Shown here: piece after piece, positions 1 through 64,000 of the stretch
Layout: each line of letters starts with the position of its first letter
How positions within the stretch are numbered: position 1 is the first letter of the stretch
Source of the DNA: Pseudophaeomoniella oleicola
Lineage: Eukaryota > Ascomycota > Eurotiomycetes > Phaeomoniellales > Phaeomoniellaceae
Length of the DNA: 64,000 bases
NCBI GenBank assembly: GCA_003868215.1
Contig: QWDQ01000013.1
Span: 430,004-494,003, forward strand
Direction: 5' to 3'
The notes under the pieces: generated by a model
Database searches by the model: none
Seen by the model: only the letters and a program-made list of their open reading frames with translations
What the model was told of the DNA's origin: nothing
Made by a program: the position numbers and the translations under genes

Positions 1-2204
1 TCGGCCAATCTCTGTTCCTCTTCTAGAGAATGAGCCGATTCTCTAGCCGTTTGCACCCGCTCTTGATCTTTCTGTAACTGAGAGTAGGCCTCCTGTAATG
101 CAGACGATAAGTGCTCTGGAACAGATATGTCATGCTCTTGCAGTAGAGTCCGAAGAGACGTCGTTTCCTGTTCGGCACGTTCCAAATCCATCTTTAGACC
201 ACCGAGGCCCTTCTCGCACTGCCACTTTTGAACAAGTGCTTCATCGGCTCTTCGACGTAACTGATTGATCTCCTCACGGAGAGTAATAACTTCGTTCTCG
301 AAACCCCGTCTTCTCGGGGACGAGTTGTCTAAAGCTTTGTCCCGTTCCATCTCAAGTATTCTGATGCGCTTTTCGTGTTCTCGTGTCTGGAACGCCTGAC
401 GATCCAGAAGACTCTTGACGGCTCGATGCAAAGCGTCTCGCTGTGCCTCCACGTCTTTCACACGTTCTTGCAATGACTCTCGTGATTCTTGACTTCTATT
501 TGAGAGCGAATTAGATCTGGATAATGAGCCAGATCTCACACCTCTGATAGGGGCTCGAGCCAGAGAGTTGGATCTCGTGAGACCTATCGAGTTCCTGGGT
601 GAAGCCATGCCGCCCTCCTCGGCTATCGTATTGAACCGTGCGGTGTTCTGCATCTCAAGCTGCATTTTTCGAGCATTCGTGAGAACAACGTTCTCTTTCT
701 TCAGAGCAGATATCTCTTGTTGCAAACGCTCGAAGTCAAATTGCGAGGTTTGGTCCTCATGGGAACTCTCAAGTTGCGCCTTCAGTTGTGGAACCACCTC
801 ATCTCTCAGGTTGTCCCTTTCATTCCGATGCTGTTCCAAATCCACTCTCAAGGCGGTTAAGAGGTCTTCGAAATTCTCCTTGATCTGACGTTCCTCAGCA
901 AGTCGACGTCGAGCATCCTCGAGTGCCGTTTCGAAATCTCTAGCTTTGGAAGCGAGTGAGTCTACGTCAACCTTGTCTTTCCTCGACTGGGTAACCTGCT
1001 CCTCTAGCAACTGTACGTGGGATTCTAGAGCTTTGCGCCTAGACCTTTCGTCTTGCCATTTCTGTGACAACGAGACTTTCAATTGAGCTCGTTCTTGTTC
1101 AGACCGGCGTTTTACTCGCTCGAGCTCGTCAACTTTAGGCAGGTCACTACCGAGCCGGAAAGAGCTAGAAGAGTCAGAGTAATAGTCGCTGGTCCTGTGG
1201 TTGGCATTTTGGAGCTGAGGGTTCTCCATGTGAAAGTTCTCGACCATGTCTTCAAGATCCATTTCCCTCTTGATTGAAGCAGCCAGTTCGGCAGAAATTT
1301 CTCTCAATTCGCTTTCCAGTAGACCAAGCTTAGTCGCCATTTCCGAGTCTGACATGGTTGGAGGGGGTAGAAACCCCGGCGTGTAGGAAGGTTCAAGCAT
1401 CATGATTGCATTTGCTTTGGTGATGTCGATGTTTGGAGGAAAGGATTGCGATGAGAAGGCGGACGTCTGAGCCGAGATAGGAGCTGGCGAAGGGAGAGAA
1501 CGTCCGTCAGAAATTTCCGTACTCGAAGACTCGGCGCCAGGCGACGCGCCAGGTGGTGATGTATGCTTCCAGCCGAAGAAGTTGGTGATTTTGTTTACTG
1601 GTGTTTTGGGTCCCTTGACCTCTATCGAGGTTGTCGTGAAGGATCGCGTCAGCACGTCTGGACGGGGTGGGCCTGATATAGCTTGCGGCGCCATGCTCCT
1701 AGGCTCTTTCTGAGTGCCACTATGCTCGCCAACCGGCTCAGACACGTCGACGGTGTCAGCTACTGCTTTCCGTATATTTTTATCATCCTCCCCGTTCGGT
1801 GTTTCCTTCTCCAGGTGAGGTGTTGATTGACCGAAGCCAGGACCTGACGGAATAAGGGGAGTGTGTCCCCGCGGGAATCTGGACGCAAGGGGGTCAGCAC
1901 GTGTCAGTCGCGGAACGCAACATACCTACTGGTCAAGATCCCGAACAACTAATTCGGGTGATAACGTTCCTTTACTTCCGGTTGATCCTCCTGCGCCGCT
2001 TGCTGCAGTCAAGTCTACAGGTAACTTCGGTGACAGCGGTGTCAAAGCGCTCGGAGGCAAAGGTTTTCGCTTCACAGGAGACGACACTGCTGGTTGCTTT
2101 GCAAAAGGAAGAAATGAGGATATGTTTAGGCCTGTCGGCACCCTCCTCGGTGGACTGAAGGAGGAATTGTCCTGAAGGACGACTGATTGGCCCTCCATGG
2201 CCAT
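1..2204 (-). CDS. Large coiled-coil protein, C-terminus outside window (UsoA-like annotation in other fungi)
   Basis: Exons at 1930-2204 and 1-1878 are joined across a 51-bp intron (1879-1929; donor GTAGGT, acceptor GCGTCCAG, CTGAC branch site). The reading frame is open to the window edge, giving about 717 residues with the C-terminus missing. The start at 2204 (MAMEGQSVV) is a choice; an in-frame ATG at 2246 is also possible. The first ~270 residues are Pro/Ser-rich and disordered and include a short TNFFGWK motif. A conserved-looking PPNIDITKANAIMMLEPSY segment follows, and then nearly continuous heptad coiled coil. Similar fungal proteins are often labelled intracellular transport protein UsoA, but I see no Uso1 head domain, so I treat the function as unknown. 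A structural or tethering role is inference. Confidence 0.7.
1879..1929 (-). other. Intron of the coiled-coil gene
   Basis: The donor GTAGGT splits a would-be in-frame TAG: exon 1 ends GAC CA and the intron starts GTAG. Splicing to CAG|ATTCCC restores Gln-Phe-Pro and the long frame downstream. A GTGCTGACC branch site lies close to the acceptor. Confidence 0.75.
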
Positions 2205-2246
2205 GATTAACGACCAGGCTCGATAGGAGGTGTGTGACCCCTTCAA

Positions 2247-4413
2247 TCTACTATTGACATGTCTTGGAGATGATGATCATTTCATGGACCCGTAGAAAAG
2301 AGATAGAAGGGCAGTCGGCAATGGCGCAGTACTAGAGGGATATGCGGACTAGACTGATAGGAGACGAAGGTCGAATGGGAAAGGGGAATAGCGTGGACAG
2401 GCTCTGGTGTACTGATCAGGATAAGCTGACAGACAAGGTTATGTGGACGTGCGACGGATTGACCATTCTAGCTGCGTTGAGGTAGTTGAAGAATGTGATT
2501 AATATGAATGGTATGGAGCGCTCGAGGTCATGTTCAAACGAAGAAGCTCGAAGGAGGGTGGAATGGTACCAGTGAGCCAGGGGTAAACGTCTGATATTGA
2601 AGAAGTGTCCTAAGCCGTTGCTAGTGCTCTTTTCCCTCCCTGTCTTTCCTTCCACTTTCTCACATGCGCAGGGATCCCCAATGCTGGTGGAGTCGAGGTG
2701 TGTGCTCTGTTTTGTCGTCCGAGTACCGTAGTAGTTTTGGTTGGCCGATTTGGACATAGATGGAATAGCGCTGTCAGTGATCAACAACCTTGCAATCTCT
2801 CGACCACACCATCGACCGACCGATGTCTGTACTACAGGAACGATAATTCCAGTAAAGCTGATGAGCGGTTGTAGACAGGTGCAGTGAGAGGTACTTTTCA
2901 TCGGCAGATAGCCTGTTCAGGTCTCATTGATCTCTGACTTCGAGTCAATCAATCGTCGGATGGCCGTGCGATCTTGAGACTGAGTATGAATTAGCAGACG
3001 GATAGTTCCAACGGCATTAATCTGACGAGAATGGAATTTACCCGCTGTCACTATCTTAGTTACAGTAAGTGTCCTATGGTACCTGGATCTTTAGCAGCTC
3101 TCGACTGTAATAGGCCCAAGTTACATTGCTTACATTGGCGTTTACTGTATTTTCTTAAGGGGTGGCACCGAGATGTTACCCCTTCGCTAAAAAGATCAAG
3201 TGCGCGATGCTGAATAGATCCAGTCAACCCTTTAGACGCCCCCATCCATATTACTACGTAGTAATGAAATATTGTCCGACAATACCTGCTCTGTCGCTTA
3301 AAGTTTGCATGTAAGACAAATAGATCCGATTCTTTCATAACTCTATCAAATTGCTGTTCGCTGCATGGATGATGAGAGATGAAGAAAAAGACAATAGCAT
3401 TGATGCGGAAACGGGCTGGGCTGGCGGCTACAGCTTCACTGTGAAGAGAAAGTCAAATCCCACACGGCGACACGGGCACAGTATTGTATTGTACCGTAAG
3501 CTTTCAGTCATCGACATTATTTACTACGTACCTAGTAATTGGCTTCGGTGCTTAGCAAGAGACAATCAGGAACAGGTAAAGCTTCCATTCATTTGCGTCT
3601 GTTGACCCCCCAATATCAATCAACCTATTGCATCCGAACTCCTTGTTTCTAAGGTTCTACCACGTAGAGTACCTAGGCACAGCTATTGTGGTGTATGTAA
3701 TTACTGTCAAGCAGGTAATAATGTTACCTTATGTTCCTCGACGTTTCATCCATCGATGTATCTATTTATATACTGTAATCTTGAGCCTCCTCGACACCAT
3801 CGATTTGCCCAATCACACTGTTATATCTCAGAAACCTCCTGATACGCGAGCCTTACCCGACAAGCCTCCACGATAGACCATCTATATCAATCGTCGACCT
3901 TCGACATCGCTATCAGACCATTTTAGTGAAACATCGTTTCTGTCCTCTGAATTGACTTAGCATCTTCAACATTACTCCGTTTGATAAGAAAGTCTCCATC
4001 TCACAAGTCTCCGGTCGCATTGAGGATCTGTGCAGTGCCCCCTTTTGATACGTAGGTAGTTAGTACTTACTCCCCTCCGAGCATTGTCGCATGATCGCCA
4101 ATGTTTCTTGCGTTCTCTCGGGTCCACATGTGTCCATCGGTGGAATGGCAATGCTGAGAGAATAACATGGCATGATTCGTGCGACTGCCAGGGAACTACT
4201 ATCTAAATACATGTTTACCGAGATAACTACATGGAACTATCCATGTAGCGATTGATCGCTGCATGATATTGTCATGGGTTGATAAGACACGCTGTACACT
4301 GAATATAGGTAGATAATTGGCAGCAAGAAAGACAACCACCGCCTAGGTTCGCACACACTTCTCATCGGCCTGTGCATTTTCCACGTCTACGTCTGGCCAC
4401 ATGACCCTAACGC
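2247..4413. other. Intergenic region, about 2.2 kb
   Basis: This lies between the coiled-coil gene (its 5' side) and the 3' end of the V-ATPase subunit H gene. It is AT-rich with many stops. The 161-codon open frame on the minus strand at 2416-2901 has no domain resemblance and irregular composition, so I do not call it. One exact TACTACGTAGTA palindrome is at 3252-3263. I see nothing else. Confidence 0.6.
3252..3263. repeat. TACTACGTAGTA palindrome, copy 1
   Basis: This is an exact 12-bp palindrome in intergenic DNA; the same word recurs at 44754, 45215, 45225 and 60959. Confidence 0.85.
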
Positions 4414-5945
4414 TCAGTCACCGAATGAGTACCGCAGCCATTCACCAACGGCTCGAAGAGCTTCCCATCGCACTGTCTCGTCTGCCTCGTTCATCAACTC
4501 CATCACGCGAGTCTTCAGGCCCAGCTTCTCCATGTCAACGCGTTTCTCAGGCACCTCCTTCACCAGATTGCCGATGTCGTTGCAAGCAATAGCTAGTACT
4601 TTCTTGTCACTGTCCCAGCTCTTGCCAACGATTGCTGCCAACTCCTTTGGCAATGCCTTGTCTTCCAAGATCTTGCGAGCATTTTCGCGCCAGAAAGTAG
4701 CGTTGCGATGCGGAGGTGACCATCGCAGGTGACCTGTATGTACTTCCGCGGCGTACTCGTCGAATGTCGTTTGAGTCTTCGTGTAATCGTCCAGCATATC
4801 CGATACAGCCTTGAGGTCTTCCAAGAGATCAGGATCGGTCAAGTGACGGCTGAGTAGATTTGCAAGGACAGCTGGCAGGCGCGCCGTCGTAGCCGCTGGC
4901 ATCAACGTTTTAGGGTTGGCCGAGAATAAATTATTCAAGGTCGATAGCAGCAAGCGAGTAGTTTTCTCCTTCGGCGAAAGCCGCAAAAGTTGAGTGTAGA
5001 GCGGGATAATCTCATAGTCCCTAATTCAAATTAGCCCTGAGTACAGTGAGGCACTCGTTGAGAGTATCTTACTTTTCTAGATCGTCTCCAGCGAGACTCC
5101 CTTCAAAGCTTAGCTGCCAAAAAACCAACAGTACATGGTAAAGCAGCTGTAAACCAACACCTCCTCCCAAGCTCGTTTCGGCGCTCCGGATACTTTGAGC
5201 ACCACTCCAGAGAGTCGAGTCATTCTCTCTGCTAGCACCTGCAGCACTACTCAGGATCTCAACCAGGGGTTCCACGGTGTCTTTCCGCTGATCCCAGAAC
5301 AGCTTCCTAGCATCACTCGTTCTTAGTAGCGCAGAATATTGCTGCACACCAATATCTTGCAGGCCAGAATCAGAGCTCTTTGCCAGAGTTGACAGGTATC
5401 CATAGAGCTTTCTCAACGCTTCTTGATCCTTGCTTGATGGCCTTGAGGAACTGGTGATTGCGACGGATACCAAGCTAGTGAGCAGTGACGAGCTGAGGAG
5501 CGGGATAGGGTCTTCTGGGTTTGAGAATTGCGTCAAGAGCGGTAGAAGGGCTTTGTAAGGCTCTGGTTGTTTCACGAGCTCATGTGCAAGCTCAGGAACA
5601 TCTATTTTCATGTCAGTACAGCCAGGCAATCCAAGAGTTGGAATTCAGACCTTTTACGATATCCGCCGCAAGCACAAGGATATATTGTACGATGTCCGTC
5701 CTTTTTGCAGCATGTTCTAGCACACTCTTTCCGTCTTGACTCCCAACAAGGAGCGTGCTGTAGCCTTGAAGATCTTTTTCGATCGTCTGCTTCCGTTGCT
5801 CTTTGCGGACTTTATCGACGGATTTGATCTTCTTTAACTGTCCATCTGTAATGTTCCCAGCTCTGACGGCACCTTCCCATGGGATCGGACGTGCTCTGAT
5901 GTTGTTCTGCAACGAATTCAGGTAGGGTGGGGGATCGAGCGACAT
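4414..5945 (-). CDS. VMA13: V-type proton ATPase subunit H (V1 sector)
   Basis: Exons at 5651-5945, 5073-5601 and 4414-5020 are joined by introns of 49 and 52 bp (GTCTGA..AATAG with a TACTGACA branch site; GTAAGA..AATTAG), giving 476 residues. Yeast Vma13 is 478. Subunit H is an all-helical HEAT/armadillo-type protein on the V1 sector. It is needed for coupled proton pumping at vacuole and Golgi membranes and silences ATPase activity when V1 is released. The N-terminus (SLQNNIRARPIPWEGAVRAG) matches the family start. The C-terminal domain carries the FDEYAAEVHTGHLRWSPPH..FW signature and the terminal VMELMNEADETVRWEALRA helix pair. It is divergent from the TMF-like gene across 606 bp. Confidence 0.95.
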
Positions 5946-6551
5946 GGTATTATTTCCAGAGGTATCTTCGAGATTTGCTTCCTTGTGAATCTAGTTCGCT
6001 CTGATGCCAGAAATGGACATCGATCTGTCGAATACGAACTCGATGTGAATACAAGATCTGGACCTTGATAAGGATTTCGTAGCGGCGACCACGGTCGGTG
6101 ATGAGATGGAAGTTGCTTTTGTTCCAACGAATTGGAAACCGTGAACTAACGTTCGATATGACGACTGAAGCTCCCAGTACGCTAATGTCGAACTTACTCC
6201 GGTTAAAGCTTAGACGATCTGCGGCCGGGGGATGCCACCCGACTGTCTGGACACATCTAATACAATACAATCGTCTCAACGCCTGGCTATTGCGCAACTG
6301 CATAAGTGCATGAGTGCCTTGATCACATGTATGATATCGGAAAGTAGTGGTCTACATTGCGGCCTGGGCGAATGTGCACCATTATCCAACTCGATCTGTC
6401 TGATATATGTTGGAAGATTTGCCATTCTGTACAACGGCCGACACCCGGAAAAGACGACGCAACCCAGAGCATGCGAGTCCTTGCGTATAATGTCACGCCA
6501 TTTGGACATTTGAACTGTTGATCTAGGGGCATCTAGGGGTGACCAGGAAGA
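5946..6551. promoter_or_regulatory. Divergent intergenic region, VMA13 / TMF-like gene
   Basis: This 606-bp stretch separates two divergently transcribed start codons and must hold both promoters. I see no clear TATA box or other nameable site. The short open frames in it on both strands look like chance. Confidence 0.5.
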
Positions 6552-9156
6552 ATGAGTGCGCCCGCCAAAACGGGAAAGGGAGGTTCACGCTGGGGCGGGT
6601 TCCTGCAACAGGCTGTTGCGAGTGTCGAATCTAGACTGGACAATATTCTTGCAGAAGATGAAGCCTCTGCTGCAAAAAGTACAGGCCCTGCACCTGAAGC
6701 GCAGCAAGCACAGCAAGCACGGACTACGTCATCTACTCAGATACGAGCAGAAAGCAGGCCAGACGGTGAGTGACATGTCGCCTGTAGCGTAACACCTGAC
6801 TGACGCATTTTTAGAGCTCGCAAGAACTTCCTCCAACTCGAAAATCAATGACCGTCTTCAGGAGCGGCTAGCCAAAGCTATTGCGCGTTCCAACTCACCC
6901 AGACCGACGGATTCGGTGATTACAACACCCACGAGTACTTTGTCAAGATCAGGCACACCTGTAGGAGATAGGGAAGGTGACTTCCGACTTTCCGTCGAGT
7001 CTGACAGACTTAAAGAAGCACAAGAGGATACCGGTGGCACTCCATCAGACATAGATGCCTCTGACCAGACACTCCCGCAAAACAAGCCGAATGTTGACTT
7101 TTTGATTCCATCGTCGGACAGCGCAGTGAATGCTTCAGTCGGGTCCTCTATTATACCTACACCATCTCCCAGGACGTCTGTAGAAGTTGTTGGAAATGCG
7201 CAGTCGGGAAGAAGCAGTACAGATGTAACGGCAGACAGAGCTTTAGGACGAAATACTGAGCAGACATCTCCAGATGCCGTCGCAGAGGCGTTGACGAAGC
7301 TTCGAGTAGAGCACGATGAAGCGGAGAAAAAATGGCAAGAAGAGCTGCATGGGTATACTGAAAGAATGGACGCAATGCAGGCGAAGCTGTTGTATCTTAC
7401 CAAAGAAGTGTCTGGCAATGCCCACAATGCTGCAGCCAATGCGCCAGTGGGCAGTATCGAGAAGAAGCTGTTGGAGAGAGATGAAAAAATCGCTTTACTT
7501 ATGGAAGAAGGTCAGAAACTCTCGAGAACAGAGCTAAACCATATGACGACGATCAAAAAGCTTCGGGCGCAAGCCATCGAAAACCAGAAGATCCAGAAAG
7601 ATCTACGCTTACAGATACAGAAGGTTGAACAAGAGAAACAAAAGGCAAGTGATCGTGCGAGACGTGCGGAGCTTGGTGCGAAAAGGGTGGAGGAACAAGT
7701 TGCCTCCTCTTCGAGAAATGACAAAGAACATGACGCTCTTACCAAGGAACGCGATGCTTTGACTGCTACGGTGATAGATATGAAGTCACAGCTTGCTCGC
7801 GCTTTGGTACGAGCGGAGGCTGCCGAGAACAAAGCCCAAACCGATGCACTTGAAAAAGAGAGACGAAAGGTCGCAGACTTAGAGGAGAACCTAAATAGTC
7901 ACAATATCGAGCATGAGCTCAAGGAAAGCAAACTACGTCGTGAAATCAAAGAGCTCGGAGAGAATCTTGAGAAGGAGAAAGGCTTAACGCGAGCACTAGA
8001 GGCAGAGCTGCGTGGCGAGCAGACGGCTATGGAGCGTAAGATGGAGTCTCTAAGATCTAGGGCTGAAGAGGTCACTTCCTCAGGCGACGGACATGCCAAG
8101 TTATTGCGGCAGATCGAGACGTTGCAAACGCAGTATGCCGTCGCGAGCGACAATTGGCAAGGGATAGAGGGGTCTCTTATGACGAAACTGGCTAACATGG
8201 AGAAAGAGAGAGACGATGCAGTCTCTAGGGAGGAAGGCTTACGAAGAAGAGCCCGCGATGCTAGTTCGAAAGCCAAGAAACTCGACGTTGAGCTTGAGAA
8301 GGCCCATGAACGTATCGCCGAACTGGAAAAGAATCTATTGGAGGTTCAATCTGGGCTCCATAAGCTCACTCGAAAGCTAGACCAAACTTCGGACGCAATG
8401 GATGCCGCGAAGAAGGATTTCGAAAGTCAGTTACATACTCAAGAGGCAATGTTTACACAGAGACTGGAGGAGGAGAGGCTCAAATGGCGAGAGCAGGGCC
8501 CAATGCATTCTCTAACAGCCGATTCGTCAGTGTTGTCCGTCCGCAAGAACTCGGCGAACGAACTTTCACATCTCAGCGTGGCACCATCGGAGCGAGTACA
8601 AGGTCGTCGATCTTCAGCTTGGTCAGGTCAAATCTTCGTGAGGACGCCCCCACGACAGGATTCCTTAACATCTATTAGTCGTTCACATAGTCAAAATCCT
8701 GTCCTCGAGACACCATCGCTACAGTCCTACGACAGAGACGAGTTCTTATCAGGTCCGGCAACGCCATTGTCACCTCCGATGAATGGAGTCAACGACCTCG
8801 TTTCTGTCTCCACCGTTGGAGCCGGACCGTCTGTGCAACTGGTGGAGCGGATGTCTGCCAACGTTCGACGCCTTGAATCGGAGCGTGCAGCATCGAAAGA
8901 TGAAATTGCGCGTTTGGCTGCTCAAAGGGACGAGGCTCGTGAAGAAATCGTTCAACTGATGCGCGAGGCCGAGCAAAAGCGGGCCGTGGAAGAGAAAATG
9001 AAAATGCTTGAAGAGGAAGCCCAGAAGACGGGCGAAAGATACCAGACGACCTTGGAAATGCTTGGGGAGAAGAGTGAACTCGTGGAGGAGCTCAAGGCAG
9101 ATGTCGCTGATCTTAAGAAGATGTACCGTGAGCTTGTCGATGCGACTATGAAATAA
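6552..9156 (+). CDS. Golgi coiled-coil protein of the TMF1/Sgm1 family
   Basis: Exons at 6552-6765 and 6815-9156 (intron 49 bp, GTGAGT..TTTTTAG, CTGACTGAC branch region) give 851 residues. The N-terminus (GGSRWGGFLQQAVASVESRL) resembles the short amphipathic start of TMF/Sgm1 proteins. A DRLQERLAKAIARSN element lies near residue 85. Residues ~220-610 are continuous coiled coil. After a Ser/Pro-rich linker, residues 744-851 (from SVQLVERMSANVRRLESER) form the conserved C-terminal coiled coil of the family (TATA-element-modulatory-factor domain), which binds Rab6/Ypt6 in known members. The inferred role is vesicle tethering at the Golgi. The DNA-binding role in the domain's name is historical. 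Confidence 0.88.
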
Positions 9157-9354
9157 TAAGGCGTTCAGCTTTTAGGTGTTAAATTTCTATGTATCTCGAG
9201 CTCGGGCATACAGAAGCATAGATATACGCAATGATCAAACGCTCGCAATTCCACGATGGTGCACCATACCCCAGCTACAACCTATTTGTTTACGCCCAGA
9301 CCTAGAAGCGGCATGATAGGGACTCGCGTCTATTGCACCCACACTCTCCACTCT

Positions 9355-10368
9355 TCAGGCGGTCACAGTATCAACAAGAAGACCTAAAAATCTCTGAGAG
9401 TCAACGTCACTGGTCGCTAGAATCTTTGGCAAATAGAGCCACGGCCGATGTTCACGACGGTCGACAATAGTCTGTCCCAGGCTCAGGCGACTTTCGGTCT
9501 CAACCGCAACGCGAATCTCTTCGAGCGTAACCAAAGACTCGTCGATAGCGACGGCCACCGCCAGCGAGTCGATCAGGCAACAGTAGCTCGGGAACCCGTT
9601 GGATTCACCGAACCGTATGACTCCGAGTATGAATTCTGCTTCCGACTTGGCGCGGGCAGAAGATGTCTTGACAACGTCAGCAAGCTTCTCTAGTGCTGAG
9701 GTGCTGAGGTCGATGTCTTCCCTTGTGGTGACGTCGAGGCCCAGCGCGATGATCTTCGATCCGAGACCGCTGTTGAAAACGAGCTCGGCGGCCTCTGGGT
9801 CGACGTAGACGTTCCATTCGCTGGCCGGGTTGTCACCAGTCGCCCTAACCGTTCCTGCCGTACCGAAGCCGAACGAGCCAGCGATGGCGATCACTTTACG
9901 TATTCGCGAGGGTAACGTTGGATCTTTTTTCAATGCCAGGGCCAAATTCGTCAATGGACCCAAGCAGAGGATTGTGAGACCTTCTTCTGTCTCTGTCTCT
10001 TTCGAGTCCCATACTTCATTGACCGTCTCGATGATCACATCTGGTGCCCAACGGCCATCGGGTGAACGGCCGCTATCTTTGATCTTCAGCTCGCCCAGGC
10101 CGTCAGCCCCGTGGCTAAACGGATCTTTGGGGTATGGCCTACACAGAGGCGCAAGGGGTCCCTGTGATACAGTTATCTCGCGTGCCCTGGGCACGGAAGA
10201 GAGGTTGAGGACTCGTAGTGCATTAGCAGCCACGAGGTCCGACGTCAAGTTCCCCGACACTGCGGTCAATGCTTTGATCGTCAATTGGGGCGACAGCAAG
10301 GCGAACAATATGGCAACAGCGTCGTCAATCCCAGGATCCGTGTCGATAAGCACTGGTATTGGCTTCAT
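9355..10368 (-). CDS. Inosine-uridine preferring nucleoside hydrolase
   Basis: This is a single-exon gene of 337 residues, a normal family length. Nucleoside hydrolases split the N-glycosidic bond of ribonucleosides into base and ribose in nucleoside salvage. The Asp cluster that binds Ca2+ and the ribose is intact near the N-terminus (LIDTDPGIDDAVAIL). Later family features are also visible: LCLGPLTNLALAL, the segment ASEWNVYVDPEAAE, and LIDSLAVAVAID near the C-terminus, which supplies the last Ca2+-binding Asp. The yeast equivalent is Urh1. The gene is divergent from a sugar-type MFS transporter 595 bp away, which would fit uptake of a sugar or nucleoside and its breakdown; that link is inference. 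Confidence 0.93.
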   Translation of the reverse strand: MKPIPVLIDTDPGIDDAVAILFALLSPQLTIKALTAVSGNLTSDLVAANALRVLNLSSVPRAREITVSQGPLAPLCRPYPKDPFSHGADGLGELKIKDSGRSPDGRWAPDVIIETVNEVWDSKETETEEGLTILCLGPLTNLALALKKDPTLPSRIRKVIAIAGSFGFGTAGTVRATGDNPASEWNVYVDPEAAELVFNSGLGSKIIALGLDVTTREDIDLSTSALEKLADVVKTSSARAKSEAEFILGVIRFGESNGFPSYCCLIDSLAVAVAIDESLVTLEEIRVAVETESRLSLGQTIVDRREHRPWLYLPKILATSDVDSQRFLGLLVDTVTA

Positions 10369-10963
10369 TTCTTCCTTTTCTGCAATCCCAAGAATTTGTT
10401 CTTTGGGATAAATACTCGTCGGTAGATCATGTCCATTGAACCGATCAAATGCTGGTCTTCAGAATCAGTATTCAGCTTCTCAGGCAGAAGACGGCGATCT
10501 CCATTCCGTATTGAAGTCATGAGCCTCTTGCATGACCCGCCTTTCACTTCTTTATGTGGGATGACCGTTCTTATCGATTCGGTTCCAACAGCTCGGTACC
10601 GTCACGCCATCATATCGGCGCTATCTGAGGATTCGAGCCAACAGTATTCACCTAAAGCATCGCCGATGGAGGGCAGTCGACGATTTCTATTCGACGTCCG
10701 TGCGAGTTATATCGCAGGTGTGACCCATGCAGAAACAACATGATAAGCAGATTAACCCGGAACCTTGTCCGACACTCCGAGTAGATTATCCTATCTACTA
10801 CGTACATATGAAGGTATGTAGATAGATACAAAAACATCGATGAGAGCACCGTCGTTGAGTGTCCATCCCTGAGGACTTCATTCTTATATACCGGCAGCAC
10901 TGGTGGTAAACCCTCCATATTTTGCGCTTATTTACCAATTTTTGCGACCCCTTTGCCGCAACC
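10369..10963. promoter_or_regulatory. Shared upstream region of nucleoside hydrolase and MFS transporter
   Basis: This is a 595-bp divergent region. An imperfect inverted repeat has arms CTATCTAC (10791-10798) and GTAGATAG (10818-10825) around a TACGTACATATG core, and could be a hairpin or a dimeric regulator site. I see no other recognisable element. Confidence 0.4.
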
Positions 10964-12578
10964 ATGGGGATTCAAATCACTCAAAATGGCCGACTATTGA
11001 TGGGCCTTGTGCTTCTGACCGCTGTGTTCAACGGGTGCACTCAGGGTTACGATCAAAGTTCCATGAACAAGTGAGCAAAGCAAATGGTACGATGAGTTAA
11101 AGATCGGGTTGCTGATGGGGGATTCCATAGCTTCAACTTGATCTCTCAGTATACGGATTACTTCCATCTAGATGACAATCTCTTGGGAGTCAATACGGCC
11201 ATGATCAATGCAGGAAGTGTGTTGGGAGGGCTTTTCGCAGGTCATATATGTGACCAGTGGGGACGCAGGGCCGGGATTCTAGCTTCTGCCATAATTACCT
11301 TCGTCGCTGTTGCTATACAAGCCTCCGCAACCAAGGAAGCTGCTTTTATAGTTGGTCGCATATTGCTTGGGGTGTCTATCACCGTCAATGGTTGTGCAGC
11401 GCCATCTTGGGTAATGGAAATGGCTCATCCAAAGAGCAGAGCCTTACTAGGTGGCATGTACATGGCCATATGGTACCTCGCCGCCGTTGTGGTAGCAGGC
11501 ATCTCTCTTGGCACATATACCTACCAGAGCACATGGGCTTGGAGAGGCATTGCGATAGTAAGATTTCAAGACATTTCTCACCTTTGCGCAGCTAATTCAA
11601 CAGGGTCAAATCGTGCCATCGTTCCTCTCAATATGCCTTCTGCCGTTCACTCCAGAGTCACCACGTTGGTTGATCTCAAAGGAACGCTATGAGGAAGCCC
11701 TCAACCTTCTTGCCGTCCTCCACGCCGATGGAGACCGTCAAAATACACTCGTCCAGGCTGAGTTCAAGGAAATATCCGATGTCCTCCGATATGAAAAGCA
11801 GAACAAGAGAAATTGGATGACACTGATCGCGCCAAAGTCCAACCTCCGCCGCTTTCTCATTGTCATCGCCTTGAACATTTCTGCGCAGGTGATTGGCAGC
11901 AATATCGCGTCATCCTACCTAGGTCTTGTACTTGAGAGCGCCGGTATCACAAGCACCCGCAAGCAAGTTGTCGCAAACCTAGTGCTGCAGGTTTTCAACC
12001 TCTTCGCTGCCTTGACAGGTTCATTTGCGATTGAGAGATATGGCCGAAGGAGCATGCTGCTCAGTGCTTCGATTGCTATGACATTCTTCTTAGTTCTGAT
12101 GTCAATCCTCGGCGCGCTTTATGGCGACGGATCGAACCAATCGGCAAGCTATGGTTACGTGGCCGTCATTTTCCTCATGATCATGTCTTACAGTTTTGCC
12201 TGGACGCCGCTCACCTTTGTATACCCGATCGAGGTATTGAACTTCACGCAAAGAGCCAAGGGCCTTGCTGTGGGACAGATGGCCTGTTATGCTTTCGGTT
12301 TTGTCAATCAATATACCACCCCTATTGCTATTGACAGCATTGGGTGGAGGTACTATGCTATCAACGCAGCTTGGGATGTGGTCATCTGTCTCATCATCTG
12401 GTACTGGTTCGTCGAAACGAAGGATTTAGCCCTGGAGGAGATCGACGAGATCTTTGAGGGTGTAGTACATACCGACGGCGTGTTTATTGGAGATGGAAGA
12501 AATGTCACGGTCGGAAAAAATGCGACGGGGGGAGAGCACAGTGTCAGCTACAGCTACATTGGTGAACAGCCCAAGTGA
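10964..12578 (+). CDS. Major facilitator superfamily sugar transporter
   Basis: Exons at 10964-11070, 11131-11557 and 11604-12578 (introns 60 and 46 bp) give 502 residues. The start sits in a good context (CAACCATGG). Sugar-porter signatures are in order: GYDQSSMN after helix 1, DQWGRR between helices 2 and 3, the PESPRWL motif in the middle, ERYGRR in the second half, then YPIEVLNFTQRAKG and the C-terminal VETKDLALEEIDEIF. Twelve membrane helices are expected and hydrophobic segments match. It is a plasma-membrane sugar:H+ symporter of the hexose/lactose-permease-like fungal group. The substrate cannot be read from the sequence. Confidence 0.92.
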
Positions 12579-13029
12579 AGGTCGAATAAGGATCACCAAA
12601 GCGTTCACCGACGATGGGCAGATGTGGTCTCTGATATGACACCCTTGATTCGGTTTCTTGCAGCTTAAATACACAAGTATTGACCAGGGGACTGCTGAGA
12701 TGTTTCTCTGGGATCCGTAGATCTCTTCTCATAATCGTCTTTGTTTTGATAGACCTTCAAATTCAAGTTAGTCCTGACCTGTATCTGAAAGGAATATGTG
12801 AATGCCCGTTCTCAGTCTTGATCTTATGGCCTACCTCTCGTCGGATCTGCACCCGATGCCTACCTGATATTATGTTCGGCATGGGGAGTGCGAGTGCCCA
12901 CAACTACAAGTTCGGCGGGCGGACCGAGCGTATAATGAATTCGTCCGCCCCTCCGGAAACCCTCGTTGATATACGCTGGGCTTCTTCTCCACAAACCCAG
13001 GAAAGCTGACAGCAAACAATCACGCGGCC
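12579..13029. other. Intergenic, MFS transporter to Nas6-like gene
   Basis: This 451-bp tandem spacer holds the 3' end of the transporter transcript and the promoter of the ankyrin gene. I see nothing distinctive in it. Confidence 0.5.
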
Positions 13030-13974
13030 ATGGAAGAGCAAGATTCGAAGTTCGCTATACATGCAGCCTGCAGAGAAGGGAGAAGTATGTTATCTGCCCT
13101 CATCCTCATCCTCCTTTGACAAGACAGTTTCTAACCGCCTCCGCCAGCCAGCGTTGTTGAATCCCTGCTAAACGTAAGCTTTTCCTCACCTGCGCTCACT
13201 CACGCGAATCACGGTTCCCCTGGATCAAAAGAGAATTCCCTCTCAAGCTTACATGTACTTTTGCAGGCAAACCCAAAGCTTTCAGCTGTAGTCGACGATG
13301 ATGGACGACTTCCTCTTCACTGGGCATGCGCCTACAACCACCTCTCCATCATACGTCTCCTCATGAACGTCCGAAGGCCGTCCTTCGATCCCGACGTCGC
13401 GGACGCCTCGGGCTGGACACCCTTGATGATCTCGAGCGCGCTACCCAACAGTGAAGGTGCGGAAGTAGTCGAGCTTCTGCTCTCGAAAGATGCGGATCCG
13501 AATTTAAAGACGAACGGCGGTCAGACTGCGCTTCATTTCGCGACGTCGAAGCAGAACCTGGAGATATGCCGGACGCTACTGTCACATAAGACGACGGCGA
13601 GGACGAAAGATAAAAGGGGCCAGCTGCCATTACATCGGGCTGCCGCGGTGGGGAATGTGCCGATACTCAAGCTGTTACTAAAGGAAGGCAAGAGCCCGCT
13701 AGATGCTACAGATATAGATGGCATGACGGCGCTGCATCACGCAATCATTGAGGGGCATGGGGATGTCGCAATCGAGCTGATGAAAGCAGGTGCAGACATG
13801 ACAAAGAGGGATGCAGAGGACAGGTTAGCCATCGATCTGGCTCCAGATGCAAAGGTAAGCAGCGGCGTGCTCTGTTACCAGTACCACAAAGACGAGCTTA
13901 TGACTAACTACATTGCGTAGATCCGAAAGTACATATTCTTCCAAGCCGAGAAAGAAGGTATTGAATTGCCTTGA
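13030..13974 (+). CDS. NAS6: 26S proteasome assembly chaperone, ankyrin-repeat (gankyrin/Nas6)
   Basis: Four exons, 13030-13084, 13148-13173, 13267-13854 and 13921-13974, join in frame to 240 residues (yeast Nas6 is 228). The 26-nt second exon encodes TSVVESLLN and is easily missed. About six to seven ankyrin repeats fill the protein (DGRLPLHWACAYNH, SGWTPLMISSA, GGQTALHFATSK, RGQLPLHRAAAVG, DGMTALHHAIIEG). The C-terminus ends IRKYIFFQAEKEGIELP. Nas6/gankyrin binds the C-terminal domain of the Rpt3 ATPase and guides assembly of the proteasome regulatory particle. Other small ankyrin proteins are possible, but length and repeat pattern fit this family well. Confidence 0.85.
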
Positions 13975-14578
13975 TACCCAAGTCCGACAGCATGGCTATT
14001 CTATTGCCATTGTAATATTGATCTGGACGCAAATTACGATCCAGCCCTGTACAAGTCCCTCGGACCGTTTCTCCAGAACTGTTGGGACCCCCGCCACAAA
14101 AGGAGTGGATCATTGCGAATTCGAAGCGGTCACTCGCATACGTGGTAGTATGAATCCTCATCACAGCCTCCATACGAGTCAACATGTGGCTATCCAAAAA
14201 CTGGACAAGGCGAATACTGGAAGGCGTCGCAGAGCCATGATAGTACCTGAGACTGTCCGTCCCTTCGCTGTTTCCCAGTTTCAACACGTATATATGCCTG
14301 TAGTTGGGAGAAGGCGCTGATCGGGCCGTTACGTTGTAGCGCTGGGATTTTGGGGCTAAAGAAGAGCATCTGAGGACTGAGACTGAAGACCGACGGCAGT
14401 GGTATAAAGAGAGTTGATAATGCTGTCTGCGAATGCATTGTGGCAGCACCTAGCGATCTGTGCTAGTGTGGGTGTCGCCTTGTGCGTCGCGAATTCAGAG
14501 GCGGAATCCACAAGGAGATGTTTCCTAGGACCAGGCCTGAAGACCAAGTACTCCTACTTAGATGTATCCCTTCAAAAT
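13975..14578. other. Convergent 3' region between Nas6-like and DUF4202-like genes
   Basis: This 604-bp stretch between two converging genes shows open frames on both strands up to 181 codons. None has a recognisable domain or splice-consistent extension. It probably holds only 3' untranslated sequence. Confidence 0.5.
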
Positions 14579-15235
14579 TCATTGCAACTTCTTATCTCCC
14601 CTCTGGCCTACATCTCCTGTTGCCAGCGCCTTGGCCAACAACGCCTTGCCTTTCTCCCCAACATCCAGTTTTAAGGCCTCCTCACGTCCCCTAGCACCCA
14701 TTTTCCCCCACGTCTTCCTCAGGAGTTCAATCATCTTCCCCTCCCCACCTTCCCACTGCCTCTCAAACCCCTCAAACTGCTCATCCAAAAACACCAAACA
14801 CGCCGCATCCTCCAACATCTGCGTCTCTTCATCCCCCTTCAGATTCTCCTTGCGTATCAGCGCCGCGACCCGCTCGGCCTCCTCTTCGCTCGTGCCAGCC
14901 TCCACACAGATCTGACGCACGGCGCTCGCGGCGCGCGTCTTTTGGTCCGTGCGCCATTTCAGGTAGCCCAGTCGGCCGGCCGGGTAGGTCGCGCGCGGGG
15001 TTTCCCAGCGGCGGAAGTGTTGGGCGCGGATCGCGATGGAGAGCGTTGGGGAAGGGGATGGGTCGAGCAGGTGGAGGTAATGGGTCATGCGTTGGGCGTA
15101 GTGTAGTTCGTAGGGGAGCGTTGTTGAGCCGGCGGTTAGGAGGGAGGGGTGGGGGTTGGGGTCTTCGGAGTGGGCGGCGTCGATGGCCAAGATGGCTCGG
15201 GTGTAGGGTGAAGAAAGCTCGGGTCGTGTGGTCAT
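14579..15235 (-). CDS. DUF4202 family protein
   Basis: This is a single-exon gene of 218 residues, typical for the family. The conserved pattern is visible: AILAIDAAHSEDPN at the N-terminus, LPYELHYAQRMTHYL, the basic RAQHFRRWETPRATYPAGR block, LKWR, then RKENLKGDEETQMLEDAACLVFLD as separate segments toward the C-terminus. The regularly placed His, Glu and Asp residues suggest a helical HD-like fold. The biochemical role is not established and I assign none. The 5' half is strongly G+C rich on this strand compared with its neighbours, which produces long spurious open frames on the other strand. Confidence 0.82.
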   Translation of the reverse strand: MTTRPELSSPYTRAILAIDAAHSEDPNPHPSLLTAGSTTLPYELHYAQRMTHYLHLLDPSPSPTLSIAIRAQHFRRWETPRATYPAGRLGYLKWRTDQKTRAASAVRQICVEAGTSEEEAERVAALIRKENLKGDEETQMLEDAACLVFLDEQFEGFERQWEGGEGKMIELLRKTWGKMGARGREEALKLDVGEKGKALLAKALATGDVGQRGDKKLQ

Positions 15236-16226
15236 GTTGCAAAGGAATCCGTAAGAGTTTCAAGAAAATCGAATAAAACCAATATCAGTTGGGAAAAAAG
15301 GGACAGTTATATCATGTTACGGTGATTCTCAGAGCAATCATCATAAATGAACAGGGAAATAGTGGGAGCCAATTGGAAATGCTTCAATATAAAGCAAAGC
15401 AAAACTATACCTCCCGCGCGCCGAATAAAAAGTATTGCGGGGCGTCGCTTCTTCACTACCTTAGCGGAATCTTGACGTACTCGCAACGGATCACGATAGC
15501 TTACGCCTACCCAGATTAGATATATATATGTATCTTTGATCGGCCTTTATCATGCTACTCATCACTACATAACATAACATACCAGGCACATGCATCTGTC
15601 CCGAATAAAGTGGCGAGCTCGGTGCCAGACTATACATTGCGGGCACAGCGGATCATCGCTCCGGAGATGGAACTAGAGGGGCTACAGATCTCAGTCTCCT
15701 TTCCTCCCTGCACATGGGAGAGATGCCGTATCTCTGGATGTCATAGAAAAACATGATGAGACTTATACGAATTTTGCTCAGTAGAACAGTTCAAACAACC
15801 TGGAATGTATAATACATCCTCGTACAGCGGAACATGGTGTGGCGTAACACGAACCAAACACCGCCACAACGCCACATTTCTCCACTGTGACCTAGGCTAT
15901 GACGCAGTGAACTAAATCCATTGCGACCCAGGTTTTATCATATCGTTCGTTCGTTCGTTCATTTCAATCATTCATTGACCAACCCAACATATCACAACTT
16001 GAATCCGGGGACACACATCAAAAGGAACAGCAGAAAATATTGTCACGATTCCGAATTTAAAAGCCATCATCGTCTCGGAATCATCATCATCATTATACCT
16101 AACGAATACAAACTCCCACATCCCACCTGCTCTTCATACATCCCTCCCCCTCCATCCGGCAAACTCCCAAAGAACATCAAAAACCACCAATCATACATAC
16201 ATTACCTCCCTAGCAAACCCTCCATC
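15236..16226. promoter_or_regulatory. Divergent intergenic region with short tandem repeats
   Basis: This 991-bp stretch separates the DUF4202-like gene from the small Ser/Thr-rich gene. It includes a GTTC-type tandem tetranucleotide at about 15944-15961, followed by an A/C-rich tract typical of a fungal 5' leader before 16227. An open frame reads into the next gene from 15921, but that extension looks like leader sequence. Confidence 0.5.
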
Positions 16227-16541
16227 ATGGGCCAACCCACCAAATCCACATCCACCACCGTCGACACCACCAACTCCTCCTCCTCCTCCGGCAACTCCAG
16301 CAACAACGCCCTTAACACGACGACCCAAAAGACAACCGAAACCATCTCGTCAGCCGGCGCGAACCTCAGCGGCGCCTTTTCTGGCAGTTTCAACGCCGGC
16401 GCCAATTCCATGTCGGGGAAGCAGGAGAGGGTGGTTAGTAGTAGTACGCAGCAGCAGCAGCAGCAGAGTCAGGAGGATCGGGATCGGGCGTATGAGGAGA
16501 GGATGGAGGATGAGTATGCGAAGAGGGAGGGTGGGGCTTAG
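16227..16541 (+). CDS. Small disordered protein with acidic C-terminus
   Basis: This is a single-exon frame of 104 residues starting at ATG 16227, after a long A/C-rich leader. The first half is Ser/Thr/Asn-rich low complexity. The middle (SAGANLSGAFSGSFNAGAN) is Gly/Ala/Ser-rich, then comes a Gln run and a charged tail, YEERMEDEYAKREGGA. Short fungal proteins ending in a similar EEYAKREGGA tail are familiar to me and make a real gene likely, but I know no function. Biased codon use (CC-ending in the first half) is unlike its neighbours. The start could lie further upstream, though that extension looks non-coding. Confidence 0.5.
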   Translation: MGQPTKSTSTTVDTTNSSSSSGNSSNNALNTTTQKTTETISSAGANLSGAFSGSFNAGANSMSGKQERVVSSSTQQQQQQSQEDRDRAYEERMEDEYAKREGGA

Positions 16542-17251
16542 GAGGGAGTGAGTAGGAGATTAAAAAAAGGGATGGGTTTTGTGGAAATGAGGGAGTTCGG
16601 CGAGAAGGATGGACGTAAGCGTGTCTTATGATAATATATGTAATATCGTTGAACGGAGAATATTTGAAATGACTTTTATTACTGGCTCTCAAGGGCACGC
16701 GCACAAGGCAAGCCTTCCTATGAATGTAGCAGACGCTCTTCCTTCCCCCCTTTTGAGAATATGAGCGATAAAAGCAACCATGGAAAACTTCAGACAGCCA
16801 ACAGTACCAGGGTCTGATAATGCACTCTTGCTGCTCACAACAAACGTCGAATTATCAAAACAATCTCGCGCCAGTCGCCCTTTTTCTCTTTTTTGGCCCA
16901 TTCCAACGTTGGGAAACCCCGGGGCCAAGCCACCCAACTAACCATTGATACAAAAAATTTGTCACTGCTAGAACGACTCGAGGTTTGAGTCGAAACGTCA
17001 CAATTCGCCGAGATTGAAACTCCGTCGCTAAAATAAAGCATGAACCAAATGGAAAGCAAGACCGAGGGGAACAAGCCCGTATCATGATATTGATCAAATG
17101 ACCGTGATGCCCAGCACTCATCAGTGTAGCGCCCGCGCGACTGAGGACCAACGGTGCCGGTGATAAGGAAAAGTACGGAATCGAACCACAAGAAAGGCTC
17201 TAGTTGCGCAGCCTCCAGATCACAGATCATGGCTCTAGAGCACGCGATCAT
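16542..17251. other. Convergent 3' region
   Basis: This 710-bp stretch lies between two converging genes. The open frames on the minus strand up to 138 codons have no recognisable feature. I see nothing else. Confidence 0.5.
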
Positions 17252-19074
17252 CTATACGTCGAAACTCCTCGTCAGGCCAATGGCAGCCCACCAATGATCT
17301 GGAATGTCCTCACGACTGGCGATTCGTTCTATGACCCTTTGCAACGTCTGAAGGTCATCAGTCCCAGTCAAATCGTTCGTAGCTTGTCGCAACTCCTCGT
17401 CTTCGCGAGAAGATCCTTGATGTCCAGAGGGGGGTCTTCCTAAGACGGCCCTTCGTAGCTGAGCGAGCTCCTCTTCATCACGATATATTTCCTGTCTGAT
17501 CTCGTCATCGAGAAGAGACGACCGTTCCGCATTGGCCGACTCATTCTCCAGGGGCCCATCAATAGGGCGTGGACTAGTACGGAGACTACCGTCAAGAATG
17601 ACAGGGAGGTGAGTTCTGTCTCTGAACATTCTCAGGTCATTCGCGGAGGTATTCATGCGATTTATGAAGGTATGGAGAGAACGAACTTCCTCAGTAAGAT
17701 CATCAATACTGCGTCGGCTTAGATCTTCAACAGATTGGGACACAGGCCACTGAGTAAACGATGGGTGTGAGAGGATAGGATCGCGGCCTGGGCGGGGGCC
17801 TCTCGCTTCTGTTGCACGACGAGACATTTGTTCGATCAATTCCGGAGGAGGCGCCGGCGCACGGTGGGCATCCTCACCATCGCCCTCAGAGTCTGAGGCT
17901 GACGGCGATTGCGGGCAATATGTTGACCCCGCTGTCGCCTCGGTTTGTCGAAGTGTGTCCAGCGATGAAGGCGCAGTGGATTGCGATGACTGCGTAGAGT
18001 GAGATGTTGATGCGCTCGCAGTTGCAGAGGTGAAAGAACTGCTAGCGCTTGGAAAACGTTCGTCTGGTATTATAGTCGTTAAAAGGGCATCCCAAGTGTT
18101 CACTTCCATATCCGAATCCGAAGAACTATCGGTATCTCTTAGACTAGTCGGTGTACGGCTAGAGTCTCTTAAAGTGCGCGTCCGGCGCAGGAGAGGAAAA
18201 GAGGCAGTCCTTGGCTGACGTGCTGGACTATGGAGTCGGGGTGGCGTAGGGATCCGTGATGGCCGGGACGTTGATCTTCGATGCTCATCACGTTCCACTG
18301 AGCCCACAGGAAATGCAGGTGCAAAACCGACTGTAAGAGAGCCGGCCATGTCAGGAGACTGACGATCGTTTCTGTTTTCACTGGATAAGCGAGGAGGACT
18401 CGGGATCTGACTCCGAGTCAATGATGTATCGTTCGTCAAGCTCTGGTTTCCAGAAACAACCTCGAATCTTAAACCAGACTCCCGGGTATGACGAGGGCGA
18501 CGGAGACGTTGACCTGGCCGGTCATGTTGCAAAGCATCTCGCAAGATCTCTTCGCCTACACGATTACTTTCAGAATTGGACGGGTTGCGAAGCGTGCCTA
18601 AAGCACCGACTCCAGAAGTAATATCAAGTGATCCGTTCCGGTTTGACCTTGCTCTCTGCCCCGGCGGGGTACGGCGCATACGTGACCAGGAATCAAAGAG
18701 ACTCCCTGCAGGTTCAGATGCATCGGTACTGCTACTACGAGCACTCCTTTCACGATATGGTCGAAGCGTGGACTCGCGCCTTATCGTGCGTCGTGAGGCT
18801 GAAGCAGCGCGATCGACTTTCTCGGTTGCGCGAATGGATGGAACATCTTCAGGTTCACGGAAAATCCTATTGACAAAATTCAGGGTCAGCTATAGTTGTA
18901 GACATAAGGAGCGGAATAATGATTTTGCTTTTGCTAGTGGTCAGGCATTGATGCATGTCAAGTCCTGGTCCTGATAAAGACGATTTCGCCGACGAAATGC
19001 GCGCGTTACAAGCGGCGAATGACAACCGTCCGGTCAGGTGCAAGGCAAAGCGACAACACTTACGGAAGACCCAT
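17252..19074 (-). CDS. Disordered fungal protein of unknown function
   Basis: The main exon is 17252-18866. Its frame stays open upstream of the first ATG (18677 region) to an AATAG acceptor, so an upstream exon is likely. The best candidate is an 11-nt exon at 19064-19074 (ATGGGTCTTCC, donor GTAAGTG) over a 197-bp intron, giving 541 residues that begin MGLPIFREPEDVPSIRA. The protein is almost wholly disordered: Arg/Ser-rich with many SxPR-type segments and an acidic SDSDMEVNTWDALLTTIIPDE patch. A short helical region near HTFINRMNTSANDLRMF and a C-terminal IASREDIPDHWWAAIGLTR motif look conserved. I do not recognise the family. The tiny first exon and long intron make the 5' end uncertain. 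Confidence 0.6.
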
Positions 19075-19847
19075 TTCGCGCCCTTTTCGCACGATAAAAA
19101 GTTGATGACGATGTGAAAACAGCGGATGCGATTCAATGACGACTGAAAAATAATCATACAGGAGCGACGATGATAGCGTTGTCGATGTACGAAATGTAAG
19201 GGAAGAGTGAAAATGGCGCGCGACTAATGTGGACCTGAGGCAGCGACGGGGAAGGGGAAAGGAAAACGGAAAAGAGCTGGAAAAGTTACCAAACCTTGGC
19301 TGATTCGGCTGGCGAGCTGGCGAGTTGGCTGGGTGGTCTCCCTGGTCGCTCGGATGGGGGCAGAGAAGTCAGACAACAATAGACGGAGAGGCTGGGGCAC
19401 TGGCTGTTCAACCAATCAGAGTTTTCACAGCGGACGTGTCAATCTCTACATCTTACTACTACGGACGTAGTACAAGCTTATTCTCCTTTATCGATAACCA
19501 TAGCTTGCCCTCTTTAGGTCTAGACCATCGGTCCCTTTGTGTGGTCAAGGTGAAGTGATAGCCAAACGATACGATTCATCCAAACACTATTTCATCATTT
19601 TGTGAGTTGATGACTCCTCCTGCTTATAACGCCGGGCTAGGGAGATGGAAACAAACACGTTGATATTGCCTACGAAACCGAGAGCTTAAAAGCCAATCTA
19701 CACCACAGGATCTGTGGCTTTCATGACGGCGTGCACCTCACATCCTCTAGACATGGCCGCATCATTATAAAAAGATGAAATCTGTGTTCTTCATGGACGT
19801 CCTCGAATCGTATATCTGAGACTTCCTCTCGCAGTACTGTGGTGATC
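19075..19847. promoter_or_regulatory. Divergent intergenic region upstream of the folate gene
   Basis: This 773-bp stretch lies between the divergent starts of the disordered-protein gene and the dihydrofolate synthetase gene. A TACTACTACGGACGTAGTA near-palindrome occurs around 19455-19473. I see no other named element. Confidence 0.4.
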
Positions 19848-21116
19848 ATGATTGAACTTGGTCTCTCTCGGATAGCCCAGTTGGCTCCGCCAAAATATAC
19901 GTGGAAGGCGATTCATGTTGCGGGCACCAATGGCAAGGGATCAATATGTGCCTACCTCTCGGCCATGATCAAGGAAGCTGGTCTACGTCCTGCCCGATTC
20001 AATTCCCCGCATCTTATTGATCGATGGGACTGCATATCGATCGATGAAGTGACCGTGAAGAAGGATGCTTTTGACGCTGTCGAGGCCTCGGTCAAGGCTA
20101 GAAACAAGGAAAAGGACGTTGACGCATCGGAATTTGAACTACTTACAACCACCGCCTTCGAGTTGTTCAACAGATGCAGACCTGAAATCGATTACGGTGT
20201 AATCGAGGTTGGACTTGGGGGGCGCCTGGACGCTACTAATATACTCAACAATGTGGAGGTCTCGATCATCACGAAGATTGGTCTCGATCACCAAGTTCAA
20301 CTGGGAAACACAATCCAAGAGATAGCAAGGGAAAAAGCAGGTATCATGCGTCCGCAAGTGCCTTGTATTGTTGATGGTACCAATGAACGGGAAGTGCTTG
20401 ACACTTTGCAGGCACACGCTGAGAAAGTGGGAGCTCCGATCTCACTTGTTACTGCTGAGTCTAGGCCACAGACATATGCTGAACTGCAGCCCTTTTTTAA
20501 GCGCCAGGACTTGGAGCCTCACCAGAAGATAAATCTCCTGGTTGCTACGGAAGCTATGAAGACACTCATAGCTGGGCGGGCCTTGACCCAAAGTGCTGAG
20601 CTTAAACCCTGCATGGAGGGAATATTGAAAGCGAACTGGCCCGGAAGGTTGCAAAGGATCAGTGTTGAGTCTCTTACAGGCAGGAAGGCAGAAGTCCTTC
20701 TGGACGGTGCGCATAACGTTCAGTCAAGCGAAGCCCTGGCAGCCCACGTAGATCGCACATTGCGCACCACCACCGATCAGGTCACATGGGTCTTTGGTGC
20801 CAGTCGTGGAAAGGACATTAGCAGCATTCTTAGGTGCTGTCTCCACCAGAGAGATAGGCTCGTACCGGTAACTTTCGGGCCTGTGGATGGTATGCCGTGG
20901 GTTCACAGTATGGCAATCGATGAAATTGCAGCAGCCGCAGGGGCGATCGAAACAAATATCCAGGTTGTAGAGAACGACTACCTGGACATGGATGGGTTGC
21001 TGGATCGGCTACGTTTGGCGTGTGATCTGGCTAACGAAGGGCCGTTGGTAATTGCTGGAAGCTTATACCTTGTATCAGATATTCTCAGATTGCTTCGTGA
21101 TTCAAGGTCTGTATGA
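19848..21116 (+). CDS. FOL3: Dihydrofolate synthetase (folylpolyglutamate synthase family)
   Basis: This is a single-exon gene of 422 residues; yeast Fol3 is 427. The enzyme joins L-glutamate to dihydropteroate using ATP to make dihydrofolate. The Mur-ligase-type P-loop GTNGKGS is at residues 26-32. Other visible signatures are SPHLIDRWDCISID, the EVGLGGRLDATN motif, the KIGLDHQVQLG segment with its catalytic-site His, EKAGIMRP with the carbamylated-Lys position, and LLDGAHN at the start of the C-terminal domain. The start MIELGLSRI is typical for fungal Fol3; codons before it are not ATG. The absence of a mitochondrial leader and the length favour Fol3 over the polyglutamylating Met7 enzyme. 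Confidence 0.92.
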   Translation: MIELGLSRIAQLAPPKYTWKAIHVAGTNGKGSICAYLSAMIKEAGLRPARFNSPHLIDRWDCISIDEVTVKKDAFDAVEASVKARNKEKDVDASEFELLTTTAFELFNRCRPEIDYGVIEVGLGGRLDATNILNNVEVSIITKIGLDHQVQLGNTIQEIAREKAGIMRPQVPCIVDGTNEREVLDTLQAHAEKVGAPISLVTAESRPQTYAELQPFFKRQDLEPHQKINLLVATEAMKTLIAGRALTQSAELKPCMEGILKANWPGRLQRISVESLTGRKAEVLLDGAHNVQSSEALAAHVDRTLRTTTDQVTWVFGASRGKDISSILRCCLHQRDRLVPVTFGPVDGMPWVHSMAIDEIAAAAGAIETNIQVVENDYLDMDGLLDRLRLACDLANEGPLVIAGSLYLVSDILRLLRDSRSV

Positions 21117-22004
21117 AGATTACGAGCTGAGGCGGTCATGGCATCAAGGAGATGGCGTTTATGTATCTCAGCGATGATGGGCAAGCGAGTTGGCCTCACT
21201 ACGGTGGCTAGGCCATTGTAAAAGCTGGGTGGGGTAAGTATGGCCAACCCAGAATGTGATGGATCTGGGAATGTTTTCATTTATCTGTCCGAGTTTCTTT
21301 CTACATAGTTGAGATAGAAGATGAAAATTGATGAGAACTGAAGCACGTTCAGAAGTTCCGAAGCACACTTATGTACCTAAGGTACCTAATGTATACATAT
21401 TACAATACCGGTCACCCGTGTTGCTCAATCTTGAAGTAGCGTATTCCTAAAGACCCTTGTTTACTTTTTACTTATTTGTACTAACTTACGGTACTGTATT
21501 GAAGATCCCGAAAAGTGCGTCATGCCCAAAACCCAAGTGGCCTAGATAATCCTTAGACAAACACCTAATTTCCGGGGTTTAAGCCGTCTCGTCTCGTGCC
21601 GTGATTCTAGAGGTTCAATGCAAACGACAGTCAACCAGGCTTACCGACAAGACCTGTGTTCTGCGAGGTGTCAGCCAGGTACAGCAGCAGGTCCAAGTTC
21701 AGGTACAATCATTGATCAGGTCGCTACTACCCGAAACACGGGTGAAATGTTTCCTGTATGAGCACCACAACTGCATAAGCTGCAGCGCGAAAAGAATCCG
21801 AGCGACCAACCTCATCTGGAGGGTGCATGCAGTTATTCATCACGAAATACCGTTTACAGATTTTCACGCGCACAAAAAGTTTATCAATCCTTTCGAATAA
21901 GTCGAGTACCATGATTAGCCTATACCAGCTGTGAAGCATGTCATTCAGAAGCCTAAAGGTGTTTTTCGATAGCCTATGTTGACGAGGACGGAGCACATGT
22001 CGCA
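21117..22004. other. Intergenic, folate gene to SepH-like kinase gene
   Basis: This 888-bp tandem spacer is AT-rich in its first half, with a GTACCTAAGGTACC element near 21373. I see no gene in it. Confidence 0.5.
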
Positions 22005-25000
22005 ATGGTCTCTCGTAACGGCAACCCGACGGACGAGAATACAGTGCCGAAACAAACCGATGCTAGTCCTACCAAAGCGCGGGCTCCCAGGGGTGGCCAG
22101 AGTCCTACAAAGAGGGAGGAGAAACCAAAGGCGCAAGATGTTTCAGAGCTGAAAGACTATGTGAGTCCGAACTCCCTATGAGGTGGAACAAATAACTGAC
22201 GAGTGACATCAGCAATTGGGTGATTGTCTGGGTAAAGGTGCTTTTGGATCTGTCTACCGAGCTCTCAATTGGGGAACCGGGGAGACAGTGGCAGTAAAGC
22301 AGATCAAGCTAGCAGACCTCCCAAAGAGCGAGCTTCGGGTTATTATGGTAAACATCATACTTCCTGTCAAGACAGAAATGAGGCGAAGCTCACAGATATA
22401 TTAGCTTGAGATCGATCTACTGAAGAACCTCGATGTACGTTCTCCCACTCTTCGCCACATTTGATCCTACTGACAACAGAACAGCATCCCAATATCGTCA
22501 AGTATCACGGCTTTGTTAAGACACCAGAGACGCTGAACATTATCTTGGAGTAAGGATTCACGATCATACCCTGAGCTAGGGCTGACGGCTTCACAGATAC
22601 TGTGAAAATGGCTCGCTTCACTCAATTTCCAAGAACTTTGGACGCTTTCCAGAGAATCTGGTGGCATTGTATATGTCACAAGTGCTGCATGGTCTCCTTT
22701 ATCTTCATGAACAGGGTGTTATACACCGAGATATCAAAGGCGCTAATATCCTTACCACGAAGCAAGGTTTAGTCAAGCTGGCGGATTTTGGGGTTGCCAG
22801 TCGGACCACTGGCCTCCATGAGGGCAGCGTGGTTGGTACTCCGTACTGGATGGCTCCGGAAGTCATTGAGCTTTCGGGAGCAACGACAGCCTCGGATATT
22901 TGGAGTCTGGGCTGCACCGTTATAGAGTTGCTCGAAGGCAAGCCGCCGTATCACAAGCTTCAGCCAATGCCGGCTCTCTTCCGCATTGTCAAAGATGATC
23001 ATCCACCGCTACCCTCCGGAGCCTCACCAGCAGTCATTGACTTTTTGATGCAATGTTTTCAGAAAGATCCCAACTTACGGGTGTCTGCCCGAAAACTTTT
23101 GAAACACCCCTGGATTTCAAATGCAAAACGTGCAGGTTCGATCGTACACCAACAGTCGACCGAGTACGAAGAGGCTGTGAAGAGCGTCCAGGAATGGAAC
23201 GAAGCACTGAAATCACCAGATGCGGGATCCACAAGAAAGACAGCCAGGCTATCTGCTTCCAGTCCCATCCCCCCAAGTCGAGATTCATATCCCCCTCTGC
23301 GAACACCTGCTAAATCTTCTTTCCCCCCACCACTCACTTTGGATACAGCAGATAAGTATCGCTCACCAGAAGGAGAAACCGATGACAATTGGGACAACGA
23401 TTTCGCTTCGGCTATCTCGCCTAGCGCGCTGCATTTACCTCAGCTTCGGCCGCTGGACCATTTCGGTGGCATGCTATCCTCGGAGAAGCTGAAGACTTTC
23501 GCCGCGCTCTCGGGAGTAGCGGAGCACCCAGACTATTATCAAGACACCGAGAACGAAATGACTCTACGAAGTCCCATTACTATAGAAGAGCATGAGGATT
23601 TTCAAACGGTGAGACCTTTGTCCGCCAAGAAGAACGAGGAATCGAAGAACACAAAAAAGAAATCCGAGCCCAAGGCTAGACGGAAGTCATCCCTCCCGTC
23701 AGCACGCCAGGCCACAAATCTAGCCAAAAGTCGACCACCTCAGGGTAAACCTGCTAGTCAACTGCCACCCCATCGATTGTACCGAGAAAATTCAGTTGAA
23801 GATTACTCAGATATCATAGCAGCGAACGAAAATGAACTTGACAGGAAGCTTGCTGGAATTACCCTTGACGATGAACCATCCATGATACTAGAATCTCCCA
23901 GTGTCACAGACCTCATGAGATCCATGCGTCCAGAGAACACTATCGGGAGCTATCGAAGGCAGTCGGGCCCAAAACGGACGCTTTCAATGAGGAGGACAAG
24001 GTCTTCTGTCGAGATTCAAAAATTTGCTGAGAACGAGGCAGATGAAGACTTCTCAGATGTGTTTGCGGACGGCATTAAGGTCCTGGAAAAGCCCCAAAGC
24101 GACGAGGGCTCTCCTCCAGGGACATTGATGTTGAATTCAAAGGTTTCCGTAAACTCTTGGCTAGGTGACGGGAATGAAGATGATGAAGACGATCCATTCG
24201 CACAGTTAGAAGAGAACATGGCAGAGATAGATTTGGAAACCAATATCGCAAGAGACAGACAGGCTAGGCTTAGGTCCGACGTGGAGAACCTGGTAGGGCA
24301 GCTCAAAGTCTCGCAAGATGATGAGGTACTACTGCAGATATCCGAGGATCTCATGAACATATTCGCGGTCTTCCAAGATACAAAGGCCGTGATCATATCT
24401 GCTCATGGTCTCCTACCAATTCTTGAGATCTTGGAAACGTGCATACGGCTGGATATCATTCTGAATCTCTTAAAGATCATCAACGCCATCATCTTCAACG
24501 ATACCGAAGTACAAGAAAATTTATGCTTTGTTGGCGGTATACCAAAGATCAACAAGTTCGCATCTAAGCGGTTTCCGCGAGAGATCCGGCTTGAAGCCGC
24601 TGCATTCGTTCGCCAAATGTATCAGACCTCAACTCTGACTCTGCAGATGTTCGTCAGCGCTGGTGGTTTAACAATCCTCGTGGATTTTTTGGAAGATGAC
24701 TACGACGATGACAGGGAACTTGTCCTTATTGGCGTCAATGGGATTTGGAGTGTCTTTGAGCTCCAAGGCTCGACTCCAAAGAACGACTTCTGCCGAATAT
24801 TGTCTCGGAATTCTGTGCTCGACCCGCTCTCTCTCGTCTTAAGCCGCGTCTTAACTGAGCCTAGCGAGAATGGAGAGCAGCGAGAACTGGCAGAGCTATG
24901 TGAAGCACGGATTGCGAATATTTTTTTCATATTCTCGCAGGCCGAGAATTATGTTAAAGAGCTTGTTGCTGATCGAACAGTGCTCCATAGGGTCCTCAGG

Positions 25001-26572
25001 GATCTAAAAAAGATGTCTCCTCAAAACCAAATCACGATGTTGAAATTCATAAAGAATCTTTCAATGCTTACGACGACTTTGGACGTACTACACAACTCAA
25101 ACGCGATCGATGTCCTAACCGAACTGCTAGGATCCAGTATGCAGAAGCCACATTTTAGAGAGCTATCCAATCAGATACTCAATACCCTATACAACCTGTG
25201 CCGTCTCTCAAAAAGAAGGCAGGAAGATGCCGCTCTTGACGGCATCATACCACTTTTAATCAAAATTGTTCAGCAAGAGAGACCGTTGAAGGAGTTCGCC
25301 CTGCCAATACTTTGTGACATGGCTCATTCTAGCAAGGCTGCCCGGAGGGAGCTATGGCGTCATAAAGGGCTTGCATTCTATATCAGTCTTCTCTCGGATC
25401 CATACTGGCAAGTCACAGCGTTGGATGCCATCTTCACATGGTAAGTCAATTGCTCTACTCCTTTCATGGTTAGTGCTCACTATTACAGGCTCCAAGAAGA
25501 AACTTCGCGCGTGCAGGATGCATTGCTGGAGAATCAACGATTTACAACAGCAATATGCGCCTCCTTCACGACTTCGAAGTCCCATTCCTTTGAGAACCTC
25601 CTTGATCCACTTCAGAAGTTATTGCGATTGTCACCGGCTATTGCTGCCTCGATGGCACGACCTGATTTGTTTGAGCGCATTGGGCAAAAGTTGAATCACA
25701 ACAAACCTGCAATTCGTCTCAACCTCTTGAGGATTGTTCGGTCAATATGTGATGCCTCTGAAGAACAAGGTGCTCTCCTGATCAAGTTTGGTTTGCTTGA
25801 GGTTATACGCGACCTCGAAATCAATGATCCTGCAGTCCTCGTGCGTAATATGGCACAGGAACTGGTGAAGTCTTGCGAGGATAGTGAAGACCTAATCAGC
25901 AATGCGAGTAGCTTGAGCGGTGGCCCCAGTGGAGGGAAGAAGAGGAGTGCTTTGAGAAGGACGAGCACAACCACAACGCCACCGCACCTTCTCGAAAGAC
26001 AGATGAGTATCCCAGGTTCACCCAGGATCAGCACAGGTTGGGAGGCAAGAGAGATTTTCGATCGCGACGGTACAGTGTATTATGACCGTCCAGACAGAGT
26101 CATTCAGACTCCTCGGCGGACACGGACAAGCATGATGGGTACCTCCTCTTATGGCTTACGACCAGGAAGTCGTGATGCTTCGAGTAATCGGCCTGTAGCC
26201 GGTTTTCAAATACCCTCTGCGCCAGCATCTCCGGCATTCGGCAGGCCTTCCACGCGCAACAATGTCAGTTCTACGGGTACTCCGAACAGCGATGTCACAA
26301 GCGTAAGGAGTAGGCTTCCACGGACATCAAGCACTGCCAGTAAACCTCCAAGGCAACAACCACTCCGATCTGAGTCCAACTTGTCAAATCTAGCAGGTCA
26401 GACGGGTGCCATGCCTAGAGTCAGTGTCGTCGGCTCTAGGTTGAACCGAGATAGATTATATGAAGGTCGGAAGGACAGTGTATCGTCTGTTACTCCGGAG
26501 ATCAATCAGCCAAGACGTGCCACTAGACGGCAGACATCAGGAAGCGAGAATAGGGGTCAATGGTCGTCGTAA
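22005..26572 (+). CDS. sepH: Septation protein kinase SepH/Cdc7 (septation initiation network)
   Basis: Six exons, 22005-22160, 22213-22347, 22405-22434, 22485-22549, 22597-25440 and 25489-26572, join in frame to 1437 residues. The 30-nt third exon encodes LEIDLLKNLD. After a ~52-residue disordered leader comes a Ser/Thr kinase domain: GKGAFGSVY glycine loop, VAVKQIK lysine, HRDIKGANIL catalytic loop, ADFGVAS and APEV. A long disordered region follows, then a C-terminal armadillo-like helical domain (LLPILEILETCIRLDIIL, AAAFVRQMYQTSTL). This layout matches Aspergillus nidulans SepH and fission yeast Cdc7, the kinase bound by the GTPase Spg1 at spindle poles that starts septum formation. The C-terminus is Ser/Arg-rich. 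All key kinase residues are present. Confidence 0.93.
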
Positions 26573-27323
26573 CGTGAGACGTGTTTTGGAGGCACTTGAT
26601 CGTGAGGCGATACCTCGAGGACTGCTCCGCTTTCTGTCCTCAGCAAACAAAGAGGCATATTATGGCCGTTACAGGTCAACCAATGGCAGTATATGAATCA
26701 ATGACGGTCTATCGTTACCAACTAATATTTCTCTGTTTATCATATATGCCTGCAATGTGGAGTACACGTAGAACTGGATCTGGCGAGAGTAGGGATCCGA
26801 GGACATTAGTCAGTATCTGTGTCCTATGACGGCACCACAAATATGTCCAAAGAATATGATGTGACACCACCTGCCTCTTCGAAGGGTACCTTGCCTCTTC
26901 GCTTATGGAACGATATTGCTGGCTCCGGAACTCCTCGACCTGCCAGCGTTAAAAAGGGATTGGGAGCCCAGTTGTTAGAACAGGCACTCCCGCAGGGTAC
27001 ATTGTTCAGAGTAGCATCTCCCGGTGGACAAGGCCTTGGTAGTTACACATGACATGCATAATCATTGCAAATTCGCAGTTACTGAGAGGCGACGGTGAGG
27101 ATATATTGTCTAGTGGTATGCTAATATGTTTCGGCTGTAGCCATTGCCTTTCATATCGTGTATTATGACTTCTCCTCATACTGTGTTATCAATCAACGTC
27201 ATAAGTTCTCCTTGCACTTCTCCTTTTCCTTTCTATTGTCCAGAACTACCACACAACTTCCTACGCAATATTGAGAAGTCAGCGGAAGAGAGCTTACGAG
27301 GCATTAGACGGATAGAAGGCAAG
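26573..27323. other. Intergenic, SepH-like gene to acetyltransferase gene
   Basis: This 751-bp tandem spacer contains a short uncertain reading frame at 26843-27052, listed separately. The rest is AT-rich leader-like sequence. Confidence 0.4.
26843..27052 (+). CDS. Possible small protein, uncertain
   Basis: This is a 69-codon frame from ATG 26843 to TGA, with balanced composition and codon use like the neighbouring genes (SSKGTLPLRLWNDIAG, VKKGLGAQLLEQALPQG). It lies 270 bp downstream of the SepH-like stop codon, in the likely 3' region. I do not recognise it. It could be a real short gene, a relic of an alternative kinase C-terminus, or chance. Confidence 0.25.
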   Translation: MSKEYDVTPPASSKGTLPLRLWNDIAGSGTPRPASVKKGLGAQLLEQALPQGTLFRVASPGGQGLGSYT

Positions 27324-28079
27324 ATGCCTCAGGGTGTCCATTCCTCCAAGAACGAGGCCGCCATTGCCTTTGCTCGCACCCTATCATCCGTGCCATGGTG
27401 CGATGACTACGAGAAGATGATATCCGGGATGCTTTACAGCTGCGAGACCCCGGCCCTCGAGGCTGGCCGCGTCCGAGCCCGTCGTTTAGCGGCCAAGTTC
27501 AACACCTATGTGCCGCCGGAAGACGCGACGATGGGATCGATGGCGGCCGACCGAGAAGCGTTGTTGAGGGAACTTTTCGGAAGGATTGGGGAGGGGGCAT
27601 ATTTGGAACCTAGTCTTCAGGTCGATTATGGGTGTAATATTGTGGTTGGCGAGAGGTTCTATGCGAATTTCAAGTGTGTCTCATCGTTCTCTTGTTCCCC
27701 CTCCGTTGTCATTGTCATGGGATTCGCGTCGGCCTCATCGTGGTGCTGACATCTACACTCCTTCTCTAGCACTGTCATCCTCGATTGTGCTCTTGTCACA
27801 ATTGGCGATCGAGTCTTCTTCGGCACCGGTGTTAGTCTCATCACGGCTACACACGAGACGGGTCTACAATCACGAAGAGACAATATCGAATACGCAGAGC
27901 CGATCACAATTGGTGACGACTGCTGGCTAGGTGCAAATGTCACCGTGCTTCCAGGTGTCACGATCGGTAAAGGCTGTACGATCGGTTCCGGTGCCGTCGT
28001 CACCAAGGATGTGCCCGAGTATTCTGTCGCAATGGGAGTCCCAGCAAGGGTTGTCAAAGAAGTTGACCCTGTGGATTGA
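27324..28079 (+). CDS. Maltose/galactoside-type O-acetyltransferase (left-handed beta-helix)
   Basis: Exons at 27324-27673 and 27770-28079 (intron 96 bp, GTGTGT..TTCTCTAG) give 219 residues. The N-terminal maltose-acetyltransferase helical segment is clear ([27 protein letters not shown] in two parts). Hexapeptide repeats building a left-handed beta-helix follow: [47 protein letters not shown] and a [12 protein letters not shown] end. The catalytic His is seen in ITATHETG. The family moves acetyl from acetyl-CoA to a sugar hydroxyl (LacA/Maa/NodL group) in the cytosol; the physiological acceptor in fungi is usually unknown. The first ATG consistent with the family start is at 27324. Confidence 0.9.
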
Positions 28080-29380
28080 AAGCACGGCGTAAGCTATTAT
28101 CCTCACATCTTCGATATATTGCATACATAGGTCCCTATCCCATGCTCGCTTTTCAGCGAGGACACCGGTACGCAGAAAGTCCGACGGGCCGTCTCTTTCT
28201 CCCTCCACGACCACGGTTGTACACTGAGCTTGTTTCTACATGTTTAAAAAGCCAAATAGAGAATAGACCTCGGAGCTCATGTGCCACGAGGCTTGACAGG
28301 GACAACAAACACTTTCCGGCTGCATTATAGACTTATTAAACCCAAGCCGGAGGTGAAATACCGCCGTACAATTGACTACGAAAGTGTTTTTCCAGGTAGA
28401 AATCGAAAAGAGCAGCTATCACCAGAAACAGAACAAAGCTACCAATCTCAGTACTCCTGCTTCAGTTCCGTGTATCAAGCTTGTACTATGTAGACTTATT
28501 ATATCACTAGACGTTATACCCTCCCACTGTCATGACTCAAGACATGTGCCTGGCGTAACTTACAGCATGCCAGCTTGCTTTTTCAGGCGATTACCAGGGC
28601 GTGTCAATTCATGGCGGCAAGCAAGCGCCGGGAGGAAAAGGCCCATTCCGCAATGAGGTCTCAAGGTAGAGCCATTCCGACCAGCTTCTCCACGTGCAGG
28701 TTCCCTTAGGTACCTCTATTTCCAAACCAGATTCTACGGTATGGGGGGGAAAGACAACGTAGGTGCACTTCAAGATGGTTCACTCAAGCCAAATACCTAT
28801 CTTGGACGGAATCAAGGTAGGTTACGATCGAAGAATAATCGATATGTCGCTACGGGGTCTCGTTCATTGGGCAAATTTAGGCGCTGAAGAAGGGGATGGG
28901 AACGTGTTTGTAGTTGTTGTGGTCGCCCTTTTTGAAGCCGCTTTCAATCAGTGAGTTTCACAGTCGGTTCCAACCGAGGTTTGTCGTGGGTAGTGGTCGC
29001 CTCTCTCATCATTGCAGATCGGTGGGTTATACGTGAGACGTAAGATACCGTCGAACCCATTTGTAAGTTATATTTGATGTGACCGAAGCTCTAGCGTGCA
29101 CATAAACGAGGTACCACGACGCTAAATAGTTCATGTTCTTCCTCATTGGCATTAGTATTCATTAGTCCTTACATACGGCGGCTACAGCAACGCTTCGATT
29201 GGACTGCCATGATACTTGACTATCCAATGCAGCGAGCAAGCCACTCGGCATGTCTGATGCTTCCTGGATCGACCTTAAAAGAGCTTGAGCCTCATGCTCT
29301 TGCTTTTGTCGTCGTTTAGAGCCGACGAAGCAAATTTGCCAGAAGAAGCTATTCGACCAAGTCCGCGGTGGAAGATCAAT
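28080..29380. other. Intergenic region before the NLR-like gene
   Basis: This 1.3-kb stretch has no supportable gene. Two short open frames (28372-28656 and 28763-28954) lack any recognisable feature. An in-frame ATG at 29294 could extend the NLR-like protein by 29 residues. The region marks the left edge of the accessory block. Confidence 0.45.
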
Positions 29381-32300
29381 ATGAGAAGGTTCAAGCAGAA
29401 GTGGTTTCAGAGGAGATCCGAATCCTTGAATCAGGTCAACGACACATCGGTATGTATACGTTCACCGAATTGTTCCCCAATCTCTGATCGAGGGATTATA
29501 ATTAATGTGAACGTCAGCATGTGTCGGATGAAACCACAATCGGCCAACTATCGCCTTCAGCTTCCCAAGTCTCTGTAAATGATCCCGATCCAGATGCAGA
29601 TTATGGTCTAGACACATTGTGGCCTCTCGCAGATGATGCACCATCTCAAGGGCGCCATCCCATTGATATTGTCGCAGTACACGGTTTGGGTGGACACAAA
29701 GTGCGCACCTGGACGTCTAGAAGAGGTGGTAGTCCACAGTCCGAGGTGCTGTGGTTGAAAGAGTTTCTCCCACAAGATTTGGATGGGGCCCGTGTCTTCA
29801 CATATGGATATGATGCTTCACATTCGTTCAGTCGCTCAGTCCTGGGGATACGAGATGCAGCGCGGAACCTATGTTCTCATTTGCTCAATGTCATAGAGGT
29901 TAGAACAGATGCTTGCTAGACAAATAATGGCTGACACTTGCATCCACAGGATCCTAGACGTCCATTGGTTTTTGTTTGCCATAGTCTTGGTGGACTTGTC
30001 GTCAAGCAGGTAAGACCTCCCACATGTCTTTTGTCGACGTTGACCGACTCTGTGGGCATGCAATGATATTGGCAAATGAAGACAGTGCACTGGCACCAAT
30101 CCTGACTTCAACGCGTATCATTGCTTTCTTGGGGACGCCTCATCGGGGCAGTCATGTCGCGTCAGCCCTGTTACCGCTCTCGAAACTAGGAAATACAATC
30201 GGCCAGGTTACTTTGACATCAGCTTTCTTGGGCTCCTTCCGGAGTGATCTCTTGAGCGTGTTGAAGCGAGATTCCGGTAAACTCGACGAGCTGAACGAAT
30301 CGTTTCGTGAACGCGCAAAAGCAATGACTATTCTGACCTTCTATGAATCAAAAAGCCTTGCAGGCCATATGGTAAGGCACCGTCGTCCTTCATTGTCTCT
30401 CTAATTATCTTCAAAGGTGGTCGCACCTAGCTCAGCTAAGCTATATCTTCCTAACGAGAACTTTTTTGCTCTGAATGCCGACCATATATCGATGTGCCGC
30501 TTCTCGTCGCCGAAAGATCCAAATTACGTGTTGTTTTTGGGCGAATTGAGACGCGCTATCCGAGACCTCGACATCAGTAGTCATGACCGTTGTGCGTTAC
30601 ACGACCTGCGAGAAATTTGACTGATGCGCTAAATGCTTTTTTGGCCAGCGTTCACCGAGTCCGAGAGTAACTACGTAGCGAATTTTACTTCGCAGCCTAC
30701 TATTGATATCGCCGATCGGGTGCAAGGCACTTGCGAATGGCCGTTTTCAACGTCGGACTATAAGCTTTGGCATCAATATAAGCACTCGGCCATACTGTGG
30801 CTTACTGGAGAGGCTGGCACTGGAAAGACGATATTGGCCAATTATCTGATTGAATCACTGAGAAGTGAGACACAGACTAAAGCGACCATCACCACGAATG
30901 ACTTTACCGTCTGCTTCTTCTTCTGCTCTCGAGATCTAGCTTCGCACAAAGACGTGCGATATCTGTTAAAAAGCCTTATTTACCAGCTACTGACTGAGAG
31001 AAAAGATGTAATTCGTGATGTCAGATCAGCGTATCACATGTCAAGAAGAGTCCAAGAGTACTCATTTGAGTCGCTTTGGAAAGTCTTCGAGCTCTGTCTT
31101 TCGATCATGTCATATCGCTGTGTATACATCATCATCGATGGTCTTGACGAGTGCGATGAGCGGCCGAGATTCGATTTACTATCCAAAATAAGCGAGACGA
31201 CGATTGCTTGGAGTCAAAGTCACAGAAAGGCGTCGCGGCAGCTTAAGTTCGCCATTAGTGGCCAACCATTTATCCGTCGAGTCAAGGCTGTCCATCAGTC
31301 AAACCCTCAGCAATATCATATCGGCCTCGAAGGGAGGCCACAAGGCATGAATGCAGATATATCTCGCTTCATAGAGTACAAGGTCGACGAAATGATTTTC
31401 TATGGCATCTGCTCACAGTCAGGTGGCGAATTCTTGAAGTGGAAACTGTCCCAATTTGCCGAGAATTCATTTCTATGGCTGACCGTAGTTCTGGATAAGA
31501 TCAAAGCTAGCCTGGACTATAGCAACATTGGTTTGCAGAGAATGTTGGATGAGGTGCCATTGACCCTCAGAGAAGCCTATGAGCGTTATCTCCCGGAGGT
31601 CTCCCAGAACAATGTAGCACGGCTAAGGGATTACCTTCATCTTCTTACTGGTTGCATGAGAAACCTCTCATTGGCGGAAGTAGACATCCTCTCAAATGTC
31701 CAAGAACAGCGCCTGGAGTCTTTGCTGACCATAGAAGATGAATCAGTTGTCAAAAGCAGTATCCGTCGAGCGATTGGCCCTCTTGTCAAATTCTCGGGAA
31801 ACAATGTCGCCTTCATACATTCTTCTGTCAGAAGGTTCTTCGAGGACCTTGGTAATGAGCCGCACCACTCATTGCACGCTACTCATGGTATTCACCTTAG
31901 TGACTCTCATGCAACATTGGCAGCATCCTGCATCCTCTACTTGCATAGCAAGGAATTCGCGAAAGATGTCTTCGAAGAAGATAGCATTCGCAACCTCAGT
32001 CCTGCATCTACGACCGGTCCGACGGATGATATACCCGAATTTTATGACATGTTCAATCTCGAGGATGTCTCATTTTTGCACGAGAGTAAGATGTGGTCGG
32101 ACGAGAAGTGTGCCATGGTCCAATCCAAGTACCGTGCTTTTGACTATTGTGCCAGATATTGGACACACCACTTTTGTCGTTGTGAAGATCAACTTGCTGA
32201 TGTCATCGGGCAAATGGCCTTGAGACTTCTCGACTGCAGCAATCCTTCATCAAAGAATTGGTATTCTTACAAGTACCATCTTTATCCCGATCAGCTACCC

Positions 32301-33527
32301 TTACCGGAGGAAGCTCATCCTGTTATCCTTGCAGCTCTCTTCGGTCATGCGCGGAGTCTTGAAGCGCTTCTCAAGCAGCACCCATACGTCACTGCGAAGC
32401 CAATCTTTCAAAAAGCTCTCTTTTGGGCAGTTGCTAAGGATCACACTCGCATACTAAATATCTTATTTGAGCATGGCATTCGGCCAGAATCCCCTACTCG
32501 TGGGGCAGATCTCACGACGATGGCTATCCGAGGAGGTTTTTTGGACATCTGCAACATTTTGCTAAATCTCTTTAGCGTCGATCCAAACGGCTCTAATTAT
32601 GACGGTTGGCCCCTTTTATCAATCGCGGCAGGAGAGGATCAACTAGAAATACTGCGAGTTTTGCTAGGCCAGGAATCAATCCGTCCAAACGAAGGTAGCA
32701 GAATTGGACACACGGCATTGATAGAAGCTTCAAGGACTGGATCAATGAATTGTCTAGATGAACTCTTGGCGGACGCCCGGTCAGATGTGACCGCTGTTGA
32801 CACCAAAGGCCGTACGCCACTCATGCACGCTGCGATAGCTGGTATTGATCCAGCAGTAAAGGCTCTCTTGCGGCTCTCAAAACCTCAAGTCCATATCCGA
32901 GATTATTCTGGGCGCACAGCATTATCTTATGCGGCACAACATGGAGATCTAGCCATCGCAAAACGTCTGCTTCGAGCGGACGCTGACATAACAGTCAAGG
33001 ACAACGACGGACGAAACGCCATTTCGTGGGCTGCAGAGAGTGCGAAAGCAAGCAGAAGTCCAGATAATGGTCAGACCACGCTAGAGATTCTAGTACGATG
33101 GTGTCCTGCTGCTGTTGACGACCAGGATGATAATGGGTGGTCTCCTCTAGCTTGGGCTCTTAACCCACCGGGATATTTGGAGTCTATTCAGACTTTGATT
33201 GAAATAGGAAGAGCAGATCCGAATCGACGTGATAAGACCTATGGTCGCTCAATACTAGCATGGGCATGTAGCTTTGGTTATATAGATATAGTGACATATC
33301 TTCTCAGCATTCCAGAAGTAGATAGAAATCTTGCGGATTTCGATGAGCGGACGCCTCTGTCATATGCTGCGGGCAATGGTCAAGCCGATATCGTCAACTT
33401 GATGTTGGAAGAAGGACGTTCGGACCTCAAGAAGCAGGATAAACGAGGTCGTAGTGCAGCGGATTGGGCGGCATTAGGTTCGTTTGTAGAGATCGTGCAG
33501 GTGTTAGAAGACTACCCGGGCGTTTGA
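29381..33527 (+). CDS. NLR-like protein: SesB-type alpha/beta hydrolase, NACHT ATPase, ankyrin repeats
   Basis: Six exons are proposed: 29381-29449, 29518-29898, 29950-30009, 30060-30371, 30417-30591 and 30649-33527, totalling 1291 residues. Residues ~70-270 form an alpha/beta hydrolase of the SERAC1/SesB type (IDIVAVHGLGGH; nucleophile elbow CHSLGG with Ser162; FLGTPHRGSH). A NACHT domain follows with Walker A GEAGTGKT (386-393) and Walker B IIDGLDECD (~494-502). Ankyrin repeats run from ~887 to the end (GRTPLMHAAIAG, GRTALSYAAQHG, ERTPLSYAAGNG). This layout is that of fungal NLR-type non-self recognition proteins. Every junction keeps frame, but the intron at 30010-30059 ends in AT, not AG. 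The allele may thus be non-functional. An alternative start is 29294. Confidence 0.82.
30010..30059 (+). other. Intron with apparently lost splice acceptor
   Basis: The donor GTAAGA follows VVKQ in the hydrolase domain, and the next family-like residues (AMILANED) start at 30060. That implies a 50-bp intron, a normal size here, with a TTGACCGAC branch-like site. Its last bases read GGGCAT, so the acceptor AG is missing. Reading through gives a TGA at 30064-30066. The nearest AGs downstream (30080-30081, 30084-30085) are out of frame with this donor. Confidence 0.65.
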
Positions 33528-33746
33528 ATCACGTGGCCGTGACCATAAAGCTTATTTAATCATGATATATATCTCACCCAACCTACATCCTCTACACATA
33601 CAGTCACTCGCTCATCCGCGACGTAGCTCTTTCGCCCATTCTATCACAGTTACATACATAGGTAGGTTCATACCTATAGATATTACAATATTCAGAGAGG
33701 TTTGGCGTAGCCAGTCTGCCCGGAGAAGTTTTGTCATTCAAGCAAA

Positions 33747-34577
33747 ATGAGGTTCGTCAGACCTTTTCGAACACAATAATATTATCCAAATTCATATTTG
33801 ATAGAGTTGACAAGTCTATTCGCTTTGTTGGCCCACCGAACGCGGGTCAGAGAACAATCATCGGCCAGATCCTGTACCAAGTGAGGCCGTGTAATCCTTC
33901 AGCGTGACTTCGCTAATCATCTTGTGTATTGGCAGCTCAATGGCGTTGACCTTGAATTGCTGCAGGTCTTCGAAAAGTCTGGCGAAAACCGATATGACCG
34001 TGTTTTGCCTATCATGAAAGAGCTTGGTAAAAGGCCAACGTTCGAGACACCTGCATACGACGTGGGTGTTGGTAATGCATCTCAATCATTCGTACATCAT
34101 AGGATACTAACGTTTACAGTTCAAGGGACGGATGGAGATCCGGTTGATGTCTTGATCTTGGTGGTATCTCCAGAGACGGTAACCGGAATCTCAGAAGTGC
34201 TGCCGCAGCCTTCAGGCATCAGGAACATTATCTGCGTCGTTACCAAGATGTCAGGAGTCTCCCTCTCTACGAAGGCTTCCCTTCTAACGTGTTGTAGGGA
34301 TATCGCAGAATGGAAACAGGATGTGTTTGAAACCGCTAGATCTCAAGTATCAACTGCTCTGCACGAGAAGGGGTTTACCCCTACATAGTATGTCTTCTGA
34401 TGTATCCTCCAATGACGTTCGACCTACTCACGCGTGCGAAGCAACTTCATCCCCACGAACGGTCTTACCGGGGATAATATACTGGTACCATCGAGAAACA
34501 GTCCATGGTTCCGCTCTTCGGGGGAAGGAAAGGACACGTTCGTTTCCATCCTCGACTTCGCGTTGGGAGGAGACTAG
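33747..34577 (+). CDS. Degenerate eEF1A-like G domain (pseudo-GTPase)
   Basis: Five exons, 33747-33751, 33805-33880, 33936-34071, 34120-34387 and 34442-34577, join in frame to 206 residues. The intron at 34072-34119 has a perfect TACTAAC branch site. The product follows eEF1A domain 1 segment by segment: IRFVGPPNAGQRTIIGQILY (P-loop region), LNGVDLELLQVFEK, FETPAYDV, VQGTDGDPVDVLILVVS, GIRNIICVVTKMSG, and FIPTNGLTGDNILVPSRNSP before the domain 2 boundary. The P-loop has Gln where Lys is required, the RERGITID and DAPGHRD switch regions are absent, and NKMD is TKMS. Domains 2 and 3 are missing. It cannot bind GTP normally or act in translation. The start exon is only 5 nt and less certain. It lies 219 bp downstream of the NLR-like gene. 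Confidence 0.68.
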
Positions 34578-35466
34578 CACACGCAGTAAGAGATGGCTAG
34601 AAGAGGTTCATTAAACTTGTTTGCAGTCACATGGCGTGACTTGAATTCCATGAACCACAAATTTAGAGAATTCCAATGTCGTTTTCAAAGACCGAATTAC
34701 CCTCTGACCAGTGATCTATTTCTTTGTCGGGCCGTATCATTACCAGCGACATTGATCAGGGCTTTTTGTCACATCACCTAGTATACGGCTGCATCTTGGA
34801 CGATGCTATGGTAAGTATTTGTTCCTCATATCGGCCTCGGTTGATATCAAGTGAGTCATGAAATTATCATTCGACGAAGGCCCAGAGACTTTCAGCATTT
34901 GATTTTCGCCTGACTGATATCTACCTGTGTGCGTTAGCTCCTTTGCATCTAGTGCTTTATGTAGTTGAGAGGATAGGACGCGACCGACCCTGAGATGCCA
35001 ATAGATCCGGATATCGTAAAATTAAGAAATTAGCAAAACCACGCATCATGTATGCGGTCAGCTATAAGGGAGGTGAGGCTGATCTAGCTCACGTGCAAAT
35101 CTCCGTGTCATCCCTCCTGCCGTAGTAGGATCATAGGATTAAAGTGGAATGATCGGTAATTAAATTATTCTTAATAGACAGACGCGCCTTGGGACAAAGC
35201 GTCATAGCTTTGCGCTTTGCAAGATATGTACCTATGTTTTCCCACAATGCATGCCATCTATGACTCGATTTTCAACCCCCGAAGGAACTCTAGTCTCTCA
35301 CTGCGAATGATGTAGACACAAACAATAAATACAAGAATCAAGCCATGTTGCTCGTACACGTTGGTCGAAACGAATATAGCAAGTGGCACCCACCCTGAGC
35401 ATGCACACCCATTTCCGAGTAACTACGCACGATCCGCCTGTAACCTGGGCTCTACATGAGACCACA
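34578..35466. other. Intergenic, eEF1A-like gene to MLH3
   Basis: In this 889-bp stretch I searched all three forward frames of its first part for eEF1A domain 2 and found no match. An open frame at 34593-34781 has no known feature. The rest is AT-rich promoter-like sequence for MLH3. Confidence 0.45.
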
Positions 35467-38400
35467 ATGGCGACGGGGTCGAGAAACATACTTCTGTTGC
35501 CTGCAGAAATCCAAGCGCATATACAGTCTTCCATAACAATCACAACATTGAACGACGTCGTCATCGAGCTTGTCAAAAACGCGTTGGATGCCGAGGCAAC
35601 TGTGATTAGAGTAGTGATTGATGGTACTAAGAATGCTTGTGAAATCGAGGACAATGGCTGTGGGATTCCGAAGGCCGATTTCGAGGAAGAAGGTGGGCTT
35701 GGACGACGGTTCCGTGAGTAAGCTCTGCCCCTGTACATTTCTTTTCGCTGATACGAGATAGACACCTCTAAGTTTGCCTCTCAGAAACCTGTTCATGGTA
35801 GTCAGGGCCAATTTCTCGCTTCTCTCGCAGCGCTTTCGTTGCTTTCTATTGTTTCTAAAACTGCGCATGAGCACGTAGAAAGCCGTCTCATTCTACATCG
35901 ATCGCGAACAATCCAGCGCCAGACACGCCATGCCGGAGCACAAGGAGTTCGAATACAAAACCAGGGCACCTTCGTCTCAGTGTACGATCTATTCGGCAAT
36001 CTGCCGGTTCGGACAAAGGAGAGAGCGCTCAGAGGCCAAAGCAGGGAGAAGCACATGAGAGATATCGAAAGTCTGCGTCAGCGCAGCCTAGCCCTTCTAC
36101 TAGCGTGGAGGTCACCTGTCAAACTGCAACTCTTTGACAAACAATCTGAGCAGAATATCAATCTTCGGCTCAAGTATCCAGAATTGCAAAGCAATAACAG
36201 ACGGCCGCGGGTCCTAGGGAGTTGTTTCAACGTTGGCACAGTCATTGCTCTCATTCGACAAGCATACAGTATATCTGCTATCGACGAGGAATCATGGGTT
36301 ACAATTTCTGCTCGTACATTGCGATTCCAGGCGAGAGCCGCACTTTGCCTCCAGCCAATGCCTAGTAAACATCTACAATTCATTTCGGTCGGCATCAAGC
36401 CTGTGGATCGGAGTGGCGTGCATAATATCCTTTTCGATGAAATCAATCGCATCTTTTCAAATTCGGCATTTGGTAGTCATGACTCGGAGCTGGACGTTGA
36501 CCGTCTAGATAGTAGTCGCAATCATACTGAAGAACAACATCAGGCTGTTAATTTCAGCAAAGGTCGGGTTCGAGAACAGGCCCGTAGTCCTGACCGCTTT
36601 CCGATGTTTTACATCCGCATAGATACTATATTTGAAGGCGAAGGGCATGACATTGAAGAGTTGAAACCTCATCAGGCCGACCGGGTTATCGAAGAAATAC
36701 TAGAAGTTCTAAGGCCATTGTTGTGGCAGTTCTTGGATCAGCATGGCTTCCAACCGGATAAACCACGCCGAAACCACCATCATGATCTACGCGTTCGAAA
36801 GAATCGAAGAGTTCAAGGGCAAGAGTCGGTACATGATGCCAGAACCGGGTTTGCTGTTCAAGGCTCGACGCAGTCGGATGGGGAGCCGGTCCCCCAGAAA
36901 ATTGCTCTTCGTCCAAACAAGCCTTCGAGGACGGCTTTTGCAGATTGGTCGCGGAGTAAGAGTAGCAGCAGAGAATGTTTGAATATGCTCGGATCTGTTC
37001 TACCTCAGCAGATAAGAAGCTGTGATAACTCGAGTAACGCCGAGGCATTGCAGAATGGCGAAAGTGATACTTTGACGGCGGAGCTCGTCACTTATGGCAA
37101 TGCGATAAGCCGAAGCCCTTCATCTAACAATGAACCTACATCGTCGGATGGCTTATCTAGGAACGGTGTCTTACCAGAAGCTGTATCAGATTTCGTAGCG
37201 TGTGACACCCACTCTGGTTGTCAACATTGTTCAGGGCTCCCGTTTGATGTCCATGGCTCTCGCCAAGCAGATGCACTCGACCAGTCAATTGCTTGGAAAG
37301 ACCCTTCCACAGGAGAGGTCGTTCGTATCAATGCCAGAACGGGCATGGTCTTTCGGGATGAGGAGCGAGGAGATGGCAAGTCCCAGTTGAAGCGACCTCG
37401 GTTCAGACACAGTCTTGCACGTCGTGGATCCGTGAGTAGCCCCAGAGAGGTTGCTATCAGTGAGTCTGATGGCAGCGGAAGTTCGTGGTTGAACGAAGTT
37501 CTTCAAGGATGGAAGAACCCTGTATTTGAGCAGGCGAAGGAAAGGATTCCTTCGATATTCAATGACTTTGCGGAAACGGGGCTTAATGATCGCTCTAATG
37601 CCGCCAGTGATCACAGGGTTTTGGAAGCGCAAGAGGTGCTCTCGCGACTGAGTAGGAAAGCTCTCGCAGCGGCAGATGTCATTGGTCAGGTCGACCGCAA
37701 GTTCATACTCGTTTCTATGTCGCCAGACGAGCAAACAGAAGCGTCCATATGTCCTGCTGTGAAGATTATCGTCCTCATTGACCAACACGCCGCAGACGAA
37801 CGATGTCGTGTGGAGCAACTCCTTGAAGAACTTTGCGATCCATCACGCTCTGACAACGTGGAAGAATGGAAGCCCATTGGATTTGAGATCACAGAAGAAG
37901 AGGCGAGTTTGTTTGAAAGAGACAGTCAGCACTTTGCTTCTTGGAACATCAAGTACAAGATCAAGCAGACGAAGGCTAAAGCGATACCAGCTGCTTCCAG
38001 ACCATCTTCATCTGCGTCAAGAAACTCGATTACAGATACTTCTCGGGCTTTATTACTCGTCGAGACTCTCCCCTCGATAATCTCAGAGCGATGCCGCACA
38101 GATCCAAAAGTCCTAATTGACATGCTACGGACAGAAGTCTGGGCGAGAACAGAGAACTCCTTCCATACGCCTCTTACTCAACCTCAATCCCAGACAAATG
38201 CCACCCAGGACTCTTTTCCAATTTGGCTGCACCGCCTCTCCTCCATCCCGCGCTCCCTTCTTGACCTGATAAACTCTCGAGCCTGCCGATCAGCCATCAT
38301 GTTCAACGACGAGCTGACGCGCGAAGAGTGCCAGCAGCTCGTGCGCAGATTGGCACGCTGCAAATTCCCCTTCGTCTGCGCCCACGGCCGGAAGAGTTGC

Positions 38401-38616
38401 GTCCCTATCCTGTCGTTGGCGGCGGCGGCCGGATCATCATCCGGTGGAGCCCGGGGGGCTTTGAATGGCGAGGGCCGCCGTAGTGATGATGGCATGGCTA
38501 CCACGGGGTTTCTGAGCGGCGGCGGTGGCGATCGCGTAGAACACGATGAAGGTACTGAGGATGGAGGCGCTTGGACGAAGTGGATGGACGGGAGAAAGCA
38601 AGGTGGTGTTGAATGA
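35467..38616 (+). CDS. MLH3: DNA mismatch repair / meiotic endonuclease MutL homologue MLH3
   Basis: Exons at 35467-35713 and 35762-38616 (48-bp intron, GTGAGT..GATAG) give 1033 residues. The N-terminal GHKL ATPase has ITITTLNDVVIELVKNALDA with the catalytic Glu and the Asn for Mg2+, and EDNGCGIPKADF. The usual GFRGEAL lid motif reads GSQGQFL here. The C-terminal domain carries the metal-binding endonuclease motif DQHAADERCRVE (from residue 756), then ACRSAIMFNDEL and CAHGRKSCVPIL near the end. A long disordered linker lies between. Mlh3 pairs with Mlh1 to process meiotic crossovers and some mismatches. The C-terminal ~60 residues after VPIL form an odd Gly-rich acidic tail. PMS1/PMS2 is less likely given the ITITTLNDVV start. 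Confidence 0.9.
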
Positions 38617-38778
38617 TTGATGAAGTTTGGGCGATGGATCTCTCTTATCCAGACTATCATCTATATGCACGCTCATGTATGTACATATTTACAAACCAGG
38701 GGGTATATATATATATACACTAAGATAATCACCGAACAGAGTAAATTTCATTCATCTAGAAATCTCCCTCCCGTGTCT

Positions 38779-38820
<42 letters not shown>

Positions 38821-39655
38821 CATATATTCCAACCCAAACCTTCAAACCTGATCTGATCTAATCTAATTTTACCTTGTTTCTTGGAAAGGCAAGGAAGGAA
38901 AAAGAGAGAAGAAGGAGAAGCTGAGATGCCACAAAACGGACGATTGATTCAATATGTATATAGGAGTAATGTCAACGAATGACAGCGATATCACGTGTCG
39001 AATAATAGATGATTCAGTTTTGATCATATAGTGTAATCGTTTGAATTCTCCGTCTCGTTCAATATACTGTATACAACGCAGAAGAAGACAGAAGACAATG
39101 TCAAAGCAATATAGAAGAACAAAATATAATGCCGACAATTCCCCAGGCATTTTCTGTCCTGTAATTGTTCCCTTTAAGCAGTCTCCTCGGCCCTTCACCT
39201 TTTGGATCAAAAGATATAATACAAAGTCAAAAGAAGTAATAACATAATTTTCGCTGTGAAAACCCGCGATCTTTGGAGGATACATGTGAACACCAGCTAG
39301 CTGATCTCCTGATTTTGATGGGACCAGACGCGCTGATGAAATCAATATCTCTGATCCAGTATGAAAGATGATGTGACAGGAAACTTCTGTTACTACATTG
39401 AAATTAACAAGTAAGGAAAGGCAAACGTCATCCGACCGGGGTATAGATCATAAAGTAATTTGGAAAACGAAACATGCGAAGTCGTTAAAATGCCCAGTCA
39501 TAAAGAGGTCCCATCCGCTTTTGATGTGCCCTTTCCCAATCGAAGAGACGCCGGATCCTCCGGTGCGACGTCAAAGGTTATAAACTCGCTTATCGAACAT
39601 AAATAGAAAAGAAAGTAGGGGAACAAAAAGGATGGTTGATAAATCAAGTAACAAG
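38617..39655. other. Convergent 3' region with CT microsatellite
   Basis: This 1.04-kb stretch lies between converging MLH3 and RasGEF genes. It is AT-rich with a (TA) run near 38705-38717 and a long (CT) run. I see no gene in it. Confidence 0.55.
38782..38819. repeat. (CT)n dinucleotide microsatellite
   Basis: About 19 uninterrupted CT units lie in the shared 3' flank of MLH3 and the RasGEF gene. Confidence 0.95.
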
Positions 39656-42600
39656 TCATTTGTCTTTCGTGATATGACTCCAGTTCAAGAAGTCGAACTT
39701 GTCTTTCTGTGGTGGTTGCTGTCCAGGTAGTGGAGATGCGCGCCTAGCTGGCATCTCTTTCGGCTCCAACACGAGGGATCGGCGATAGAAGTTCTGGAAG
39801 CTCTTGTCACCGGTGGAACGGACGCGGATGAGTTGATCCTGCATCCATGTTTGGAGCTCTGGGACCTCCGCTAGCCGATATGGAACCTGAAATCTTTGAA
39901 GGTCACTGATGATTTTTGCCGTCTTGATATGCTTATCGAAGTTGATGATAGAAATAGCGCCGTCGGACATTTGTAGCTTCCTAGTCCCCGGATTACCGTG
40001 ATCAACAAATGTCAAGTCGGTAAGGTACATGCCAACAAATGGAAGACATGGAGGCATCAGGTTCTGGAGGCGGTGTCGTAGGCTAGTATGGTTTTTTGAA
40101 ACGTCAACAACACCACCAAGATTTTCGAGCAACGAACGATTCTTGGGAGACACAATCTCCCATGTTCGCTTCATTCTTGTGATAGTCGAATTGGTCAAGG
40201 CGCAGTAGATAGCCATTAATGAATCGTAATTGTTGAGTTCCAAACACTTGTTGGCAACCTTGATCCACTGTTTGACGACCGCTGCTCGCTTCTTGGCATC
40301 ATCTTGCTGAAGAATACAATCAGCGACAAAGCTGGCCAGATCCGTAGATAACGTCGACATCGCCCTGACATTGACCGCCAATGACCCTGATTGTTTTGTC
40401 CATTCTGTGGCGAGAAGCTCCTCGGGAAGAATCGAGCAGAATATTTGAGACTCTTTGATTGTGAGCTGTCGAGCCACTTCCAGCGGATCAAAGTCGAGTA
40501 TGCTGATGGAAGTGCCGGTCTCCTTCCAATGCTTGAGGGCTGCGAGCTGACTCTTCGAAATGATTGATGCTGGAACAGGAGCATCAGGATTGATATATTG
40601 GGCAATGGCAGTGTTGGTTTTGCCAACTGAGGACATCAAACGTGGCATAGCTGAACCGTGAGCAGAGGAAACCTTCTCTGCCAGCTCGAGAAGCCTCCTG
40701 CCAGCAGCGGGTAAGACTGGGATAAGGGAGGACCTTGTAAAGCCCTGGATGAATGGCATGGCGACGTTGTCGCAGTCATGTCTCCAATGACCCTCGAGCC
40801 AGCCTTTCAGACTGTTGTAGACCCGCAAGCGAACAGGACCGGCGATGCTAGGAGCTTCCCCGACGCATTCGAACCGATCAGCGAGTGCATGGGCAAATTC
40901 GAGAGGGGTTGCGAATAGCCTGAATGTTAGATAGAATGTTGAGACGAATTCCGAATCCGGTGTCGAATCATAGGCTGTAAGTTTTTCGATCAAAGCTCGC
41001 AAACTTCCACCTACAACCCTTCCATCCTTGGTGCAGAGCTCATGAGCAAATGTTGTCTCGAGCATCTTCGCTTCAGTCTCTTCCGTGTCATCGCCTGCAG
41101 TTGTATGGCTGCCAGAGAATCTTTCAGCTAAGGCTTCTTGAACTAAGGTATGGTCGACCGAAGTTGCAACAGTTGAAGGAATTGAGCGGTGGCTTAGTTC
41201 CGAGTCTCTTGCGCTGCTAACGAAGGTACTGTGGCTTCCGGTGCTTGTGACGGCTCGGGCCTCAATTCTGGGTTCCGGGATGCCCATGTTCTGCTCTCGC
41301 GACGATTGTCGGGAGTGGACCACTTGCACTTGTATTTCAGGCTTCGGTGGTGGTGTGGGAGGAAGCCCATCACTATCGAAGGAAGCTGCTGTGGTTGGCG
41401 TGTCTGCAGCAGCCCCTGACGAGGCGGTATAGGGACCGGAGAGGTGTGAAGTTGGAGTGAAGCTACTCTGCAGCGGACTCGATGGCATGCGGTCGATCTG
41501 TGGAATGACTAATCGTGGTGCACTTGGCCGTCTCGTTGCTTGCCTCAAGGACTCGTCATAGTCGGCTGCAGATTTCTTTACCTGATCGTGCCGTCTAGTG
41601 CCTGGTTTACGCGGGGATTCCGGGAGTTCAAGCTCGAAATCACCTATCTCTTCCAAGACATGCCTCGTGTGGGCAACGCATTCGCCAGCAGCCCTCACGC
41701 AGGCTGTAGCAGCATCCACAAGTCGCTTGCCATCTTCAGGCATGAAGATTAACTCGCCGTCTGCCGAATTGAGGGGCCGGAAAGCGTCTTGAGCAGCACG
41801 TGCAAGATCTGTAATCTTGTCTACCATAGCTTCTTTCGCGCGGCGGAGAATCTCGTTTCGACGTCCATCCCGTTTCATTACCGCTTCGATAAGAGTCATC
41901 AGATGCCGACAGGCTTTGACCGCCTTTTGAGTTGTTACCAGCAGTTCGCTCGATGATCTGGACTGCAGATGCAACCCGATAAAGGATCCGAGCACACTTA
42001 GGAACCCATCATAGCTTGTCCCAAGACGAGTCGATACGAGCGTTGGATTCTTCTTGTCAACACTCTTGCTGTTGTACGAGACACGGTGAGTAAGTGACGT
42101 TCGAACACGTCGCGTGGGGGTTTTGGGTGCATGTGTGGTTGAGACAGGTATCGAACCGACAGCTTCAGGGATATCTGAGGTAGCAATGCCAACACCGTTG
42201 ATCAGCTCCACGGGAAGAGGCTTGACGTTAGGTAAGTCTCCAGCGATACTGGAGTTATCACGAGCGACCGGTTGTCTTACTAAATTGATGGATGGGCTCG
42301 TCTCAGCCGGGGGAGTTAGTGGCACATCGGCCGCAGCGGCTGCCATTACAAAGGCTCCAGCAACGGTCAGTCTCTCGGTCGATTTCGAGACCTCGTCCCA
42401 TATATCAAGAAAAACAACACCGCGAGTGACAATCTTGAATGCTTTGAGCAGCATCTCATCAAGCAGCTCCTCAATGCCATCATCGCTCGCAAGACTGTTC
42501 GCGATATCCTGTAGACGTTTCGCAATTTTGACGAGAGACGAAAGGTCAGATAATAATGCCTTCCGCACGCGTCGCAAATTGTCATGACTCCTGACCAAGA

Positions 42601-43218
42601 CTGTATCCCGAGTAAGACACTTCGATTTTTCCTGCCATCATCAGCCACCTGGCAAGACTCGAGACATTACCAACTTACCAGAAGGAAGCGGACACCTGCT
42701 ATCAAGCCACGCATGTAGTCCTGGCTTCTGAAGACGTCGAGTGTCGTCATACTTGCACTTCGAATAACATCCCAAAAATCTGTCAACGCCTTGAGGAGGT
42801 GTCGCATTTGTGTTGGATCGTAAGGTTCGCAATAGTTGGTCGGGAGCCATCCTCGATCTCCTGTTTCCAGAAGAGTTCCATCCGCCCAGCCATTGGTATG
42901 TACGGAATGGATTAAGATCACATCGCCCTGGTTCAGTGGCAATGTCACCGTCGAGGAAGATACATTGCTAGCTGGCTGAAAATGATAGAATGCTCGTAGA
43001 TAGTTGTGAAATACTGGTGACGAAGACTGATCTTGATCAGCCATGTTCTCTAGAGAACCACGAGGAGTCAACGGAGGCGTAATCTGCTGTCGCGCAAACC
43101 CGGAAGGTTCAGTTGTTATCGACTGAATTGAACCCTCCGCGCTGGTAATGAACCCATTGGACGTCTTCTTGATGGTGAGAGGCGCGATATAGACGCTATC
43201 TATGGACTCGGGATCCAT
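39656..43218 (-). CDS. Cdc25-type Ras guanine nucleotide exchange factor
   Basis: Exons at 42679-43218 and 39656-42631 (intron 47 bp, GTAAGT..GGCAG) give 1171 residues. An N-terminal SH3 domain lies at about residues 65-125 (AFYHFQPASNVSSSTVTLPL, GDRGWLPTNYCEPYD). A long helical and disordered middle follows. The RasGEF N-terminal domain is seen at LIEKLTAYDSTPDSEFVSTF and YLTFRLFATPLEF. The catalytic RasGEF domain covers ILDFDPLEVARQLTIKE, NYDSLMAIYCALTNSTITRM, LPFVGMYLTDLTF and INFDKHIKTAKII near the C-terminus. It exchanges GDP for GTP on Ras at the plasma membrane, feeding cAMP and growth signalling. The order SH3, RasGEF_N, RasGEF matches yeast Cdc25. The upstream region is unusually long. 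Confidence 0.93.
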
Positions 43219-44753
43219 GTCAACGTTCGCACTTCAAGTCGTCTTCTGGGACAGCATTGAGTGTGACAAGAGGACCATCGCGAGTTCTGGACACAACATC
43301 AGCAGCTGCGACCGCAGAGCGAGGTGAGCGTCGATGTTTTGAGCCTTGGGAGGCGGGGGAATGTGCGACTCCAAACACGGATGTAAGGAATGTGGACTGT
43401 GAGGCAGGGATGGGCACAAACCGGGAACACAGAAGAGACGTGTTATGTCACGCTCGATCGGCCAACGTCGTCGACTTAGCTTCCAGATTTACCTCTTTTA
43501 AGGCTGAGGAATGTCAACTGTTGACTTCGCTGTTGTGAAGTTCAATTCAGTTCCTGTACTTCGCTTCGCCGAAAGTACACTTCTTTATCGCTCTATCTGT
43601 TGGCTTGAGTTCGTAAGAAAACACAATCGGCCGTACTTGAACAATCTCTTGATACGATCCCTGTTGGTCGTGGTAAGGGATGTAAGGGTTGCGGTTGGTC
43701 GTCGATAATGGAAGTCGGCGCTGTGATGCAAGGGCACGCTTGTTTGCCCGGAATGGAAGTCGCGATCGTCCTTGAAATGTAGGGTAGATCCGCAGAAACG
43801 AGACTTGTCAGCTGGAAAGAGAGCACTGTTCGTCTTCTCGTCGCCTGTAGATTCCTTTTCAGCAGGAGGGTTGTTTGCTCCTCGTGGTGAATGCGCCGTG
43901 CAGCTAATCAATCATGTACGATATGATCAATTGAGATGTGACGAAGCTGGTGATGTATTGACGATATCACCACACACAAGTACAGCAATAAGACAAGATC
44001 AATTCAGTAACAAGATCGCGAGTACAACAACGATAGCAATGATGAAGTCGATTACAAGAAGAAGAAGAGAGACTGTTCTGTAGTGTACGTGAAAGATTTA
44101 CCTCGACCCGCAAGAAGAAGAGTGCGTCTTCGGGGGGATCCAGCGATCGTGGTTGATAAAAGGTGGTACATGTGCTTGGACTTGTGCTTGTGCCTGTGCT
44201 CTGCAGGGGTGGGTAGCGAGGCTCGCGAGATACCATCGTACCGTAGTAGTAGTACTATTGTACATCAATTATACTGTAGCTAAGGTACTGTACTACGTAC
44301 GTAGTGACTTGCTGGGGAGGTTCGCTTAGGTTAAGTTCGGTTTGGGGTTAGGTTAGGATGGGAAGGTTATGGAGGGTAGGTAGATTTAGGGCCCCGAGGC
44401 CCCTAGGGTAGGTAGCTCGGTAGGTACCTTATGGAGCAAGGGTTCCCGGAAGCTACAGAAGGTAAAGGGCTAGAGGGTCAAGACAAGGGTTAGGATCAGG
44501 ATAAGGGTTTAAGGGTTGAAGAATGCCCTAAGGGTAGGTAACCATACCTACCTAGGTACCTTAATCACATTACCAATAATTGGCTAATCATACTTAGCTT
44601 GGCACTGGTCGTTGGTTAAAAGAAGACCTATTACCTACTAGAGGTCGTTCGAGTGCAGGAACTGTCCGCGGAAATAAAATGATGGAGAAGTCCTAACTCT
44701 ACTGCAACCATGGATCGTGGATCATCAACATCACACGTAATTACCTAGTACTA

Positions 44754-44765
44754 TACTACGTAGTA
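44754..44765. repeat. TACTACGTAGTA palindrome, copy 2
   Basis: This is an exact copy in the gene-poor region between the RasGEF and Med5 genes. Confidence 0.85.
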
Positions 44766-45214
44766 ATTGTCACGGCCAGGCAGAGTAGTGTTGATGCCGG
44801 ACACGATACCTGGCGAACTGGGTCGGAGCAAAGGAGGATCCAAAACGTGGTCGACATCAGACCTGCTCAACCTCCCTTGTCCTCTTTACTAATTACCATA
44901 GTTGCGCCAGATCACCCCCTCTAGAGATAAGATGATTTTCCTAGCCTGAGGTTTTGCGTTTGGCAACAAGGGAAGAGACGAACAAGAAAATAAAAACCAA
45001 ATTGCCCTGGCTTGCCTTCTCAATGTGCCATGCGAGTGTCTCGGGTCAGTGATGAGGGGTGGAAAGGTGGAAAGGTGGGAAGGTGGAAATGTGGACAGGC
45101 TAAGGTTGGGCTTCCGGGAGCATCTAGCATGGACAAGGGTAACGGAAGGGGATGCTTTAGTGTAAAAGCTTCTTCACGGTCTTGAGCCCCTTTGCCCTTG
45201 GGCCTCTCACCTAC

Positions 45215-45236
45215 TACTACGTAGTACTACGTAGTA
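45215..45236. repeat. Overlapping TACTACGTAGTA palindromes
   Basis: Two copies of the 12-bp palindrome overlap by 2 bp to form one perfect 22-bp palindrome, followed directly by a partial TACGTACTACG copy. Confidence 0.9.
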
Positions 45237-46721
45237 CGTACTACGACAGTGGATCGGTATCATGGCAAGCTTGACCTAAAGGCCATTTGAGGGAAAATAC
45301 CGGCAATGGGGGTCTCCGAGCTCCTGTTGGAAGCCATGAACCCGTGCAACATCGTCGATGTCAAGGTCAGCTATAGCGAATACGGGTCACAAACTATGGG
45401 CGTCAACTGTGATCCATCGGTCGCTTCTTCGCGTCTACATTACAGTACCAGGTAGGGAGAAAAATTGATTGACACTCGGGGAATCATAGCGACACTCCCG
45501 TTGTTGAGAAACGGCGCACTAACTAGACGCGTACAGGATATTAACTTGTATTGCGCCACAAAGGCATGGCCTGCTTGCTCGTGCTGCTATCTATTGCGAG
45601 CATAACATAATACCGCATGGTACAAATATCCGCCGTCGATTAAGTGACTGAATCCAACTTGCTGCAAGACCCCAGAGCGAGTGTCTTCGCCAACTGTCCA
45701 GCTACGACAACCACAGTACAATGATACATTTGTATGAGGAAAACGGAGAAGAAAGTGACTAGGCTGTCCAAGGCAATCAATCGATTCGCAGATCCATGCT
45801 GTTCTTGTAAATTGTAGCGACATGATCATCAGGAACGCCCAGACAGGACACTTGCCTCACTTGCGATAGCTCTCGAATATGTGCGTCTACTACGGTAGGG
45901 TTCCCAGAGTGGTGCGAGCCACCATCCTTTTTGAGGAAGGCTCAAACACCAGCTCGCTCAGGTACACGCAAACGTCGAGGACGTCCAACATCCATCACAC
46001 CGGTCGGCAATGGATCGTGACAAGTCTGCATCCACTTTGAGCCTTTAAAATCCCGACAGTGATGGACTTGGTGGGACTGCTCGATCGTACTACTGTATGG
46101 ACATAGTACAGCGAGATGAGAGCTCCGCCGTTGCATTGCTTCGTGCCAGTTCCCTGGATCCGGGTACGATAGTATGAGAGTGCCATCACCAGTTGGCATC
46201 TAACCCATCCTTCGGGCGTCGGTGATCAACATGTCCTCAATTGGGAAATTACACGATGCATTGGGATTCATAGTATGTCATTTCGCGTTACCCGACGGTG
46301 CATGAAGATGCGAGTGTTTGCGCACCACCCATCACACACGCATCTGCATGTAGGAAGGAAAAAGCATGCAGCAGCTCATCCACACGGCAACCAAAAATTG
46401 ATCATCTAAATAATGGGACGCTACAGTATGCAGCCCTCATCACATATCGGCCGCACTCGAGAGCCTTACACCTACATACTATGGTACTTGAGCAGGGGGC
46501 TAGAACACCTATCTATGTATGCATTTCCGAATCTGCGAAGGATCCTCGAATTTATTACCAGACATATACCCATCTTGTGATGGTCTGGAGCCTCGTAAAT
46601 ATATATCCCTTCTGAAGGTACTCGGAGACTTTCATCCAGATGCCGATCACGATATGTCGACGACTACTATATACAGTAAGTTGATGCTAAGTTCAAGACC
46701 TCAAGTCGATAGCAAGTGCCA

Positions 46722-46755
46722 CTGCCACTGTCACTGTCACTGCCAGTGCCCCAGG
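46722..46755. repeat. Imperfect CACTGY hexamer tandem
   Basis: About five consecutive copies of CACTGC/CACTGT lie in non-coding DNA. Confidence 0.8.
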
Positions 46756-48430
46756 GCGACAATCTGTCCAGAGTCCCTGCGTAAGTTTCCACCCACCCAC
46801 CGATTTTCTGGAGCAGTGCTTTGATAAAGCAATAGTGGCCTCAAATTATCTCGTGCGCCGAAAATCTGAAACCCGCAGGCTTCCGCTGCCCTTCGGCTGT
46901 CTCACCAGAAGAAGGTTCCGTGCATGGTATTTGACATCACTTTGCTGGAAAAGAGAGAACTCTCCGCTCCTTGAAGATGTTTCATTATTTGCGACCTCGT
47001 CGAGTCACCATAATGAACTGAGAGATACCTATTATTGCAGTACACCAAAAGCTTGGTGCGACGCTTGAACGTTAACCTGTCAACGGTGATAACGATTCCA
47101 TATTTTCTGCCTGCTCCAAACCGTTAACCACCGTTTACCAAGGATTCACTGTGTCAGTCTACAACTAGTACGGAGTACTGGACCTGAAATTATGATCAGC
47201 GTCTGTACCCCTGCCCTAAGCGCTATTATGTTATTGCTAGTCCAAGGGAGATGACAGCGCGAGAGCCATGAGAAAATGACTTTCGGCTGTTTCCTACTAG
47301 TGAGGTACGTATGTTCTGACAACTCTCGTTAGACTTAGCTCGATCCTGAGCCAAGGCAAGATCAATGCAAGCTTCATTGCCTCATGATCTCCAAGGTACC
47401 CTCTACATATATTACCGACAAATTAATTGGGTATGGGTTGCTAATATGCCGTTCCCCCGCCAGATGTCAATCACATACCTCCTCAACTGAAGCGTCGAAA
47501 CGGTCATGACCACATCTTAACACCACGTCTTAAGAAGAAGGACGCAATGACGAGTTCTCTTTCCAAATACTTTACCCCGTAGTTACCTGATCTACCTTGT
47601 ATGCGTGGCCCCCCAACACGAGACACTTCCAGGCCCGATACCTCCAATAGTCATAGCTCCAAGTAAGTGGCTCTAGACAACCAAAAAGCAAAGCACGTCA
47701 TCCTCTATCAAAGTCCTCTCAGCCTCATCCTCTCCAATCACCTTATCATAAGAACGGTGCCCGAATGACGACGACGACGACGATGATGAGAGGTGGAGCA
47801 AGCCAGACCAACGAACCGCGCGCGTGTCTCGGCGTCTCAGCGTGTCAAGTGAGTCTGTCTGTCTGTCTGTCAATCCAAAAACTTGGCTTTTGTTGTTGAG
47901 CAGATCTTGATACTCAAATATCCCTAGCAAGAAGGAAATCTTATCTGTTTGGGCTAAATGAATGAATGATCGTTTTCAAAAGACGTCAGTATGTAGGTAC
48001 CATATTGTTGTTTAGCAAAAATATAATCTTTGCTGGTATCTGAGTGAGGTATCTAGGTACCTAATTACATGCCTTATCAAGTCTACATACCTAATAAAAT
48101 AATAAGTCAATAATCATAACTCCTCCAGAAACAAAACCCATCCATCTCTTCTCCTTTTGTGCAAATGAGATAATTAGTTCCTTCAAAGTCAGCTAATTAG
48201 TTGCTCACGCCCATACTCATACTCAGGCTCACAGTTGTAGAAGAAAAGGGTTGCCTACAATTACTATCGGTTTTCATGACTTTGTCATATGATAATTAGT
48301 AATTTATCATTCATTTTGAAAGAAAAAGATCCTGAAAGGGGGTTTTTTTTTTTGGTTTTGGAGATGGAGAAGGAGATCTGATCTGATCTTGGAGAGGAGG
48401 GGTAGGTAGGGTACGGTAGGTGATCATATA

Positions 48431-48451
48431 AAATATATATATATATATATA
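48431..48451. repeat. (AT)n microsatellite
   Basis: About ten AT units lie in the 3' flank of the Med5 gene. Confidence 0.85.
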
Positions 48452-48835
48452 TTCTTTTGATATTTAATTATTACAGCATACATAATAGTACTTTATGGAC
48501 TTCACCTCGCTTCAATAAAATTCATCATGAGATCGCTCCTCTTCACGATAGACAAGTTATTACATTACCATTTCTTCTTTGTACTGGGTATAGAATGAAA
48601 ACTGCGAAATTCGGCTCGAGAAGGGGTAGTAGAAGTCAATGTGTGGAATCAATTCGGTTTGCTTCACAGCGATGTAGCCTAATACCTAATTACATGAGTA
48701 CATAAGAAGTGCCTTCTCTCCTCCATTTCCCAATTCGTTGTCTTCTGACTCGACGATTGGTGTGCTTCCTTCTCTTCATTTTTCGTTTTCAATTCAAACA
48801 AAATATCTCCTATATCGTGTTGATATCGGAGTACA

Positions 48836-51800
48836 TCAAAACATGCCATCCATTTCCAGATCAAAATCACTACCTAACCCTAAATTCGCCGAGTCGAGAT
48901 CGAACATCATGTCGTCCCCCATTCCTAGATCGCCGAAACCACCGCTCCCAGCAGAGGCGAGGCTGCCGTTAGCTGTGCCACTGTCGTTCGCGGTCGTTGA
49001 TTGCCCTTGTTGCTGCTGGCTACTAGCTCCAGCTGCTGCGGCGGCTGCGGCTGTGGCGTTGTTGGTGGATTCTAAGATTTGATCGATTAAGTCTTTGTTG
49101 GCGGCATTGGGGTCGGTTGAGCCATTGCCTTGCAGGATGTTTGTGTCATCTCCGGTCATGGAGGCATTGGCGGCTGCACCGCCCATATTCATCGTCGTTA
49201 GGTCGATGTTCTCAAGGTCATCCGGCAGCGGACCCACTTCTGTCGCTGTTGCATCACCATCGCTCATCGCTTGGGGCAGGACAACGAGAGAGAGGTTGTT
49301 GAGGCGATGGCTTAGGCGGACAAGAGCTTCGGCAATAACGTTTTCGCCGGCTTCGAGATATTTGGACAGATTGGTGTGTTCGAGACGGACTGCATCTTGC
49401 AAGCCCAGGCGTGCTGCTGCTTGCTGCTGCACATGAGGTGAAGAAATGGAACTGGCGCAAATGATCGCGAAAAGAACATCAAGTGCGATATCAAAGCTTC
49501 CGCTGGCATGTTGTATCTTCAGCTCTTCCAGGCATAACTGGAGGACTCGCATCACACCGTGAATGCGAATGCCGACCGTAAAAACCTTGTAAGTAAAAGA
49601 TGGGGGGCTTGTACTCATGTGGTTGGTATCCCAAAAAACGAGATTCTGGAACGCATGCTGTACTGTTGCGGGTAGACCGCCAGGAATTGATGCCCAAACA
49701 TCTAGCTCATTCCTCGATACGGAAGATGCACGCTTGAAGTCATTGTACGAATTGAGGAGTTTCGAAATCGACTGGATCTCTGGGACGCCAGACGCGTTCT
49801 TGGGTGAATGGAGTGCCTGCTTGATGGGCTCAAAAACTATCGACACGATGGTCTGGTGAATCTCGCGAGCCTCGAAAGACCCACTTGTCGGTTTGATGAG
49901 TGCGTGTAGTAGTTGTAAAGAGCTTCTCGCGTTATTTTCTTGTTCCGATCGGATATGATTGCTGAGCCAAAGCAAAGCGACGAGCAAGGACGGCAGTAAG
50001 AAGCCCTCCAGTAGATCTGGAGGTAAGATCAGCCTTAGTCCTCTAGACTCATGAATATACTTACATTCGAAGCCCGTCTTCAGCGCATCAATAGACAACT
50101 TTCCTGCATTACACGCAGCTATGCTTTGGCTGAAGAGCGTGGGCACGAGGAGATAAAAGTCCTGCGGGCTGCACGAGGAGGTCAACTCGTCACTTAGACC
50201 TTCGGCAATAAACAATGCCGATATCCAAGAACCTAAATGTTGCTTTGCCGTATCATCGAGCTGATCTAGAGATTTCTCTACAAAGATTTGCTCTACCAGC
50301 CGTAGTACAAAGGAGCTGGCATGTGTGACACCCAGGTCGCTTGGCTCGAGGCTGTAGCGGTGTTTTGCGGTCAAAACAAGAAGCAAGATACTGCCGAACT
50401 CGTCATAGACGGGCTGGCTCTCGCCTGCAAATGTTGTTACTACCTAGTAACGGAACAAGTCTGGCTACTCACCTTGATCTTCATCCCATTGCCATCCATC
50501 AAGCACGTTGCATAGAGGCTGTAAGTAGGACGCGGGGTTGTGAAACAAAGCAACCACGTCGAGCCTTCGTGGCTTGCGCACGAGATGAAGGCAGATACGT
50601 TTCAGCGTCATGGTCTCCTTGTCCCTACATAGACGCTGAATGACCTAATCAGCCGTTAGTCGTCAATGTTCCATAGCATGGCACTTTTGCTCACCTCAAC
50701 GATAGCATCAGCGATGATACCAGAGTTGCCCTCGAACAACTCCAGCTCCTCTATTAACTGGTCCGCTTTCTTCTGATTAGAAATTAGCTGCTGGGCAATA
50801 TTAGACTTGACATATTTTCCATGAGTCGGAAGTGTCATCATTGAACTTTCCCCTAGCAGGCCCTCGATGCTAGAGACAGGGAGCAGTTCATGCAAGGCAC
50901 ACGAGAACAAGAATTCCTGGCGAACGTCTGCAAAAGGGGCCTCCTTGTTTCCAAGATCGAATGTACTCGAGAAGGCAGGGAATACGGCCGGATCGATTCG
51001 TGAATACGCTTGAGTGACGCATGCATCGAGTGGTAGTGGCTCTATAGTCAACCTTGATATGTACGATACTAGAAGCGGTAGTTTGTTTGCGATGAAGCAA
51101 TGGTATATGTCCATAGTCTGCCCAGGCTCGCTTCTGTGAACACCATTGGCGAGGACATCAAATGAAGCAAGGATGAGATGAATCACCATATTGACAAAGT
51201 CTCCCTGAAGCCTGTTCAGCAACCATGACAAGCGGGGACTTGTTAGACTCACATTATATCTGGACATGAGGAAGGTCATGAGGGAAGCATCATCTAAACG
51301 AGGTGTTCCGCCTAGCTAGATGACAATTAGTTTCATCGCTGTAAGGACGTGTTGAAGAATGTACTTACGGCGGCGTTGAGACACACATATATGCTAGCTC
51401 TGGATCGTAGGTTGTCGGCATCTAGGATATTTACCTCGAATTGGGCAGCGTCGGGGGCGGTTGCTGTATGGGCATCATCTGGTTTCTTCTCCTCCTGTTT
51501 TCCGCCAAGGGAATAACCCTTCAAGACATCTTCAAGGCGTTGTCGAAGCTCCATTGACATCATTGGTAAAAAGGGCCCAGCTGCCGCAAAGAGACGTGTT
51601 AACTCCGAGCGAAGCTCTGAGGTGGTCGTCAGTCATAAGCGACCGTATCGCTTGGTCAACAAAAGCTAATCTTACCTGTGTCCTTTTCGTCGAGCATCAC
51701 CGCGACTCCTGAATCGGCGACTGACAATGTGGCAAATAGCAAGCAGGCTGCCTCAACCACAGAGAGAGCCGGGTCGAGGGAGATCGCATCCCTTTCCTTT

Positions 51801-52258
51801 CCTTCGTTGCTCTTCCCGACATGTGGGACAATTGCAGAGAGCAGTTTGGAGCATCCGATGAATAAGGCGCGAACATCAACCGTAGAATGATGCCTACTTG
51901 AGGCTTGAATAGCCAATTCTTGAATAATCACAGCATCTGCTTCGAGCCTCGAGGCCAGAGAATCTCGGCTTTCCTCCTTGGGGTAATCCTTCCCTGGTGT
52001 CCATTCATCTAACACTGAATATAGGATATCGTTGATGGATATGCAATTCCCCGAAACCAATGTACGCAGATAGCGCGATATGATAGGATCCGTAAAAGAA
52101 CATATCGATGTGCGACAATCAAACAGTATCCTTGCTATCCTGCGTCCATTTAGGTAATATTGCTCACTGAGAATTGCTGAGTAGGAGGAGATGTCTTCCT
52201 CCGGCACGCGCCGCAGCACACTGTTGCGAATGAAGGTTTCCCATTTTGCTGAAGACAT
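48836..52258 (-). CDS. MED5: Mediator complex subunit 5 (Nut1)
   Basis: Six exons, 51676-52258, 51369-51616, 50695-51315, 50473-50644, 50065-50424 and 48836-50016, join in frame to 1054 residues. Intron sizes are 59, 53, 50, 48 and 48 bp. The N-terminus ([21 protein letters not shown]), the [19 protein letters not shown] segment and the [22 protein letters not shown] segment (after splicing) fit fungal Med5. The C-terminus is low complexity, ending in an acidic [21 protein letters not shown] tail. Med5 sits in the Mediator tail module that links activators to RNA polymerase II. The last intron (50017-50064) is a multiple of three with no stop, so read-through would insert 16 residues; the GTAAGT/CAG ends and CTAAG branch region favour splicing. 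Confidence 0.88.
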
Positions 52259-52786
52259 CAGGTCCTATAACATTGTGTGTAGATCTTGGGATTAGATCCA
52301 GAGCTCTGGAAGTGTTCTTTGGTGACCCGTGGTTGATGCTTTTGTTGTGCTTCTCGTAGACGGGAACGTTTTGTGCAGGGATGGAGGGCGTGGCAATACC
52401 TAGTCACCAACATCTCTACCACATCATTGTTTATTGCCACGCCAAGCTCCAGGAACGATCAGCTTCACATATATCAAGATGTGATGCTTCTTCATGTAGC
52501 GAACAATAGAAAGACCGCACACTTGCCTAATAATCAACTATATTGCTCCAACCATCAATACCATGGAAACTACAAATGCAACGCTGAAAGACTATATCCT
52601 GCGACAATCATCATCCCTTTAGTATCTTACTTCTGGCATATTAAGCGTCATTCAACAAGCTCGATTATTGAGCTCTTACGGCTCTTCGTTGCACAACTGT
52701 TATAATCAGAGGCAACCATCCATGCACGCTCATCTAGTTCTTTTCGTGACTTTCATTGATGCCGATTAGGGAGGAGCATCCATACT
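52259..52786. other. Intergenic region upstream of Med5
   Basis: This 528-bp tandem spacer on the minus strand holds the Med5 promoter and the 3' end of the next gene. I see nothing distinctive in it. Confidence 0.5.
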
Positions 52787-53533
52787 TCAAGATCGCCCAG
52801 TACGCGACTGTCTTGCGGATTCTCCCGCCATCTCATCATCAGGTCTCTGGCCTACCATCCAGTCTTCGTGGTATAGCCAATCAGACCATGCTCGTTCTGC
52901 AGCTTGAACCTCAACTTCAGTTAACCCTTGCAGGGGCCGCAAGAAAGGTACTGTTTCGAGAGGCAGCATGTCGTAATCCCGCTTGACGGATGCCCAGCCG
53001 CCACTTTTGGCTGCGAAAAGATAATTCCGCCGTTCCTGTTCATGAAGGCTGCCTATACCGCTAACCCAATCATCTCCAAAGAAGCCATGCAAGACCCCGG
53101 GATGATCCATACCCGTAGCTACGAGCCGCCGTATGTAGGGTATCAGAGAGACCATTGGCGATGGGCCTTGAGACTGTGACGGTGGTGGAAACAAGTGTGT
53201 CCTTGACGAACCGGCTTGTGATGACGATGATGACGATGATGAAGAGGTGCCGGCCGAATTAATGACAGGATTAGGCTGTCTTTGACATGGAAGTAGAATG
53301 TTGATGAACGAGGCCAAGGCGCGGACTGGTACCGAATGTTGGGAGTGGTCCAAGAAGTATTTCTGGCAGCTGAGATAGCGAGGATACCAATCAAATATTT
53401 CGAATTGAGAAGCAGGCCCCTTTCCGGTTTGCTGGCCGGCTCCCCCTGAACCAGAAAATGCTGTTTCCTGGACTCGTGGTCGAGGATCGGTCTGCATATC
53501 GGAATGACCTCCGCTGCTGGAAGAGGATGCCAT
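52787..53533 (-). CDS. Conserved-looking fungal protein of unknown function
   Basis: This is a single-exon frame of 248 residues from ATG 53533; the codons upstream of it in frame are not ATG. A Ser/Gly-rich leader is followed by a folded-looking helical region, FEIFDWYPRYLSCQKYFLDH and VRALASFINILLPCQ. An Asn/Ser-rich insert with a run of nine Ser interrupts it. A second conserved-looking block then follows: SLIPYIRRLVATGMDHPGVL, FFGDDWVSGIGSLHEQERRN and YLFAAKSGGWASVKRDYD. The pattern of Trp, Tyr and Gly suggests a real domain, and I have an impression of similar fungal proteins without a named function. The C-terminus is charged and probably disordered. I assign no function. Confidence 0.65.
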   Translation of the reverse strand: MASSSSSGGHSDMQTDPRPRVQETAFSGSGGAGQQTGKGPASQFEIFDWYPRYLSCQKYFLDHSQHSVPVRALASFINILLPCQRQPNPVINSAGTSSSSSSSSSQAGSSRTHLFPPPSQSQGPSPMVSLIPYIRRLVATGMDHPGVLHGFFGDDWVSGIGSLHEQERRNYLFAAKSGGWASVKRDYDMLPLETVPFLRPLQGLTEVEVQAAERAWSDWLYHEDWMVGQRPDDEMAGESARQSRTGRS

Positions 53534-54878
53534 TGTAAAGGATTTCAAGTTTCGTTGGGCACGCTGGCTAAGGTTGAGCAAAGCACTTGCTGAGTCAATT
53601 CCGGCGAAAAATGATATTTTGCGTCACTTCACCAGGATAGAAGATCGTGCAAGGACGACGCATCATAGGTCTAATAACCTGCGTGGACGCGATTCTGATA
53701 TGAAGAAGAATATCTCCCCGCCGCGCTGCACAAAGTACATTCAGCACTTCAAGGGGGCAGTGCTCATGGTCGGTGCAGTCGGTCCCACGTTTGTCTGAGC
53801 TCTCAATGTATGCTGCTGCTGCATGTTTGTGATATCAATCGGAGTGTACAATAGTCTCATGAAATTCGTAGGAGGATGAAGTAGCTCACAGTGGCGAGTA
53901 CTAATATTTGTGAGTGACTTTAGGGGTTCCGATTCGGGGACGCGGGCTAAGAAAGTGGCCTAGCAAAGTAATGTTGACCAGGATGTGCCACTAATCGCTT
54001 GTTCAGAGATGAAGAAGCTGAAACTACGTGGACGATAGTGTCTCTAAGTTGGCAAATTCCAGGATCATTACTTGAACCAGTGCGCCAGCTACAAGAAGAA
54101 GTGCCAGTAGGGGCGATATTGACTTTGCAGAGATGGAGACGAAAGAGACACGGTTCATTCCCAGGTGTGGTCGGCGTCCAATAATTGTAGGGCCTTGACC
54201 CGGCGCATTGGCTCAGCTATGTGTCGTGCATGCGGATGCTTTCCAACGCGGCTCGGTCCTGAGGCCACGCAGTTGTGGTTGACGCCAATTTAAGACTTTA
54301 AGACCATGGTGGGGGTGGTTGAATATACTAAAGCTGTCAAGTCTTTTGAGTGGTGCGATGGGATTGTTTACTTTCCTTCAAGAATAGGTATTAGGTTACA
54401 ATAACTACTTAATAAATATATTCAGGTTCCGCTCTCTCTTATGGCAGTCCCTGTGAATTATATCAATGTCCGTCTTGTCGGTCCTGCAAGTATTCATTTC
54501 CTCACCGTGACTGCCCTGTGCTTTGATATGAGCAGACTTTGCTTAAGGAGACCCAAGAAAATAGCAGGAGATCACCATTATTTTTGATTCCAGCAGTACC
54601 GTCAACGCGGACGTATCCTTCCTATAGCTGCAGGTGCGTACATTCGTACATAATAGCATCGCAGTGAGTCATGCAAGTTTGCTGCAGATAAATCTTACGT
54701 GAGGAAAACGCCATGTTCCTTGCCCTACAGACAGATTTACAAGCCAGACAAGACGTCTTTAAAAAAGTATCATAATCTGCACGCTCATCAAAGTACGTAA
54801 GTCTTGTCATATCTTCAGAGAAGTATTGCCCCTCCCAAAAACAGCATCCCTCTCAAAGCCACGTCCAGGACCCCTAAT
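53534..54878. other. Intergenic, unknown gene to glutamate dehydrogenase gene
   Basis: This 1.35-kb stretch has several short open frames and none that I can support. Its last 250 bp near 54620-54878 is probably the 3' untranslated region of the glutamate dehydrogenase gene. Confidence 0.5.
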
Positions 54879-56397
54879 CTACCACCAGTCACCCTGTTGT
54901 TTCATAGCCTCCACAACCTTCACGAAACCAGCAATGTTGGCACCTGCAACCAAACTGGGGAACTCGCCTTCCGCAGGGGTGATATACTCCTTGGCTGTAG
55001 CCAGGCAGTTATCAAAGCAGTTCTTCATAATGTCCTTCAGCTTGCCGTCAACTTCCTCTGAAGACTACAGTGGTATGTCAGTAAAGGCGTGGTCAAGGCG
55101 CGAGGTAAACATACCCAATGCATGCGTTGAGAGTTTTGAGCCATCTCAAGTCCAGATACAGCTACACCGCCAGCATTGGCTGCTTTGCCTGGAGCGTACC
55201 AGATAGCGTCGCTCTTCGACTTCTTGCGGTTGGCCTCAAAGATATCGATCGCCTCTTGGGTAGAGCCCATGTTGGATCCTGCGAGAAACGTAAGTGACCA
55301 TGCCGCGGTCCTCGGTTATGCGAGAGACTGACCTTCAGCGATGAACTTCACACCAGCCTCAACAAGGCCCTTGGCCTCCTCACCAGAAACTTCGTTCTGT
55401 GTTGCACATGGTAATGCGATATCAACTTTGCCAACGTGGAGCCATGGACGAACACCATCAACATATTTGTATTTGTTCTTGAAAGCATCTGTGCTTGCCA
55501 AATCTGCGAGCGCTTTCCTCTCGACCTTCAATTGGGCGATCGTATTGACATCCTCTGGGGACACACCATCGGGCGCAATAAGTGAACCCTTACTGTCACT
55601 CAACGAGACAACGGTAGCGCCGAGTTCGATAGCCTTCAAAGCGGCGTATTGCGCAACGTTTCCAGAGCCAGAGATGACGACCTTCTTACCCTTGAACGAC
55701 TCTTTTCCGCCTGTGGCTGTCTGAATCATGTGCTGCACGTAGTACACTAAGCCGTAACCGGTGGCTTCTGGACGGATTAGACTGCCTCCCCATGTACCGC
55801 CCTTTCCAGTCAAGACACCTTCCCAGAGCTTTGTTTGTTTCTTGTATTGGCCGAACATCCATCCAATCTCGCGAGGCGAGACACCGATGTCTCCGGCTGG
55901 GATATCAATGTCTGCACCGATGTGTTTTCCGAGCTCGCTCATGAAGGCAACGCAGAACTTTCGGATTTCGTTGTCGCTCTTGCCTTTTGGGTCAAAATCA
56001 GCACCTCCTTTACCACCTCCCATGTTGAGGCCGGTGAGGGCATTCTTGAAGATCTCTGTGTGCAATCAGCGGCTTGCCCCAATCGGCATTTTGCATACGT
56101 ACGCTCGTATCCCAGAAATTTCAAGACTGACAGATTGACGGTGGGATGGAATCTCAACCCGCCCTTGTAAGGACCGAGGGCGCTGTTAAATTGCACCCGG
56201 TAGCCTCTGTTGACTTGGACTTGTCCATTGTCATCTTCCCAGGTGACTCTGAACTGGATTATTCTTTCAGGGATCGCAGTGACCTTGAGCGCGGTCCTAT
56301 ATTCAGGATGCTTCTGAAACAATGAAGAGCCTTCGAGTGTCGAGGCGAGCTCCTTGTAGGCTTGCTCGAACTCGGGCTCAGATGGAAGGTTCGACAT
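54879..56397 (-). CDS. gdhA: NADP-specific glutamate dehydrogenase
   Basis: Exons at 56103-56397, 55333-56055, 55115-55278 and 54879-55064 (introns 47, 54 and 50 bp) give 455 residues, the usual length of fungal NADP-GDH. The enzyme makes glutamate from 2-oxoglutarate and ammonium with NADPH in the cytosol. Visible motifs are [19 protein letters not shown], the active-site [19 protein letters not shown] with its catalytic Lys, [18 protein letters not shown], and the nucleotide-binding [20 protein letters not shown] with SDSKG at the strand end, consistent with NADP preference. [13 protein letters not shown] and NMGSTQEAI follow. The C-terminus is [14 protein letters not shown]. The family is normally induced by ammonium. 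It is a strong housekeeping marker. Confidence 0.97.
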
Positions 56398-58464
56398 TGT
56401 GAGTAATAGATCAGGAGAGGGGAGTGTAGTACAACAACGACGACCAAGTGTCAACGGCTCTATCTAGAAGGGAAGACGAAGAAGAAGAAGAGAGCCAATA
56501 TTGGTTTATTTTGTAAGTGATGAGATGTGAGGTGAGGGGAAGCTCTTATGAAGAAGGAGAAGGTGGGCAGAAGAAAAAAAAAGGAAAGATGGTATCTGAT
56601 GCATGGCGACATTCCATTGACTCACCAGCCCAGGATACAAACCTTGCTTGTTCGGGGGAGCATGCAACTAAGACTTCACCGTACGTAGTGCTGCTAACTT
56701 CACCGCGGAGTACCATGTTGATCCTTTCAAACGAGAATCATCTAGCCTCGGAACACATTACACGGAGATTGGGGAAGTGCAGACGAAGAAAGGCTTTGTG
56801 TACCATGGTAGAGATGAGAGAGATGTCGATATCGGAGGGTGAGAGCTGGGAGCAAGCTGAAAAGAGAGTGGGGGACTATGACGAAAAAAAGTTGAATGGG
56901 CGAATAGAGAGGGCCGATAAGGGCTTATCGCAGAACAGTACCGTCGAACCATCAAAAATCATCCTTGAAGCCCTCGTCAACGACTGTGAAGATGAATGGC
57001 TGGCCCATGACGATTTATGACGAATCGACTGTTGAAAATCAAATTCCTATTCATCTTTTCCCATCACCATCTCAATTATCCAGTTTCTTCCTGCACGATC
57101 ACCAATTCGTGTGTGGGATATTCCATTTTCATCACCTCCACCTCTTTTTCGCGATGAGTTACTTAGACGTAGTCGTCCTAGATCTGATTCAAATTTGATA
57201 TGCCCCTCTCCATCCACCCTCCCCCCAAGAACAGCCGATGTCGCTTTGTACAACCGCCTCTACCCAACGTCGTCCTTCGGCAATGTTGACGCTATCTATA
57301 ACTAAGAAGCACATACCAATCCCTTTTCGCCAGATCCAGGCACCCCCCCAGACTCCTTAGATCGACAGCCTATTTCAGCCTTACCTCTTTTCTGACATTT
57401 CTCTTACACATGATCATCCAACTTTTTTTTTCTTAGAGCTGCGTACAGCACAACCATGGCCAGTGTGGAAGGTTGTGCCCTGCCCCTGTCAACCCTCATG
57501 TCCGTAATCTTCCGATCAAATTTCACAATTGTTTGCACCCTTGCACCCTGCAGCCTCCATCGCAGCAATAGTATATTCATAGCCCCACGAGCTATGTCAC
57601 ACGGCTTCGACTCAACGTCTGACCGTTAGATTGGACATCCACCCATGCGAATAAAAGCATCATCTTGTGATACATCCACAGCTTCAACTTCAGTTTGTGC
57701 AGTAATGAGCCACATCCGACAGCGCAGTCTCTTTGCGACATCGCAACAGTTTCTTCAGATGAAGATGAGGAGACTGGGACACGACCAACCCGTCCAACGC
57801 TCCTCATCAAAATGATACTCAGGACAATGCACTACTTCCGCTTCAACCCCGGTTGCCTACTCTGATGTTCTACGAAATCGGACGTCTGCTTGTAGCTTGC
57901 TGTCGTCGCGTCCTTGCCGTTCAAATCTTTGTTTCCAGTGTCGCAAGCATCAGGTCCGTCTTCGGGACACTGATCGCCTAGTTCTCCTTCTAAGCGAAGC
58001 ACAGTACAGCCTGAATTGTTTTCACATCCTCCATCGCTCGACACAGCCATTTACGACATAGCAACTGCGTCTTCAAATCAAAATTGGTCGAACCAGAGGT
58101 ACGATCCAAGCAGAAAGTAAGTAGGTAACTCCTTCCACGAGGATACATACACGCATACTTTAAAACAGTATGTACATACATACACATATCTACCTATGTA
58201 AAAGAAGGACATCTACCTTTCATAACAACGCAGGTAAGTAGGTCCAGTAGACGAATTGGCCCCGGTCATTAGAAGTAAGCTTTCGAAAGTAGCTTCGCCA
58301 TCCTACCATGCATGCAATGAACGTACCAAGGAATTTCCGATCCGTGACAAAGAATGGAAAGTCGAACAACAAGAGAAATGAAGCGGTACAGGAAAGAAAA
58401 CTCAACTAGGAGTGGAGCCGAAACCACTTCCTCTCTCTTCTCTGATCTATTATCGACGACTTCT
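56398..58464. other. Long intergenic region upstream of glutamate dehydrogenase
   Basis: This 2.07-kb stretch lies between the NADP-GDH start and the 3' end of the secreted hydrolase gene. It includes purine-rich tracts next to the GDH start (56480-56590) and a pyrimidine-rich T tract near 57424. The frames at 56517-57020 and elsewhere have no domain. A long promoter for the nitrogen-regulated GDH gene is plausible. I did not find a cluster of GATA-factor sites I would defend. Confidence 0.45.
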
Positions 58465-59968
58465 TCAAACACTCATGATCCCCTGAGCCGCGAGCCAAGT
58501 CTGCACGCCCTCATACGCCATCCTGGCCCCGTAATGCACGCTTACCGCGTGACCCATGTCCTCGGGAATCGCGACGGTGAAATTGCTTGCGGCGGGGAAA
58601 TACGCACCGACGGGTTCCGGGATGGACGATACGTTGCGCAGACCGGTCGCGAGGCAGTCACCGCCGCAGTAGATGGCGTCCTGGCGGCCTGTGAGCACGT
58701 AGACGGGGCCGGTGAAGGAGGCGGCGGGGGAGGGGGCGGCGCCGAGGGTGAGGGCTTCGCCGATCGTGAGGGGTTGTTTGCTGGATTCGGCGAAGGGGAT
58801 GATCATGGGGTCGAGGCCGGGAACATAGAGGAAGTTAAATTGGCTGGTGCTTTCGGAGGACCAGGTGATGTAGCCGGGTGGGAGGTTTTGGGGACTGCCC
58901 TGGCCGGTGGTGTTGTACGAGGTGATCAGGTCGCCAAGGACGCCGGTGAGGAGGAGCTCGGTCACGTTGCTCTGGGAGACGCCAGAAAGCTGGAGAACTT
59001 GCGTGATAAAGGATCTGGTGGCGCTGAGGTTGGCGGACGGAGTCATGAGGAGGGATTGCAAGCCCGGGAGGGAAGAGGGAGAGCCAAAACGGAGGGGTTG
59101 GTTGTATCGGGCAATCTTGAGGTCCCAGGCTGCCAAGTCGACGAAAGAGCCGTTAAGACTGAAACCCGTAAGGACTACAGCATCGGTCATTGAAGGGTAC
59201 CTGGGGTGAATACGATTAGACATGCCATGCAGCGTATACATAATGGGTGATGGGTAGATGGGAGGGAGTGGAAAGCGGAAGGGGGTTTCATCCTTACATC
59301 TCCGCGAGCGTATACGTTTGCTGAGAGCCGAATGAGTGGCCGACGTTGACGATCTGGCCGGTGCCGAATTGCATGTTCACACCTGGTAGGGTACCATTAC
59401 GGAGCATCGAATTGATCTGGTACAATGCGCTGACCTCTGCCGGGGCTTGCACAACGTGATATGGATCGGCATGGGAGGAGTTGCCAATACCGAAACGATC
59501 GATTGCCAATGTACAGTACCCTGCTCCTGTAGCGATGTTCTCATAGCTATAGTTGAAGTTGTTGTACGGTATATCCTGCCCATGCGGGTTAGTGCTTGCG
59601 TCAACGTGGGGCATATGGCAGCTGCTACTTACCCAGTATGATTTATCGAAGCCAATACCATGGGTCAGGACCTGAACCACGGGCTTCGTCATCGTCATGT
59701 TGTCCGGTGTGCAGAACTTCGCAGAGATATTGTATGAACCGGTGACTGTCTGATACCCCATCAAGACCTTTTCGGTGTAATTTGTTCCACCCCCGATGTT
59801 GGAGAAATTTTGAACGAACATGGTGACATCCATATCGGTTGTGATGTTGGGGACATTGAACATGCCTTGTCTGGCCTCGATTTCGACGGGAATAGTCAAG
59901 TTCATGCATTGCTTCGCAGAAACGAGGGCGACGAGGCCACTGAAGGCCAAAAGCGCTTTTGCGACCAT
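58465..59968 (-). CDS. Secreted alpha/beta hydrolase, function unknown
   Basis: Exons at 59633-59968, 59298-59575 and 58465-59200 give 449 residues. The first 18 residues (MVAKALLAFSGLVALVSA) are a signal peptide. Many N-glycosylation sequons (NLT, NIT, NFS, NYT, NIS, NMT, NSS, NGT) point to secretion. The nucleophile elbow is GHSFGSQ, the acid region TGRQDAIYCGGDC and the terminal His in EDMGHAVSVHYG, so the triad looks complete. Oxyanion-region LTHGIGFDKSYW and the following DIPYNNFNYSYEN are typical of a large fungal family without assigned substrate. The first intron (59576-59632) is 57 bp, a multiple of three with no stop, so retention would add 19 residues. The strong GTAAGT and CAG ends argue for splicing. 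Confidence 0.87.
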
Positions 59969-62361
59969 GATGATCCGATGTAAAGAGCCAAACGGGAAGG
60001 GGGAGGGCGCAGGGACAGGAAAGCTACAGGAAGAGTAATGGGAATGGAAAGCTCCTGGCCTGAGGTGAGTGACACGTTGACTAACCTATATAGCTGCCAG
60101 TCAAAATAGTGGCAAAGCCATGACCCATTTGCATGTGTTCCTGCAGGCAGTGCATCTGCATCATAGCGATATCCTGGGAAGCATGCATATGGAGCCAGAC
60201 GACCCCTACAAGCATGCTTTTTGCGTCCCTCTTTGAGGCACGTCATGACAGACACTGCTCTTTGAGGTTTTCGACGACTCGGAGATGACGTGGGTTTACC
60301 AGAAATGGCTCTTAGGCACGAATCTAATAGTCTCCTAATTTGTCAAGAGGAGGAAAATGGTTCCGCCTCAGCTATTAGTAGAAGGGATCTAGGAAATCAT
60401 AGCTGCCGGAGGATGGAGGATGGAGGGGGTGAAGACAATAGGCTCGACTTGGTCCCGTGCTTCGAGAGGCGGGCGACTGGACTGCTCCGCGGGATGCAAA
60501 CGAAGGAAGAGACTAAGCGATTACCCAGATACGCACACACACATGGGCCGACGCAACTGGGAACGTTCTGATGAAAGAGAAGGTTTGTGGCAATGGGATG
60601 AGGTCTTTCGCTGATAACAAGTGAGGTAAGGTCGTTTGGAACGCGACCCGTACCCGCATATAATAGTCAAAGGGCCTAAGTTCTGCTGAGCACATTTGAT
60701 TCGCTGACTGAGCCGTCTTTCGACCTTTTGGTCAACTAGGCTCACTAGATCACCTCGAATTGGTAGTCGAGCAGATGGCCCGGTCGATCTAATTAATTGG
60801 TGTTCCTTAGTGGGAGATGACGAGGTTGAGATTTGGAATCGTGAATAGTAATATTACTATTACATAGTATTACTACGACGGTGAGAGAGCGGAACTACGT
60901 AGACGACCAACATCCTTGTGGAGCAGCAGGTACAACGTACAGCAGGCGTCTTCCCCCATACTACGTAGTAATACCAATCTATTGCACTGCATCCGATCCA
61001 GAAGAGTCCCCTCAAGTCCGAACGTGCCGAGTCAAGAACTCAAATGTTTTCGTGCAAGCATCATGGTATGTCCCTTTTCGCTTTCTTCTACCAATGCAGT
61101 CAAAGATCGTCGTTGAAACGTTCTCACTTCCCGAGAAAGAAAGAAAAACAAAGCAAGCTCTCCCAAAGTGTTGTCCCCAATGTGTATGCACGAGGGGGCA
61201 TCATGTGACCGCATTGGGTCAGGATTGATAGTCCACCGCTCTGACGTTATCGATCCTATGCCAGCGAAAGGTCGAACACTTGCTAGGTGGTACTGTATAA
61301 CTAGGCTGACTGACCCTTGATCATCTCACGTTTGCGCCGAGCCGATGCAATGGTATTTGACAGCGGGTGGAACTATTGTACAAACACCGAGGGATTTACT
61401 CAGCACTCTACTCTCACCTAACGATGATCTACATCTAGACATCGAATGGCTACTTCCGATGTACCAAAGTAATTGTCAGCATCCCAGCACCGGAGAACGG
61501 AAACCGATAGATGTGTGGGAATAGAGAGAGGAGCAGAAATAATCCCGGTGGTGGCGCACGAGATTGTCGAATCCTCGCTCGATTACATGTAAACAAAGAC
61601 AGGGATCCTTTTGAGATGCAACCTGCACCACCACCCCCTCCTTCATCCATCCTGCAGGGAACAATAACAAGGAAAACGATCACCCTTTTTTTCCGAATGT
61701 CAGGTGTGCATTCGGAACCACCGGTCGTTGTCCACTCAAGTCGCGCGAAGCGTGGCGGTCAAGAAACGAAACCAAAAGAAAAAAAAAAGGCTTCGCTTAT
61801 ACATGCGAACTGAGCTTTTCAAGAACCTTATCATGCCGACGTTGTTGATGCATGGTAGATCACACGCATACACACACTTCATAAGGCCATGCAGTGAGAT
61901 ATTCAACCCTACCTAACAGTTGCTAGCAGGTGAGTCCTAGAGATGGTATGCAGGAACGTTCATATATTCGGAGCATTGTACCTAGTCGAGCCACAAAGAC
62001 CTATGATCGAACGGTGTCTCCAGCACAAGTATCTGTAATTCCGGAGCGTGTCCACCGGCCAACCATGATTGACGAGTCCACGCTTCACCCTTAGCGAACA
62101 TCGCAAAGATTACATTGCATGCGCTGCTGACCGGTAGCGACACACGCAGGTAGGAATGGCAAGCACATGGAAACACCGATTGGTTCAAGTTCCGTCGTCT
62201 ACATTGTTAAACGACCTAGCCCATGCCTTTTGCTCTCAGCCAACCTCTTCTCAATTCAACTCGTTACCTACTCATTTAAGGGGTACGGTGTCGGTGAGGA
62301 GAGAGCCTCCCATTCTAGATAATTCGGTTAGTGAATTCTCGTGAGCCGGTAGGAAAAGACT
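59969..62361. other. Gene-poor 2.4-kb region
   Basis: This region lies between the start of the secreted hydrolase gene and the 3' end of the aldo-keto reductase gene. An exact TACTACGTAGTA copy is at 60959-60970, next to an AT-rich segment with several ACTA/TAGT half-sites (60845-60905). No open frame here is supportable. Confidence 0.5.
60959..60970. repeat. TACTACGTAGTA palindrome, copy 5
   Basis: This is an exact copy in the gene-poor region between the secreted hydrolase and aldo-keto reductase genes. Confidence 0.85.
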
Positions 62362-63463
62362 TTACCCTTCTGGATATCGACCACCCTCGGGCTTATTGCT
62401 GTCCACTATCTTCCGGATTTCGGCCACCTCAGCCTCTGATAGCTTTACATCGAGGGCTCCCATATTTTCCTTGAAGTTTGCCAGCGATGTTGTTCCAGGA
62501 ATAGGGATGATGTCGTCTCCTTGCGCCATGAGCCATGCAAGCGTCAGTTGACCAGGTGTGCAGCCCTTTTTCTTCGCAATCTCAACGAGACTTTCTGTGA
62601 GCACAATATTCTTGTGGAAGTTCTCGGGTCTGAACCTGGGGGCTATGGACCTGAAGTCTCCTTGGGGCAAGTCCTCCGGGCTCTTCCAACGGCCAGTCAA
62701 GAAACCTCGACCAAGAGGAGAATAGGCAACAACTGCAACACCGAACTCTCTCGCAGTCTTGAGGATATCGAACTGTTCGATCTCGAGAGCCCATGGACTA
62801 TACTCCATCTGAACGGCATCGACGTGCTCAACAGCGCATGCTCTCCTCAGAGTGTTTGCTGAAACCTCACTCACACCAATGGCCTTGATTTTGCCTTCTT
62901 TCTTCAGTTCAGCCATCGCCTTGATAGTAATCTCGATCGGCTGATTCTTATCGACACGGTGGCAGTAGTACAGATCAATGTAATCGGTGCCCAGTCTCGA
63001 CATGCTGCTGGCCAAGGATTCTTTGATGTATTCCGGATCATTCCTCATGGTTTTGGCACCGAACTTTGTGGCAAGAAAGATCTCGCTTCTCTTTCCCGTG
63101 CGCTTGAACCATCTGATTTAACCACATGAGCATTTATCCAGCTCTAATATTCCGGCAGGAGCTTCAATAAAAAAAAAAAAAGGGCATCTACTCACTTCCC
63201 AATAAGATCCTCGCTATCGCCATATAGATCCGACGAATCCCAAAACGTCTCCCCCGCAGCATAGATATCATCGAGCAATTTGAGCCGCTCCTCGTCACTT
63301 TTGATCGGTCCATAGAATGCGCTCAATCCCATCGTACCATAGCCCTTGACAACAATCAATTTTCACCCCTTTAAAATCTAATCCGGAGCGATTAGTCACT
63401 TACCAGACGAGTAACCTTGGGCCCATCCTTGCCCAAGGACGTGGTTTGTACTTTTGCAGCCAT
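62362..63463 (-). CDS. Aldo-keto reductase, AKR13/YakC type
   Basis: Exons at 63404-63463, 63196-63344 and 62362-63112 (introns 59 and 83 bp) give 319 residues. The start reads MAAKVQTTSLGKDGPKVTRL. The catalytic tetrad is present: Asp in FWDSSDLYGDSE, Tyr in the same segment, Lys in LATKFG and His in LYYCHRVD. The barrel continues through GVSEVSANTLRRA, MEYSPWALE and VVAYSPLGRGFLTG. The NADPH-binding end IPIPGTTSLANFKENMGA is intact. The family reduces aldehydes or ketones with NADPH; the substrate is unknown. The upstream acceptor region contains a poly-A run on the plus strand near 63169. The AYSPLGRGFLTG and PGTT motifs fit the AKR13 group. Confidence 0.92.
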
Positions 63464-64000
63464 CGCGGGGTGGGACGTAAGGTAGTAAGTAGGTAGCTCT
63501 TGATGGTTATCGAGGGGTTTCTAATTTTCAATAATATAATAATTTCCAGAATAATGTAGTGAATCAGTTAAAAATACTACGTAGGCAGTAGTTGTGATGA
63601 AGTCAAGTCAAGTCAAGTTAATATTCTACTCTCTTCTTCTTCTTCTTCTTCTGCTGTTTCCTAATTCCATTCCCACATTTTTCCCATTCCCATCAATTAA
63701 TTACTTGTAACTACCGAGCTACCTAGGTAATCATCATCGACATACATCATAGGTAACTTAAAAAAAGGTAGAGGTAGAAAGAAAGCTGGAGTTAAGCCGG
63801 AGATAAGGCGAAAAACAAAAGGGTCCTTCCTTCCTTCCTTCCTTCCTTCCTTCCTTCCTTCCTCCTCGGGTGATGCAAACTTTCACATCTCCCGCATCAC
63901 ATTTCCATAATATTATAATAATAATACTGTAAACCTGGGGAAGCCCCCTACATCTTTGGATGACTAGGTAGATAGATGTGTTCTACAGCAGCAGCAGCAG
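63464..64000. other. Promoter region of the aldo-keto reductase with microsatellites
   Basis: This 537-bp stretch to the window edge contains a TCT run near 63634-63651, a TTCC run, AT-rich triplets near 63910 and a CAG run at the edge. No gene is visible. The CAG run at the right edge could be part of a coding Gln tract continuing outside the window. Confidence 0.5.
63823..63862. repeat. (TTCC)n tetranucleotide microsatellite
   Basis: About ten tandem TTCC units lie upstream of the aldo-keto reductase gene. Confidence 0.95.

Follow-up and report, generated by a model that had tools for sequence, protein, structure and literature searches.

Introduction

Since eEF1A changes very slowly, a coding copy that has shed its phosphate-binding and switch machinery and kept its core would be instructive, marking the passage from a translation factor to a pure binding module. 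Pseudo-GTPases are already a known kind of protein, as are translational-GTPase relatives such as Ski7. The latter, which is related to Hbs1 and occurs in budding yeast, may bind GTP without hydrolysing it, according to a passage of PMC4509514. Defective nucleotide sites are also described, in excerpts of the respective papers, for the GTPase-like pseudoGTPase domains of p190RhoGAP (PMC5593906) and for degenerate sporulation septins, which evolve fast (PMC10731463). Among fungal NLRs, some act with a protein from an adjacent gene, as in the NWD2/HET-S type (in part of PMC5485727), and for NLRs of the Sordariales a kinase duplicated from the host has been put forward as an integrated decoy (in part of PMC12258605).

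Here we describe a gene from Pseudophaeomoniella oleicola, located in a window of 64,000 nucleotides (the whole stretch of DNA that was analysed), that resembles each of these in some respects. It shares with the eEF1A G domain the order of the whole domain, the motifs FEK, FETPxY, KMD and GDN..PW and the position of intron 1, and differs from it in an identity of 29% and in being without the P-loop Lys, switch I, DxPGH and domains 2-3. Like Ski7, it is a fungal relative of the translational GTPases; unlike Ski7, which in the passage cited binds GTP and keeps the domain arrangement of an active factor (PMC4509514), the protein encoded here has neither domains 2-3 nor the parts that bind phosphate and form the switches. 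Its defective nucleotide site is shared with the p190RhoGAP domains and the septins, but going by those excerpts they belong to other GTPase families, whereas this is a stand-alone translation-factor domain. The gene adjoins a NACHT receptor, as in the NWD2/HET-S type pairs described in part of PMC5485727, and would present a duplicated host domain as putative bait, as do the putative integrated PKinase decoys described in part of PMC12258605; in contrast to these fungal NLR partner and decoy systems, the domain stands apart from the NLR, which has a hydrolase domain of its own. We regard it as a real, unusual gene, so far seen in a single fungus, that is a candidate for a pseudo-GTPase derived from eEF1A and has a suggestive neighbour of the immune-receptor type.

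Structure of the eEF1A-like gene

The gene lies on the + strand, with its ATG at 33747 and its stop at 34577, and encodes 190 residues in six exons separated by five introns of 48-55 nt:

33747..33751, + strand: exon 1, ATGAG with the start codon; a phase 2 intron follows 5 nt past the ATG
33752..33804, + strand: intron 1, 53 nt, gttcgt..tag, without a CTAAY branch motif
33805..33880, + strand: exon 2, first strand and degenerate P-loop GPPNAGQRT
33881..33935, + strand: intron 2, 55 nt, branch GCTAAT
33936..34071, + strand: exon 3, FEK motif, shortened switch I region, FETPAYDV
34072..34119, + strand: intron 3, 48 nt, TACTAAC, stop-free in frame
34120..34249, + strand: exon 4, running to G4 (VVTKM/D, the slash marking the junction)
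34250..34297, + strand: intron 4, 48 nt, stop-free in frame, TTCTAAC 10 nt from the intron end
34298..34387, + strand: exon 5, the DIAEWKQDVFETARSQVSTALHEKGFTP region past G4
34388..34441, + strand: intron 5, 54 nt, gtatgt..aag, without a CTAAY branch motif
34442..34577, + strand: exon 6, G5 region NGLTGDNIL, NSPWF, end of the G domain, stop codon

A CTAAY motif was present 6-32 nt upstream of the AG in three of the five introns, compared with 215 of the 8430 AG sites in the window (P = 1.6e-4), both the motif and the range having been picked after the introns had already been inspected. Introns 1 and 5 are the weakest junctions of the model; the claim of five intact junctions made in an initial annotation is thus backed by a branch motif at three introns but not at these two.

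The same annotation had joined five exons into a product of 206 residues, which most likely corresponds to the retention of intron 4. With this intron spliced, the product scored 57.4 bits against the EF-1_alpha profile (TIGR00483), compared with 40.2 bits when it was retained, and VVTKMDIAEW aligned without gaps to VAINKMDTTKW of the genome's own eEF1A. Because intron 4 is spliced out, G4 reads TKMD, replacing the earlier reading of NKMD as TKMS.

Intron 3 carries TACTAAC, the perfect branch site that had been pointed out for one of the introns. Its retained form scored slightly higher than the spliced one (60.9 compared with 57.4 bits), so homology does not prove this intron and the gene may have two isoforms. 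Read in the retained frame, it gave a codon score of -3.3 bits over 15 codons, which, on this short stretch of evidence, speaks against its being coding. Because introns 3 and 4 are both 48 nt long and stop-free, exons 3-5 form one open frame whether spliced or not, and there is room for retained-intron isoforms at 34072-34119 and 34250-34297. Intron 3 sits where eEF1A has DAPGH/switch II, and may be former switch-II sequence turned intron; when it is retained, GNASQS occupies the place of DxPGH.

Similarity to eEF1A and loss of GTPase motifs

From end to end, the 190-aa product tracks the eEF1A G domain and stops where domain 1 ends, in agreement with the earlier in-frame, multi-exon reading of 33747-34577 as eEF1A domain 1 in order. 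Yeast eEF1A was the best match among solved structures (phmmer, E = 1.7e-12), and the 26 distinct sequences found among these structures at E <= 1e-3 were eEF1A/EF1A, eRF3, HBS1, Ski7 and one CysN-type protein. The profile search proposed as a check succeeded with TIGR00483 (E = 8.5e-16), at a score that did not reach the curated equivalog cut-off of 540.1 bits, but fell short with Pfam GTP_EFTU (PF00009; 20 bits, under the cut-off of 26.5), and the gene was not among the 23 matches of a genome-wide PF00009 search.

The loss of the GTPase switch was judged by the G motifs, which are established knowledge. At G1 (GxxxxGK[ST]), alignment to eEF1A confirmed that GHVDSGKST has become GPPNAGQRT, with K changed to Q and S to R. 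Without counterpart in the product are eEF1A residues 50-55, 71-78, 93-103, 119-121 and 128-135, as well as a few residues near 184, 211-214 and 220-222; with the absence of residues 71-78 the switch I Thr (G2) is gone, and with that of residues 93-103 from the spliced product so is the DxPGH of G3, which bears out the suggestion that both switch regions had been lost. G4 ([NT]KxD) persists as TKMD with intron 4 spliced, its Asp kept and T being tolerated at the first place of the motif, and at G5 (S[AG]) ISG is replaced by TNG. Domains 2 and 3 are absent, as had been proposed, the stop codon falling at the end of domain 1, and none of the nine genome matches to eEF1A residues 45-460 lay on the window's contig. 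Given these losses (P-loop, switch I Thr, DxPGH, G5 and domains 2-3), GTPase switching by the 190-aa protein appears very unlikely.

Origin of the gene

Of the nine genome matches to eEF1A residues 45-460, we take one to be eEF1A and the others to be HBS1, eRF3, a protein resembling EF-Tu and GTPases that are further removed. Identity of the eEF1A-like gene was 52/179 (29%) to the genome's own eEF1A, 52/175 to its own HBS1 and 42/177 to its own eRF3. In a maximum-likelihood tree containing the gene, these three proteins and 14 fetched EF1A rows, its branch measured 2.28 changes per site and joined the base of the eEF1A pair via a zero-length branch (support 0/48). Placements with eEF1A and with the archaeal sequences were equally likely, and those with HBS1 and eRF3 were 4.7-4.8 log-likelihood units worse, with AU values (0.085 for HBS1 and 0.106 for eRF3) that rejected neither. 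Because of the long branch, the 29% identity and the zero-length joining branch, the tree alone leaves the parent unsettled, and long-branch effects in it are likely.

The position of the first intron is a better clue to the parent than the tree. Its junction, which had been fixed before the eEF1A gene structure was compared, lies 5 nt past the ATG in both genes (ATGAG followed by gttcgt here, ATGGG followed by gtaagt in the genome's own eEF1A); two further eEF1A introns that we saw are not common to the eEF1A-like gene, and its other four are not at the eEF1A intron positions that we saw. Taken together, the sequence features suggest a very diverged translational GTPase relative, most likely an old fungal eEF1A duplicate. 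That the parent was instead HBS1, eRF3 or an older branch strikes us as improbable: the identity counts to HBS1 and eEF1A, the HBS1-like appearance of GLxGxNIL near G5, the unrejected HBS1 and eRF3 placements and, for an older branch, the equally likely archaeal placement speak for such a parent, but HBS1 and eRF3 are set back by their poorer likelihoods, by the agreement of intron 1, FEK, FETPxY and GDN..PW with eEF1A and by the first rank of eEF1A in both the PDB and NCBIfam searches.

Evidence for selection on the protein

The codon usage of the gene looks coding. Its in-frame codon score was +17.4 bits, the best of the six frames, with exons 2-6 each scoring best of three frames; 1000 base shuffles gave a mean of -22.8 and a maximum of 6.5 bits, and 61 reference segments from six long ORFs of the window, whose range takes in the score of the gene, gave a mean of 19.1 (sd 12.3, minimum -3.8). 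Hydrophobic residues occupy 48 of the 58 core columns of the family compared with 24 of the 121 other columns, and none of 20000 permutations reached 48 (maximum 35).

We then compared the gene with neutral simulations in which the genome's own eEF1A was mutated to the same identity and realigned. None of 1000 such sequences was stop-free (mean of 5.3 stops), five reached the core fraction and one matched the core-versus-other contrast, in tests favoured by an exon model that was picked to be open and by an alignment made partly by similarity. In an earlier set (n = 200), the core fraction averaged 0.689 with a maximum of 0.845, compared with 0.828 in the gene, and without realignment 2, 6 and 24 of 2000 simulated sequences were stop-free at transition biases of 1, 2 and 4, respectively. 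The stop-free frame, the codon score, the core and the neutral simulations led us to conclude that most of the divergence probably arose while the protein mattered.

Search for relatives

A direct search of the genome (26.1 Mb in 112 contigs) at E <= 10 returned six rows, namely the gene itself (four), eEF1A and HBS1, and no other copy; a first look had given four candidates. A paralogue family was also sought via weak PF00009 matches, and none of the 10 places examined among the 23 was akin to the gene; by frame reading, these ten are presumably Ras/Rab-like, GTPBP1-like, eIF5B-like and mitofusin-like.

Searches of the protein database gave 96 candidates for the whole 190-aa query, none at E <= 1e-3, and seven for residues 95-190, none at E <= 0.1; in IMG/VR, five stretches fitted a pattern and none was confirmed. 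Judged by its neighbours, the gene belongs to a filamentous ascomycete. When the RasGEF next to it was searched as a control, 787 of 7999 scored sequences matched; its best full-length matches were 62-64% identical, and the named ones among the 120 matches listed, which we take to be Eurotiomycetes, were 50-56% identical. The database thus holds fungi but seemingly no near species of this fungus, so a relative of so fast a gene would be missed. Among the titles and abstract openings sampled from the open-access literature on eEF1A, pseudoGTPases, Ski7 and Hbs1, fungal NLR decoys and mycovirus, none described such a gene.

An NLR-like gene directly upstream

Directly upstream, on the same strand, lies a putative NLR, which the initial annotation did not mention and whose stop codon precedes the eEF1A-like ATG by 219 nt:

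29518..30617, + strand: N-terminal part of the NLR, alpha/beta hydrolase; 5' end and junctions provisional
30633..33527, + strand: main exon of the NLR, with NACHT-type PF24883 (~30726-31199, E = 2.1e-35) as well as ankyrin repeats (E = 7.8e-61)

With exons joined by guess, Abhydrolase_6 and DUF676 scored just above cut-off in the N-terminal part, where the GHSLGG motif reads CHSLGG in frame; by reading, we take this domain to be SesB-like. The domain matches make the gene look like a hydrolase-NACHT-ankyrin NLR. PF24883 gave 30 matches in the genome at about 28 places, the window's included, and by itself is no proof of an NLR, since 9 of the 14 prokaryote genomes used as controls had matches as well. 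Three of these places each were seen on contigs C63, C21 and C1.

Interpretation of the locus

We put at roughly 60% the probability that the gene makes a folded, nucleotide-independent pseudo-GTPase that serves as a binding module. Such a protein would neither switch nor deliver tRNA, and would offer a static binding surface. The initial annotation had preferred a pseudo-GTPase to simple decay, a preference that gains from the open frame, codon usage, core and simulations. Decay could have come late, in a pseudogene whose protein was selected through most of its history and whose function or expression was lost recently. Nearly all GTPase motifs are gone, and neither an orthologue (protein database, IMG/VR) nor another copy in the genome was found, as such a pseudogene might lead one to expect, but the modelled frame is without a stop, its codon score is coding-like and its core is kept, and we consider a recent loss unlikely, if still worth weighing.

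A functional pseudo-GTPase need not involve the NLR, and might for example regulate partners of eEF1A, a version that overlaps with the binding-module reading and to which we give a substantial chance, somewhat short of even. If the genome has 9,000 genes, as we assumed, its roughly 28 PF24883 places would by chance have about 0.6% of all genes as neighbours; the test is moreover post hoc, and the PF24883 places need not all be NLRs. eEF1A meets many partners via domains 2-3 and switch regions, and these are missing here, which sits poorly with a regulator of its partners. In excerpts of the papers concerned, eEF1A is credited with several paralogues and many side functions (PMC4342817), in line with independence from the NLR, and partners of fungal NLRs can be adjacent genes (PMC5485727), which points the other way.

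The upstream NLR gives concrete form to the decoy idea that the initial annotation had raised in passing. As the most specific mechanism suggested by the locus, the NLR decoy was kept as our working mechanism. An intruder, such as a mycovirus or an antagonist's effector, would capture or modify the stand-alone eEF1A look-alike, and the adjoining hydrolase-NACHT-ankyrin receptor would sense this action; the nucleotide-dead G domain would then be the bait of the adjacent NLR, reporting an attack on eEF1A. We infer this mechanism from the adjacent NLR, and a single adjacency, noticed afterwards, is weak evidence for it; the NLR already has its own hydrolase domain, which counts against it, and we rate the bait role as improbable at present. 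If it held, fungal NLRs, most of whose triggers are, to our knowledge, unknown, would gain a sensing model that is concrete and open to testing, and the innate immunity of fungi would include a decoy made from a translation factor. A true integrated decoy, in which the domain would form the C-terminal end of the NLR through an intron skipping the NLR stop codon, seems very remote: the shared strand, the 219 nt between stop and ATG and a GT noticed by eye shortly before the NLR stop would allow it, but the domain starts at an ATG of its own, in a first exon of 5 nt like that of eEF1A, and no strong donor was noticed by eye.

Other features of the window

A tRNA scan of the window returned 0 genes, and none of the six tandem-repeat rows fell within the eEF1A-like gene. 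Downstream of the gene lies another, probably MLH3:

36055-38613, + strand: MutL-type mismatch repair gene, MutL_C just above cut-off; seemingly begins near 35469

Two contigs of a Desulfosporosinus MAG (DYPS01000046.1 and DYPS01000131.1) match the eEF1A of this fungus at 72-73% identity and are, given that identity, probably eukaryotic contamination of the bin. Elsewhere in the window, a 923-aa frame at 22673-25441 (+ strand) matches at its start only the second half of the protein kinase profile (profile positions 104-263), and its C-terminal part matches ARM_ARMC5 under the cut-off.
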